Shown here piece by piece: positions 1-64,000 of a stretch of 64,000 nucleotides of DNA (position 1 is its first letter; every line of letters begins with the position of its first letter). A program made the position numbers and the translations under genes. The stretch is taken from positions 14,458,501-14,522,500 of the forward strand of contig JAGUCH010000002.1 in NCBI GenBank assembly GCA_019096065.1, given 5' to 3'. The notes below the pieces were generated by a model. The model was given only the letters and a program-made list of their open reading frames with translations. It was not told where the DNA came from and did no database searches. The stretch is from Paracyclopina nana (Eukaryota > Arthropoda > Copepoda > Cyclopoida > Cyclopettidae).

Positions 1-154
1 TATATTTTATGAAATCAATTAAAAAGAGGAAATTTCAAGGCCTAATGGCCTTAAAATTGATCGTGTTCATTCGGGTCCCAATAGCCCAGGTATGCATTTC
101 AATGTACTGGTGACAGTAATGTTTGACCAAATCTAGCTTTCTCCGAAAAATGTA
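1..154. other. AT-rich non-coding flank
   Basis: No open frame, RNA gene or clear repeat is visible here. It is the left margin of a repeat-rich stretch. Confidence 0.5.
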
Positions 155-246
155 ACTACGCGTCAACCCCTGTCACTACGCATAGGCCTGTGTCACTACG
201 TGTCGACCCGCGCTACCACGCGTCAACCCACATTACTATGCGTCGG
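155..246. repeat. 20-bp tandem repeat, about 4.6 copies
   Basis: Units begin with ACTACG or close variants at 155, 175, 195, 215 and 235, so the period is exactly 20 bp. Each unit has an ACTACG core and a GTC(A/G)ACCC core. It abuts the longer-period array that follows. It is a minisatellite with no coding content. Confidence 0.85.
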
Positions 247-852
247 TCAAGACTGAATTAAGAATTCTTACTAGTGACTAGTGTTTGCTAAAACTTAACA
301 GTCTTAGCTAGCATTTTGTTGGTACAGTTTCAAAAAAGTTTCTTAATAGCGCGTAGTTAAAAATGCATTTTATTTTATGTTATGTTGCACGCCACATAAG
401 CCGCGATTTCTTTCTGTCAAGACTGAATTAAGAACTCTTACTAGGACCAAAATGACTAATGTTTTCTTAAACTAAACTGTCTTAGCTAGCATTATGTTAG
501 TATAGTTTCATGATAGTGCGTAGTTAAAAATGCATTTTATTCTATGCTATGAAGCACGCTAAATAAGCGGCGTTTTCAGTCAAGGCTGAATTAAGTATTC
601 ATTCTTAGATCAAAAGGACTAATGTTTTCTTAAACTTAACAGTCTTAGGTAACTTTCTTTATGTACACTTTTAAAAAAGTTACTTTATTGTACGCAGTCA
701 AAACTGCATTTAAAGCTATGCTATGTAGTGCGCCACATAAGCCGCGATTTCAGTCAAGACTTAATTAAGAAATCTTACTAACACCAAAGTGGCTAATGTT
801 TTCTTAAACTTAATATTTTAGGTGACTTTCTGTTAGTACAACTTCAATTTTA
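246..852. repeat. Tandem array of about 170-bp units, 3.6 copies
   Basis: The phrase GTCAAGACTGAATTAAG or a close variant recurs at about 246, 417, 581 and 753, giving periods of 171, 164 and 172 bp. Within each unit the same order of landmarks repeats: a CTTACTA block, TTTCTTAAACT, CAGTCTTAG, a GCGTAGTTAAAA block, then a CGC-ACATAAGCCGCGATTTC block. Copies have diverged by substitutions and small indels. It resembles a short satellite array or the internal repeats of a transposon end. Confidence 0.85.
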
Positions 853-2464
853 ACTATCTAGAGTTCAGCAGACCGACCGAAGTGTGGCTGAGCGGACCGA
901 CGCGTAGCAGTGCAGCGCGGGTTGACTCGTTGCAATGCAGATTTTAGACATAGCACAGTGTACTCCATAGCAGCCGAAAATTCGCATTTGAGTTTTTTCG
1001 TCAAACGGGCTAGGCCTAAAAAATAGGCCTCAGAAATCTTGAAATTTCTTTCAACTAATTTTGTTCTGATCATTACTTAGATGTTTTTTCGGTAAGTTGA
1101 GAGTCTAAAATTCACTTTTTTTTACATCATTGGTGAGCTTCAAGAACCCAAAAAGAAGGCCTAAAATTCAGATATTTTCACACCCTTGCTTTGCTTCCCC
1201 GGATCAATTCGTTTTGACCAGGGGGGTCTCGTAAGTGAGTTCTTGACGCAAGTTTTGCATGCTAAAATCACCAAATCTGTTTGTCTTAGCCTAGGTGGCG
1301 CTAGTAGTTCTTACTACATAGCGCGTGAGCTCAAGTGACGTGTCAGTCATGGAGGCAAGCAGGCTAATCTCACGCGTCTTCAACAGAGCTCCTAGATAAG
1401 TTCTGTCTTTTTTAAAAAAGTATGCAATTTGGGCACTTTTTGATAATTTAAGGCTGGTTATGGAAATTTTTGAAAGTGAAATCCACAGAATTCTATTGAA
1501 ATTTTGTCTTGAAGCCTACCACAGCTCAGTCAGACTGTGTGCTATAGTAAAGCAGCGACAAGAACTCACCTTATTACTATAGATCATCTTGGTTTTGACA
1601 ATTTTGGTGAAATTAGTCAGAAATCAGGCTAATGGATCCTTCAAAATTGGTTTTAAGTGCTACTTTTTGCTACTTGGCTGGGAAAAGTTGTTACAAGTCA
1701 GAGGTTGAGTAGCTATTTTTATTTACGAATTTTCCGTCAAATCGAGTCAGCTGATTTGATTCGCCGACGCCGAGGTCTTACTCTCTCATCCAAAATAAAA
1801 AAAAGCTCAAAAGCATTAAAAAAGTCTCTCAAATTCCACATTTTGCTTTTTTTAAGATTGACATTTAGCTAATAGATGCAGAATTAACGTATTTTTCTTG
1901 CTTGTCTAAAAATGCGAATTTTCGGCTAGCATCTGCCCCACTGTGCATAGTGGCAATTAAATTACAAAATAGTACAAAATGTACTTGAGCTTAGCATGCA
2001 AGATTTCTCCACATGTACATAAACTTACAATTTTCCTGAGCACACAAGCATTCCAGGCACGAGCAAACGGCTTCCTTCATCTTCTATAGCTCCGGCCCAC
2101 AAGGTTGCTGATCCGTTGCAAACGGCTCCACACAAATAAGGAGTGTCAACAACTCCTTCGTAGTTATTGTTGAATGACTGAAAAAGTCATTTTTAATGTA
2201 GCAGGGAGACTACTCAAAACACAAAAGATCTTGCATCTAGGCCTCCCAGACGCTTTCAAATAATTAATTTTTGATTAGTCACTGAGGGAAATGTTCCAAG
2301 GAGTTCTAGTTGCGCATTTCAGAAGACATTTAGTGTGAAAATATCACTTGCAAACTAATAATTTTTGAGCTTACATAGCAGCTGAAAGTGGCCATCTTCT
2401 TCCTCGTCTTCTTATTTTTTGGAGAAACGGTTCGGTCACTGGCTTCACTTGTTTTATTTTTATG
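853..2464. other. Non-coding stretch, no gene recognised
   Basis: Open frames here are under 75 codons and show no family resemblance or splice-compatible neighbours. The sequence is AT-rich with homopolymer runs. The phrase AATTTTCCGTCAAAT near 1730 recurs in the short array at 2465, which suggests shared repeat ancestry. Confidence 0.5.
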
Positions 2465-2550
2465 TTTGAATTTTCCGTCAAATGGAAATGTCTGAATAGT
2501 TTGAATTTTCCGTCAAATAGAAGTGTCATAATAGTTTGAATTTTCCCGCC
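2465..2550. repeat. 35-bp tandem repeat, 2.5 copies
   Basis: TTTGAATTTTCCGTCAAAT starts at 2465 and 2500, and a shortened form starts at 2535. The period is 35 bp. Confidence 0.75.
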
Positions 2551-3290
2551 ACCAAAAAACAATAACAAATGTTTTTGAAAACAATAACATTCCAAGGGGG
2601 ATTTTCAAGGCAGCAAATTACAGTAAGTTTTCCCCCATTGGAGTGGATTTTTAAGATTCCTAATTGCATCCATATTTTCCTCTAATGCACAGTGGTTGAA
2701 AATTCCGCTTTCGTGCTCATCCCAAAACAGTCGCGAAATCGACGTAGGCTTTACGTAGCGCTCCCCGTAGTGACATCATCGCCATTCACAGTTCAACAGG
2801 CCAACAGCTAATTTTCAGCACAACAGAAAAAAGAAGAAGCAACAAAGGCAGGAAAAGCAGCTGAAATTCCTATTAATTAGCTGCCAATGCTCGGACACCA
2901 GCAAGCAATCTCAACATTCATAATGTAAATGCCTAAGATTCCGCCGTCAAAGCAGCCTCAACAATCACGTTCAAAAAGCCTCGGATTCGGCCGTCAAAGC
3001 AGCTTCAACATTCACTGTCCAGGCTTGGACTTGGGCAAAAACTCAGGCTTGGAGACTACGACCGAGCTCATGCAGGGGCCTTGCCAACAAATTCTTGCAA
3101 ATAAAAGTCGAAAAGAACCAATTGGCTTGGCAAGGCTACCACTGAGGATGTATGCTAAGAATGCTCAATTTAATATACACAGTGTTCTAACAATAAGTAC
3201 ATATTGCAAGTTCTTTCTACTTAAAACCAATTTCCAGCTTTAATAAAAGTTTCTCATATAAAATAATTGAGTTTTTTCTTTGAAGAGCTC

Positions 3291-4681
3291 TTAAACATGA
3301 TCATGATTTTGAAGGTTGGCAAGCTCTAGCTTTAAGTCAAATGATTTCTTCTTGATAGTGGCACTCAGGTTGTGAATCTTTCTTAGAGCCACAAAAAGGA
3401 AAATGGTGAACACAACTTGAATTCCACCAATGGAGGCAAAGAGGACAACTTCCATGAGATCCATTTTGATACTAGGCTGAGCTTCTGGAGCCTTAGAAGC
3501 TGTGGTCTCCTTGGATGAAGTCTTGTTCTTCACAGGTACCATAATGCTGATGTCAAGGATCTCATCAAGCACTGCCCAAGACCTTTTAACTTTGATAGCT
3601 CTAGAAGATATATTCATCATATCTAAAGAGTATAGCTTAATAAAAAAAGTACCCTTTGTATCCATCATTAACAGAGATGGAACACTGCATATCCTTCTTC
3701 TCCAGGTATTGGTCAATTTTTCCAATTACTGTAGCCAACTCGTCCATAGGCATGATGTCCTGATTCAGATTTTCATCGTTGTTGTCAAGGATTCCATCAG
3801 CAAAAGTTTGCAGTGAATGATCCACCTCAATGGCTTTTGCCATCACCATCATTACTTGAGAATTAATGACTGATGCTGCAAAAGTGTAGCCTAAAAATGA
3901 GTTTTCTTGAGATATTATCTAAAGTACTAATTTTGTTAAGGTATACTTGACTGCCTATCCAGTTGTTGCAATTGCTTCTTCACTTTTTTGGCCTTGTATG
4001 AGGATGGGACAACTACAATTGTGGCAAGATTGGCAGCAAATCCCTTCCACGAAAAATCCTCTATTTTGTGGTCGTATGTTCTGCAATTTTAAAAATGAAG
4101 ATATTAGCTAAAAAATCATACTTTATTCTTTTTACCTTTGTCTATTAGTAGCATTGAAGGCTCCAGCTTGTCCTTGATCTTGGGCAAATCCACTTGGTCG
4201 AGAGAAAAAGTCATTGGATTTTTCGAGATTGGAAAGCCACTTTAACATTGTTGCATTGTGGATTCTTTCAACTGACATCAAAGTGTCATAAGCCATTGAA
4301 TGCACATAGCCATCTGTGTTTCCAACTGCTCTTTGGAAATCAACCAAGGAGTTGTACTTCAAGCTCTGAAAGAAAAGACTTTTAAAATGTACCCCAAAAA
4401 AATATCAGTAAAAACCTTTTCTGTTGGAAGTCCAAGCTCAGGTAGGGTTTCCAATGCTTGAATCCTTGAACGGAGATCTTCTGACAGATCTGTGCCAACT
4501 TTTGTCAGATTTTTGGTATGTAAAAACCGATGCACAATGAAGAATTGATCCTCCAAATTCTACACAAAAATTGCAGTTTATGCCTCTTTTGCAAGTTATG
4601 CTGGTTAAACTGGTTAATGCTTACCTGTGAAACTGCAGCTGAGAAAGAAGTCAAAATGGCTATTGTCAAAAGCAAAGCCAT
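3291..4681 (-). CDS. Type I membrane protein, 370 aa, unknown family
   Basis: Six exons read on the minus strand: 4681-4625, 4559-4416, 4365-4136, 4080-3947, 3890-3653 and 3600-3291. All introns have GT-AG ends and the joins keep one frame of 371 codons to a TAA, so the gene looks intact. Exon 1 encodes a clean 19-residue signal peptide (MALLLTIAILTSFSAAVSQ). The ectodomain of about 290 residues is helical in character, with NXS/T glycosylation sites and few cysteines. One membrane segment lies near residues 306-332, followed by a short basic cytoplasmic tail ending NHDHV. I do not recognise the family. The architecture would fit a receptor, a cell-surface protein or an envelope-type glycoprotein. 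It sits inside the inverted repeats of a TIR element, which is unusual for a host gene. Confidence 0.7.
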
Positions 4682-5215
4682 TTTTCTGGCTTTGTTTTGA
4701 CAAATATGATCTGGGAGTGTGAATCAAAGTGCAGTTTAAGCAATTTTGCGCACGAACAAATGTTGCATGCTTTCTTCAAATTGCACATGGAGGATTATGC
4801 TTTTTAAAAGATCCACCTTGCACCAAGCCTTCTCTATAGGGTAAAAATTGTGCAGATGAAAGTCAATTTTTTTTCCAAAACCATACTTTGTTTTAATTGC
4901 TGACTCTTCAAAATTGAAATTAAATGTATGTTTTTTTGTCCATTTATGGTAATGCGAACAGTGGAATGACAATAATCAGTTCGAGTACATCTCTCACTGT
5001 ATTTTTTGAATCTTTCTTCATGTGTGAAGGGAGCATTATAGTGCTGAACACAAATGAGTCATATTGGCTGCAACTTGATCGTTGAAGTCAGCCTCAATGC
5101 ATTTAGTAAGCTTATTGTCTTGCAATGACAGAGATAGTTCAAGTTTTTTTCTATGTCCAAAAAAATCATTTTATTCTATCACTGCATCGAGGCACATTTA
5201 TCATTAGCCAATCAG

Positions 5216-5394
5216 AGGTGCCCATAGTGTGCAATGGTGATATCCTTGTCAAATATGGAAACAAGGATCCAAGAGATGTCCCATATGAAGAACTTAGTGA
5301 AGCCACATTCAAGAATCAAGGAAAGGTTTTGGACTTTATTGTTGTGAAAAGGGACAAAAGTGACAAAAGAGACTTCCTTGATCCATCTGTAAAG
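5216..5394 (+). pseudogene. PDZ-like exon fragment
   Basis: A short reading frame contains NGDILVKYGNKDPRD followed by an E-rich helix and a VLDFIVVKR strand. This is the second half of a PDZ domain: the GD-I-L strand, the alpha-2 helix and the last beta strand. It is flanked by an AG acceptor at 5214-5215 and a consensus donor (AAAG then GTGAGA) after 5394. The carboxylate-binding loop of a full PDZ domain is not visible upstream. I infer a captured or orphaned host exon inside the TIR element. It could also be one exon of a gene whose other exons I cannot see. Confidence 0.4.
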
Positions 5395-5454
5395 GTGAGA
5401 TACTTATTTGTTTTTGTTTCAAAAGCCCTTTCTTGAGTCAAAATAAGTAGCCTA

Positions 5455-6065
5455 AGTACTTGTCCTAATCAGTGATCCCTGTTTTTTTCCGAGGCCGCCT
5501 GGCTTTTTGTGGTCAAGTACTTGTCTTTAGCTTAGATCCCCAGGCCGTTGAGCTTTTCTTGGCCAAGTATTTGTCCTTGAGCAGTGATCCCTGACGTTTT
5601 TATAGGCCGGACGTTCCATATGTAGTACCATGTAACAAAACTGATGAGGACAGATTGAAATCACATTTTTGATGGATCCCCTCGGTGTACAGGTTTTCTT
5701 GGCCAAGTACTTGTCCTCAGCAGTGATCCTTGATGTTTCCAAGGCCGTAGAGCTTGTATTGGCAAAGTACTTGTCCTGAGAGGTGATCCCTGACGTTTCC
5801 GAGGCCGTCTAGCTTATCTTGGTCCAGTACTTGTCATAGGCCGTGATCCCTGACTTTTTTAGGCTGTCCAGCTTGTCTTGGACAAATACTTGTCCTTACC
5901 AGTGATTTTTGATATTTCCGAGGCCGTCGAGCTTGTATTGGCGAAGTACTTGTCCTGAGGAGTGATCCCTGACGTTTTTCGAGGCCGGCCGGCTTTTCTT
6001 GGCGTACTACTTGTCCTGAGCAGTGATCCCTGATGTTTACGAGCCGCTGTTGTTGTCTAGGCAGC
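5455..6065. repeat. 60-bp minisatellite, about 9 copies
   Basis: The phrase GTACTTGTCCTGAGCAGTGA, in variants, recurs at about 5456, 5515, 5567, 5706, 5766, 5826, 5886, 5944 and 6006. Each copy is followed by ATCCCTGACGTTT, then CCGAGGCCGTC and AGCTTGTCTTGG. The period is 59-60 bp, with one interrupted stretch between 5620 and 5700. It lies inside the TIR element, downstream of the PDZ-like exon. Confidence 0.9.
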
Positions 6066-6096
6066 TGTTTTGTTTTGTTTACATTTCAATCAAAAG

Positions 6097-6104
6097 TGAC
6101 GTCA
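6097..6104. promoter_or_regulatory. Consensus CRE palindrome TGACGTCA
   Basis: A perfect 8-bp cAMP-response element palindrome lies in the right arm of the TIR element. A second one is at 7100-7107 just outside it. Presence of the motif is certain; function is not shown. Confidence 0.35.
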
Positions 6105-7099
6105 TCGATTTTTTGGCAATTGGGAAAAAGAAGCAGCTAATGCAGCCATAAATCCACAATGAGGCTGCATTGAGGGCTGATTCCAAGGCTATTTTGACGG
6201 CGGAATCCAAGGCTGTTTTGCCGGCCGAATTCAAGGCTGTTGCTTTTTCAAGGGAAAAGGGAAAACCGTTGATAACTCTGTAAGTGAGTAGTGAGTGACT
6301 TCGAGCTTTATGCATTTAACACAAAGTGGGTGTTTTGGCGATCCCAAGGGACCCCTCTAGAGCTGAGCAAAAAAATCAGGTTGGCCAATAGTCAAAAAAG
6401 CAATGCCTCACTCATGCACATAGCTAGCCACAACTTTGCCAGCCCCAAATTTATTGGCATGATGAGCTTCTTATGGATATTAAGTTAAATAAAGGCAAGC
6501 AGTCTTTGTTCAAAGCAAAAATGAAAAATTGGAAAAGCATCTATTTTTAATTGGTTTCTTGCCAAGGCAAGGCCTTTCTTTGGTTTTACACATTCTTCTC
6601 AACTTGTAGGTTCAAAATATGTGTCCAATTTATTGTAAATGTAATTGTAAATATAAATTGCACAGTGGACAAAAAAGCCGTTTTCGCGCTCACTAGAAAT
6701 TCTGTCAAATCGCCAAATTCTTATTTCAAGACCAATTTTCAGCTTCTTATTTGAATGACTTCTAGGCTATCAAAAGTGTCAAAATTAGTAGATATTGACA
6801 AAGTAAGATGAAAGTTTGCCTTAAAAATCAATTTTTCTTGGATAAAGTCCATTTTTGGAAATATAGTAGAAGAGCCATTTTTGGCTATTTTCAGGCTGCT
6901 ATAACTTTTGTTTGGAATCGAATGTAATCAAGATACTGTGACAAAAAATATAGCCAAGACAGCTATGATAGCCTGATTTTAGCTTACGGCTATAAGAAAA
7001 AGATGCTACGTCAATTTCGCGACTTTTTTGGGATGAGCGTGAAAGCAGCATTTTTAACCACTGTGAATTGGCTTGTGTTTACGTAGCACTCGCACTGTG

Positions 7100-7107
7100 T
7101 GACGTCA
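7100..7107. promoter_or_regulatory. Consensus CRE palindrome upstream of the transposase-USP gene
   Basis: TGACGTCA lies about 115 bp before the first in-frame ATG of the 12-exon gene and 35 bp beyond the end of the TIR element. A promoter role is plausible from position only. Confidence 0.35.
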
Positions 7108-7215
7108 CTCATTTAGTGAAAAACAATAACATCTGTTGCATTGCAGCCTATAGTAGCAAATGCACGGTAATTTAGAGATTTTTAATATTTTTGTAGAAAA
7201 AATAAGTTCAGCTAG

Positions 7216-10200
7216 TTGCTATGCAGAACTAAAAAAATCAATTTGCACAAGGCAGCAAAAATATCCCACAATAGAATCTATAAAGATAAGCTTTTTCAAA
7301 AATACTTTTTATTTCAGATTCCAGAGCCAACCAGGATTGTAGGATATTGTCACCTTTGTCCACGTGGAGAATGTGTTCAAGACTTGAACCCTAAGCTCAT
7401 TCACAATTTTGCAAGGCATGTTAGGCATGCCAAGCATGAAAAATCCAGCTTGGAGTGTCCAGTTTGTGGTAAGAAGTTTGCCCAAAAAGAAAAGTTGGTC
7501 AAACATCCCTGTACAAAAGCTGCAATTGGTCAAGTTGAGCCCACAAAATACCACTTGAAAAGTGCCAGTAGTCATCTTGGAAAGCTAATTCAGGCTCAGA
7601 GCTTTTTGAAGCAATATGAAATTTGCTTCCAAGAAAAAATGGCAATTGCTGGATTGTACCCAGCAATATCTGCGCCACTTGGCTTGAGGAAGGTTGGCTA
7701 TGATGAATTTGGCTGCACCCAAGGCACCAAACTGTTGAAGGACATTCTAACTGAAAAAGTGACCTGTGGCTTGCCCAACAAGATTTTTATTGATTCCTCC
7801 ATAAAGATCTTAAATGAAACTGATGAAGTTCTGCACAACCTCAGCAATGAAGTTCTGATTCCTAAGGGCAAAGACTTGATTGTCATTCAAGTTGATGACA
7901 AAACTGTTGAAGTGTCCCTTGTCAATCCTCCACAAAAGAGCATCAGTTTTGTAGAGCAGACCATGGTTTCTGACAACTCACTGAAGGAGCTTAGCAAGTA
8001 TGCCAAGAGCAAAGGCTACCCCTTTGAGCCTCATAGGTGAAATATGAGCTGATGTCCCAATGTTAGAAATAGTTGATAATTTTTCTTTGGCCCATAGGTA
8101 TCCTAAATCAGTTATCTGCACCGAAAACCTGTTCCTGCAACCCTGGAAGCTAACAGAGGAGTGGCTTTTTCTTCTCTGTGGCTATAGGCCAAAATATTTC
8201 TGGACTCTATGTGATGATCTTCAAAATCATGGAATGGGCAAGAGGCCTGGAGAGCTCAGCCTGCCATCACTTGTTCTTCTTTACAGGTATTTGGAAGTAG
8301 CTAAATAAGTATGAAAATATGAGGTGAATTTTCTTTTAAAGGATGAAACTGAGACACAATGTTGGCACTAGATTGTTGAGCATCTTGTTCATGACTTCAC
8401 AGAGATGTGTAGCAGATGCAGTTTGGTGGGTTGCATGCTCAAGTACATTTAATGATACTTTAAATGAATATTTAATTAGGTATGTGGCCATTTACCACTA
8501 TGATTTGTCCAATTCTATTCCAAGAATGTGGACTGAGGAGAACTTGTCAGAGGAAAGAATCAACAACTTCTTTGAGTCAGTCTTGTCATCACTAGGTGAG
8601 ACTTCTTTCAGCTTCTTAGTTGTCAAAGAAATCAAATGTTATGCATGCCTCAGATCCCTTCTTTTTGGAGCTTGCTTCTCGCTTTGCTGATCCCCTTGGG
8701 CTTGGTCGATCTGCTGTCATTTTTGCTTTTGACTCAACCAAGATTGATGTGCAAAAGAGCAGTGACCAAGAGTTCCAAAAGTCTACCCATTATAACAAAA
8801 AATCTGGTAAGATCTATGCATAGAACATAAACTTTGATCTCATTTCATTAAGACCTTAGCTAACCTGAACTATTTATTTATAAAAGAGTGCTCTCTTTTT
8901 TAGGACACTATGTTACCTTTAGTAATGTCTCCACACCTGATGGGACAGTGGTTCTTTTCACAACTGCTGCTGCCTCCATAAGTCCAGCCCATGGGGACTC
9001 CATTCTTACAGGATTCTACATCAAGGATGATGTGACTAGAGCTGAGTCTGGAGGTCAATTACACAGTGGAGTGGCAACCCTGATAAGAGGAACTTCCAAA
9101 TTCTTCTGTGTGATCGTAGCAGATCGTGGCTACAATTACTATCCAAAGAATGTCACTGACAATATAGGTGAAATGCTTTATATAAGCAATATTTTTGTTA
9201 CCTTTCATTGAGGCAACATATTTAGTGAACATCAAGGAATTCTGTGAGTCTGTGGGCTCTGTTTTCATTTCCCCAGTTGTTGGAGATGCAGAGGAAGTTA
9301 TTCAGTTTGATGGTGAGCATATGAAACATTAAGATTGACATCAGTCACCTTTGGTATTGAATCCCTATCATACTAATTCATAGAGTCATCGAGGAAGTTC
9401 ATGTACCAACCGATCGAAGATGTCCTTGGAGCCAACATCCTTATCAAGAACCATAAAGGCTTTGTTGGTATGATGAGACATGGAGTTGAGCAATGTCACC
9501 TAGGGCTCAAACTGGACAAGCTGCTTTCCCACCAAATCTGCCACCAATACATGAGCATCATTGGAAAGACTTTTGTCAAGAAATTTGGGTAAGCAAGCAT
9601 ATTAAATTGTAAAATAAATGAGGTTGTCACTTTTCTGCTTTCAGCTTGAGCTCTGAATTTGGTACCATTAGCAAAATTCAAATCCTTTATGGTTGTTGTG
9701 TGGCCAGCTACAACAGTGGACACCCAAAGTTTAAGATCAAGTACCTGAACCAAGCTGAGCAAGCTGAGATGATCAATTTGGTAACTCTGAGAATCAACTT
9801 GATCAATGGATTTGACATTGGTCTGGAATTTCCATTTGATATTGACAAGTGCCCAGACAAAAATGACTCAGATTGGACAGTCTTTCCTTTGAAAGAGTTG
9901 GATGACTTTCGTGACACTTTTCCCATTAAGATCCCAAAGCTTCCAGAAGAACACAAAGATGCTTTAATGCAGCTAGGTAACTGAATGTCTCCTTAAGATT
10001 TCATATTAATGCTGATGTTATTTCATAGCCATGGGGCCATATCGTCTGGAAAGGGCCTCATATTATCTGACATTGGCAAGAAGGCTGGAGTTGAAGTCAA
10101 TTGAGGAGTCTTTTGAAGATTTCAACAAGTTCCTAGATGCTCTAGAGGAGCTTCCTCAGGACTTGCTTCTACATGTGCGCCACATGCCTGTTGCTCCTGA

Positions 10201-12047
10201 CGAGTGGGAAGAAGACATTATGGGTCTTTGGCCAAAAGAGGGCATCCTATGTGTCTACTTCACTTTTCCATCTGCTAATCGAAGCATGAGCTCAAGGTTT
10301 ATTTGAATGATTAATTAATGAATACACCTTTTTAAATCATGGTTACCTGGTTCAGGAAATTTGATAAGCACACTATGTTGTGCTTTGCAAATGAGCCCAA
10401 CAATCTGCTCAATTTGGAGCATGAGCTGAAGTTCTTGTATGGCTGGAGGTGCAGCTCTAAAAGTGAAGTGCCTGATGTCTGCTCTAGACCTCTTTGCACA
10501 GGTGGTCATGTATTGGCAGGGACTATTCTAACCACTTGCACTGATTGGTATAAGCCAAACAAAGTTGTCAGAATGGCACTAACTGACACAAGAAACCCTG
10601 CCAATCTCCAGCCAACATATGCTTTTGCCAAGGTAAAGCCACTGTTTGATGTGTCTGGTTTATTTTTGAATTATATTTCCAATTCAAGGCTTTCCCAAAA
10701 CAGTGTGGGGATGGTTTCAAAGGCTCTGACCAAGCTCCAAATGACAATGATGACAGTGATGACAGCCAAGGCCCTCCTGGTAACCTCTCTGATGCTGATC
10801 CTGATGACTGCACTGCCGATCAGGAGCAAGAGAGTGCTATGGACTGTGAAGACCAATCAACCCCTAGAGGAAGTGTGTCAGCAAGCAGCTCTCTTGATCA
10901 ACAATCTAGCCCAAGAAGAAGCAAGAGTACAAACAACTCTCTAGAATGGCCATCCACCTCAATGGCAAATGTGCTTGCCAACAAGTCAATAAATCAGTCA
11001 ACCTCCTCTAGAAGGTCCACAAGGAGGTCTTTTCTATTGGATGACTCAATTAATTTGTCTAGTCACTGTGAAAACTTGGTCGACTCAACTTATGGCTACA
11101 AACCTGTGTCAAGTAAGTTCTAGAATCCCAGGTTCTTGGATTCAATTATTCTATACTATTGCATTAAAGGTGGCCCATATGCCAAGCTCAACATGGTTCA
11201 ACTGACTAACACAAATGGAAGGAGATGTTGGTTCAATTCTTCTCTGACAGCTTTCCTTTGGGCAATTAGAGTAAGTGGAATCCTTATGGAAGACTCAGAT
11301 GACACTTTGCCAGAGCCAAGTCATGGTTTCAACAAGGCTTTAAGGTCATGGTCCTCCTTGAAGCAAAGCTACATTTTAAATGGGAGTGCTGCCCTTGCTG
11401 CTTTTGTAACAGCCACAAACTTGGATCAGTCTTACCTAAATAGCTACAAAAGTGCAGAAGACTTTTTTGCTGCAATGGCCCCTTCAGTCACTAGCCCAGG
11501 GTGCTCAAATGCAGAATTTGGTCAGCCAAAGACATATGAGGTGGATAGTAGAGGGGCATGTGGCTGCTCTCCAGGTTCTGTGTCAAACCCCAACGATCCA
11601 ATAACAAGACCCTTCTTCACTCTTCCATTTCCTGAAATCAGCCTTCAAGATGAAATTGAGAGGTATTTAGAGAGAGGAGAAGATGAAGATTGTGATGTCT
11701 GTCAACAATCTTTTGAGAAGAAAAGGTACACATTTTTTGAAGCTGCCACACCTCTCATTGTCATCTCAATTGAAAGATCAACATGGGATGAGGAGAGCCA
11801 AACCACTCAAAAAAATGAAGGGCTGGTCCAGATAGGAGGAAATGTCACTGTTGCCATCAGAGGTGGATCATTTGCAACATACAAGCTCAGTGCTGCTATA
11901 GTTCACACTGGCAGTGTTGACAGTGGTCACTATTTTTCCATCATCCACAGTGGTAGGCACTACCTAGAGGTCAATGATGCTTTACCACCCAAGCCAACAA
12001 AGGACATTGGAAAGGCTCAAGTGTTCATCTATACCAAAATAGAATAA
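7216..12047 (+). CDS. Zinc finger / DDE transposase-like / USP fusion protein
   Basis: Twelve exons: 7216-8036, 8098-8286, 8342-8595, 8654-8806, 8904-9167, 9226-9312, 9384-9588, 9645-9976, 10029-10296, 10356-10632, 10689-11112 and 11170-12047. All introns are GT-AG and the joins give one frame of 1384 codons. The true start may lie on an earlier exon, because an acceptor at 7316 could remove the first 34 codons. Near the N-terminus are finger-like Cys/His clusters (GYCHLCP; ECPVCGKKF). Exons 2-7 resemble a DDE_Tnp_4/Harbinger-type transposase: a helical KLRHNVG-type segment, FAFDSTKID with the first Asp, PAHGDS, then VADRGYN with the second Asp. I cannot place the third acid. Exon 11 is an acidic, Ser-rich linker. 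Exon 12 is a C19 USP domain with a Cys box (GRRCWFNSSL) and a His box (HTGSVDSGHYF). It could be a transposon gene or a domesticated host gene. Confidence 0.75.
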
Positions 12048-12129
12048 GATCCTTCAGGAAATCTTTCTTAGAGTTAAATTGATGACTGTGTCAAGAAGGT
12101 TAAAATAAAACAATAGATTAAGCACTACA

Positions 12130-12600
12130 TACTTCAGAAGCCTGCATAAGTAAAAGTTACAGGCCCAGTAAAGATAGGTCTGCAACTAAAAATTGAGCAC
12201 ATTTTGACCTCAAATAATGGAGGTACCACTGTAAAACAAAAAGCATTCATAAACAAGTACCCTTGAAAGTTCTCATACGAGAAAAAGTCATAAATGAAAG
12301 TTATAGCCCTTGTAAAATAAAGGCTGCATCCCACAATTGAGCGCATTCTGACAACGGATAAGAGAGTTACGGCTGAAAAACCAATATCGTTCATAAACAA
12401 GTACCCCAGAGAGTCCGAATTTGGAAAAAAGTCATTAATAAAAGTTGTAGTCCTGATCAAATGAGAGTCACACACAAAAATTCAGCTCATTTGGTCGTCT
12501 GGGAGCGGAGAAAAATGGAAGTCTGTCATTTGGCGGAAAATTGAAAAATGCCGTTAATAAACATTGTGTGCAATCGAGAGATGAGTGCATGTGCCAAATT
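12130..12600. repeat. Degenerate tandem repeat, about 130-140 bp unit
   Basis: The phrases CATAAACAAGTACCC, AAAAAGTCAT-AA-AAAGTT and an ATTGAGCGCATT-type block recur in the same order at about 12250 and 12391. Partial copies lie before and after. At least three units can be aligned by eye. The array separates the USP-fusion gene from the 3' end of the polymerase gene and may mark a mobile-element boundary. Confidence 0.65.
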
Positions 12601-12663
12601 TCAGGTCAATCGGCTCACCCACCTCCAAATAAATCACAAATAACCCCAATAGCGCTGATATGC

Positions 12664-15600
12664 TCAGACTCTTTGCTTTTCCTGCAATAGTGCCTGCAAA
12701 TAGTGGTCATGGCTCAACTCTTTTTTCACATAAACTTTTGACACGCCTTTGCATTTATGGTCCTCAAATGGCTGCTGACAGCTTGCCAATGCTTGTCCTG
12801 CGGGCACATATTTGATCGAGTAGACTTTGGGAGCTAAAGCCACCACCGACGACAATCGCACCTTTGTTCCTGATTCGTCTTTGAATTTAAAAATAGCATT
12901 TTCATGCTCAATGCTGTACAAGTGGTGATTCTGTGGTAGATTACTAAAGTCAAAGTGTGGCTTCAATGCCGAAAGGATGTCTTCATTGCCACCTTGGCTT
13001 ATGTAATGATAAGCCAAGCTGTCTGTATCGCCAAAGCAAAGGCTTGCAGAAGGTCCCAACGCAGGCATGAACCACTCATAATGAGCTTTGTACATGAAGG
13101 CTTTGGCCAAATCTAAAATGGTGGCTCCTAAAAGATAATGAGTAATGTAAATGTTGAATTGCAGTTGGGTTGAAGGCAATCAATTACCAATGTGTGGAAA
13201 TTTATTTAATACAATGTGGTCTTGTCGGTGAAATACCATTGCAATATTTTCTGTGATGGGTCGTGTCAGCATATATGTTTTAGCTGCCATATGCTTCTCC
13301 AATAGAGATGGCTTGCATACAATTTTCAACGATATTCTCTTACGAAGATTTTCAATGGTTTTGCCAAAAAGAGATACTTGTGCACTCTTGAAAAGCTTTT
13401 TGTCAAAAGAACTTTTGCTCTTGGAGCGAGCTTCAATGCACATGTTCACATATTTTTGCATGAAGGCCTTTTGCTTAAATTGGAGAATGGAATGGATTTT
13501 GGTGATGACAAGGCCTAATCGCAGATACAAGTGCAATGTTTTCCAATGCACACTGTAACCTTTTTTTGGCAATAAAGTAGCTACAAGCTTTCGATTGGCA
13601 ATGCTTGAGCGTGTACGTCCTAATTTAACCATGAGTTGTTTTGTTTGCCGAGACAGCATGTCATAAGGCACCACCATTTGAGTGGGAGCTACAGTTATAA
13701 TAATAAAACTATGATGAAGCAGCATTCACTTAAAAAGAAATCTAACCTAGTGGAAAATCATTATGTGCGCGATGCAAGTGAGCGGGGTATGCAAGGTCCA
13801 CATTCAACAAATAGCCATATTCGCCTTCCAGGTCCCAGCTTTGACCCGTGGTGTCAAACATTTGGATGGCTTCAACAGTCAGCCATTCAAAGTTGCTAAA
13901 AGGCAGTTTTTGCACCATACCTAGGTAGTAAAATCAACAGTGTTGAAGCTTCCAGCATATGCACGAGACCACTCACCAATAGAATAAAGTGAATTTGCAT
14001 CCACCAATAAAGTGGACCAATGTAGGCCTTCATCTCCAGGTTCGTCTGCAACAGCCAATCTTTTATTGACAAAACAGAGACCTCCACGCACCTAAATCAT
14101 GGTAGCTGAAACATTGCTCAATTTGTCTTGGTAGCAAGATATGTTTACCGAGTCCTCAAAGGCTCTGTACATTGTACGATCTTGAATAAACGGCAAGCGG
14201 ACTTTTTCTGAGTAGAGGAACGCATCAAATGTATAGGCAGGCATGCCTGCAAATGGTGAAAATTGAAAATTGAATAGAAAGCTGATCAATGATGATTGAC
14301 TTACTCAAATAGTAATTTGGATACAGTCCAAATAATTCGTGCATTTTTTCCATGTACACTTCAAAAACTTCGGCCAGTAGCAGGCAGTCGAGCCACAGGT
14401 ATATCGCACAATAGTCATACATGTTGGCACATTCAAAAAGCCGAAATACTTTTTGTGCAAATGCATATTCTGTTTCATTTAGACCCATGGAAGCAGTTAA
14501 GACTGATGAAAAAGCACTTGGTGGTGGAAGCTGTGTTTGAGATTTAAGCCAAGCTATTGACGTTGCTGCTTCATAGGGATAATATGATTTTTGCTGTGCC
14601 ACATGGAGTTTTTCAGGGTTCACCTCTTTACTCCCTTCATCATTGATGAGGCTGCTTTGCTGCAGAATAGGGAACGTATGACAACTTTGCTTCAAATTGT
14701 CTACTAGGGTAGACAGCGAGGCTGGTAAATGGTTCAAGGAGTCGGCTAGAAAAAATAACAGCATTGCGTATGATAGGTAGACAGACAGTAGAGTATGTGC
14801 TGAAACTTACAAATTCTGAAAATGTTAAATGTTAAAGATTTCAAGCGATTGGTATTGCCTGCAATGGCTGACATGAATTTTATTCTCGGATCATCCAGTG
14901 CATCCAGTAAAAGACTAGAATCGTAGCCACTAAAGTTGTGGAGAAAAATTTGGACTTTTTTGTGCTTTCCAATTTCTACGTTGCACACCTGAAAGAATAT
15001 AAATGAGTTGGACATTTGTGCTATGCGCAACAAAGCTTACAAAGTGTGCCGGCCCGATCCATTCCTTTTTTATATGGTGATGATGGTGCACAATTTGCTC
15101 CCCACCGTCCTCAGGCCTCTGCTTTGCTACAATGCGTTGGCCAAGCAGCCCTCTGTCTCGAAGACCTCTGTAGTACATTGCACCATAGTAATCCTGACCA
15201 AAGTCAAATGGCTGTTCGCAAATGACGCAGGCTTTGGTGGCAAAGAAACGATCCAAGTCAGCTTTCACAGGTCTTGGTGTCTCATCTTTGCTGATTAAAG
15301 CTTGGAAAAAAGGCTCTAGGTCAAGAAAGTGCTGAATAAAACGTTTCTTTCCATTCATGTGGCATGATGCGTCATCTTGGAATAGCTCTAAATGTTCCCG
15401 TACAAGCTTGCCACAGCTATCAACAGCTACATAACCAAATGCCATAGGCGTGTGTACATTCAGGACTTTTGTTGAAGCTGGGATACCACTATCAACTGAT
15501 GCATGACATTTGCAACGTCCTCTCGCATTTTCAGGCGAGCTTTGGCAAATTTGGCAAGCAACTTCGGGTGAGGTCAAGAGGCTTTCAAAATCCGCATAGA

Positions 15601-16710
15601 TCACAATCTCTGCTCTCTCTTTGGCGCAATGCCTTTTAAAGGTTTCATGTAGTTGGGGCACCTTCAAATCTCCAGGCATTGACTCGCGAACGGGTCCACT
15701 CCTAGCCAAGCAAAATTTGGTGTGATCTGCGAGCTTGGCATGGCTATAAAAAGGCCCACAGCACCTAAAAAAAACCGGGAGTGATGAATGCACATGGCTT
15801 GTAAACAACATGCCTTTACCTGACACAAAATGTAGCATTTTGCCAATACACTTTTGATTTGCTGCCACTCAGTGTTGCAGATTCAATGGTATAACTTTGC
15901 CTGAGAAAGCCTTGGACATTTTTTATCGCAAAATAAAATTCTTCTACTCGGAGCACTTCTTGATCACGTTGTTGTTGCTGCTGCTCCAATGTGCAAGCAT
16001 CTTCATTTTTGAATGGCAGCTCGCGTCCAAATCTTGCTCGCACAGCACAACGGTCTTCTTGTGCATGCATTGATTCGCTGCATTGCTGAGCAAGCCATAA
16101 TGCCTCCTCTGTTTTGTTGACATTGGCAAATAGATTTTGCATGGTATCTAGCCATATTGGGTCCATCATGTGTTGACCAAGATTGTCGGGTAAATCTTCT
16201 TTGTGTAGAGTAATTTTAAAGATGTTGACAACATGCTTTCGCCTATTTTTGGCTGAATTTCCTTCACCAATTCCGAGCACAATGGGATACACCTTTTTCT
16301 TCCATATGCCCAAGAGATTGACACAAAAATCAAGTTTTGCTGCATTTAAGAGTACAAACTGACGCTCTGCTCTTGTCAAAGAGCTCGTTTCAATATTCAG
16401 CTTGTGCAACCAATCTTCTTCGCTTGCTATCTCAGCACATTCTTCTCCATCCTCATGATTTGGTGATTCAAGTATGAAATGGTCATTTAGGATAGAATCA
16501 AGTTGGCCTAAAATGCCACCACTTCCAAAATCATTACTATTGACAACACTCTCGTAAAAAAGGCTGATGGCTACTGCGTATTCAAAGGATTTTTGGGCAG
16601 ATGACAGTGGAAGCAAATGTAAAAATTTGCTACGTGGCACATGATGAAACTTTTCAGAGCCATCAAACTGCATTTTAGGCTCTATTAATGTCAGCTGTAG
16701 AAGCACAGGT
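12664..16710 (-). CDS. Polinton-type DNA polymerase B, intron-split
   Basis: Several minus-strand exons together carry the hallmarks of a protein-primed family B DNA polymerase. These are a Cys/His knuckle near 15770-15830, ExoI YADFES at 15598-15581, ExoII LHNFSGYDS at 14943-14917, an ExoIII Y-x-D segment near 14390, motif A DANSLY near 14000-13982, a motif B region near 13377-13360, and motif C FGDTDS at 13035-13018. The KGVSKVYVKK tract near 12730 matches the end of this family. Introns of about 50-150 bp with GT-AG ends interrupt the polymerase core. In motif B the usual Asn is replaced (VSLFGK). The C-terminus stops soon after KGVSK, shorter than usual. The N-terminal 250 residues (16700-15900) are unrecognised. 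The exact start is uncertain because no good ATG lies at the 5' edge of the first exon. Confidence 0.75.
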
Positions 16711-17153
16711 GAGACGTAGAGGTGTTCAGAAATTGGTGATTTAAAGTGCTATTTTGTTTTGGCTGCTTCAGAAATTTTTTGACACCAATACAAATTGCGT
16801 GTCTGGTTACACTGTATAACAGTCTTTTTGCTTGCTAGTTCAAGCAGCAACTTGTGGTATGAACACATGTGCGCGCACACGCTTGCTTGCTCGCTCAAGT
16901 TTCCATTTTGTGCGAGTAAGTGCCTTCCTTGCACGTGCGTGCAAACGGGCCACTAACTTGGCTCCCACCGTTGTCATAGATTGGCTTTTAGACCTCTCAC
17001 GCGCAGAAAATTAATGCTGCTTTTTTACAGGGCCAAATAAAAAAAAATCTGTATTTTTCATCCAATGCCGGGTTACAAATGTTGTCGAGTCATTTTTGAA
17101 TTTGGAAAAAAAAAAAGTGTGGAGTTTAATAAAAGAGACACATCAATAGAAAA
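16711..17153. other. Gap between polymerase and poly-Ala gene
   Basis: No convincing exon is seen. The stretch at 16860-16890 is an alternating CA/GC run. It probably holds the 5' leader or promoter of the polymerase gene and the 3' end of the next gene. Confidence 0.3.
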
Positions 17154-18745
17154 TTAATGCTGTTGCTTCTTCCTGCGTTGCTGATCTCCTGCGGTTTTGG
17201 TGGTGGCAGCAGCTTTTTCAAGCATTTTCAAAAAAGATTCTTTTGCATCATTGTGACACTCAGGTGGGCAATGCCTGCAGTGAGTATGCTCACCAGAATC
17301 TTGCCTCTCATCAGTGATCCATTCCAAAAAGAGGAGAGGGTCATCTGGCGAAGCAATGCCTGTTGGCAAAATGAGTCCAGCACCGACCCAAAATTCTCGT
17401 AGCAAACGTGCAGCATCAGCACGGGCGTTCAGCTGCATGCGTGCAAATAATCCATAGCGATGTAGAGTTTTCACAATTTTCTTCAAGCCTGTGATAATTT
17501 TAGGTAGACTCGCTGGTGCATTAAAATACGAGACCTGCCAAAAAACAGAAAGATGTCCACGATGAGAAATAAAATTGTGAGCAAAGTTGGTTGCGTTACC
17601 TCGAGAAGTCCCACCAATCTCCATGCATCAATGTCAGCCATATCATCTGCTGGTGCGACTGCTTCTGAGCGAAAAGAGTGAGAAAAAGGGTGGCATCTAA
17701 AGTCGTTGGTAGCATCAGATGCATACACATGGCTCATGGTCATCTTTTCAAATTCGGCCTCCTCTTGCGCAGACATTGCACCCACAATCCGGTGTGCCAC
17801 TGATGGGCTTTGTTTAGCATGTGCGTGACCACCCCCAGAAAGGCCTGCCACTTGACGTAAAGGCATTTTTTCCTTGACCATTTTCTGCAGCAGTGAATTT
17901 TGTTTGGCATGAGCAAGACTTGGTTCCTTGTCCACCCCATAGATCTCCTTGGCTTTGTTGTACATGTCCAAATGAAGCCGATGAAGATCTCTCTGCATGA
18001 CTTCAAGTCCGTCGTCAGTCCTAATCTTGAGCTTTTTAGTAGGAGATGACAGGTCAAGAGGTTGTGAGTTGTCTTCCTTGACACGGTTAGCAGCAGCCGC
18101 TGCAGCAGTCAGAATGGCTCTGGTCATAGGAGAATGCATCTTCCACTGTCCACTTCCATTTGATCCAGCAGCAGCAACAGCAGCATGGGGGAGACCGCCA
18201 ACAGCAGCAGCAACAGCAGCAGGGGGAAGGCCTCCGACACCAACAGCAGCAGCAGGGGGAAGACCTCCTACAGCAGCAGCAGCAGCGGAATCCTTTCGTT
18301 CAGCCTTGTCGTCGTCGTCAGTTGTAGTCGAATCGGGCAAATCTGTTTGCCTTTCCTTGGCATGGTCAACCGGGCAAGGACGATGCTGAACCACACAGAC
18401 AAACTCGTCATCTTCATCATCGCCCCCATCGACATCCGACAAGGTCACTTCGATGCCGTCTCGGTCAAAATATTTACCTGCATAGAAAAATGGTATCACA
18501 ATGATCGTGTGCAATTTGTAGATGCTTGACTTACCGTCCATGAAATGAAACAGTTTCATATTTTCACCACCGTAAGATTCCCTCGCATCCCGAATGATTT
18601 GGGTGGCCAATTTCTGCGTCGGTCCCTCGCCCAACGTGAAGCACTTGAAATCGATTCCGCTGGTGTTGGGATTGGCTAAAGCATCTCCAATCTTGCGCAT
18701 AAAGTGCGACTTCAAGTCAGACGTGGGAGAACTTGGCCTGGACAT
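17154..18745 (-). CDS. Unknown 489-aa protein with Ala-rich GGLPP repeats
   Basis: Three exons, 18745-18535, 18477-17600 and 17534-17154, give an uninterrupted frame of 490 codons. The start is the first ATG in frame (MSRPSSPTSD), about 95 bp downstream of a TATA-like box. The N-terminal 100 residues look folded. An acidic DDEDDE patch follows, then a low-complexity block of four VGGLPPA-type repeats mixed with Ala runs, encoded by GCAGCAGC-rich DNA at 18160-18290. The second half contains predicted helices and a mixed domain. The C-terminal exon has HTHCRHCPPECH, a possible zinc site, and ends in a basic QQRRKKQQH tail. I do not recognise the family. It lies between the polymerase and the zinc-finger gene on the same strand, so a role in the same element is likely but unproven. 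Confidence 0.6.
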
Positions 18746-18839
18746 GGTCAAAGTTGAAAAAGATTTTGCTGGTAGCAAGAGGAGTGAAGTTTAACATCTG
18801 ATACTAAACTGCACAATTAGTCGCGTGGGATGGGGCCCT

Positions 18840-18847
18840 TTAAATAG
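18840..18847 (-). promoter_or_regulatory. TATA-like box of the poly-Ala gene
   Basis: On the minus strand TATTTAAA lies about 95 bp upstream of the ATG at 18745, with a CAGTTT initiator-like step about 30 bp after it. Confidence 0.45.
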
Positions 18848-19276
18848 CCATTGATGCCTCTGCATGGTACATTTTCCAAAAAGAGCGGAGCGATGAGCAC
18901 TCTATTAATTTGTGGCAATAAAGTGTACAATCTGTTCTTCTTTTTTCATATGGTCACAATTGACTGTGAGTTTTTTAGCTCAACATGCAAGGACACTTTT
19001 TTGGATATAAAAATTAAAAGTGGTTGCATTTGGACACCTAAATGTGCTCATTCTAGACAGACGTCTCGAGGATTTTTTTTTTTTAGGTCATGATAATAGC
19101 ATGGCCTTTCTTCGCCTCTTGCTTTGGATGAAATTGATTGAACGGTTTAATTATGTAATTGACTTTGGCACATTTTCAAAGAGGCTACCTGCTTTGTCTT
19201 GCAGCCACTTTCAAAGTGTAAACAATGTGGTGAAAAGTGATGTGATTAGACCTTTTTGTGTCCACTTTTTTATATA

Positions 19277-20199
19277 TCAAAAGCAAGCAAATTCTTTACA
19301 TTTTGAAAATTCCAAATTCAATGATAACAGACCGTCTTCTGTCCATCCACTTCCACTCAAAGACAAATCACGAGAGCGTTCTTCGCATTGGCCGAGCAAG
19401 TCCACAATAATGCGTTTCATATGCTTTATTCTCTCAGGATTGAACTCAACTGCGTGTGAGCGTAGTGGCACAAATTGCGTTTCTACCACTTGCATGTCAG
19501 GCGATAATTTGATGAACTTTCCCACAACAATGATGGATATTTTCACTCGAATTTTATCAAGTACCTAAAAAATTTAACAAAAAAGTATTTGCTATAAATA
19601 ATAGTGATTTGTTAATTTTGACTCACTTTGTGCTCAACAAGTTTGAAAATGGCACTCATTAATTTTTTTGCCATGGTTAATTGTCCAAACGTTTCAATCT
19701 GTAGTGCCTTTAGGTTGGTCGTGAAACATTCCAATGTGTTTTTTAGAGCATTGCTGCACGGTGAAAAAAATCCTCCATTTTCTTCGTGTAATGAGCCATG
19801 CACTGTTGACAAATGCTGCTCTAAAATCTCATAGCTTGGAATGTACAAATTAGCACACAATGGACAGTTATAAGATTGCTTCATGCCACTGTGTTGCTTT
19901 TTGAGGTGAAGCTTTAAGGCAAACAGTCTCGCAAAAGTAGCACTGCATTTATGACACTTCCACCTTTTTCCTACATCTTTATGAAGCACATTGATGTGGG
20001 CATCGAGCTGAGATTTTTTCTCAAACACAGAAGCGCATACAAAGCAGCTATACTGAGTGCGAAATTCGCCCAATTTTTTATATTTTTTTCCTGGATTTTC
20101 ATCATGATGAGCTTTACTACAAGTTGTTTTGTGCTGTTGATATGCAGCAAACGCGCTGAATTTGCTACCACAATTGAAGCACTGCACAATTTTGGGCAT
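19277..20199 (-). CDS. C2H2 zinc-finger protein with SGSGW domain
   Basis: Two exons, 20199-19627 and 19564-19277, give 286 residues. Four Cys2His-type fingers come first: a C2HC-like one (CFNCGSKF), then YSCFVCASVF, WKCHKCSATF and YNCPLCANLY, each followed by the usual His pair spacing. Exon 2 carries a short domain ending in LSGSGW followed by a leucine-rich strand. From family knowledge, zinc fingers plus a GSGW domain form the N-terminus of many Polinton-like PolB proteins in invertebrates. Here that module stops at its own stop codon and is separated from the polymerase by another gene. It probably binds DNA. The start was chosen at MPKIV; an earlier upstream exon cannot be excluded. Confidence 0.65.
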
Positions 20200-20527
20200 G
20201 TTGAGCAAATTTTCTCCACCAGAAAAATTAAAGGTGAAACGTGTGTTTGTGAGCAGTATGTGCACACTCTTGTTCACTTTTTCATTCGCCTACCATCATC
20301 ATCATCATCGGATTCCATTTGCGCGCGGCTTCAGCTTACCGGCCTTGATCGATTGCCAGTGTCAAAACAAAGCTTTGTTAACCAAAGCTGGCAGATTGCA
20401 ATCAACAAAGGGCGCACAAGAATGTAGGTAAAAAAGAGAGTTTACTTTGGCTTATAAGCTCTCTTTGCTCCCGAGCAGCTCACATTTCCTCTTGCCACTT
20501 TGACTGAACAACAACAACAACAACAAT
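20200..20527. promoter_or_regulatory. Divergent promoter region
   Basis: This 330-bp gap lies between the divergent zinc-finger gene (-) and acidic-protein gene (+). A TTATAAG box sits at 20452-20458, about 70 bp before the ATG at 20528. A CAACAACAACAA run forms the leader directly before that ATG. Confidence 0.4.
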
Positions 20528-21594
20528 ATGAGTAGAAAAACATGCAATCCACCGCCCTTCCAGGATTACCCACTGACTCAGGTGGAAAATATGCTCGACT
20601 CTCAAGCTTTGGTCAGCGATGAAGAAGTCCAAGTTGGGAGTGATGAAGAAGCTACTTTGAGCGCTGATGAGGACAGCGATGACGATGGTGATAACCAAAC
20701 TTTCACAGAGGGCAGCCATTCTTCTAAAACTAGGAGGTCACATGACTTGACAACTCCATCACCTGTTTTTAAAGGTAATGAAAAGAATAGCTTTTGTGCT
20801 AAGCCTATCGATTGCAGAGTGTGATTTACATTTCAGGCAAGTCTCATTCACGTAAACAGCTGGTCTATTCAGATGAGGAGGAGGAGGAAAGCCTACCCCA
20901 AGATTTGACCTCAACAACTCATGCCAAGCTGAATACTACAGATGGCCAAGACACGGGGAAAAGTCAGGCATCGCAAAAGACAGCTTCCTCGAAAACCATC
21001 TCACGCAAAACAGCCACCGGCCAAAAGACGTCGTCGTCGTCGTCGAATGCGGAGAAAACCACCAGCTTCTCGTCTCACCAGGGCCCTCAACTACATGTTG
21101 AGGCGCCAACATGTGGCCAAAGGATGGTGACTTGCACCCCGCAAGTCACCAACCAGCCTCCCAATCCATCCATTAAGGCTGTACGACAAGCTGAAAAGAA
21201 GCGACGCATGGAGCGTCAAAAATCTGCCCCATTAATGAGCATGATGAAAACGTCTGAAGAGCAGCAATTGGGTCAAGAAGCAACAAACAGTACAGGCCTA
21301 CACTTGGATGCCATGCCCACGTTGATGAATTTAGCCAAACGCGCACCATCTGCAGCTCCTGGATTTAGGCCCTTCAAAATTCCCGTATCGGACAATCAAT
21401 TCATCACTTTGTCTGAAATTGCTGTTGGCTCAAGGGGACGGTTGGATGGTTATAAATATACAGCAGTAAGTTTCTGTCGTAAATTGGCAAATGGGACAAC
21501 TTTCACCTATAGCTTTTCATTGAATCTTCTTCCAACCATTTTGGAAGGCCTCCATGCTATTGAAAAGGCCACTCGATTGCAAAGCAAGGAATAA
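20528..21594 (+). CDS. Acidic protein with possible PC4-like domain
   Basis: Two exons, 20528-20774 and 20837-21594, give 334 residues. The N-terminal half is acidic and Ser-rich (SDEEATLSADEDSDDDGD; YSDEEEEE), then a basic Lys/Ser/Thr region follows. The last 75 residues look folded: FKIPVSDNQFITLSEIAVGS, a Lys/Tyr strand, then FSLNLLPTILEGLHAIEKA. The strand pattern, with a closing helix after a SLN-L turn, resembles the ssDNA-binding PC4/SUB1 fold. This is inference from pattern only. A single-strand binding protein would suit a neighbour of a DNA polymerase. It is transcribed divergently from the zinc-finger gene. Confidence 0.55.
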
Positions 21595-22009
21595 GCATTG
21601 CCAATTTTTTTGTAGGAGTAAATTAGTAAAAAAAAAGAAGCTATAAATATCTTAAGATTGCTAGCTAAAGGGGACATTTATGCTTACTTTTTTTTGCCCA
21701 AAATAATCAAGTACACAAATATTGTAGCAAAAACACAAAAAAATACTCAAAATTGGATTGACTGTTGAGAATGAATGCATGAATAAAATTGATTTTTAAT
21801 CATCATTTCTCCGTGTATAATTCACAATGAATTGGTTCAATACATCAGCATCAATTTTGGTCAATATAAGTTTAACAATGTTAAGAAAGGCTAAAAAAGT
21901 TGTAGCAACAATTATAATGACTTTGAATTTTCGCTCCACAAACGCGCATCTCCTGCTGTGATGGTAATTATTGTACGGTATTTCTTGCTGCTGCTGCTGC
22001 TGCTGCTGC
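21595..22009. other. Non-coding gap with a CTG microsatellite
   Basis: AT-rich sequence ending in a (CTG)8-type run at about 21987-22008. A minus-strand frame here is only the translation of that repeat. No gene is recognised. Confidence 0.5.
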
Positions 22010-22486
22010 ATGGTAGCTGAAAAAGAAAAGGGAAAACATGCAGCTGCTGACCTTCAACGGCTCTTTTTTCACTCCTCTTGCAATGTTTTGCTCACCTGCT
22101 TGTATGTTGATGAGAAATTACGCAATATCGAGCCTTGTCAACATTTATTACACATGTGCCAGTTGGTCATTGGCTCTTGGAGAGTCAACATGGACAATTA
22201 TAATCAGTTTTCCAAGCAAGAGCTTCTCTCTTATTGCTGCATTGCAATGAGTCAAATCATTGTAGCTATGAAGACAGTGCTTGCACAGCATCAAGAACAA
22301 ACCGTTACAATGACAGCAGCCACTGATGAATTTCCGTACTCAAACTTTCACCACAATTTTTTGCCACCAGGACAGCAATTTACTGCCAATAACTCTCCCA
22401 ACCTTGCTGCTCAAGCCACTAAAAATACAACAGCTGAAGCTATGAAACCGCAGTCTGCAAATTCATCGAGAGCAAAGAAGTTTTGA
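22010..22486 (+). CDS. Hypothetical helical protein, 158 aa
   Basis: Single-exon frame from the ATG at 22010 (MVAEKEKGKHAAADL) to the TGA at 22484-22486. The first 90 residues are helical with several Cys residues (SSCNVLLTC; EPCQHLLHMC; SYCCIAMSQ). The C-terminal 60 residues are Asn/Thr/Ala/Pro-rich and look disordered, ending SSRAKKF. No signal peptide or known motif is seen. The stop lies only 78 bp from the stop of the convergent membrane-protein gene, consistent with compact packing in one element. Function unknown. Confidence 0.45.
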   Translation: MVAEKEKGKHAAADLQRLFFHSSCNVLLTCLYVDEKLRNIEPCQHLLHMCQLVIGSWRVNMDNYNQFSKQELLSYCCIAMSQIIVAMKTVLAQHQEQTVTMTAATDEFPYSNFHHNFLPPGQQFTANNSPNLAAQATKNTTAEAMKPQSANSSRAKKF

Positions 22487-22564
22487 CACTATAGATTACT
22501 ACTACATTTTCACACAATTACATATACAAAAAATTCATGTCCATTTGTGAGATTATGGGTGACA

Positions 22565-23347
22565 TTAAACATTGGTTTCAGCCACTTTATCATTGTTGTC
22601 ATCTTCAACTGCGTCTTCGCTTGCACTATCTTCCTTGCCACTGCTGCGATTCTCTTCGCGACGACGAGTGTTGTTTAAGCGGACCCACATGACAAGTTGC
22701 ACAGCATGACAGCACACGGAAATTCCACACGTTGTTGTCAATACAATAATGAGCAGCCAAACATTGACCTCTTGCGCGTCCAGGGGAGCAGCCATTATGC
22801 TACCATTGTTTGGTGACAGATTGTTCTTGATTGCTTCTTCAGGTGTCTTCATTGTGCTCGAGGCTTTTTTGCTCACATTTGAAATCATGTCATGGGCATT
22901 CAGGGACAAATGTGACAATTGATGAGTCACATTGACAAAATAATTGGCCTCTTCCAAAAGCTTTTGCAGCTTGTCCAATTGGTGATGGCATGTGAAAAAT
23001 TCCTGTTCCAAATGAATTGATTGTTTTCTTGCCTCAGTCAGCATTTTGTCCATGTGCTCAATTTTGAGTTGACTCTTGGACAAATTGTTTTCACACATGT
23101 GGAGCTTGTTGTCCTCGTGTGCGTGTGGTTTAGCTGCTATTTCCTCAGTCGCTCGTATGGCTTGGTCACTTGGCTTCTTCTCATCGTGCGTGATCCCAAA
23201 TTCGTTTTGAAGCACCATCATCTCACCAAAGCAGTTTTCCAAATCCAAGCAAGAGAGTGCTTTGTGCAAGCACATTTTACAATCCTTGTTGGAAGAAGCA
23301 GAATTTCCACTCAAAAATACAAGAGAAGCCAGCAAGAAAAACTTCAT
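22565..23347 (-). CDS. Secreted/type I membrane protein with coiled coil, 260 aa
   Basis: A single-exon frame starts at the ATG at 23347. It opens with a signal peptide (MKFFLLASLVFLSGNSAS) and a short Cys-rich segment (CKMCLHKALSCLDLENC). A long amphipathic helix of about residues 90-145 is likely a coiled coil and includes an NVT glycosylation site. A membrane segment at about residues 193-220 (VWLLIIVLTTTCGISVCCHA) follows, then a charged tail with a Ser/Asp-rich acidic end. A TATATATA box lies near 23473-23484. The family is not recognised. The layout resembles that of the membrane protein at 3291-4681 but I see no sequence similarity between them. It could be a surface protein of the PolB element or an unrelated host gene. 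Confidence 0.6.
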   Translation of the reverse strand: MKFFLLASLVFLSGNSASSNKDCKMCLHKALSCLDLENCFGEMMVLQNEFGITHDEKKPSDQAIRATEEIAAKPHAHEDNKLHMCENNLSKSQLKIEHMDKMLTEARKQSIHLEQEFFTCHHQLDKLQKLLEEANYFVNVTHQLSHLSLNAHDMISNVSKKASSTMKTPEEAIKNNLSPNNGSIMAAPLDAQEVNVWLLIIVLTTTCGISVCCHAVQLVMWVRLNNTRRREENRSSGKEDSASEDAVEDDNNDKVAETNV

Positions 23348-23972
23348 CTTGCCACAATAAAAAATTGACTTCCTTTCTCTTCAACTGCCAAGCAAATATT
23401 AACTGCCAATAATGAGATCATCATGCAAAGATGCATTTTAGAATTGATCTATATGCACTTTTAGTCACGACCTATATATATTTTTGTTTACTTTTCTACC
23501 CCTCCTCATTGTGCAAAATAGCAAAACATTTATGAGTGCTGAATATAGCAGCTCATATAACAACAAAAATGCTGCTATGGCATTCTCAATACTCTCTCCA
23601 AATATGTGGCTGGATGCTAAATAATTTTTTTAGTATCACTTCATTGAAAATATTTAAAAATATTTATCTACCTTAAATTGAATGTCAAAGGGCATTTTTG
23701 AATAAACTACTTTTCTCTATGAAGCACTTCTTTTAAGTCAAGTTACTTCTATGCAGTAACCGACGCACTTGGCAGCACAATGCTCACTCCCCAAGTCACC
23801 CTGCAAGTCAGAAATTTTTCACAACCTCATCTACAACTTTTTGACAAGCACATCCACAAACGGTTTTACAAGCCAACGACAACCCTTTTTACAAGCACAT
23901 TCACACCTGCATTTACAAGCCAAAACAGAACGCCAACCAGAACCACATTGACTTCGATTTCACCGTGATTTA
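23348..23972. other. Non-coding junction, with a 47-bp duplicated segment
   Basis: It holds the promoter side of the coiled-coil membrane gene and the boundary with the truncated retrotransposon. CAAGCACAT-CACA followed by TTTACAAGCCAA occurs twice in tandem at about 23846-23940, with a period of about 47 bp. No second LTR or integrase remnant is visible here. Confidence 0.5.
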
Positions 23973-26945
23973 CTAACAACAGCCGATCCATGTGGGCTCT
24001 CCTGTGTATGTTCGTCCTTTCATGCGAAGCTCCCCCCATTTTCCCACAAACGTATTAAGCGATGCTAGTTGCGACTTTTTGGGCCATACTTTGTGTTTGT
24101 GGAGATAGTCCATTTCTTCACAAAACTCCTTTGCTTGGGACATACCAATCAAAATGCTCTCAGTCTTTTCCAAAGCAGCTGGCCTGGGTTCGTACTGAGG
24201 TGCTGGCCTAGGTCCATCCTTTTCCTTGTAGACTATCGAAATCTGTTTGAGGAGAGCCAACTTACGTATCAGTTGCTTGAATGTGAGCCTGTTGTGATAA
24301 GGCACATATTCTGCCCATGAATTATCAGGTAGGGTCTTCCAAGAGGTCCACCTGTCCAGGTTTTCATCCTTGTGTACTAGATGCTCTGGGACTTCACGTG
24401 CTCCAGCTCGATAAACTTGCTCCAAAACGGCAGCCAGAGTTGACATGATGGTGGCAGATTTCTTCGTGGTTTCCTCCATTACTGCCAGATCGTCGTCGGT
24501 GACATCAATGATCTCATCAGGGTACTCATCGGGCGTCTTGCATAGCCAACTTGGACCATGTGTCCACAATTCGTGTTCTGAAAGCTGCTTGCATGACAGG
24601 CCTCGCGTGGCTAAATCAGCTGAGTTCTCCTTTCCCTTGACGTGCCTCCACCTCCAGGTGTGAGTGAGTTCGAAAATCTCCGAAACTCGTCTGCCAACAA
24701 AGGCTTTCCACACTCTGCCAGGCTTGGCTAACCACATTACCACACACTTAGAATCTGTCCATAGGAAGACCATGTCAATGTCACCAAGGAGCTCCTGTAG
24801 GTGTCTAGCAAGACGCGCACCTATAAGAGAACCAAGAAGCTCCTTTTCAGGTATAGACCTGACTTCACTCAAGGGGCAAAGCCTCATTCTTGATGCTGCC
24901 AAGACGGAGCTCGTTGGCCTTGTGTCGTACACACTGACTACATAGGCACACGCTGCATATGCTACGTCTGATGCATCAGAGAACACATGAAGGTATTTGC
25001 GTATTGCTCCCTCAGAACTCAGCGCTCGGTGAAACTTGACTAAGGGCAGATCAGCCAAATCAGAGACATACTCACGCCATTTTTTACAAATGTCCTTGGC
25101 GTCTTGCGAGGGCAGGCTCTCCAATTCACTGTCCCATGTCACCTCCTGTGTGGCTCGCAGAGCGCATGCTGCTTGGATCAGAAGCTTGGGCTTGAGCAGG
25201 AGTGGTGTGACCAACCCAAGCAGGTCAAAAAGCCTCGGAGTGTACTGAGTCATCAGCCTCAAAGTTATGGGCTTACCTTCGAAGGGCTCATATGAGGGGC
25301 TTTCGAAATAGATTTTGTCGTCTGTGAGGTCTATATACATGCCCAGTGCTTTCGTTTGGTGGTGGTCAGAGTCTTTCACATGGCACACAGTGGCTTTCCA
25401 GTCTTCAGGCAAATGAGCCAGAACTTCAGGGTGTGAACAAGTCCATTTTCTCATCGGAAGCTGCGCTTCTCCCATAATGCGAATGATGTCATCGACTGCC
25501 GTCTTGGCTTCCTCAACTGAGCTTACTGAGGCGATCAAGTCATCGACATAAAGTGAGTTAGTAAGCAGCTCATAAGCTTCAGGGCATGTGTCCTTGTACT
25601 GCTCAACATGCTTTTGCACACAATAAAGGGCCATGCAAGGCGCTGAAGTTGTACCAAAGGGCACAGACTTAAATTCATATGCTTCACCTTGCCAGAAGAA
25701 CCTGTGAAACTTCCGGTCCTCTGGAAACAGCCTGAATCGCAAATACATTTTACTCACATCGCCTGTAATGCACACTGGTTTTTGCCTTGCTTTCACTACA
25801 ATGTCAAAGCAGTCTTTTTGCAGCTTGGGGCCCGGCATGAGCGCGTCGTTTAAGGATTTTCCATCCCTGGACTTTCTTGCACCGTCAAAGACCACTCTCA
25901 CTGGCATGCTTGGCTTGTCATACCTTTTCACGAGAAGCCAATTGAGGAATCTCCCCTCCTTGATTATGTCGCTAGGTCCCAACTTGCGAACAAAATCAAG
26001 ATTCACCCATTCATTGACTTCTTGGCATGATTTTTCATATGCTTTTTCACTATAGCTTTTGAGCTTGGACTCCAGCTTATTCGTGTCTCTGAGCACTTCA
26101 TCAGCATTATTAAGGAATTTGGGCTCACCTTTTTTCCATAGGCTTGGCACTGCCATTTGTCCATTGGCCAAGCGGTGCGTCTTGCTCAGTATTTCATAAG
26201 CCCTTTTTTCATTTAAGGACACAAGCTTAGGCTGGGCTGCATTGACAAACTTGTCCAAGTCATAGAGCAGCCGAAGGGAAGCATACGGTGGTTCACTTTT
26301 ACAGCAACTATTGTTCATGTTCAGTGGCTCCAAGACGGTAGACACAACTGAACTAGGCAATGCACTTTCAGAGTAGGCAATCGTTGGTCCTAACTTAGTC
26401 AGGATCAAAATTGGTTCACTAGGCGTCTTGCCCCTCACTATGGTGGTTGGACTGATCAGGTCAAAATCACACATGCCAATCAGCACTTGTGGAGCACCAC
26501 TCGCAAAGTTAGGAAAACACACTTTCTTTAAATGAGGGAATGCGTCTTGCAGTTTTTTCACAGGTGGCAACTTCATTGATGGCTGAAGGTGAGGCATAGT
26601 GTCGACTTTTACCTCATAAACTTTGCCTGGATCACTGAGGGGTTTCACACTTAATAATGCCTGAAAACTCTGAAATGTTGCTTCTGCTCCTACAAATGAA
26701 AGCACTCTGTCCTTAGAGCTCCCAGTGAGCCTCAGCCTTGTGGCTAAATCAACAGTGATAAGTGATAATTCACTGCCATTGTCCAGAAAAGCATTAACAG
26801 TTATTTGTACATCCGGGACGGAGGGGTTAGACACTTGCACTGGAACGACGGGAAAAACAACTCTTTGATTTTTAGAGAGTACCTTTGTTTTGGCTTTGAT
26901 AGACGCCACCAGCTGATGGAGCGAAGGGGAGCTCGTATTTTGGCG
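23973..26945 (-). CDS. pol: BEL/Pao pol: protease, RT, RNase H; integrase missing
   Basis: An open frame of about 990 codons runs directly on from the gag stop codon, in the same frame and without an ATG near its start. The aspartic protease motif is AFLDNGSELSLI near the N-terminus. The RT has a fingers/palm region with FDGARKS and VPFGTTSAP, and the catalytic YVDDLIAS. RNase H follows with FSDASDVAYAA and a later FLWTDSK. The C-terminal tract GKWGELRMKGR corresponds to the entry of the integrase zinc-binding region, where the protein stops at TWIGCC. The enzyme would copy element RNA into DNA but could not integrate it by itself. The reading frame is long and clean, so the copy is young or selected. 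Integrase loss is a large deletion or an insertion breakpoint at about 23973. Confidence 0.9.
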   Translation of the reverse strand, partial: RQNTSSPSLHQLVASIKAKTKVLSKNQRVVFPVVPVQVSNPSVPDVQITVNAFLDNGSELSLITVDLATRLRLTGSSKDRVLSFVGAEATFQSFQALLSVKPLSDPGKVYEVKVDTMPHLQPSMKLPPVKKLQDAFPHLKKVCFPNFASGAPQVLIGMCDFDLISPTTIVRGKTPSEPILILTKLGPTIAYSESALPSSVVSTVLEPLNMNNSCCKSEPPYASLRLLYDLDKFVNAAQPKLVSLNEKRAYEILSKTHRLANGQMAVPSLWKKGEPKFLNNADEVLRDTNKLESKLKSYSEKAYEKSCQEVNEWVNLDFVRKLGPSDIIKEGRFLNWLLVKRYDKPSMPVRVVFDGARKSRDGKSLNDALMPGPKLQKDCFDIVVKARQKPVCITGDVSKMYLRFRLFPEDRKFHRFFWQGEAYEFKSVPFGTTSAPCMALYCVQKHVEQYKDTCPEAYELLTNSLYVDDLIASVSSVEEAKTAVDDIIRIMGEAQLPMRKWTCSHPEVLAHLPEDWKATVCHVKDSDHHQTKALGMYIDLTDDKIYFESPSYEPFEGKPITLRLMTQYTPRLFDLLGLVTPLLLKPKLLIQAACALRATQEVTWDSELESLPSQDAKDICKKWREYVSDLADLPLVKFHRALSSEGAIRKYLHVFSDASDVAYAACAYVVSVYDTRPTSSVLAASRMRLCPLSEVRSIPEKELLGSLIGARLARHLQELLGDIDMVFLWTDSKCVVMWLAKPGRVWKAFVGRRVSEIFELTHTWRWRHVKGKENSADLATRGLSCKQLSEHELWTHGPSWLCKTPDEYPDEIIDVTDDDLAVMEETTKKSATIMSTLAAVLEQVYRAGAREVPEHLVHKDENLDRWTSWKTLPDNSWAEYVPYHNRLTFKQLIRKLALLKQISIVYKEKDGPRPAPQYEPRPAALEKTESILIGMSQAKEFCEEMDYLHKHKVWPKKSQLASLNTFVGKWGELRMKGRTYTGEPTWIGCC

Positions 26946-26948
26946 TCA
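26946..26948 (-). promoter_or_regulatory. In-frame UGA between gag and pol
   Basis: Gag ends CAA-TGA-C and the downstream frame stays open into pol in the same phase. Pol has no ATG of its own near its start. UGA followed by C is a known leaky context. Readthrough would give a gag-pol fusion. Alternatively the stop is a single point mutation in one former reading frame. Confidence 0.55.
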
Positions 26949-29900
26949 TTGTTTGGAGTCTAATTTTTCACTTAGTGACACCACCAGGGCCGTCAGTTTT
27001 TCCAGATCTTGTCCTTGTTTTTGGATTTGAGTTTTCATTTCATCAGGCACACTTACTGAGGCAGTCGCTTCCGCTGCTTTCTTCTTTCTGCCGGCTTTTG
27101 AGGCTAGGGCTTCAAAGGCACCATGCAAGACGCCATGGTGTTCGCTGCTGCCACACACTTTACAGGTACCAGTGGAATCACAGTCTGCCCTAATGTGTTT
27201 GCCTTTAAGACACTTATAGCAGGCTCCGGTGGGTCGTAAATTGTAGATCTTTTGCCGATCGTCAATCTGATCCAAGACTGGGCACCGGAAGAGCTTGTGA
27301 TCCTGGCTGCATAGTGGGCACGACACAAAAGTGAATTGTGCGTCTTGCCTGACACTTAGGACGACCGCTTGGTTGTCTTGATCAGTTTCAGACTCTGTGG
27401 AACCTGTTTGGTCCAAATGTCCATCCACCTGTTGTAGTGAGAAGGTGGTTTTACCCTGTTGATAGTTGCCTCTTGCAAACATGGGCTTTGTGTCATACTT
27501 TTTGAGCGGATACGAAACCTTCGGTGCAGTATTTGCTGGAGCAGCTTCTTCAATGGCATCAAAGTCATCACCAAATTTGACATGTGTGGCAGCCCATTGC
27601 TCAAATAGGTCCAGAGTGAGAGTATCCCTACCTAGGGTGGCCAAAAATGTTTGGACATGCTCTCTAGTTCGGGGTGCCAACTTAACAGTTTGAATGGCCA
27701 ATGTAGCAAAGGCAGACTGATTAGACTTTGACATCTTTCCCCGCGCACACGCCTTGAGCTGGCCCATGAATTCCAGCATGTGTTCGCGTACTGCGATGAC
27801 AGTTTCCGTCTTCTGCATGTCGACCAGGGGCAGCTTTTGAAGCTTGTGAGTCGCATAAGCTAGCAACTTTTCCAAGTTGTAGTACTCCTTGTCAAGATGT
27901 CTCAGCGCCTTGCGATAACCTCTCTTGCTCCGCTCATGATTTTTGACGAAATGCGAAGCGGGACCGTCTTGGGTGGCATTTTTAAGCCTCACAAATTTTT
28001 CTTCATAAGAGAGACCTTGGTCTCGATGAATGTATTGCCTAAAATCAAGACGGAACTCGTGGTAGAGGTACCTATTTTTGCCTGTGAAGGTGGGAGCTTT
28101 CAAGTTGTCAAACTTGATCGGGCGTCTTTGCTTTTTGTGCTTGACGACTCGAGTACCACTTGACGAAGAAGACCCCGACGACGACGAGGAGGATGACCCC
28201 TTTCGTTTCTTTTTGCCCTTCTTTTTCTTCTTGGAGCTGCCATCATCAGACGAGTCCGAAGGATCAGGATCAGTGTCCCAGAAGTCTGACTCAGTCTCAT
28301 CGTCTTCCTCTTCCTCAGTAGACTCATACTTTTTCTTGCGTCTTGCTTTACTTGAGCCCGAGGACTTGCTTTTGGAGCCCTTGGAGCTTGACTTTTTGTC
28401 CTTGATGTGCTTTTGTCGCTCCATCTCCTTCTTTTCTTCCGGGTCAGGTCGAGTGTCCTTCTCATAAGCATCAGAGAATGGATTGTAATACAGCCTTGAT
28501 CCTCCTGGACTACGAACAGGATCAACTTTGGAGAACTTGTACATGCTCTTGCGTGACATTCTCAAGCTGTATTCTTGCACCTTGATCCACTCATGGGCTT
28601 GATCAGACAAGTTGCCGTATTTCTCATCCTCTCCATCCAGCTCCCTTGCTCTCTTATATGACACACTCTGAAGCTCGTTCCAACTGTGTATCCACAAATC
28701 AATGCATGCCTCCATGTCAGTTAAGAGGGTCTTGATAGAGCCGAGCTCTCCATCACTGCCATCGTAATACTTGACCGCATCGACCATGCGCTTGGCTGCA
28801 TACTGGAGGTTCTTGTGGGCGTCTTGCAGCTGGGCTTCTTGGTCAATATAGTTGAGTTCTGGAGGGGCCTTGGTGGGGTCATACAAGAGCTTGGCCTCAT
28901 CCTCTTTAGCTTTGGGCTTGATTTTTGGTCCAGTCTCTTGCTCTGCAGGCTTGTTTTTTGGTCTAGTCTCTTGTTCTGCAGGCTTGTTGACATGAAGGGT
29001 CTTCTTGACAAGTGGAGCCTGACCTGTAGCTTCCTTTTCCGGCCTTTTGGTGTTGGCTGGGGGCGTCTTGCCAGCAGTGGCATTGCTAACCTGCTTGGCT
29101 TTCATGGCATTCATAATGTCTGACTGAAAGAAAGCAGAGGTGACATCCAGCATGGCATCACTCCTCAGATCATGCTCAAGTTGAGTTGCAAATTGTTGCT
29201 CATTTAGAGCCTGGATTTCAATGCTCTCTTTGACCACTGCCTTCATTTCTTGCGCTTTGCCAATGGCATCCTTGAGGGATACATGCGTCTTGCCTGCATT
29301 CTTGAGCAGTTGGTCTGAGGTGGTGAGGTTGGCCTCTTCATGTACATCCATGTATTCTTGTTCCAGGGCAGCTAGGTCAATCCTCTCATCTTCCATTTCA
29401 GAGGTCATTATTTCAATTGCTTCAAGATTTAGCACCTCTGAGCGCATAGCATGCCTGTATTTTCTGACCATATTGTTCACATCAGTGATTCGTCTACCCA
29501 AATCCAGTCTGAGGTTGGTGGCTCTTCTTTGCAATTCCAGCCTTGCATCATTGCGACGTCTCCTCTCAATCCTTTCTTCCTCAGTGAGCTTGGAGGACTT
29601 ACTAGGTTGCTTTTGGGCATTGGGATCATCAGCCAGGGATTCATTGGCATCCTCTGCTGATTGGTCCTTTTCTTTGGCAGGTGGAGGTTCTTCCTCTCTC
29701 AGGGTATGCTCTTCCATGGCATTAGAGGCAGCACTGGAAGGCCTAGAGTCCTTGTCAGGGTCTTTATTGCTGCGCGTCTTGCGAGTCATGACTTCAGGTG
29801 TACCTGGAGTGGCTTGGATAAATTGCAAGAATTGTTTATAATCTCTATTTAATGCTGGTGGGGGAGGTTGAGGAGTGCTCAGAGCCAGACTAGCTGGGCT

Positions 29901-29981
29901 AGTTGGTGATGCTGATGTGAGCTCCCAATCCTCTTCGAAATCCTCCAGGATTCGCCTAGGTGGAGGTGGAGTATTGCTCAT
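26946..29981 (-). CDS. gag: BEL/Pao gag polyprotein, 1011 aa
   Basis: The frame starts at the ATG at 29981 (MSNTPPPPRRIL) and ends at the TGA at 26946-26948. The N-terminal third is charged and coiled-coil-like, with an EEERIERRRR segment. The middle is a Ser/Lys/Glu low-complexity region (KKKKKGKKKRKGSSSSS). A DUF1759-like capsid region follows, with KFDNLKAPTFTGK. Three zinc-knuckle-like clusters lie near the C-terminus (CPLCSQDHKLFRC; CYKCLKGKHIRADC; CKVCGSSEHHGVLH). It would form the particle and bind RNA. At 1011 residues it is long for a gag. The single stop between it and pol is discussed separately. Confidence 0.85.
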   Translation of the reverse strand: MSNTPPPPRRILEDFEEDWELTSASPTSPASLALSTPQPPPPALNRDYKQFLQFIQATPGTPEVMTRKTRSNKDPDKDSRPSSAASNAMEEHTLREEEPPPAKEKDQSAEDANESLADDPNAQKQPSKSSKLTEEERIERRRRNDARLELQRRATNLRLDLGRRITDVNNMVRKYRHAMRSEVLNLEAIEIMTSEMEDERIDLAALEQEYMDVHEEANLTTSDQLLKNAGKTHVSLKDAIGKAQEMKAVVKESIEIQALNEQQFATQLEHDLRSDAMLDVTSAFFQSDIMNAMKAKQVSNATAGKTPPANTKRPEKEATGQAPLVKKTLHVNKPAEQETRPKNKPAEQETGPKIKPKAKEDEAKLLYDPTKAPPELNYIDQEAQLQDAHKNLQYAAKRMVDAVKYYDGSDGELGSIKTLLTDMEACIDLWIHSWNELQSVSYKRARELDGEDEKYGNLSDQAHEWIKVQEYSLRMSRKSMYKFSKVDPVRSPGGSRLYYNPFSDAYEKDTRPDPEEKKEMERQKHIKDKKSSSKGSKSKSSGSSKARRKKKYESTEEEEDDETESDFWDTDPDPSDSSDDGSSKKKKKGKKKRKGSSSSSSSGSSSSSGTRVVKHKKQRRPIKFDNLKAPTFTGKNRYLYHEFRLDFRQYIHRDQGLSYEEKFVRLKNATQDGPASHFVKNHERSKRGYRKALRHLDKEYYNLEKLLAYATHKLQKLPLVDMQKTETVIAVREHMLEFMGQLKACARGKMSKSNQSAFATLAIQTVKLAPRTREHVQTFLATLGRDTLTLDLFEQWAATHVKFGDDFDAIEEAAPANTAPKVSYPLKKYDTKPMFARGNYQQGKTTFSLQQVDGHLDQTGSTESETDQDNQAVVLSVRQDAQFTFVSCPLCSQDHKLFRCPVLDQIDDRQKIYNLRPTGACYKCLKGKHIRADCDSTGTCKVCGSSEHHGVLHGAFEALASKAGRKKKAAEATASVSVPDEMKTQIQKQGQDLEKLTALVVSLSEKLDSKQ

Positions 29982-30044
29982 GAGTGATTGACTCCCCCCA
30001 TAGCAATGCCAAGGCTAATATTTATGAGTCAGAGCATAAAATGA

Positions 30045-30720
30045 GAGTAGCAATACGCGTTCTCTTTTTAGTCAAAAACTTAAAACAAGGTCAGCAAGAC
30101 GCTTTACCCCTTGTATTTTCAGACTGCTTGTCATTGGCAAGCCTCTTGCAGTTTTTAGTAGCAAGACCAGTGTTTAGTGGAAAATTCCGTTGACATTTTC
30201 CGCATCGGCGGCCTCGCCACTTTGCTTCGGTTTTGGGCCAAATAGATGTCAATCCGGGTGCACAGTTGAGCCGTCAATCCCAGTCCTCAGGCTGCCATTT
30301 CAGTCAAAGCTAGTCAAGGTATTAAATTAGAGTAGCAAGACGCGTTTCTCTAGTATTTTATTAGTCAAAATCACAAAATTTCATCTAATACAAGGCCAGC
30401 AAGACGCTTGGTGCCCCGTAATAGGCATCGCCAATTTGTCACTGAAGCACTGGAAGGGGTTTCTTGAATTTCTTGAATTCTTTTTTCAAAATTCAAGATG
30501 GCCGACAAAATGGCGTCTTGCGGCTTCCTCCTTCAGTTTTCTCCTCGTTGATGTAAGGTACTACTTGTCATTGGCAGTCTTGATAAGCAGTTGAGGAGTG
30601 CTGGGCTCACGTTAGCGTTTCCACAGCAAGCAAGAACGCGAGTTAGCGGAAATTTCCGTTGGCCATTTTCCGCGTCGCGTCGAACTCGCCGTTTGCTTCG
30701 AATTTTTTGGGCTGCAATGA
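30045..30720 (-). repeat. Duplicated segments in the BEL leader
   Basis: A block with GGAAAATTCCGTTGACATTT then CCGCATCGGCGGCCTCGCC (30178-30220) is repeated in diverged form as GGAAATTTCCGTTGGCCATT (30648-30667) and onwards. A second pair, CGCGTT-TCT then GTCAAAA then CAAGG-CAGCAAGACGCTT, occurs at 30055-30105 and 30340-30410. The 800-bp leader thus grew by internal duplication. Four of the 9-mer copies lie here. Confidence 0.65.
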
Positions 30721-30768
30721 CGGTAGGTGAGACTAATTATAATTTAAACCTCACTTGGTGGGTTGCAG

Positions 30769-30787
30769 CCCCACGAGTTGGGCGCCA
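30769..30787 (-). promoter_or_regulatory. Candidate primer-binding site
   Basis: On the minus strand TGGCGCCCAACTCGTGGGG lies 5 bp inside the proposed LTR edge. TGGCGCCCAAC followed by GTGGGG is a very common PBS form in LTR retroelements. Position between LTR and gag is as expected. Confidence 0.65.
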
Positions 30788-30792
30788 GTTCT

Positions 30793-31037
30793 TGTTACAG
30801 GATGATCTTGAACATTGGGAGTGGTCAAGGGCAATCCTGGTTGACTTTGGATCTGGAGTTGGACAATGGAGTCTCCAGATCAAATCTCCAGCGTGGAAAC
30901 CTCCGATGAGATGGCTCAGAAGCTCCCGCGACTTTGGGTTCGAAAATAAAGAGCTTTTGAAGGTCTTTACTGTTTGGCGGAAAATCTAATACTGTTTATT
31001 TGCATACGTAAACAAAGGGAATTCGGAAATATATACA
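30793..31037 (-). repeat. Candidate 5' LTR of the BEL element
   Basis: Reading on the minus strand, a 245-bp segment starts TGTATATATT and ends CCTGTAACA, immediately before the PBS. It contains an AATAAA and a TATATAT run. There is no second LTR in the window to confirm the boundaries, so the left edge is a guess from TG...CA and TATA position. Confidence 0.35.
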
Positions 31038-31262
31038 GTAGCTCACTGCAACCTCTTACATACTCTTCTTCTTCTCCGACCATTTCTTCTCCTGCAACTT
31101 CCATGTCATCTTCATACACAATTTCAAGTACCGCACCATTAACTGAGCTGACATTTGCTGCCAAGCCATCTAAGTCATTAGTATATTCAACGTTTTGGGC
31201 AGGATTGGGCTGATGTCCAATGGCTCCTTGATCCTCCATGGTTCTTTTGGGGTTTTTCTTGC
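31038..31262. other. Short minus-strand frame, doubtful
   Basis: An open frame on the minus strand (31239-30970) begins MEDQGAIGHQPN and includes an acidic EEMVGEEEEYV stretch. It has no recognised motif and overlaps the proposed LTR. It may be part of the retroelement's upstream region or chance. Confidence 0.25.
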
Positions 31263-31340
31263 CACAGGTGGGAATCGAACCTGCGACAATTGCATAGATA
31301 TGATTAGAGATCCTGCTTGCTGCCGCTACGCTATGGGGAC
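31263..31340 (-). tRNA. tRNA-like pseudogene or SINE head
   Basis: Minus strand GTCCCCATAGCGTAGCGGC has an A-box (TAGCGTAGCGG), and GGTTCGATTCC is a perfect B-box, spaced as in a tRNA. By eye the acceptor stem pairs at only about 4 of 7 positions, and neither the anticodon stem nor the T stem pairs fully. I therefore read it as a tRNA pseudogene or the 5' part of a tRNA-derived SINE, not a working tRNA. Confidence 0.5.
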
Positions 31341-33337
31341 CGGCTCCAAAATTTAAAGAATTTTCAAGACTTTAAAAGGAAAATGCTAGGATGGTATTGG
31401 ATTCTAAAGTAGCAAAAATACTAACCTTTCAGCGTTTTCACAGCATATGCAGGAAACGGAAAGCCAATTTTCAATTTTCACTTTTTGTTTAAGTAAAATT
31501 AAGTTCGAATAAGTCATATTTTTTTCAGAAAAGCCTATTTCATTTGTATTTTGAGACACAAATGTCTGTCCGGTAACACTAGCAAATGTTTACCTAACCT
31601 CAAGGCTCAAACTTTCGTATTATTGTTTCCAGATAATTGCAAACGTTGCAAGATTATTTTTGAAATACATAGTTTTAATAAATTCTGATTTTAAATAATT
31701 GATGAGCATCTTCATGATCCTCTAAAAATATCTTAAAAATTTAGAGTACAATGGCATTTCTAGATAATTTGATCTATTTAGAACCATACCTTCTGGTAGA
31801 ACTGTTACAAGCTAACTGAAAACCCAATATCACACGATTTCGCTCCAGAAGAAATATTTTGGACTTTTGAAGGTGATTTCCACATATACTGGATCATTCA
31901 TCATGGATTTGAAAGGTGATTTAAAACAGTACTCCTAGCTCACCGAAAATGGTAATTTTTTTGTAAAATAAGATTACAGTGCACAGTGGTTTAAAATCCC
32001 TTCTTGACGCGGACGGAGAAAATACTCGCAAAATCGTCAGAGTCAATTTTCAACGCGCTCTAAGCTAAAAATAAACTTAACTTAAATCACCATTGTTATA
32101 ATTGCTAAATGTCATTCTATGTCAAAGAAAAGTAATAGAATCCTGAAAATTAGCATAATTAGTTGTTCTACTGTTTTCCCTCATCAAAACTGTTTCAGGC
32201 AAGTTTACTTTTTAAAGATGAATTTCAACCTTTTTCTATGAATTCTCACGAATTTGAGCAATTTTCATGGCTAAAAAGTTATCCCAAAAAGAAGCAGAGA
32301 GTTGGTGGCAAAATGAGATTTTTGCAATTTCAATTTGGCAGAATTTCTTACGCGCGTGAAAATGGCTTTCACAGTGGCTCAAAATGCCTTCTCAACCCTC
32401 TCACAAATTATTGAAATAATTCCAAACAATTTTGATGAATTGTCATTAAATGGGGTCAAACATTGCTCAATCATAAAAGATAATTTTAATTTAATTACGA
32501 TCAAAAGTTAAGGTCACAAAAATGGGCTAAAATGGCTGTTCTATCATTTTCATTGGTGAACACTATTCAAACAAATTTGATTTTGAATTTGAATTTGAAT
32601 CATCAACTGTCAATGCAAGCCTTTTTTCTCTTTTCATTGCCTAGAAGTCAAACTAAATTAATACCTGAAAAATTTTGGTTAAATGAGAATTTGGGTAATT
32701 TGGGGATTTTCAAGTTCGCTTGAAAATATCTGTTTTACCCATTTGTATTTGTTTGAAAATAAAATAGGTATTTTAAAAATCATTGAGCCTCTAAAATGAC
32801 TCTTATATCATGATTTTTGTGAAAAATAAGCATTTTGCTGAAAAAGACAATGGCTTCTCACATATGTCCAGCTCACGGAAATCACAAAGCTTTATTTAGG
32901 TTTGTCTTTAATAGTTAGCAAGGGCTACCTCTGAAAGATTGCAATAGATTCTTTCTTTTCTTTTCACTTTTTGCAAAGAATGATTACTTTGATGCCACAC
33001 ATCACGTTTTTGTTTCTGCACCAAAGGGGGTGTCTCACAATCAGCATATAGATTTGAGATTTCTCCACTTATGCATTAGAGGAAAGAAGGGAAGTTTAAC
33101 GAGCTGCTGCAGCAGCCATGATACTGACCTTATGTACATGCGGAGAAATCCCGCGCCCCAAATGCCAATTTTGAGACATCCCCTTTGAATTTTTATCTTT
33201 CACTTTACATACATTTGTGCTCTTTAGATAGCCTAGAAGTTATTCAAATTAGAAGCCAAAAATTAGTGCTAAAATTGGAAATCTAGGATTTGACGTAATT
33301 TTTTGTGCGCGTAAAATCGGCTTTTGATACACTGTGC
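31341..33337. repeat. Remnants of CACAGTG-type TIR elements
   Basis: CACAGTGG occurs at 31982 and 32370, and its inverse CACTGTG at 33330-33336. The bases inward of each follow the pattern AAAA-GCC-ATTTT-CGCGC, which also occurs at 6661. Pairs such as 31982/32370 and 32370/33336 could bound short non-autonomous copies. The rest (31341-31980) is AT-rich with no gene seen. Confidence 0.5.
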
Positions 33338-33520
33338 CATGTCTTTTTTATTTGCTAAAAATACACTACTCTTTTGTAAATCTTTAAAAATCAACTCATT
33401 TTCAGATAGTGGTGATTCACTGAACATGACTCATTTGTCGAGACTTGATACAATCAAGTGCCTGAAAGCATTTGGTGCAGAATTAAATGAACAGCGTAGC
33501 ACATCTACTCTGAAAAACAA

Positions 33521-34530
33521 TTGCTTAAATTAAAGCTTAAAGTGCATCCTATCAATGCATTTGTTTCAAATTTATCTGTGGGTGAATTAAAGGCAGTAAG
33601 GAATGCCCTAGAACGAAAAACTAGCTTCCATGCTATTAGAGATAGAGCTTTCATACTTAACCATTTTGTGAAAGCTTATCCAGAATGTCCTTTAGAAGCT
33701 CTCATGAAGGTTCTCAACAGGTCAGAGGAGTTTTTGGTAGAATGTTTGACAACCCTTTGGGGAAAAATATGTGCTATTTAAATGCATTTTGCAATGCCAT
33801 ATTGAGCTGTCAATCAGTTGTGAAACAATTGCCAAATTTAATTGGAAGAAGTGAATTATTTCGGTTTCTGAAAAGTGTCGTTAATTGTAAAGGAGTCTCA
33901 AGTACACTTCCACTGAGAAAATGGCTATCAGGAATTGCACCTGAGTTTGGAACTGACATGCAAATGGACCCTTGTGAGCTTATAGTCAAGCTAATCAATG
34001 AATGCGAGTTTCTAAATGAATTGACGAGCTTTTCAATGAAGGTAGATTATAAGTGCTCACAATGTAATAATATTTCTACTTCAACTGTAGTTCACGTGAA
34101 TGTGCTAAATGAAAGTCTATTAGGCAATACCACTCAGGAGGTATTGAATAATAATAGAAATGGAACTATTGAACTAAATTGCAGCTCTTGTAATTTGATA
34201 ACATGCCATATTATAACTGAGATTGGGTCAGATGCTCCAAACCTGTTGATTGTTTCATTAAGCAGATTTGATAATTATGGGAGAAAAAGGATTGATAATA
34301 TCTTTCCATCTGATGAGGTAACATTTTGCAATAAAAGTTTAGGCTCAGAAGCATTGTCGAGCACATTGGTTCCACAATACACTCTGGTCATATTGTTGCA
34401 CATTTAAATACCTCACAAGGTTGGATCAAATGCGATGATACTATACTGCAGCACTGCTCTGTTGCCCTTAGAGGGTATATGTTTTTCTATGAAAGGGAAG
34501 ATATCCTTGTGACTGAGGGTGCATCCAATC
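33521..34530 (+). pseudogene. USP-like cysteine protease domain of the Helitron
   Basis: The Cys box is GKNMCYLNAFCNAIL (about 33770-33810). It is followed by a MDPCELIVKLI helix corresponding to the QQDAxEFL box, two CxxC pairs (CSQC; CSSC) typical of a USP zinc ribbon, and PNLLIVSLSRFD. The His box HSGHIVAHLN with WIKCDD lies in a different frame after about 34382, so one frameshift breaks the domain. A SAP-like segment (DTIKCLKAFGAEL) precedes it. In Helitrons OTU and Ulp1 proteases are known companions; I do not know of USP-type ones. It may process the polyprotein or deubiquitinate host targets. Confidence 0.65.
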
Positions 34531-37500
34531 AAGTTATCTCTGGGTTTAGTGAAACTCTTCCTATGGAGGTGGGATTTGATGCTACTGCAGATAAGCAGGC
34601 GCCGAGTGAAGGCTTAGTCAACAATGATGAAAATAATCTATGCTTCAGAAGAGATCAAGCTTTAGTAAATTTGGCTAATGGCGAGAAATTCTATGACTTG
34701 TTCAATAATAATCCTGTGATTGAAGCAGGGTTGAAAATGCAATCAGAGTTGAGTGATTGGAAGCCAGAAAGGATGTGTGATATATGTAAAGAATCCTGGT
34801 TTGATACTCAGGTCAGGAATTCTAAGGGAATTTTGGCCTGTGAACGGTGTAGAAAAGAGAGCTATAAAGAAAAGGAGTGCTTAACATTTTCAGCTCAGAA
34901 TGGAATGATTCCATGTGATGTTCCTGATTGTCTTAAGGAATTGAATCAAATTGAAGAAGCAAGCATAAAGTTGATAAAACCTTTCCTATCTATTTACAAA
35001 AGGCAAGGAGGAACAGTTGGCTCAAAGGGTCATTGCATCAGTTTTTCTCAAAATGTTGAAGAGTTTGTTAAATCTCTTCCCTGGGGTATTAATGAACTAC
35101 CAATTATTGTGCTTCAAAATCCGGTGACACAAGCTCAAAAAATTTAAGGCTGATGCAACTAAAATAAGATCAGCCTTAGAATGGTTAATTCTTAACAATC
35201 CATATTACAAGCACATAAAAGTAAATGAAAGCAACCTTGCACAATATAATTGTGGAGTTATCGAAAATTTAAATGTAATGAATGCTGATAGTGCAGAGGA
35301 AAATATTCAAAACTATACTCCAGTCATGAATGATGAGGGTAGTATGCTTGATGCAATAAATGAGTTTCATGAAAACGGTATGGATTTGCCCAGGCCAACT
35401 TCAACAGTTTGCGAGTCCATCGATAAAGATCAAGTGATGGATTATGTCAGAAATGCAGTGAGTAAAATTAAGACAAACTGTGAAAATAAGCCATTTCATT
35501 GGGTAAACACAAATGACAAACCCGAAAATGAGTATTTACCAGGGTTTTTACTAAGGCTTTTCCAACTTTGTTTCCTGATGGACAAGGAGACATTACTAGG
35601 CCACTTGAAGGGAGTGACACCTTCTATGTCTCAATGGCTTCAGCATTTGTGTAGGGTGAGTCGAAGGTTTGCAAAAACCCTTTATTTCTTATGGTTGGGA
35701 CTAACATTTTGCAGAAGCAACAAGCACTTTGCAGTGGCAACTTGTATGCTAATAATGCAATTGCTGAAATGACTGTGGAGAAATTAGCTGATCAACTGAA
35801 ATCTGGTAACTCATCAGTTTTAAAGAGCATGTATTGCTACTCAAGCCAAATTAAAGGAAGCCAGCAATTTTTCAGTCAGCATATTTCAAAAAGTTACAGC
35901 TTCCTTAGGGATATCAAGATAAGTAGTAAAAATGAAGAAATGTTTAATCTCTTCCTAACTTTTAGTGCAGCTGATTTTCATTGGGAGGGTTTGCATGACT
36001 TATTACCTGGCCATGAAAAGTACCTCGGTAAGAGGGTGGTAAAAATATGGCAGAATTGAAAAAGTCTGATAATCCTGATGAGTTCATTGATGAAAGGTCA
36101 GATTACTTACTTAGAGCACAAGCTGTCCATGACAATATTGATATAGTGAATGCCTATTTTCAAAAAAGATTGATTTGTTATGGAAATATGTTCTTGAACC
36201 ACTCTTTGGAGGGAAGAATTATGTTCAGAGGTACGAATTTCAAAATCGAGGAGCAATTCATTGTCATATGGTAATGAGTTGCGAGAAAGGCCTCTCAAGT
36301 GATGAAATGGATCTAGCAAGGGAAAGCTTGCCAAAGATCCAAGACTCTTTTACTGAAATAGAAAGGAGCATTGCCCTCAAAAAGCCGAAAAGATCAAAGC
36401 TTGCAGGCAAAAATGGTTGAGTTTTCATCAAGACTCATTGGCATAAAAGCTGTACATCCTGAGCTTGACCCAGCAAAGTGGCCACCTCCTTTTGGGCAAA
36501 ATACTATCAAACCTAAAACCAATGTTCTCAGAGAAAATTTTGCAGATAAGGCCCATAGTAAAGAAGCACTTTATGAAATGTATACAAATTTGGTGAACAG
36601 GGTATTAGTACATGAATGTAGGATGTATAGCTGCAAAGACCCAAAAAGAGCCAAGATCACAAAAGTAACAGAAAATGATGGCACTGTCCGTAAAGTTAGG
36701 GTGCTTCCATGTAGGTTTCACTTTCCTGAAAAAATCCATGGCTTTGAAGTCCTAGGCCAATCAAATGGTAAACTTGAAAAATGGTGATGATAAATGGCAG
36801 CCATGTCATTGAAGAGTGTTCTAATCCTGGAACTAAAGGAGCTTCTTATGTTGAGGATGAGCTAAAGCACCTTAGAAACCACCCTAACATTGTGTGCCAC
36901 ATTCCAGAAGTAGCCTTATTATGGGGAGCGAATATAGAAAGCAAAGAAATCAAAAGCTTTGAGCAAGTTCATAGATACTTACTTAAATATGTTATGAAGG
37001 CTGAAAAGTCTTCTGATGTCTTCTCTAATTTAGCTAAATCTATTGTTGAAAAGGTTGATGAAAGCTCTTCGTTGAGAAGTGCAGCACAAAAGATCATTCT
37101 GAAAAGTATAGGAGAGAGAGACATGAGCTTAAATGAGTGTGCATTAATTTGTCAAAATTTACCATATGTGAAATATAGCAAAACTCCTAGGAAAGCATGT
37201 CTCAAAGGCTCTAAAAGGGTGAAAATGCAAGTAAGCTCTGATTCAGAAGGTTTGATGGAAGATGATTGGTCAAATGCCTACTGGCAAAGGGAAAGGTGTC
37301 CTGGTTATATCAAGCTTTGTGAGGACTATCCTGACAAATTTAAGCATGAGAAGCACCCTAAAGATATCTCTTTAAGGGAGTTCATGAAGAACTTTTCAAA
37401 AAGTGGAAGTATGCTCCAAATTCTACTGTATTTGCTTATTTCATGCCTACTTATAGATACATAGTGAACAAAGCAAAACCAGGCTATGAAGAATTTTGTA

Positions 37501-37700
37501 AAACTTACTTCTCCAAGATAAACCTGGGTGTTATTTAAGTAATGTTGGAACAAACTTTGAGTCTTGCTCTGCTGAGTTAAAAGATTTTGTTGAAAACTCA
37601 CCCTTTTGCCCACAGTTGGTAAAAGAGGAATTCATGGAAAGTCAAGTAGACATCATTGAGCAGGAAGTGAAGACAAAAATGTAGAAGGAAATGATTTTGA
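34531..37700 (+). pseudogene. Helitron Rep endonuclease region (HUH), broken
   Basis: The zinc region CDICKESW...CERCRK is followed by FSAQNGMIPCDVPDCLKEL and GHCISFSQNV, then ALEWLILNNPYYKHI after a frame change at about 35145. These are standard Helitron N-terminal features. Next comes NLFLTFSAADFHWEGLHDLL, then YEFQNRGAIHCHMVM (about 36225-36270), the HUH metal-binding motif of the rolling-circle nuclease. HECRMYSC...PCRFHFP and ALLWGANIES then YLLKYVMKAE complete the Rep domain. Frames change near 35145, 35700, 36050, 36240, 36400 and 36785, so no full-length protein can be made. Confidence 0.8.
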
Positions 37701-39444
37701 TGAGCTATATTTTGAGGAAAACACAGATGTACCTAAAGCACAAAGAGATGACTGGATGGAATTATATGCTCATGATTATGATACTGATTCTAATGTTAAC
37801 AAAGAAATAGAAGATGAAGCCAATTTAGACTATGAAGGTGAACAAAATTCTGAAACTGAATACAATTGGTACTCAGATTCTTCAGAACTTCAAATGAGTT
37901 CTGATAGACTGAAAGAGTTGAGAAAATGGATTGATTTGCAAAAGCAATCACATGTTTTTCTTCCAAGAGATGAAGAGCTGATTGATCCCTCATTGTTGAA
38001 TTACAAACAAATAAGAGCTTACACTCTTCTTTGTAAATGGGTGGATGAAAAAGTAAAATGTCCAGAAACTCCTCCAATATACTTGAATATTTCAGGAAGA
38101 GCCGGTTGTGGAAAAAGTTTCTTTTTGAAGTGTTTGTCCCAATATGTGGAAAATGCAGAGCCCAATTTTATGAAAATTGCAGCTCCTACTGGGACAGCAG
38201 CCTTTCTAGTTAGAGGGACTACTCTTCACTCATTGCTAAAGCTTGATATCACCCAAGGGAAAAGTTTTGAGATTTCATCTCTGTCTGGTGACAATTTGAA
38301 AAATATGCAAGAGGAATTCAAAAATGTCAACCTAATTGTAATTGATGAAAAATCTATGATTGGATTATATATGCTATACATGATTCACATGAGGTTAAAA
38401 GAGCTGAAAGGTAAACCTAGAAAAAGTAAAGAAATAGGTCTACCTTTTGGAGGTGTATCTGTTGTTTTGATGGGAGATTTTGCCCAGCTACCTCCTGTTG
38501 GAGATTTTCCCCTTTTGAAGAAAATTTGGCAAAGCTTTCCCATTATCAATTAATGGGCAGAAACTTATTCAATGAATTCAAAATGACTATAGTTTTTGAT
38601 GTCATTATGAGGCAACAAGGCGAGTCTCAAAAAAATTTAGAGAATGTCTAGAAAATATTGCTTCAGGAAAGTTTTGCAAAGATGAAGATTGGAAATTCTT
38701 GATGGAGAGGGACCTTAATGGACCTAATTTTACTCCAGAGCAAAGGGAAATGTTCAAGTCAGAAGCCTTAATGCTTTGTGCTTTAAAAAGGACATGGTTG
38801 CATTTAACAAAAAGAATAAGAGCTCTTGGAACTCCAGTGGCTATTATTAAAAGCGAGAACAATTGTTCAGTTTCTGCAGCTGCTAGCTCCTCTCGAGCTC
38901 AAGGCTTATTGAGTCAGGTAATGATAGCCAAAACTCCCAAGTATTGCTTACTACTAATCTATGGAAAGAGGCAGGTCTGACCAATGGTGCGAGAGGTGAA
39001 ATAAAATTCATACTTTACACACATAAAAATAAGCCACCCCAGCTTCCTATAGGCGTAATAATTCAGTTTCCAGATTATATTGGGCCTAGTTTTTGTTCAA
39101 AGATGGAGAAATGTGTTCCTATTGTTCCTATTACTAGGACTTGGTACATGAACAAAGTAACCTGTGTAAGGAACATGATTCCAATTGAACCAGCGTATGC
39201 AATAACAATACATAAAAGCCAAGGGAAAACTCTTGATAAAGTTATCATTAACATCGGGAAGAGAGAATTTGCTAATGGCCTTGCCTACACAGCTGTGAGT
39301 AGGTGCAAAAATATAGAGAATCTAGTGTTTGATCCTTTCCCAGGCTACAGAAGGTTTTCCTCCATTTTCACTCACAGTATTTTTAAATCTAGAAAAAAGC
39401 AAGATATCAAAGAAAGATCAAGCGATGAGAGTTATGTAGATTGA
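37700..39444 (+). pseudogene. Helitron Pif1-type helicase, broken
   Basis: Walker A is GRAGCGKSFFLKC (about 38095-38130), Walker B is LIVIDEKSM (about 38330-38360), and motif III is VLMGDFAQLPPVG. After frame changes near 38550 and 38950 the C-terminal motifs follow: AITIHKSQGKTLDKV (about 39200) and YTAVSRCKN. These are the SF1B Pif1/RecD signatures fused to Rep in Helitrons. In an intact element it would unwind DNA during rolling-circle transposition. Confidence 0.85.
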
Positions 39445-40029
39445 GTAGTTAGAGTTTCTAAAGGTTAATTGGTAAAGTGATGATAGGGACTCCAAGTTCA
39501 TTTGGGGCCGAAGGAACACTATAAAGAAAACCTAGCGAAGCCACTTGTGACTAATTATCAGGCAGCAATTTGTTGCATAACTGATAATCTCCTCCTGGGT
39601 TGGCTATGGAAAACAGTCACTGTTTACTGATATGTATACCAAATTGATATTGGCTTTCAAACTTTATTTGTTATCTTATTTTGGTTTTGGAAAGTAAGCT
39701 CGACCTAGCTGTCCACAATGTGGACGCGTACATCTGGTAATACTATATATGCTGCCTAGGCAAAGTGGAACATAAGTGAATTTGTGGGACTTAACTCCAG
39801 TGTGCTTCACATCCACGCTGCAGGTGCCTTGCTTTTAACTGGCTGACATTATGTAGAAGTAGGCCCCACCAGAAGTTGAACTGTTCGACACTTATTATGC
39901 ACCCCAAGGTTCACCCCTTAATTCATTCACAAGTGTATAGGGCAAAACTAGAAGAGCCATATTCCTAATAGCGGATTTTAGTCGAAGCCATGGTGGGCTG
40001 AGAACTGCCTTGTCTTGGAGGGCTCACAA
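39445..40029. other. Non-coding, probably the Helitron 3' flank
   Basis: No open frame of note. TGTCCACAATGTGGACGCG near 39710 could form a small hairpin. It precedes the repeat block interrupted by the TIR element at 40180. No clear CTRR terminus was found. Confidence 0.35.
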
Positions 40030-41160
40030 TGAAAATTGGCTGGTTCTCTGATTAAATGTCACATTTAAGAGACCTAACCCAAACTACTTACAACACCCAA
40101 GAATTATATATTTTCTGAAAGCGTGTGTCCCAAGTGTTCATTTGGTGATAAAATAAAAATCATGGCCTATCGCGTCTAAGGGATATACTAAAATGCGTGA
40201 CATGCGCGACATGCGCGACATGCGCGACAAGCGCGACAAACTACTAAAATGCGCGACATGCACGACTACTAAAATGCGCGACATACACATCAATAAAAAA
40301 AACCATATTTTGTTACATTATGCGATACATGAGAAGCAGCTGCTTTATCAAAATAAATTCAGGAGGATGGCCCCAGGGGAATAAACGCCTCTGTTACGCA
40401 GTACAGCAAGCCGTGTTGCCAATGGATTTTCTGGCTAATGACCAATTTTTTTGTGCAAAGGTGATCTCTTTTGCAGCAGCAATTTTCTACATCAACTTTG
40501 CAAAACCGACGAATTTTGCAACCTGTAGCTCAGAGTCAACCAAATGAGCTGAATTTTTGTGTGTTTCTCACATTTTGCCAGGGCTGAAAATTATATTTAC
40601 GACTTTTTCCAAGTTTGGACTACCAGAGGTAGTTATTTATGAATGCTTTTGGTATTTTTTGTGCTTAATCTTTTCATCAATTTTAACCATACTAACTACA
40701 GTCATGAAGTGCTACTTTGGTTATCCAAATCACCTATAAATGACATTAACAATAATTATGCCATGATTTCAGCCATAACAAAAAAGGTCATCAGAAAGAG
40801 CTCTAATAAGGAAATTTTTGGAAAAACCGTAAATTAAGGCCTGATCAAAATATCGAGCGATATTATACTGATATTAGCAAATATCAGGAACTTATTATAA
40901 TATTTTTATAATAATATTTTTTTATATTTTTTCATCGGATTCGGTTTAAAATCAATATTTAAAGAATTATTAACAAAAAATATTATTTTCATTTTAGTTG
41001 TCTGTCGAGCATGTCGTGCATTTTAGTAGTCGCACATGTCGCGCATTTTAGTTGTTTGTCGCGCATGTCGCGCATTTTAGTAGTATGTCGCGCATGTCGC
41101 GCATTTTAGTATATCCCGCGTCTAATAACATAAATTATGTTTCTGCTGCAAGAACCTTAC
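40030..41160. repeat. Older repeat copy split by a TIR element
   Basis: The block TATATTTTCTGAAAGCGTGT, then CCAAGTGTTCATTTGGTG and AAATCATGGCCT, ends in TAACATAA beyond the inserted element. The same block, uninterrupted, is at about 47785-47875 in the EEF2KMT intron and inverted at about 48195-48270. It is therefore a dispersed repeat family, and this copy carries a younger insertion. Confidence 0.8.
40180..41117. mobile_element. 938-bp TIR element with 8-bp target duplication
   Basis: It starts GGGATATACTAAAATGCG and ends CGCATTTTAGTATATCCC, a near-perfect inverted repeat. Inside each end are alternating GCGCGACAT copies in tandem. The flanks 40172-40179 and 41118-41125 are both GCGTCTAA, a perfect 8-bp target-site duplication. 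No coding frame is present, so it is non-autonomous (MITE-like). An 8-bp duplication fits hAT, P or Merlin superfamilies among others; I do not assign one. Its right end lies 160 bp before the POLR2E start codon. Confidence 0.85.
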
Positions 41161-41276
41161 TTTCAGATTAGAACCTCTGGTAACGCTGTGGGCGCTCGCG
41201 TTGTTTTTGTTTACACACCAAAAGCATCATCGATTCGTCGTCTTTTGCTTCTCTGGTGATTTAGTGAATTTTCACC

Positions 41277-41964
41277 ATGGATGATGAGGCGGAGATTTAC
41301 AAGCTTTGGCGGATTCGTAAGACAATCATGGCTCTTTGCCACGATCGTGGTTACCTGGTAAGGTTTTGTCTGCGTTTTGAAGAAATCGCGAATTTCAGCC
41401 GTTTACTTCCAGGTAACTCAAGACGAGTTGGACCAGAGCCTGGACCAGTTCAAGGCCCAGTTCGGCGACAAGCCGAGTGAAAAACAGCCGGCGCGCAGTG
41501 ATCTCATCATCTTGGTGGCTCACAACGATGACCCCACCGACCAAATGTTTGTCTTTTTCCCCGACGACGAAAAGCCCGGAATCCAGCACATCAAGACGTA
41601 CTGCAAACGCATGCAAGAGGAGAACATCACGAGGGCTGTCATTGTGGTGCAAAAGGGCATGACACCTTCAGCCAAGAGCAGCCTCACTGACATGGCGCCC
41701 AAGTACATCCTGGAGTACTTCCTCGAGTCCGAGCTCTTGACCAACCTCACCGAGCATGAGCTCGTTCCTGAGCACGTTGTCATGACCCCCGAGGAGAAGA
41801 AGGAGCTCCTCATGAAGTACAAACTGAAGGAGAACCAGCTGATGCGCATCCAAGTGGGCGATCCCGTGGCCAGGTATTACGGGCTCAAGCGAGGACAAGT
41901 GGTGAAAATCATTCGGGCCTCGGAAACCGCAGGCAGATACATTTCATACCGACTTGTTGTGTGA
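41277..41964 (+). CDS. POLR2E: RNA polymerases I, II and III subunit RPABC1 (RPB5)
   Basis: Two exons, 41277-41357 and 41413-41964, encode 210 residues, the standard length of this subunit. The protein begins [17 protein letters not shown]. It has the N-terminal jaw domain ([15 protein letters not shown]) and the C-terminal assembly domain shared with archaeal RpoH ([20 protein letters not shown], then [14 protein letters not shown]). RPB5 sits in the lower jaw of all three nuclear RNA polymerases and contacts downstream DNA. The intron is 55 bp with GT-AG ends. A MITE ends 160 bp upstream, so the promoter is very short or includes transposon sequence. The stop is 185 bp from that of the convergent CREB gene. 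Confidence 0.97.
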
Positions 41965-42149
41965 CGGGATTAACCATTTGCTGTTACGCGACAAATTTAA
42001 TATAGTATATAGATAACTTCTGATATCATTGATATTGTACACAGGATTATAATAGCAGGGTCAAAACAATCTTCACACCCAACATAGAAGGTGATTTTGA
42101 CACGCGCGTCATGAAAGATTGTCAACACACTCACACACTAAAAGTACGC

Positions 42150-42971
42150 TCAACTCTTTTGGCCAGTGTAGAGCTCCTTGAGAGACTTGAGCTCTTCGAT
42201 AAGCGCCTTGTTTTGGTTTTCCAGGATAGCTGCAACAGATCAAAATTACGTCAAAGCTAAATATTTTCTTAGCCTTGTGAAACGCTCACCAACTCTGTTT
42301 TCCAGGCATTTGATGTACTCCTTCTTTTTGTTCCTGCATTCCCGTGCGGCCTCCCTATTCTTGAGGAGTCTAATTTCTCGTTTTCTGGTCGCTTCCTCTA
42401 TAGTGCTCCCAGATCCGGAGGAGGTCGAGGCTGCGGAGGCCACCGACAGGATCTGCGGAGAAGTGGCTGCAGCTGCCACGGTGCCAGGTATAAAGACAGT
42501 CTGGCCGTTTTGTGAGGCCGCTGCATACTGTATGACACCAGAGGGCGACGAGGAGGCCGTTGAGGAGGCTGACACCACGCCTCCAGCCCCCAAGGTTATG
42601 GTCTGGATGCTACTGGCATCTGGACTCAGGGCAGACGGGCTGACGATCTGATACTGTTGGCCATTAATGGTGATAGTTTGTACTGGCTGTGCGGCGTCCT
42701 CGCTCTCCTCGGACTCGACTGCTGCTGAAGTGGACACTTCGATGGCCTCCTCCTCTTCTTTGAGGTTAGCTACGCGAGCCTCTGTGCCCTTGAGGTCGTC
42801 AAGGATTTTGCAGTAGGACGGCTGGCGGATGAGCACGTCCCGTCTGGTGGTGGGCTTTGAGGAGGAGACGGCGTTGTCCGAGGCGGGTGGCATCTTGATC
42901 ACCTTGGTCGGTGGCTCGGACTTTGAGGAGGCCGAGACCACCCGACGACTAGAGCTTCCAGTGCTGGCCAT
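42150..42971 (-). CDS. CREB: CREB/ATF1-family bZIP transcription factor
   Basis: Two exons, 42971-42290 and 42229-42150, encode 253 residues. The kinase-inducible domain is LIRQPSYCKILDDL, with the PKA-type serine at residue 52; Arg is at -3 but -2 is Gln, not Arg. A short Gln/Thr region (QTITINGQQYQIV) matches the constitutive Q2-type activation domain; a Q1 region is absent. The bZIP basic region is RKREIRLLKNREAARECR, then KKKEYIKCLENRV. The leucine zipper continues in exon 2 (AILENQNKALIEELKSLKEL). The intron splits the zipper after the basic region, as in vertebrate CREB genes. It binds CRE sites and responds to cAMP and calcium signalling. CRE half-sites lie about 180 bp upstream of its own start. 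Confidence 0.95.
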
Positions 42972-43147
42972 TTCTAACAGCTTCTCGTCATTGGAAAGCC
43001 TTCTTCAAGGCCAAGTTGGAGTTCAAGGTCGCTCCACGAATGGCCAGGAAAAATGACTCCTGAGCCGTTTTGTGGCGATGGGCCCACCAGTTGATCACAA
43101 TAACAATCTCGTAAGGGATCCAGACGGGCTAGTAAACTGTCAACTCT

Positions 43148-43177
43148 ACGTCATATGACGTAAATTTCGTCATACGC
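43148..43177. promoter_or_regulatory. Cluster of CRE half-sites upstream of CREB
   Basis: ACGTCATATGACGTAAATTT followed by CGTCATACG contains three CRE half-sites (CGTCA twice, TGACG once), about 180-205 bp upstream of the CREB ATG. CREB genes in vertebrates are known to be autoregulated through CREs, so feedback control is plausible here. Confidence 0.5.
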
Positions 43178-44148
43178 CATGTAAAGCTCGAGCAAAGATG
43201 GTGGCTTCTTCTCTGTAAAGCATGATCCGCTTATGCTCTATGAAAGCGCCAAAATACCCTTTGGCCGAAAAACTTGAATCTGGTAGCGGTTTGTTCAGAG
43301 CGAGGCTTGCCCAAGAAGTAGCGTCAAAATGAAGAAAATAGCCAGATACTTTATGGATCCGCCAGAATTTATCAACTGAGCTGCACCGTAAAGAGAACTG
43401 TTTCGTTTTGTTTAGTCTATTTTGAGTTAACGCGCTCACATAGCATGGCAGTTCAACTGAGCTCTTCGAGGATTTTTACAGCTCAAAAGCGGATGTGACG
43501 ATTTCACGAGAAAAATGACTATGCTCGGCCCATAAATATTAATTGTTGCATAACAATCAAGTTTTTCTACTCGCGAAACGACATAGATCATAGCATAACT
43601 CGGCCAACTCGAGTTGGATTTTGATAAATCAGACAGAAAACAGCATTTTTTCTCTTAAACAAGCCATCTTCTTCGTTCGTGACCCTAATTCTTGAGGTGG
43701 GCAGCGCAACAGTACTTTAACTTTGATTCTTGCAGGTCCCGCAATTTGAACCTAAGTCAATTTGTTTGACGCTTGCGATTCGCAATTTCAGTAAAAAGTG
43801 CTGTTCCAAAACGCAATTGCAAGTATTGCAGAAAACTTTGAACTTTTCAGCTGAAGGTGCTTCAAGAACCTTATGATCACTTGCTGAAATTAGATCAGCG
43901 CTACCTTGCGTAGCTACATTCGACTACGTTGCGGCTGGTCGTGTCGACACGGCCAAAGGTCGCTAAAACGAGCAAAGCTGATAATAGGCTAAGAAGTAAG
44001 CAAGCAGTGTGTGAGTCAGTCCTTACGAATTACGTTGATCCTTGTGTGCGTTGGTACATGTGTGTGGACTGACGACGGAGAACATTCCCTCGCCCGACAT
44101 CTTGGACCCGTTTTCGCAATTGCAACTGGACGAGTTCTACCGCTCGCC
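43178..44148. promoter_or_regulatory. Divergent CREB/S6K intergenic region
   Basis: About 1.2 kb separates the divergent start codons of CREB (42971) and S6 kinase (44149). No TATA box is obvious near either gene. It presumably holds both promoters and the S6K 5' leader. A tandem gene or other coding exon was not seen. Confidence 0.4.
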
Positions 44149-46329
<2,181 letters not shown>

Positions 46330-46849
46330 GCCACAATAATAAGAATACTACTGATGATGCGAGGATTGCAGCGATATGCCTACTGTTAGTTCATTTTTGC
46401 AACGTTTTTCTTACTACAACAATTTATACTGTACTACTAAACTATATGCTACTACAATTAGTGCTGCTGCGGATCCGGTGTTTCAAGCAAGTTTTCATCA
46501 CAGCAATCAGATCGACAACAAGGATAGGAATTTTCCAGTATATTTTCAATTTCCTCCTCCCCTCTGCCATACTAAATCTCATCATCAACAGACCTGTCTG
46601 TGCCCTCACAGGCAGAATCATTTCCACGAAAAAAGAGGATTTGTCAACGAACAACTATTTGTGTGCATAATGTTTGTCCTTTCAGAAAGGAAACGCTCTT
46701 TTTTAATGGCTATGCTACAACGGGACAACTACAACAGCAGCAAAGAACGAAAAATTACCTCTATTTGTTTGTCTCGCTCATTTTATACAAATCGTTGTAT
46801 AGCTTTGCTTTTGATATATGCAAAAAGAGAAATACAGGATCATCCATTT
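46330..46849. other. Convergent 3' region of S6K and EEF2KMT
   Basis: The 520 bp between the two stop codons hold presumed 3' UTRs. Open frames on both strands have no resemblance to known proteins. Confidence 0.4.
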
Positions 46850-49800
46850 TCACCTTTCCAGGGTTATTTCGTAGATGCGCGTCTTTTGGTGAGACACGTC
46901 AGAGCAAAGGAGGCTTTCAGCGGGCGTGAATGAGCCTCTGGATAGAATTCCGAATTTCAGCCCTTTTTGTCTTAACTCCTTTTCGAAGCAAGCCAGAGTT
47001 GTGGAGCTTCGTTCAGTGCATGAAATCAAGGCAGTAGCTGTAGGGTTGCATTGGAGGACCCTTTGAAGCACATGACATAAAGGCGGAATCAGGGTTCTTT
47101 CATAGACAATGTCCGCTCCAAGAATCCAGTCTACTTCTATTTGGCTGCTTTCTTTTCTGGTCCAGTCCAGCTCGTCCACCACAACAGTGCAATTCTCGCT
47201 TAGTTTGTGCTCCCAGGGAAGATTTTGCTCCCCCTTTGGCGGTCCATGTGTTGCATGCTCTGTCATGTCCTCCAAGAGATGGGGAGTGCCAAAGTTCAGC
47301 ATAACGTTGTACCTGACTGCTTTCAAAACTTCAGGGTGACAGTCTGTTAAGATGAGCGATTTCATGGGAATTGACTTCAAGAGATGCAGCCCAAGAAAGC
47401 CTACTCCACAGCCCAGCTCCATAATTCTCGAGTCCTGCAAATATGCATATAAATGTTATAACTCAAGCTACTTCTACCATTCAAAAATTATCCTAGATTG
47501 TTTTTAGCGTCATTAAGTGCATTGACCCTCCTCGCTTGAAAAGTAACAAAAAGCAGACACTTATATAACCAATATAAGTCTCTGATAAAAAGCAATACTG
47601 AAATCTTGCAGCCATTTTAAAAGCGGGATATACTAAGATACGCAACATGCGCATATGTACATCAAAAACTACTAAAATGCGAATTTACAAGGGGATATTC
47701 TATAACACGCGACAACCTACAAAAATACGCTACACATTGACTTGAGAGAAAACCTAACCTAGACTTCGTCAACCACCCCTAAACCTATATATTTTCTGAA
47801 AGCTTATGTCTTAAGGGTTCGTTTGGTGGTAATTTTAAAATCCTGGCCTGGCACTTCTCATAACATAAAATTTTAAAAAACCTCTAGCATGCTTTTTTCG
47901 ATAAGTTGAGCTTCTATTACCCCACATAAAATCAAAAGGGCTAACGTTTTTTATTTCATAAGCAAATCGCTAGAACGACCAGGAAGGGAGATACAGAGTG
48001 ACAAACTTTATATCAAATTGCTACAAATGTTTTGCTACTTGGAAAATTGTCCCTTTGTATCTCTTTTCCTGGTCATCCTTGCAACTTCCTTATGAAATTA
48101 AAAAAGTTAGATCTTTCAATTTTAACGGGGGTTATTAAAGTGCATGATACCAATAAAACGAAGCGGTACTGAGCTAGAAGTTTTTCAAAGTTTTATGTTA
48201 TGGGAAGCGCCAGGCCAGGATTTTATAACTACCCTTAAACAAACCCTTAGGACATAAGCTTTCAGAAAATATATAGGTTTTGGGGTGGTTGACAAAGTCT
48301 AGATTAGGTTTTCTCTCAAGTCAATGTGGCGACTTAGGCGTTTCTAGTTCATTGATATGATAAAAATAATAAAAGTAGCGTGCGGTATTTACCAGTGTGC
48401 GGTATTTAGTAGTGCGCGTAGCGTTTGTGTGCGGTATTTAGTATATACGATCAAAACGCGAAAGCGCACAGTGTCCACAAACTGTGTCAAAAAATTGTCC
48501 ACAGATGATAATTGACTAAGGTTAGACTGAGCATTCATAGATTTTTCTGAGCCTTGGAGAGACAAGCATTCTTGACCCTTTGATGCGCTCAGCTATGAAT
48601 TTGAGGCAGCTGAGTCAATTTTTAGGGTCGATTTCACGAGTATCTACAAATTTCTGCAAATTGTGTCATCTACAAAAGTACTCCGGTTGTGATTCCTGCG
48701 AATTAGAGGATATTTTGCCTTAAAGTTATTCAAAATCAAAACTTTAGAAAAGTTAAGTATAAAAATTGTACGCTTATGTCAAGTTAAAATCAGCAAATGT
48801 TGTAATTTTCTCAAAATCAAGCTGTTTTCAGGCTATTTTCGAAATTAGAATTCATCTTTTTTAAAGGGCTTACATGTTTCAACAGATATACTATAAATGC
48901 CGAAAAAATTCAATTAAAAAGTTCTCTGAAATGTTGATTGTCACTAGCAAAGCTGATCTATAAATAGACATATTTTAAAAGTGAAGAATTCGGCGATTCA
49001 TTCTTAGATTACACTCATGCAGTCAAAAAGGTCTGTAAAATTGTGTCACTTTTTTGAATAAGAATTTTGTTACTCAAAGAATGCCTTTTTTCGATGTTCA
49101 CTTTTTTGCCTTTTATGTGGCTGAGTGTTAATAAATGATTAATTTGTTATATTAAAGACCCATTAGTTAAATTTTTCTGTCAAAATGAATTAAAATGAAT
49201 TATTGTCAATTGCATTGATACTTGATGGTTAATCCCTGAACTCCTTATGATTACCATCTTTTAAAGTCAAATGAATCATTTATTTGGCATCTGCTGGCAA
49301 AGCATCTTGCTTCATAAAACATTGATAGTTCTGCATTTTTTTAATGAGGATATCAACTTTCATTGAATCCAAAACTCCAAACTGCTCCTGATGCATAAAG
49401 AAGTCTTGGAAAACCCAAATTGCCGATTGATTGGGCTTCAATGCCCCCCAAAAATGTAAATTCATGATTGATTCAGTAAATATATAAAAGATCAGTGATC
49501 TTCATTATCTTTGTGATCTATAGATGGACGGAGATGTCCAAAGGGTTCATTTAGTTGTAATTAAAAAAACTTCGGTTCCCATTTCATAAAATGCTCAAAA
49601 ACTTTTAGCTCGCACAATTTCGTATGTTTTGAGAAGATTATAATCCATCCTTAGAAAAAGACAGATAAACTATTTTTTGTTTCACAAGCAAGTTTTCCTA
49701 TTTTAACTGGGGTCATTGAAGCTTATTAGACACTAAATGAACCCACTACAAATGAACGGACTACCGCTTCCATAAACTATATAATTTTTGGGTGTTGCGA

Positions 49801-50419
49801 AAAATTTGGCTTAGGTGTTTTGCCAAGCCAATGTGTAACATGATGGAAGTAAGAGGAAACGTTTGAGTTTATATTCGAATTAGCTCTTATACTTTTGTTA
49901 TTATACCTTGAAAGAACTGCTAAAATTGGAAAGCAACCAGTCAGTAGCAAATAGGGCCCCCTGCCAAGAAGTGTAGCCAGTGGTTCCATGGCCTATGATC
50001 TCGTTCTCCTCAAACAGTGTAACAGTTGCATCAAAGCTGGGATTTCTATTGAGGCTTTTGTATATGAAAATTGGCTCAACAGCACCTTGGTGCTTTGCAA
50101 GCAAATGAGATACATGCTCAGACAAACGCATATCTGGTGCATTAAGTAGCAGTGAATGCTTGAGCCAATTGATCACTGATACCAAGTGGGGACTTGCCAC
50201 AGGGAACCTATGGAGTGGGTGGTTCAAAAGGACCCATTCCATGCCCTCAACCACTCGGTTCTCGACTTTAAGCTTGGCAAAGAGGGGAAACCACCGGCTC
50301 AAATAGTCCTCAAGCTGGCCCCAAAATGCACTCGTGATGACAACATGTCCGAAAAGGCCTTCGGCCAAGTGCTCTTGAAGCAATTTCAGCTTTTGCTCAA
50401 CATCACTCTCAAGACTCAT
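46850..50419 (-). CDS. EEF2KMT: Protein-lysine methyltransferase EEF2KMT (FAM86) homologue
   Basis: Two exons, 50419-49907 and 47434-46850, encode 365 residues; the human protein has 330. Exon 1 is the FAM86-specific N-terminal domain ending in GHGTTGYTSWQGALFATDWL, which matches the conserved TTG-TWD-AL-LAEW tract. Exon 2 opens with the SAM-binding motif RIMELGCGVGFLGL, then LILTDCHPEVL, VVDELDW and WILGADIVYE, the seven-strand methyltransferase family 16 pattern. The enzyme trimethylates a lysine of translation elongation factor 2. The intron is 2.47 kb, far larger than others here, and is filled with repeats, including a long palindrome. The gene lies 303 bp downstream of the last dynamin exon on the same strand. 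Confidence 0.9.
47625..48448. mobile_element. Palindromic repeat element in EEF2KMT intron
   Basis: It starts GGGATATACTAAGATACGC and ends TATTTAGTATATAC, related to the ends of the element at 40180. The two arms mirror each other over their length: TATATATTTTCTGAAAGCTT (47788) against AAGCTTTCAGAAAATATATA (48258), GGCCTGGCACTTCTCATAACATAAAA against its inverse, and AAGCAAATCGCTAGAACGAC against the arm at 48060-48100. The whole 824 bp could fold into one hairpin. It is non-coding. Confidence 0.8.
48449..49494. other. EEF2KMT intron filler
   Basis: AT-rich sequence with no recognised gene or clear repeat unit. A 61-codon minus-strand frame near 49280-49465 has no family resemblance. Confidence 0.4.
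49495..49840. repeat. Third, diverged palindromic repeat in EEF2KMT intron
   Basis: TCCAAAGGGTTCATTTAGTT (49538) is mirrored by ACTAAATGAACCCACTA (49731). TATATAATTTTTGGGTGTTGCG near 49778 matches the TATATAGGTTTTGGGGTGGTTG block at 48270. It is a degraded relative of the element at 47625. Confidence 0.6.
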
Positions 50420-50722
50420 GCTGCAAACTGAAAATCACATTGGCTATGGGCCAATTTTTTTGGCAAACGCAACACGCGCGCGCGGACTCCTTTTCAGCTT
50501 TATTTGTCACCATATTACTAAGTTTAGCATATAAACCAAAAAATTATAATATACAGACTTGGATTCTCAAAGAAGAAGAAAATCGATGTATTAGCGCCAT
50601 TTCGAGAGGCTACTTGGATCAGCGCATTTCATCAGAGTAAATGTGGAATGAGGCATCACTATTGCATTAGAGAAAGGCAATCTTCGAATCACAGACATTG
50701 AGAGACAAACGTAAAACGGCGA

Positions 50723-50783
50723 TCAGCGTTGCCCTATGACCGGCCTCTCGGGTATCCGTGGAGGAGCGTTGGGAAGAGTTCGT
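50723..50783 (-). other. Alternative last exon of dynamin
   Basis: A downstream AG acceptor after a T-rich tract opens a frame encoding [19 protein letters not shown] and a TGA. It is in phase with the Pro-rich exon ending at 51482. The other last exon (51283-51145) encodes an Ala/Gln-rich helix ending FSGLKRK. The PPRIPERP tail is a typical SH3 ligand. Confidence 0.65.
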
Positions 50784-53700
50784 CTACAAAACAAAAAAAA
50801 AAAAACAAAAAAACGTGGGAAAAGCACAATTAGAAAGGCACATAACAACATAACGTGACAAACAGTATATGTAATTGGCATGCTGTTATGATACCACTTG
50901 CAGGACGTTATGGCTACTAGTTTCATTTATTTGCCGTAATGAGTGCAACATATGATTTTTACAGTAGATTTGGAGAGAACCGAGCGAGGAACTCGACAAC
51001 ACGACGACGGCTGCGACTTATATGTAGTAGGACTAAATGCTCATCAAACCACCTAACAATAGTTATATGCATATAATGTTGTTGTTAATAGCGAACAAAA
51101 AGCAGTGGTGTAGTAAGTGTGAATGTATAATATTGTTTAACATGTTATTTTCTCTTCAGACCGCTGAAGGCGTTCGAAAGCTGGTTTTGCACTTCGGTGG
51201 CCGCCGCTTGAGCAGCCGCCTGTGCAGCCGCTTTCTGCACTTGCTGTCCCATGTTCTCGAGGGCCGAGTTTATTCCACCACGACTGGAGCAGCAGCAAGA
51301 AGAAGGAGAAAAATGTTGGGTTGAAGTTGGTTTTAACGTCTACTGTGTATCATCCGGAAGTAGCAAGAAAATGAAAGAGTTACAGATTAATATCAGCCCA
51401 TAACACACACACGGGATCGAAAGTGTTAATCCGATAGGAGAAAATGGGTGCCCGTCCCGAATGAATTGTCAGCATACTTACGTTGGAATCATTGGGGGTG
51501 GGAGGCCGCCTCCCGTGCGACCTGGAGGGGGTGGGGGACCCCGCCCAGCTGGGGGAACTGGAGCTGCCCTCGGCGGTTGACCAGGGTTGGCGGGTTGCCT
51601 ATTGACTGGTGGAGGAGGGTTTCTTCTTGGACCTCCGGGAGATGGAGGACCTCCACCTCCACCACCGCCCATGGAGCTAGCTGGCGTAGACCTGCAAAAA
51701 ATTAAGGCAAAACTTGCAAAATGGGAGCAATGCTCGCAAAAACTCGCAAGAGAGAAAATGCTCAATTGAAAGCTTCAAAATTCCAAATTACCAATTATGA
51801 AGATATGGTCAGGAATACTACGTTATTGACAACCGAAAGAAAACATTTCCTGAGTTCTAGTTTTTTTTAACAACGAAATCAGAATACATTTGATAAAACT
51901 ATTCCTCAATCATCTATGAAAATTGGAATGCTGAACATTTCTTTGGCCTTCAAACAAATCCTATTTTTGCCCCTTCAGTTTGAGCAAGATAAAAACTTAA
52001 AGGGGGGTTATTTGGTTATTTTCACATTTTTCTTGAAGAAGAAAACATTTCTACCATAGCAGCGTACAATGCTTTCGATTAAATGAACAGGTGAATTGTA
52101 GAGCTTTCTTGGGCGATAAAAAGGAGAAATAAGACCTTGCAAATCAAAATACTTACGAGAAACCAGCTCCTGATGACGGCATCCAGTCACTTTTGACTGG
52201 AGGTGGAGCAGGCACGCTGACAGTGGCCATGGACACGTCACCAATGATCCTCATCGCCTCTTTGCAGGCATGGTATTGCCTGAGCATCTCCTCGCGCTTG
52301 ATGGCCTCATCTGCGCTTTCCTCCATCATGGAATGCTGAATAAAACCAAGCGTGAATTGCCATGCGTTGAACATAATTAGATGGCATAATTACTGTGTCG
52401 CCAGTCGCGTAGAGCTGAGCCAACAGCTCCGAATTAATAAATTGTTTCACGTCATTGATCATGAGATACATGATTGACTTGGGGACCAAGTCACGGCATG
52501 TCTTTGTGACGATCTTCATGTAGGAGTCGACCAGATTGCGAATCGTCTCCACCTGACGCTCAAGCTGGGGATCAACGGAGCCCAAGGAGTTTTCCTTGGT
52601 GTCCTGAAAACAGAGCGCAAAGTAACTTAGTGGCAGCCGATTGGGACAAATACCACTGTCTCCCAATTTATGGTCAAGGAAAATTTTTGGTACTACAACT
52701 GAGGCAGAAAAGGATGTTAAAAAGGAACAGAAAATAAACACGTCTCATAAATGGGATGATCAGAAGTATTTCGCAAAATGTCCTCTTACTCCATCCTGGA
52801 TGAGAGAGGGGATCGTAACAGCCAGATAGTAGATTAGCAGGAGTTTGAGAGAGAAAGCCGAATGAGGAACACTGGGAAGACATGGAACAACGATATCTTA
52901 CCTCGTTCTCGCCGTTCATGGAGCCAGAGGTCTTCTCAGGGTACACTCCAGCCCGAAGAAAGGAGGCTTTCCAGGAGTCCACGTCGTCCTGAGACTCGCA
53001 TGACAGCTCAAGTGCCTTCCAGTCCTTGCAGACGTTGCGTCCCTCGGGGTTGTAGATGGCGAACATGTGACGCCTGGACATGAAGCCAGCCTCAAGATCT
53101 CTCAGCTTCAAGTTGTCCAGCGGCAGCATGAACTTTTTGTCCTTCTCCTGCATAAATTGAAATGTTGTCAAAGCTGCTTTCTAGATAGATGCCAATAATG
53201 AAATTACATCTTCGTCCTTGTACCAGGACAGCGACTCGGAAGTGAGGACGAACCAGTAGTCTCTTGAGCCGCCCTTCATGATACCAATGTTGTGGATCGA
53301 CATGTAGCCCTTTCGAATAACCTGGTTGCCAAGCTTGCGCCCAGTTTTCTCAGAGTTTTGCGAGGCAGTCGAAGCACTGAAAACAGTCAATTAAAAATAA
53401 TCTTACTTTTAAAATCGACAGAGGAAGTAAATTACTTGGCAAATCCAATGAAGTCCTCATGGTTGGTGTTCATGTAGGCCAGCTCACAATCAATCAACAT
53501 CATAACCTGGTCCTTGCATCTTTGTTCCTTCTCCCGAATGTAGGTGGTAATGATTCTCTCCGTCTCCTCGCGGAGACGCGGATAACGATTCATCTGTAAA
53601 TCAAAATATGCAGTGTGCACGTGGCAGGCTTTTCAATTCTCATTCGTGGCTAGGCTGACTCAAGGGACGACAGATTCCACAAGAAATTCACAAGTATGGT

Positions 53701-55846
53701 TCGCCTACCTTTTGCAAGCTCGCAACAAAATTCTTTTTAATCTCTTGCGTAACAAGTTCAATAAGTCTCATACTAGGTCCTTTCAGCTCGACTATTCGGT
53801 TCTTTACAACCACTTCAAAAGCTTTATCAGGAGTGAACAGCCCCGTTCGAATACCTAAGAAGTTGATATATGCGTGAAAAAGTGCAGTTCAAAGATGCTA
53901 GAGAAGTACATGAGATCGTGCCCCCAAGCAGCTGTTTAGCACACGAATGGTTAGTATAGAAGCGCAGTGCATCATTTATACCTTTTCAGCCGTCATGCGA
54001 ACAACGTTGGTCAGCTCTTGTACAACTAAATCGATGCATTTAAGGCTGGGCTCTTTCAACCGTGCAATTTGCTTCTTGACGATGGCCTCGAAGGCCATGT
54101 CGGGAGTAAAGAGACCAACTCTGATGCCTTTAAGAGAGAGAAACGAGGACAAGTCAGGACAATGCTTGATGGAAGGAAATAGAGCGGACATGAACAAATC
54201 AAAGTCAATCTCGATACTCAGGTAGGAGTTAATTGAGTTAATTGCAATGACACACGAGGGTGAATAATGTATCACTTGCCGTGAATGTTTCGAATGGCAA
54301 ATGCAATCTCACGACGCAGCTCCTTCTCATCAAACTCCATACGCACGATCTCGTAGGGGAATCTCTCGTGGAACAATCTGTTAATCTTGGCACCTCCAGA
54401 TAATTCCAGGGTGTTGACGGCCGCAGAACCGCTGCCCTCAATGGACCGCTCAAAATCTTGCTGTAATTGCTGGATGCTCCTATAAAAAAAACAGAGACAA
54501 AGTTACAATCGGGATTCATATCTCATCGGAGTCATTGTAACGTACTGAAGCATGGCCTTGGTCTTGATCGACGGATCATCAGGCCTAAAGTACTTGTACT
54601 GCTCCACCTCCTTCTCAAGGGACAAAAGCTGCTTTTGCAGCCGGTCTCTGAGCCCGGGCAAAGTCTCACGAATATGATTCGTCAGTTGTTGGTTGAGAAC
54701 CTTTTGCAAGTAGGGCGTACCCATCCTGTCAGCAATATGCCTGTACGCGGGATGGCTGCAAAGACAAAACAGGGTGAAACATTGATATTTGGGGCCCAAA
54801 AAGTAAGGTACCTAAGGAAAAACTTCCGCTCAGCCTCCATCGCAATCTTAATGTCCTTTCGGCCTTCGATGTCCTTTTGGGAGCGGTTGACTACGCCCAC
54901 GTAGCCTCTTCTCAGTGGAAGGAGCTTGTTCTCAAGCACCTCCCTTGCATCAGTCCCTTCATCCATAAGATCAAGCTTGGTCAGGACACCGAGTGTGCGC
55001 AGACCCTCGGGATCTACTTGCTTCGCCAAGTTTAACGCGTCGGAGGTGGCCAAGTCAGTATTGGCGGGAGTGACAGCCAGAATCAGGCAAGTCTCCTTCG
55101 TGATAAACTGCAGAATCATGTCCCTAATTTGTTGCTCGATGTCCACGGGCTGATCGCCCACGGCTATTTTCGTCAGACCAGGCAAGTCGATCAGAGTAAT
55201 GTTCAGAACTAAAACAGCACAGTAAAAAATTGTAAGAAAATAGCCAATACCATGATTACCGTGAGGTGAGTAAACCCTCAGGTTGATGGGCAAGTTGGAA
55301 ATGCCCTTGTTGGAGCCAGTCACGCGGTCAGTCTCATCCTCGATCTCCTTACGGATCTCAAGGAAGTTCATAAACTTTTTCCCCTTGCAGTGCAGAAACT
55401 CGCCATACTCGTTGGGCCCATTGATCAGCTGGAGGATCAGGGGCCTTCGAGTGACGATGCCATTGCCTCTGGGCAGAAAATCCCTGCAAAAAAGGATCAT
55501 CAACAACCATCCTCATGAAACGACCTTCATTGGAGCTACGCAAATGCTCGCGCAGCACATCAAGGAGAGGCTGCTGCTGCTAGTAGCTATGTAGCAGCTC
55601 CAATGGATCGATAACGGTCAGCTGACATGGCAGGCATTGAACATGTCGCCCATTCACAGTCATATGCACTTACTTTCCGACGAAGTTTTCCAAGACGGAC
55701 GATTTTCCAGCCGACTGGCCTCCCACGACGGCGATCTGGGGCAAGTCGATCACCATCGTCACACCGAGCTGTGTGAAGGCATCCTGCATGCGATTGATGA
55801 TAGGAATCAGGGCCTCCATGCCCCGGTTTCCTGCATTCGCCGCCAT
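50723..55846 (-). CDS. DNM: Dynamin large GTPase
   Basis: Minus-strand exons: 55846-55674, 55483-55260, 55208-54812, 54755-54546, 54479-54280, then either 54127-53982 or 53854-53709, then 53593-53436, 53376-53208, 53147-52902, 52603-52394, 52335-52157 and 51691-51482, and a last exon at 51283-51145 or 50783-50723. All phases match; the longer form has 886 residues. The GTPase domain has the P-loop [16 protein letters not shown] and TKLDLMDEG. The stalk, a PH domain ([19 protein letters not shown]), the GED ([17 protein letters not shown]) and a Pro-rich tail ([13 protein letters not shown]) follow. Dynamin pinches off endocytic vesicles at the plasma membrane. The Pro-rich domain recruits SH3 proteins. 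Alternative splicing is described separately. Confidence 0.95.
53709..54127 (-). other. Mutually exclusive dynamin exon pair, 146 nt each
   Basis: Exons 54127-53982 and 53854-53709 have the same length and the same phase. Both encode a stalk segment starting GIR-GLFTPD, and about 25 of 49 residues are identical. Each has its own AG acceptor and an AAAAG-GTA or AAAAG-GTAGG donor. Including both would shift the frame, so they must be exclusive. Vertebrate dynamins have an equivalent exon 10a/10b pair. Confidence 0.85.
54275..54285 (-). promoter_or_regulatory. GC-type splice donor before the exclusive exons
   Basis: After exon 54479-54280 the intron begins GCAAGT instead of GT. No usable GT keeps the frame. 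GC-AG introns are a minor but real class and are enriched at alternatively spliced junctions. Confidence 0.75.
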
Positions 55847-56431
55847 GTTGACGCAGGATTGGTCAACGGGAGATTTCTAACTTTTCAGCGGGTTTTCGCG
55901 AGAGAATTCCTTCTTCGGGAAATCGGGAGTCTAACCGCCACCACAGTCAAGTGCACACACAAGTCTCACTGTTCACTCACACTCCTCCTTCTCCTTTTGT
56001 CTGCTGTTAGCAGAGTTAGCTGCTGCTGCTGCTTTCCTGCTTCTTGCTCAGTCACGCGCTCCTCCCGCGGACACCAACAAAAGCTGCCGCAATTTGACGG
56101 AAAATGCCAGAATAGCGAACCGAATTATCGGAATTAATATTCATATTCTACTAATTACGCAATGAACGCTGCGATTACGCGGAATCTGAGTGAACTAGCA
56201 ATATTTTAATTTTTCCAGGCAAGATGAGAACAGCTCACCGTTGAATCATACTTTATGGATGGTGTTGCAACAACGCTGCAATATGATTGCTAAGGCATGA
56301 CTCAGATGAAGAGAGCCTTGCACATGCTCGCAGTCTGGCTGAGCAGATAAAGAAAGACCAAAGGGACCCGCCAACTGACAATGACACAACTGGAAACGCT
56401 TTTATCAATTAACTCGATAAAAACAACTTCT
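55847..56431. other. Intergenic, dynamin promoter side
   Basis: 585 bp between the dynamin start and the RFC4 stop, both on the minus strand. A short GCTGCTGCTGCTGC run lies near 56020. No TATA box is evident; no gene seen. Confidence 0.4.
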
Positions 56432-57606
56432 TTATTTGGCTTTCGTCATCTGGTTCATGATAAGCGTTGAGACGTCTAGAAGCTGCAAGTACTCGCTAGC
56501 GCCGTCAATCAGGCGAGCCTCTGCAACTGCTAGCTTCTCACAAATAGCAGATTTCTGATTGTCAGACAAGCTATCATCGACGACTACCTTGTCATGCAGT
56601 TGATTAATCAGTTGAGTAGCAGAAAAACCCTCGGCAGATAATTCTTCCATGAATACATCTAGCTTATCAAAAGAACCAGATTTGCCAATTTTGTACAATA
56701 GATTGTTGATCCACTCTTCTGGAACGGTTCCACTAACCTGAAAAAAATCCATAATTAAAAGAACAGCAAGACTAATTGAAAAAAATAAGCCCTACCTCGA
56801 ATATTTCTCGCCTTGTGATCACCGTATTCAACCTAGAACAGGACTGAAGAGTGGTTATAGCTTTACGCATATCTCCCTCGGATGTGGCAATGAGCAAGCT
56901 CATTGCGTCATCGTCTTTCAGCTTGACGCTTTCTTGTTCACAAATGTACTGCAGCCGTTTCTCAATGGCATCTACTGAAAGTGGTTTAAAGCGAAACTTG
57001 GCGCAGCGAGATGTGATGGGCTCGATAATGCGAGAGATGTAGTTGCAGACAAGGCAAAATCTTGTCGAACGGCCTTGTTTTTCCATAGTCCGACGAAGAG
57101 CTGATTGAGCATCTTTGGTCATGGAATCGGCCTCGTCCAATATCACTATCTACGGACCAAACTCTTTAGCAATATTTGTATTTTTAAAAAATGATAAAAA
57201 TGACCTTGTAGGGCGGCACTTTGGAAGCACTATTTGATATGGTTTGCTGAGCAAAAGTTTTGATTTTCTCCCTCACGACAGCAATGCCTCTTTCGTCTGA
57301 TGCATTCAGTTCCAGAATTCGAGACCTCCAAATGTCACCGAACAGATCTCTGGCCGCGGCAAGAATGGTCGAGGTTTTACCCGTACCAGGAGGACCGTAG
57401 AAAAGTAAATTGGGAAGGTCTGACCCAGTGAGCGCATTTTTCAGCACAGAAATGACCTCCTCTTGATGAGAAACATCAGTCACTGTTTTGGGGCGGTATT
57501 TTTCTACCCATGGCACAGGACGATTGGTACCAGGCTTTGCATTTGCTTTTGATCCTTCCCCACTGGTAGAAGAGCTAATTTTGCCTCCCTTGAGAAAAGC
57601 GTCCAT
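56432..57606 (-). CDS. RFC4: Replication factor C subunit 4 (clamp loader)
   Basis: Three exons, 57606-57205, 57149-56796 and 56737-56432, encode 353 residues, close to the human 363. It begins MDAFLKGG and has the RFC box [11 protein letters not shown], Walker A ([11 protein letters not shown]), [11 protein letters not shown], Walker B (VILDEADSM) and the SRC arginine-finger motif ([12 protein letters not shown]). The last exon is the C-terminal collar domain ([13 protein letters not shown]). RFC subunits load the PCNA clamp onto primed DNA in the nucleus. FLKG at the N-terminus and the overall match favour RFC4 over RFC2. Introns are about 55-60 bp. It lies 585 bp from the dynamin start on the same strand and is divergent from the plexin gene. 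Confidence 0.93.
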
Positions 57607-58521
57607 GATGAAAGGTGCTAGAAGTCGATAAATGGTGCGAGGAAATTTTTTTCTTTAATTTGCCGCCAAACGGACCGCGATTGTTGACATGACGGTGCGA
57701 AATAGAGACAAATCTTAGATTTTCTTTCTGGAATCTGAAAAAAACTGGCATTCAATTTGACATTTTGATATTGTGCACACATTAATAAAAACTAGTTCGT
57801 TATGACGGACTAAAAGATAAGGAGTAACTCAGCCGTTTTGACCCATAAATGAAAGCCTAATCTTCAAAATTAGCCTTAGAATGTAAAAGACGCATTTCAA
57901 ATATCTGCTTTCTGATTGGCGGAATGCCCGAGTAGACGGACCAATCGGATGTGTCATGAGTAACAACACACAACACAAACTCGAAAAAGCAGCACAAGTG
58001 ATCGCGGCTGGTCTATCAATGTTCATTTTGGTAAAACTCGACATGCCTTGTGAAGGTAAGACCCTCTTTCGCTATTTCTTGACCAAAACCGAATTTTAAC
58101 TGAATTACATTAACTTTTCACGCCTATTTTAGCAAATATTATCATTTTTAGACATTTGCTCCGTTTTCCCTTTAATGTACTTCTTAGCTTGCCTTCTGAA
58201 AAAGCTTTGTGGGAAAGTTTGTCGGTTTCTCCCTCAACCCTGTAGGAACTTATTAAAGATTTATACGAACTTTTCTTATGATTTACAGCAAGAGTTGTTG
58301 CTGATAGCTATTACAACTGTTCTCTGGGAATATTTGCAATTTGTAGACCAGCTCCATTTTCTTTGTCACTTAATGTAAATTCTTTGAGATACCAGCGCCG
58401 TCACCTCGGTAGACCAGCTCAAACATAGAAAGTGAACTGAACTAAGATTATAAGTTCATCTCATTCTTCCAGACCATGTCCTACCGAGTTGTGAGTGGAA
58501 ATTCATGTTAATGCGACAAAG
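57607..58521. promoter_or_regulatory. Divergent RFC4/plexin intergenic region
   Basis: 915 bp between the two start codons. A possible non-coding first exon for the plexin ends near 58054 (a GAAG-GTAAGA donor). The matching acceptor would be CTTCCAG at about 58465-58471. This is inferred from splice signals only. Confidence 0.35.
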
Positions 58522-61500
58522 ATGAAGTTACGGGGCCCAAGGCCGCCACCAGGCCTATGCAGAAACCTCGTGTTACCCCTTGTCCTTTTGGTAATCGTAC
58601 TGGTGGGCGGTGACACCAGAAACAATGAGGTCACGGATAGTTTGGCCAAGGTCCTCAAGTCCAACGAGCCTCTGACCGATTTTGTGGTTACCCCTTCCTA
58701 CATTTATGTGGGTGGGACAAATGTTATTTACCAAGTTGAGTCCAATGACTTTGTCATCGATGCCCTTCAGGTTAGTTGATTTATTTATCCTTTTCCAAAT
58801 GTGTTTTTCATTGTTGGTGTTCTTCTTTTCATGATAGAAAACTGGCCCTGAGCTGGACTCCATCAAGTGTCATGCAACTGGATGCAGTGGAAGCTCAGCC
58901 AATGTCACGAAAGTGCTCACTGACAACGTGAACAAGGCTCTTGTTGTTGATTATGAAAACCAGAAGCTCATCTTTTGCGGGTCCATACGACAAGGGTCTT
59001 GCTCCAAGTATGAGCTTAGAAACATCTCCTCTGGTGAAGTTGACTTCCTTCCCGAGGCTGTTGCAGCCAACGACGCCTCTTCATCAACCTATGCATTCAT
59101 TGGCCCTCAAAGGTACAACAGATGGGGCCAAGGCAATGTCCTTTACGTGGGAACAACTTACACACCTCACGGAGACTATCGTCATGACGTTCCTGCCATT
59201 TCCAGCAGAAATTTGCTTGACTTGCGCTTTGCCGAGTACTCAGTGTCCAAGCAGGTAAGAATATTAAAAAAGGTTAGCTCTAAGTGAAAGCAAACAGAAT
59301 CGGTCAATTTTCTGCCAATTTACATTGTTTTGCACCATTATTTAGAAATCTTAATTATTCAAAAGAAAAGCGTAACTTTCTTGATTTAGCCTTCTTGCGG
59401 AGGCGAGGGAATATGCAAACTAAATAGCCCAAATAATGCTGATTTTTGTGATAGATGTTTCTTTTTAACCACGTAGAAGCGAGTAAATAAGCATGCTTTT
59501 CAGAATTTTCAGTAATGTTGCTATTGTCATGAAAGTTAGAAATCCAAAAAGAAAACAGTGCAAATTGCATTGAATACTTTTTTTACGTTCAAACTTAGAT
59601 TTATTGCTTAAAAAATAATCTTATTATTACTTTCAAAGTAACATACTTATTAATTTTGTATATTTTACAGTCGACTTTGCGCATAGACGTCAAATACCGA
59701 GACCGCTTTCTAGTCAACTACGTTTACGGCTTCAATTCCTCGTCGCATGTGTATTTTGTGACAGTCCAGCGAAAATCCCACTTGCCTGGCCACGAAGAGC
59801 AGGGCTACATCACAAGACTGGCTCGTGTCTGCGTGACAGACGCAAACTTTGATACCTACACAGAAGTCTCCCTGGAATGTGGCGACGGAGGCCGCTTCAA
59901 CCTAGTGCAAAACGCCTTCCTTGTTGAACAAAGCACCACGCTGTCTCAACGCCTGCGATCTGGCCAAAATGACTCCTTCCTTGTGGCCTCCTTTGGCAAA
60001 AGCATTGGCTCAACCGACAAGGCGCAAAACTCCTCATCGGCAGTCTGCATTTACAGCTTGGCTGAAATTGACCGCCGATTCGACGAGAACATCCACAATT
60101 GTTTCAATGGGTCTGCGAGGCATCGGAACATGGAGTACATCTCCGGGACAATCATGGAGGGCAAGTGTCCAGACAAGTTGGGCTCTGCCGGCAACATCTT
60201 GAACTTTTGTGAGGTGGGGCTAAAGATCTCGGGGCGATATCCCATGGTTATGCCGCCAGTTTATGTCACTAGTCACGAGGCCGTCACATCAGTGCATTTC
60301 AGTGACATCTTGGGCCAGAAAAACCTGGGCGTTCTCCTCTTGGGAATGAGCTCGGGCAGTGTCAAGTCTCTCTCGGTGTCCTCGGACTATGGTCCATCTG
60401 AGGGAATCCGGACCTTGGCCACTCAGACTTTGCGTGATCCCCACCCAGTGATAAAGTTGGTGCTCACGTCCAGCCAAGAGAGCATCATCGCGTTGCAGAA
60501 GCACACGCTGACCAAACTGCCAGTGTCCGAGTGCAGGAGAATGTATGACACTTGCGGGGATTGTGTGCTAGCCAACGATCCATTTTGTGGCTGGTGTTCT
60601 CTTGAGAATATGTGTACCAGCCACCCTGGCTGCAGGACGCGAGAGTGGATCTCGGCCTCTGTGGGTGGAGGCCAGTGCAGTCAGATTGAACAAGTCATTC
60701 CCTCCAGTCTTTCATTGCCCTCCACAACGAGCCACATCACAGTTTTGATATCGGCACTGCCTGTGCTGCCAACAACAGCCTCAAATGCCAATGCTGGAGG
60801 CTTTGTCTGCGTCTATGGGCAAAATGTGACGGCCGTCCGTGCCAAAGTTGTTGCCAGGGGCCTGCAGTGTGCTGTGCCCAGCAGTGATGCTTTCTCGGCC
60901 TACTTGGAAAGCTCACAGTCCGACTTCATTGAACTGGACATACGGTTCGCCAACTTGGGTACCAATCTGGTGTCCACCAAAATCAAGCTCTTGGACTGTG
61001 CTAAGGAGACAAGTTGTGGCAGCTGCACTTCCCATCCTGATTGTCATTGGTGCTTGGAATCCAATCAGTGTGTGGCAGCAAGCAGCCCGGACTCGTGCTA
61101 CCAAGCCATCAGAGGCCGCATTGATGGACAAGCCTCGGGGTCATGTCCAAAGCTGAGGGAGCGAAATGACATTCGCGTTGCCAATGATGTTCCCATCAGT
61201 CTTCAATTAACGTTTGAACACTTGCACAGCTTCTACAATTCTGCAACCACATTTTGGTGCTTAGTCCACATAGAAGAGGCCAAGTTCAAAGTTTCCGCCC
61301 GCATGATTTGGGAGAATGCTACTGTGATATGCGACCAAACACGCTACAACTACAATGCAGCTGTGGAGGAGCTCACCGCCAAAGTCAGTGTCCTTGTGAA
61401 TGATGCTGGAGATGTGTTGGACACACAGACTATCTCGGTGTACAAGTGCAGTGTCTTGGGGGCCTACAAGGGTTCGCAAGACTGTACACTGTGCTCACTC

Positions 61501-64000
61501 AAGACAGCCACGCATGGGTGTGGATGGTGTCCCAACATTGGCTGCGTCAGTGTCAGCCAATGTCCCACGCCCATTAAACTGGACCAAGGGGACCAGTGTC
61601 CTGGTCCAGAGATATTCCTGGTCAGGCCCATTAGTGGACCACCTGAGGGAGGCACTGTCATCACAATCGAGGGTAGCAACCTGGGCACTTCTCTCGGTGA
61701 ACTCAGAGGCCGCATCAAGGTAGGCGGACAAGACTGCAAAGTTCTTGCTCTGCGCAATTCCGTCGAAGCGACTTGCATTGTTCCGCCATTGGCCGATCCA
61801 AGAAGCCCCAATGCATCTGTGATCTTGCTTCCCGCTGGCCGACGAAGGCTGGGATCCATGAATAGGCTAAATTTCCACTACTTGGACTACTCAATATCCA
61901 GCTTTGACCCTGGCAAGGGAGCAGCTTCCGGAGGCTCCCTCATAAGAATAAAGGGGAATCACCTTAACATTGGAAGCAAGGTGGAGGCTTTCTTTGACGA
62001 TGTGGCCTGTGTGGTAAATCAGCGTCATAGGTCACAAAACACAATCCTATGCACAACTGGAGCCGTTGGGCAAGAGAGGGTGGCTCAGAATCTCACTGTG
62101 GTCATTGACAATGCAAGGAGAACGGTGTCAGCTCCATTCTTCTACACACCCGACCCAATCATCCATGAGATCAAGCCATTGGTGTCGTTTGCTGCTGGCG
62201 GCCGCGTGCTCACCATTCACGGTGAGTACTTGGACTCGGTGACCTCAGCCGAGTTTTACGTGTACGACAAGAGGACTCCTTTGGCTTCGCGATGCAAAGT
62301 GCTCACGAGCAGGCTGATGGAGTGTGTCACTCCTTCCTTGAATGAAGTTTCACCCGAGGCTGTGAATGAGTTGAGAGACTCGGAAAATGGCATCAACTTC
62401 CCCATCGGCCTCAGACTGGACAATGTCACGGCCTATCTATTCATGCACCGCTTGAGCTTGACGTATGTCAAAGACCCCGAATACGAGAACTTTACCAACT
62501 TTGTCAAGGTGTACAATGGTGATGCGCTGGTAATTGAAGGCCATCATCTAAATTCGGCAAGCGATCAGAATGATGTCAAAGTGACAATTGGCAATGACTA
62601 TTGCAACATCACCTCGTTGACCTCTACTCAGCTGCTTTGCTTGCCACCCAGTCGCCAGCCTCCGCCAGACAAGGATGAGAGTGAATTGCCTGAGGTCACC
62701 ATTTACATAGGTACAAGTCTTCGCTACCAAATTGGCTATGTACGGTACAACACAGGCGATGAAGAGCTCATCTCCTCGGAAGTCATAGGCGCAATCAGTG
62801 CAATCACCGCCATTCTCGTCTCCATTGGCATAGTCATATTGATTGTGCTCAAGCACAAGTCATCACAGGTACATGAAGAACTATGATAAATTCTACTAAC
62901 AGTTACTGACCGCAATTTTTCTTTAAGGTTGAACGAGAGTACAAACGCATCCAGATCCAAATGGACATTCTGGAGAACAATGTTCGCAGTGAGTGCAAGC
63001 AGGCGTTTGCAGAGCTTCAAACAGACCTCACAGATCTCACCATGGAGTTGGAGACAACGGGAATTCCTATCGTGTCCCACCGCACCTATGTCATGAACAT
63101 CTTCTTTCCGGGGGTTGCGGAGCATCCGGTGCTACTGTCGCAGCTCCCAGAATGGGGTGGTGCCCACGACAACATGTTTGGCTTCTCCATGGCTCAATTC
63201 GAGCAGCTGTTGCTCAACAAAGTCTTCCTGCTCACCCTTGTGGACACGGTTGAGCGCCAGCCCTCGTTCGGCATCAGAGATCGCGTCAATTTTGCCTCAC
63301 TCCTCTCCATTGTCCTCATGACCCGGATGGAGTACTTTTCGGAGGTGCTCAAATTGCTGCTGCTGAGGCAAATTGAGAGGGCCCTTCGCAGTCGTCATCC
63401 CCAGTTAATGCTGAGGCGAACAGAGACGGTGGTAGAAAAGCTGCTCACCAACTGGCTAGCCCTGTGCATGCATGGCCAGCTTGAGCAAAGGGCCGGCTCG
63501 TCCTTGTTCCTGCTGTACAAAGCCATCAAATGTCAGATTGAAAAGGGCCCAGTGGACATGTTCACTCAGGAGGCCAAGTATTCTTTGTCAGACGAGGGAC
63601 TCCTGAGGGAGTCGATGCCCACTGATTACAACACAGTCACCTGCCTTGTGTTGCAAAGGGAGCTGGACGAGGCCTACCATGCCAAGGTGCTCGACAGTGA
63701 CTCCATCACCCAAGTGAAGGGGAAAATCCTGGATGCTGTGTACAAGAACACGGCCTATAGCTTAAGGCCCTCTGTGCATGAGGTCGACTTGGAGTGGCAA
63801 TGTGGGCAAGATGCGCACGTGGTGCTCAAGGACTTTGATCTGACAACCAAAGAGGAGCCATCAGGGCTGAAAAGGGTGAACACACTGAGGCACTATGGGA
63901 TCAAGAACAAGGCTGTGGTCTCTCTCGTGCCGAGCCAATTCAGTAGCGCCACTCTGAACAATTTGCGAAATGGGACCGCGGCCAACCTAAGAGCTTTCCA
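58522..64000 (+). CDS. PLXNA: Plexin, A-type most likely (3' end outside window)
   Basis: Four exons are present, 58522-58770, 58838-59254, 59671-62868 and 62928 to beyond 64000, in one frame of about 1645 codons so far. The start is the ATG at 58522, giving a signal peptide (LVLPLVLLVIVLVGG). A sema domain spans about residues 40-500 (DNVNKALVVDYENQKLIFCG; YVYGFNSSSHVYFVTVQ). Three PSI domains follow (CGDCVLANDPFCGWC; CGSCTSHPDCHWC; CTLCSLKTATHGCGWC) with several IPT repeats (ISGPPEGGTVITIEGSNLG). The membrane segment is VIGAISAITAILVSIGIVIL. The cytoplasmic part has YKRIQIQMD, the R-RasGAP segment with the arginine finger (PQLMLRRTETVVEKLL) and the start of the Rho-binding domain. Plexins are semaphorin receptors for axon guidance. 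The NVRSECKQAFAELQTDLTDL tract favours class A; class B is not excluded. Confidence 0.93.

What the first reader, a model, noticed from the sequence alone, without database searches (positions are those of the whole stretch)
24533..30521. Seventeen exact copies of GCAAGACGC scattered through one retrotransposon
The 9-mer occurs 17 times in about 6 kb. By chance about 0.05 are expected (2 x 6,000 / 4^9). I found no copy elsewhere in the window by eye. Copies lie in gag, pol and the untranslated leader, on both strands and in more than one reading frame (QDA, KT, AR), with unrelated flanks. This rules out a repeated peptide or a recent tandem spread and points to selection on the nucleotide core. 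It could be a protein-binding site (insulator, packaging or nuclear-import factor), a small-RNA target or an RNA element. I know of no described motif of this kind in BEL/Pao elements.
Basis: seen in the sequence. Interest (0 to 1): 0.9.

Follow-up and report, generated by a model that had tools for sequence, protein, structure and literature searches.

The report
Family-specific mini-hairpin tags in retrotransposons
A retrotransposon in a small animal genome is studded with dozens of copies of one tiny self-complementary DNA motif, and related retrotransposon families in the same genome carry the same kind of tag with a different core, as if each family had its own private recognition code.

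Summary
The count is exact: 17 GCAAGACGC in the window, all inside a truncated BEL/Pao element; in its ORFs 13 against 0.63 under synonymous-codon permutation. The unit is not a plain 9-mer. CAAGACG is flanked by G..C or C..G in 21 of 22 cases in the window copy and 26 of 27 in full-length copy B. Three related elements (pol about 60% identical) carry the same design with other cores (CAATGCG, CACATCG, CAATACG); there one more outer pair is complementary with no fixed base (WC+GU 104 of 125; best of 10,000 shuffles 74). Other BEL elements of this genome have their own cores: CTTAAG (outer base complementary 55 of 56) and ACTACT (24 of 28), with foreign cores at background. Places turn over, yet orthologous sites are kept above background (pol D to F 10 of 15 against 9%). 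I read them as short stem-loop tags with a family-specific loop, selected at nucleic-acid level and most likely read by a fast-evolving element-encoded protein (Gag). Protein, molecule and step are inferred. Occurrence on both strands is the main puzzle and argues against ordinary genomic-RNA packaging signals.

The parts
30793..31060 (-). 5' LTR of the window copy (268 bp)
   Evidence: matches the far LTRs of copies B (99.6%) and C (100%)
30000..30792 (-). leader between LTR and gag, carries 4 GCAAGACGC and 1 GCAATACGC
26946..29981 (-). gag ORF, 1011 aa (DUF1759; CCHC/CCHH zinc knuckles), ends in TGA
27123..27221 (-). CCHC and CCHH knuckles of gag (candidate reader of the tags; inference)
   Evidence: pattern match in translation
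26946..26948 (-). single in-frame TGA between gag and pol (CAA TGA C in six of six copies)
23973..26909 (-). pol ORF, truncated (Peptidase_A17, RVT_1, DUF1758); homology to B ends near 23982, no 3' LTR
24533..24541 (-). GCAAGACGC tag
24808..24816 (+). GCAAGACGC tag
24899..24907 (+). CCAAGACGG tag (A only; B and C differ at both paired positions 2 and 8)
24999..25007 (-). GCAATACGC tag variant
25099..25107 (-). GCAAGACGC tag
25499..25507 (-). CCAAGACGG tag; by position the one pol place tagged in all of B, C, D, E, F (column 1465)
25635..25643 (+). GCAAGGCGC tag variant
26177..26185 (-). GCAAGACGC tag
26330..26338 (+). CCAAGACGG tag
26423..26431 (-). GCAAGACGC tag
26542..26550 (-). GCAAGACGC tag
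27125..27133 (+). GCAAGACGC tag
27340..27348 (-). GCAAGACGC tag
27905..27913 (-). GCAAGGCGC tag variant
27964..27972 (-). CCAAGACGG tag
28338..28346 (-). GCAAGACGC tag
28819..28827 (-). GCAAGACGC tag (one mismatch in copy B)
29063..29071 (-). GCAAGACGC tag
29285..29293 (-). GCAAGACGC tag (window copy only; one mismatch in B and C)
29774..29782 (-). GCAAGACGC tag
30050..30058 (+). GCAATACGC tag variant in leader
30094..30102 (+). GCAAGACGC tag in leader
30335..30343 (+). GCAAGACGC tag in leader
30399..30407 (+). GCAAGACGC tag in leader (AATAC variant in copy C)
30513..30521 (-). GCAAGACGC tag in leader (missing in copy B)

Best explanation
The repeated 9-mer is one case of a wider device: several BEL/Pao families in this genome are studded (in copies B to F about once per 200-285 bases, chance background included) with very short stem-loop tags. 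A tag is a loop of 4-5 bases whose sequence is nearly fixed for the family, closed by a fixed pair, with 1-3 further base pairs whose identity is partly or wholly free but whose complementarity is kept. Shown: enrichment, complementarity, family specificity, retention of orthologous sites among D, E, F, turnover elsewhere. Inferred: the tags are recognised, folded, in single-stranded nucleic acid of the element (genomic RNA and/or cDNA) by a fast-evolving protein of the element, most likely the nucleocapsid part of Gag, which thereby tells its own family from co-resident families and host RNA during particle assembly or reverse transcription.
For: Outer pair next to the fixed C-G: Watson-Crick (WC) in 36 of 44 core hits (B) and 131 of 164 (D, E, F), best of 10,000 shuffles 30 and 88. 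Next pair in D, E, F: WC 76, GU 28, AC 3, other 18 of 125; WC+GU 104 against a shuffle maximum of 74; holds separately for tags folded on the sense (34 of 44, max 31) and antisense strand (70 of 81, max 54). A scan of loops of 3-7 bases with 2-3 bp stems (sense strand) has these 5-base loops, and the same sites counted as 7-base loops, as its strong signals; a few weak others remain, e.g. AACGCTA 3 of 4. Family specificity, complementary:non-complementary: B CAAGACG 26:1; D-F CAATGCG 41:3, CACATCG 24:5, CAATACG 22:1; six CTTAAG loci 55:1; AGTAGT loci ACTACT 24:4; foreign cores at background, e.g. CAAGACG 1:4 in D-F, CTTAAG 0:2 in B, ACTACT 9:6 in CTTAAG loci. A-C, D-F and five of the six CTTAAG loci are supported clades of the pol tree. 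Codon-preserving nulls exceeded in 6 of 6 copies. Orthologous retention D to F: pol 10/15, ORF3 8/13, gag 4/6 against 6-9%; E to F ORF3 8/12 against 3.6%. Same place with flipped strand (pol column 1465); closing-pair double change between copy A and B/C. Different cores in one genome argue for an element-encoded reader.
Against: No protein-binding data. Tags occur on both strands (folded strand antisense in 81, sense in 44 of D-F), which genomic-RNA packaging alone does not explain. Isolated hairpins are barely stable (mean -0.5 kcal/mol B, -1.0 D-F) and the opposite strand is no weaker. In B the second outer pair is not constrained (12 WC + 2 GU of 34; shuffle mean 14.2). Some comparisons show no retention: gag D to E 0 of 7, E to F 0 of 6; B to D pol 1 of 16, gag 0 of 8. 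Among A, B, C differences inside tags are not significantly fewer than expected. GU pairs are about as many as composition predicts (28 against 25); what is depleted are other mismatches. Several BEL loci show no tag in the 3.3-4.3 kb seen, though the single-locus test is insensitive. Mild genome-wide excess of complementary flanks is unexplained. One genome only; copies A-C are not independent.
Confidence: 0.4

Rival explanations
1. The tags are double-stranded DNA binding sites of an element- or host-encoded protein (insulator, transcription or chromatin factor); orientation is free because duplex DNA is the target.
For: Both strands are used in the families with an asymmetric core; orientation flips at an orthologous place; sites in leader, coding and, in D, LTR sequence; CTTAAG is a duplex palindrome.
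Against: A duplex-reading protein does not need arms that are free in sequence yet complementary; polarity of tolerated mismatches follows the loop strand (GU 28, AC 3).
Confidence: 0.25
2. The tags are self-complementary contacts that pair two identical genomic RNAs (dimerisation or condensation), each place pairing with itself in the sister RNA.
For: CTTAAG tags are 8-base palindromes in 55 of 56 and 10-base ones in at most 32 of 56; a short palindrome holds the Ty3 RNA dimer (passages of PMC11381356 read).
Against: In A-F the centre of 3-5 bases would be mismatched in such a duplex; the wobble polarity puts most D-F tags on the antisense strand, which is not in the genomic RNA; Ty3 was found to use one site, here there are dozens.
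Confidence: 0.12
3. The pattern is a scar of a mutational process, such as fold-back templating by the reverse transcriptase at pause sites, not of selection.
For: Would make arms complementary without any function and on both strands (inference).
Against: Does not create the core itself (CAAGACG 27 times in 9.6 kb); orthologous sites are retained above background among D, E, F; stem extension beyond 2-3 pairs is below the shuffle mean (37 against 46.7 for D-F).
Confidence: 0.08
4. Host defence or small-RNA biology: the tags are sites that steer or evade small-RNA or hairpin-processing machinery acting on transcripts of both strands.
For: Both strands are used, antisense more often in D-F; in CTTAAG loci sense-strand mismatches at the second pair are A.C 11, G.U 3.
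Against: Family-private cores in one host; no small-RNA data.
Confidence: 0.08

Closest known systems
Multiple dispersed packaging signals of RNA viruses (MS2, picornaviruses, hepatitis B pregenomic RNA)
   Same: Many short stem-loops along the genome sharing a loop motif read by the capsid protein (passages of PMC6281560 read; listing with start of abstract only for PMC7612645 and PMC7793301).
   Different: Those act on the packaged RNA strand and the loop motif is loose. Here loops are nearly exact, the element is an LTR retrotransposon, tags lie on both strands, and co-resident families have different loops. Binding by Gag is not shown.
Palindromic dimerisation site of Ty3 (PAL6)
   Same: Short self-complementary sequence in an LTR retrotransposon (passages of PMC11381356 read).
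   Different: One site near the 5' end against tens over the whole length; only the CTTAAG loci have full palindromes.
Su(Hw) insulator array of Drosophila gypsy (recalled, not looked up)
   Same: Repeated protein-binding motif inside an LTR element.
   Different: Fixed duplex motif clustered in one untranslated region; here whole-length spread, complementary arms, family-private cores.
Subterminal transposase-binding repeats of Ac and En/Spm (recalled, not looked up)
   Same: Short motif in both orientations read by an element-encoded protein.
   Different: Confined to the ends of DNA transposons; here throughout coding sequence of a retrotransposon.

Membership tests
BEL/Pao LTR retrotransposon | Pao-type pol (Peptidase_A17, RT) and DUF1759 gag | tested here: met
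   (window copy); copy C also DUF5641 above cut-off and integrase core and zinc domains below their cut-offs
BEL/Pao LTR retrotransposon | LTRs and short target-site duplication in complete copies | tested here: met
   LTRs of 260-268 bp, 100% identical within each of B, C, D, E; 5-bp duplications in those four read from flanks; the window copy lacks its 3' part
Multiple dispersed packaging signals | many dispersed stem-loops sharing a loop motif | tested here: met
   statistically, by pairing of columns; folding itself not measured
Multiple dispersed packaging signals | located on the packaged (sense) RNA strand | tested here: not met
   folded strand antisense in 81 and sense in 44 of D-F tags
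Multiple dispersed packaging signals | bound by the element's capsid protein | not testable with these tools
   no binding data
Palindromic RNA dimerisation site | perfect palindrome | tested here: inconclusive
   met for CTTAAG loci (55 of 56); not for A-F cores
Duplex DNA binding-site array (insulator type) | fixed base preference at each recognised position | tested here: not met
   arm positions vary but stay complementary: pair 0 of D-F uses all four WC pairs; first arm pair of CTTAAG GC 31, CG 15, TA 7, AT 2, AG 1
Curated RNA family (Rfam) | match to a covariance model | tested here: not met
   0 matches in the window at gathering threshold; other loci not scanned

The most novel reading that the evidence does not exclude
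Co-resident retrotransposon families carry private, dispersed mini-hairpin address codes, in which loop sequence names the family and arms are free but must pair, read in RNA on one strand and in cDNA on the other by a co-evolving element-encoded protein: a self-recognition system for retroelements.
Probability: 0.4. Interest if true: 0.92.

Novelty: categorically new. Interest (0 to 1): 0.85.

Why it matters
How LTR retrotransposons pick their own RNA out of a cell is poorly defined; for Ty3 the cis-acting sequences are called not precisely defined, with UTRs and POL both needed (passage of PMC11381356). Family-private tags spread over the whole element would give a testable answer, a rapidly evolving loop code to pair with fast-evolving Gag, and a warning that coding-sequence evolution of retroelements is shaped by nucleic-acid tags. 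The capped listings of six paper searches showed nothing of the kind; the library lacks most subscription papers.

Tried and rejected
Chance or codon usage: rejected. Repeated peptide: rejected, three codon phases and both strands. Long hairpin around the 9-mer: flanks beyond the short stem are not complementary. Kissing of AATGC with GCATT loops inside one RNA: rejected, because tags reading AATNC on the sense strand show A.C 16 and G.U 0 at the next pair (four loops summed), so the sense strand is not the folded one there. Small mobile insert: at most pol places the codon alignment shows substitution without a gap; some gag places lie at gaps. Regular spacing: gap sd is near the mean. Envelope for ORF3: one hydrophobic stretch at most in each of three. 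BEL relatives in IMG/VR: none by two scans. COX1 for host identity: no match in the assembly. Searches count palindromic stems on both strands, so their counts are doubled; the report uses. One search counted F on a version with its middle piece turned; the report uses for F. One search failed (script error) and was rerun.
Full report
What was checked. The window holds 17 exact GCAAGACGC, all between 24533 and 30521, 12 on the - strand and 5 on +. They lie in a BEL/Pao element on the - strand: 5' LTR 30793-31060, leader, gag 29981-26946, pol 26909-23973. Homology to full-length copies stops near 23982, so integrase and 3' LTR are missing. Nulls: 0.42 per window by dinucleotide shuffles; 13 in the ORFs against 0.63 when synonymous codons are permuted, maximum 4 in 1000.

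The unit is a core with paired ends. In the window copy CAAGACG occurs 22 times: 17 within G..C, 4 within C..G, 1 other; in copy B 19, 7 and 1 of 27; in C 20, 7 and 2 of 29. No G..G or C..C was seen. Copies B (C2:6.06 Mb) and C (C2:13.19 Mb) each have identical 268-bp LTRs and a 5-bp duplication, so they are young. Thirteen of the window's 17 sites are exact in all three copies; one switches to the AATAC centre in C; at one further place A differs from B and C by a double change of the closing pair. Against strong constraint inside this young family, differences within tags are not significantly fewer than expected (A 3 against 5.5, B 1 against 1.5, C 1 against 4.1). Copy A, being broken, need not be constrained.

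A second set of families with other cores. Elements D (C4:4.81 Mb), E (C1:9.87 Mb) and F (C1:10.34 Mb; one end cut by the fetched stretch), about 60% identical to B in pol, contain no GCAAGACGC, but SCA-NNN-CGS with complementary ends 45, 39 and 56 times against 11, 6 and 9 non-complementary, mostly CAATGCG, CACATCG, CAATACG, CAATTCG, CAATCCG. Codon nulls for the ORFs: 40 against 13.0, 36 against 11.4, 49 against 14.9, each above the maximum of 1000 permutations; so roughly a quarter to a third of these hits are background. Controls, complementary to non-complementary: 49:50 in 20 other BEL loci (some near-duplicates), 20:24 in flanks of B-E, 25:15 in the rest of the window, 58:42 in a set partly chosen for containing the 9-mer.

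Pairing extends by one base pair in D-F. Just outside the 9-mer the bases are complementary in 26 of 34, 18 of 31 and 27 of 44. Read on the strand whose loop is GNATT, GATGT, ACATT or GYCTT, the pair is WC 76, GU 28, AC 3, other 18 of 125; shuffling the partner column 10,000 times gives at most 74 WC+GU against 104. GU cells are about as many as composition predicts; other mismatches are depleted. The next pair out is not paired (37 against a shuffle mean of 46.7). Tags folded on the sense (44) and antisense strand (81) pass separately. The ACATC loop alone shows almost only WC (16 of 17 on sense), so its strand cannot be assigned by wobble. In B and C the extra pair is not constrained (B 12 WC + 2 GU of 34, C 14 + 2 of 37).

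Other elements, other cores. The same kind of scan over other BEL loci shows CTTAAG with a complementary outer base in 14/14, 14/14, 7/7, 9/10, 7/7 and 4/4 in six loci (the last, L018, is tentative), and arms of 2-3 pairs around AGTAGT/ACTACT in others (ACTACT on sense: pairs WC 18, 16, 15 of 20; AGTAGT on sense 6, 5, 2 of 8). Cross-table: each core is enriched with complementary flanks in its own family; foreign cores are at background. The pol tree places A-C, D-F and L026/27/29/33/34 each in a supported clade; L015, L017 and L021 (AGTAGT) share a clade with untagged L032, unresolved inside; L018 stands apart. L016, L019, L022, L023, L024, L032 and L035-L038 gave no clear tag in 3.3-4.3 kb, but the single-locus test is insensitive: loci of D, E and F themselves and several CTTAAG or AGTAGT loci miss its cut, which only L027, L033, L034 and, at the border, L029 reach; of 26 control pieces one passed, a repeat at 40202-41095.

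Selection and turnover. Tag spacing averages 200-285 bases in B-F while places change: of 50 tagged columns in pol, one is tagged in all of B-F, and there E carries the tag flipped. Between D and F (pol 73% identical) 10 of 15 pol tags, 8 of 13 ORF3 tags and 4 of 6 gag tags are kept against 6-9% for matched positions, three of the pol ones not letter for letter; D to E keeps 5 of 15 in pol and 6 of 13 in ORF3; gag D to E 0 of 7 and E to F 0 of 6; B to D 1 of 16 in pol and 0 of 8 in gag. This is what selection on number more than on place would give.

Mechanism. Complementary arms of free sequence plus a fixed loop is what a folded single strand gives, and different cores in one nucleus point to a reader encoded by the element. 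Gag is the natural candidate: it has CCHC and CCHH knuckles and is the less conserved of the two proteins that both sets share (48-49% nucleotide identity B to D-F, pol 60%). That step is inference. The strand problem is open: sense RNA and minus-strand cDNA as targets of one nucleocapsid would fit, and on the sense strand the D-F GNATT loop is mostly GCATT (21 of 28) while on the antisense strand the free base is C, T, G, A in 20, 16, 11, 11, a hint that the two strands are not equivalent; duplex DNA recognition is the main rival. Calculated stability is marginal, so any hairpin would need its protein.

Host. No name is given. A plexin ORF of the window is best matched (up to 75%) by proteins from records without organism name, and about 39% by sea-louse copepods as the nearest named organisms; I infer a small-genome crustacean, probably a copepod.

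Literature. Searches (capped listings; passages only of PMC6281560 and PMC11381356) show dispersed packaging signals in RNA viruses and a palindromic dimer site in Ty3, nothing on family-private tags in LTR elements. Most subscription papers are not held.

Noticed in passing
window 26946-26948 and five other copies: gag and pol share one frame separated by a single TGA in the context CAA TGA C in six of six copies: probable stop-codon readthrough.
   Followed up: partly
L044:3716-6862 (element D), also E and F: Third ORF of 1033-1068 aa after pol; for D no Pfam match above cut-off and no PDB match (E<=1); Cys/His cluster near the C-terminus; looks to me like a mut-7-type exonuclease (recalled, untested); no such ORF in B and C.
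   Followed up: partly
CTTAAG loci L018, L026, L027, L029, L033, L034: Third pair out from the core is rarely complementary (WC 4 of 56): the stem seems to be kept from growing.
   Followed up: partly
leader of B, C, D, E, F: Leader tags of B and E, and all but one of C, read GTCTT, GTATT or GCATT on the sense strand; those of D and F are mostly ACATC. If ACATC is grouped by its CAU centre nearly all leader tags are sense. Post hoc grouping.
   Followed up: no
G000 whole genome: SCAAGACGS with complementary ends 811 against 504 non-complementary genome-wide; A-C account for only 74.
   Followed up: no
window 40202-41095: ATGCGCGACA repeated 5 times on each strand, two facing clusters about 0.8 kb apart.
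   Followed up: no
L049-L051 (C2:2559001-2589000): AAATGCATT 12-14 times per 10 kb, and GCAAGACGC once per stretch at about 8.3 kb spacing: looks like a long tandem repeat.
   Followed up: no
C1:4778010, C1:14514830, C2:7976414 and others: More distant BEL group (38-39% aa) in which five of six matches lie in open frames of 2887-3044 aa; not examined for tags.
   Followed up: no
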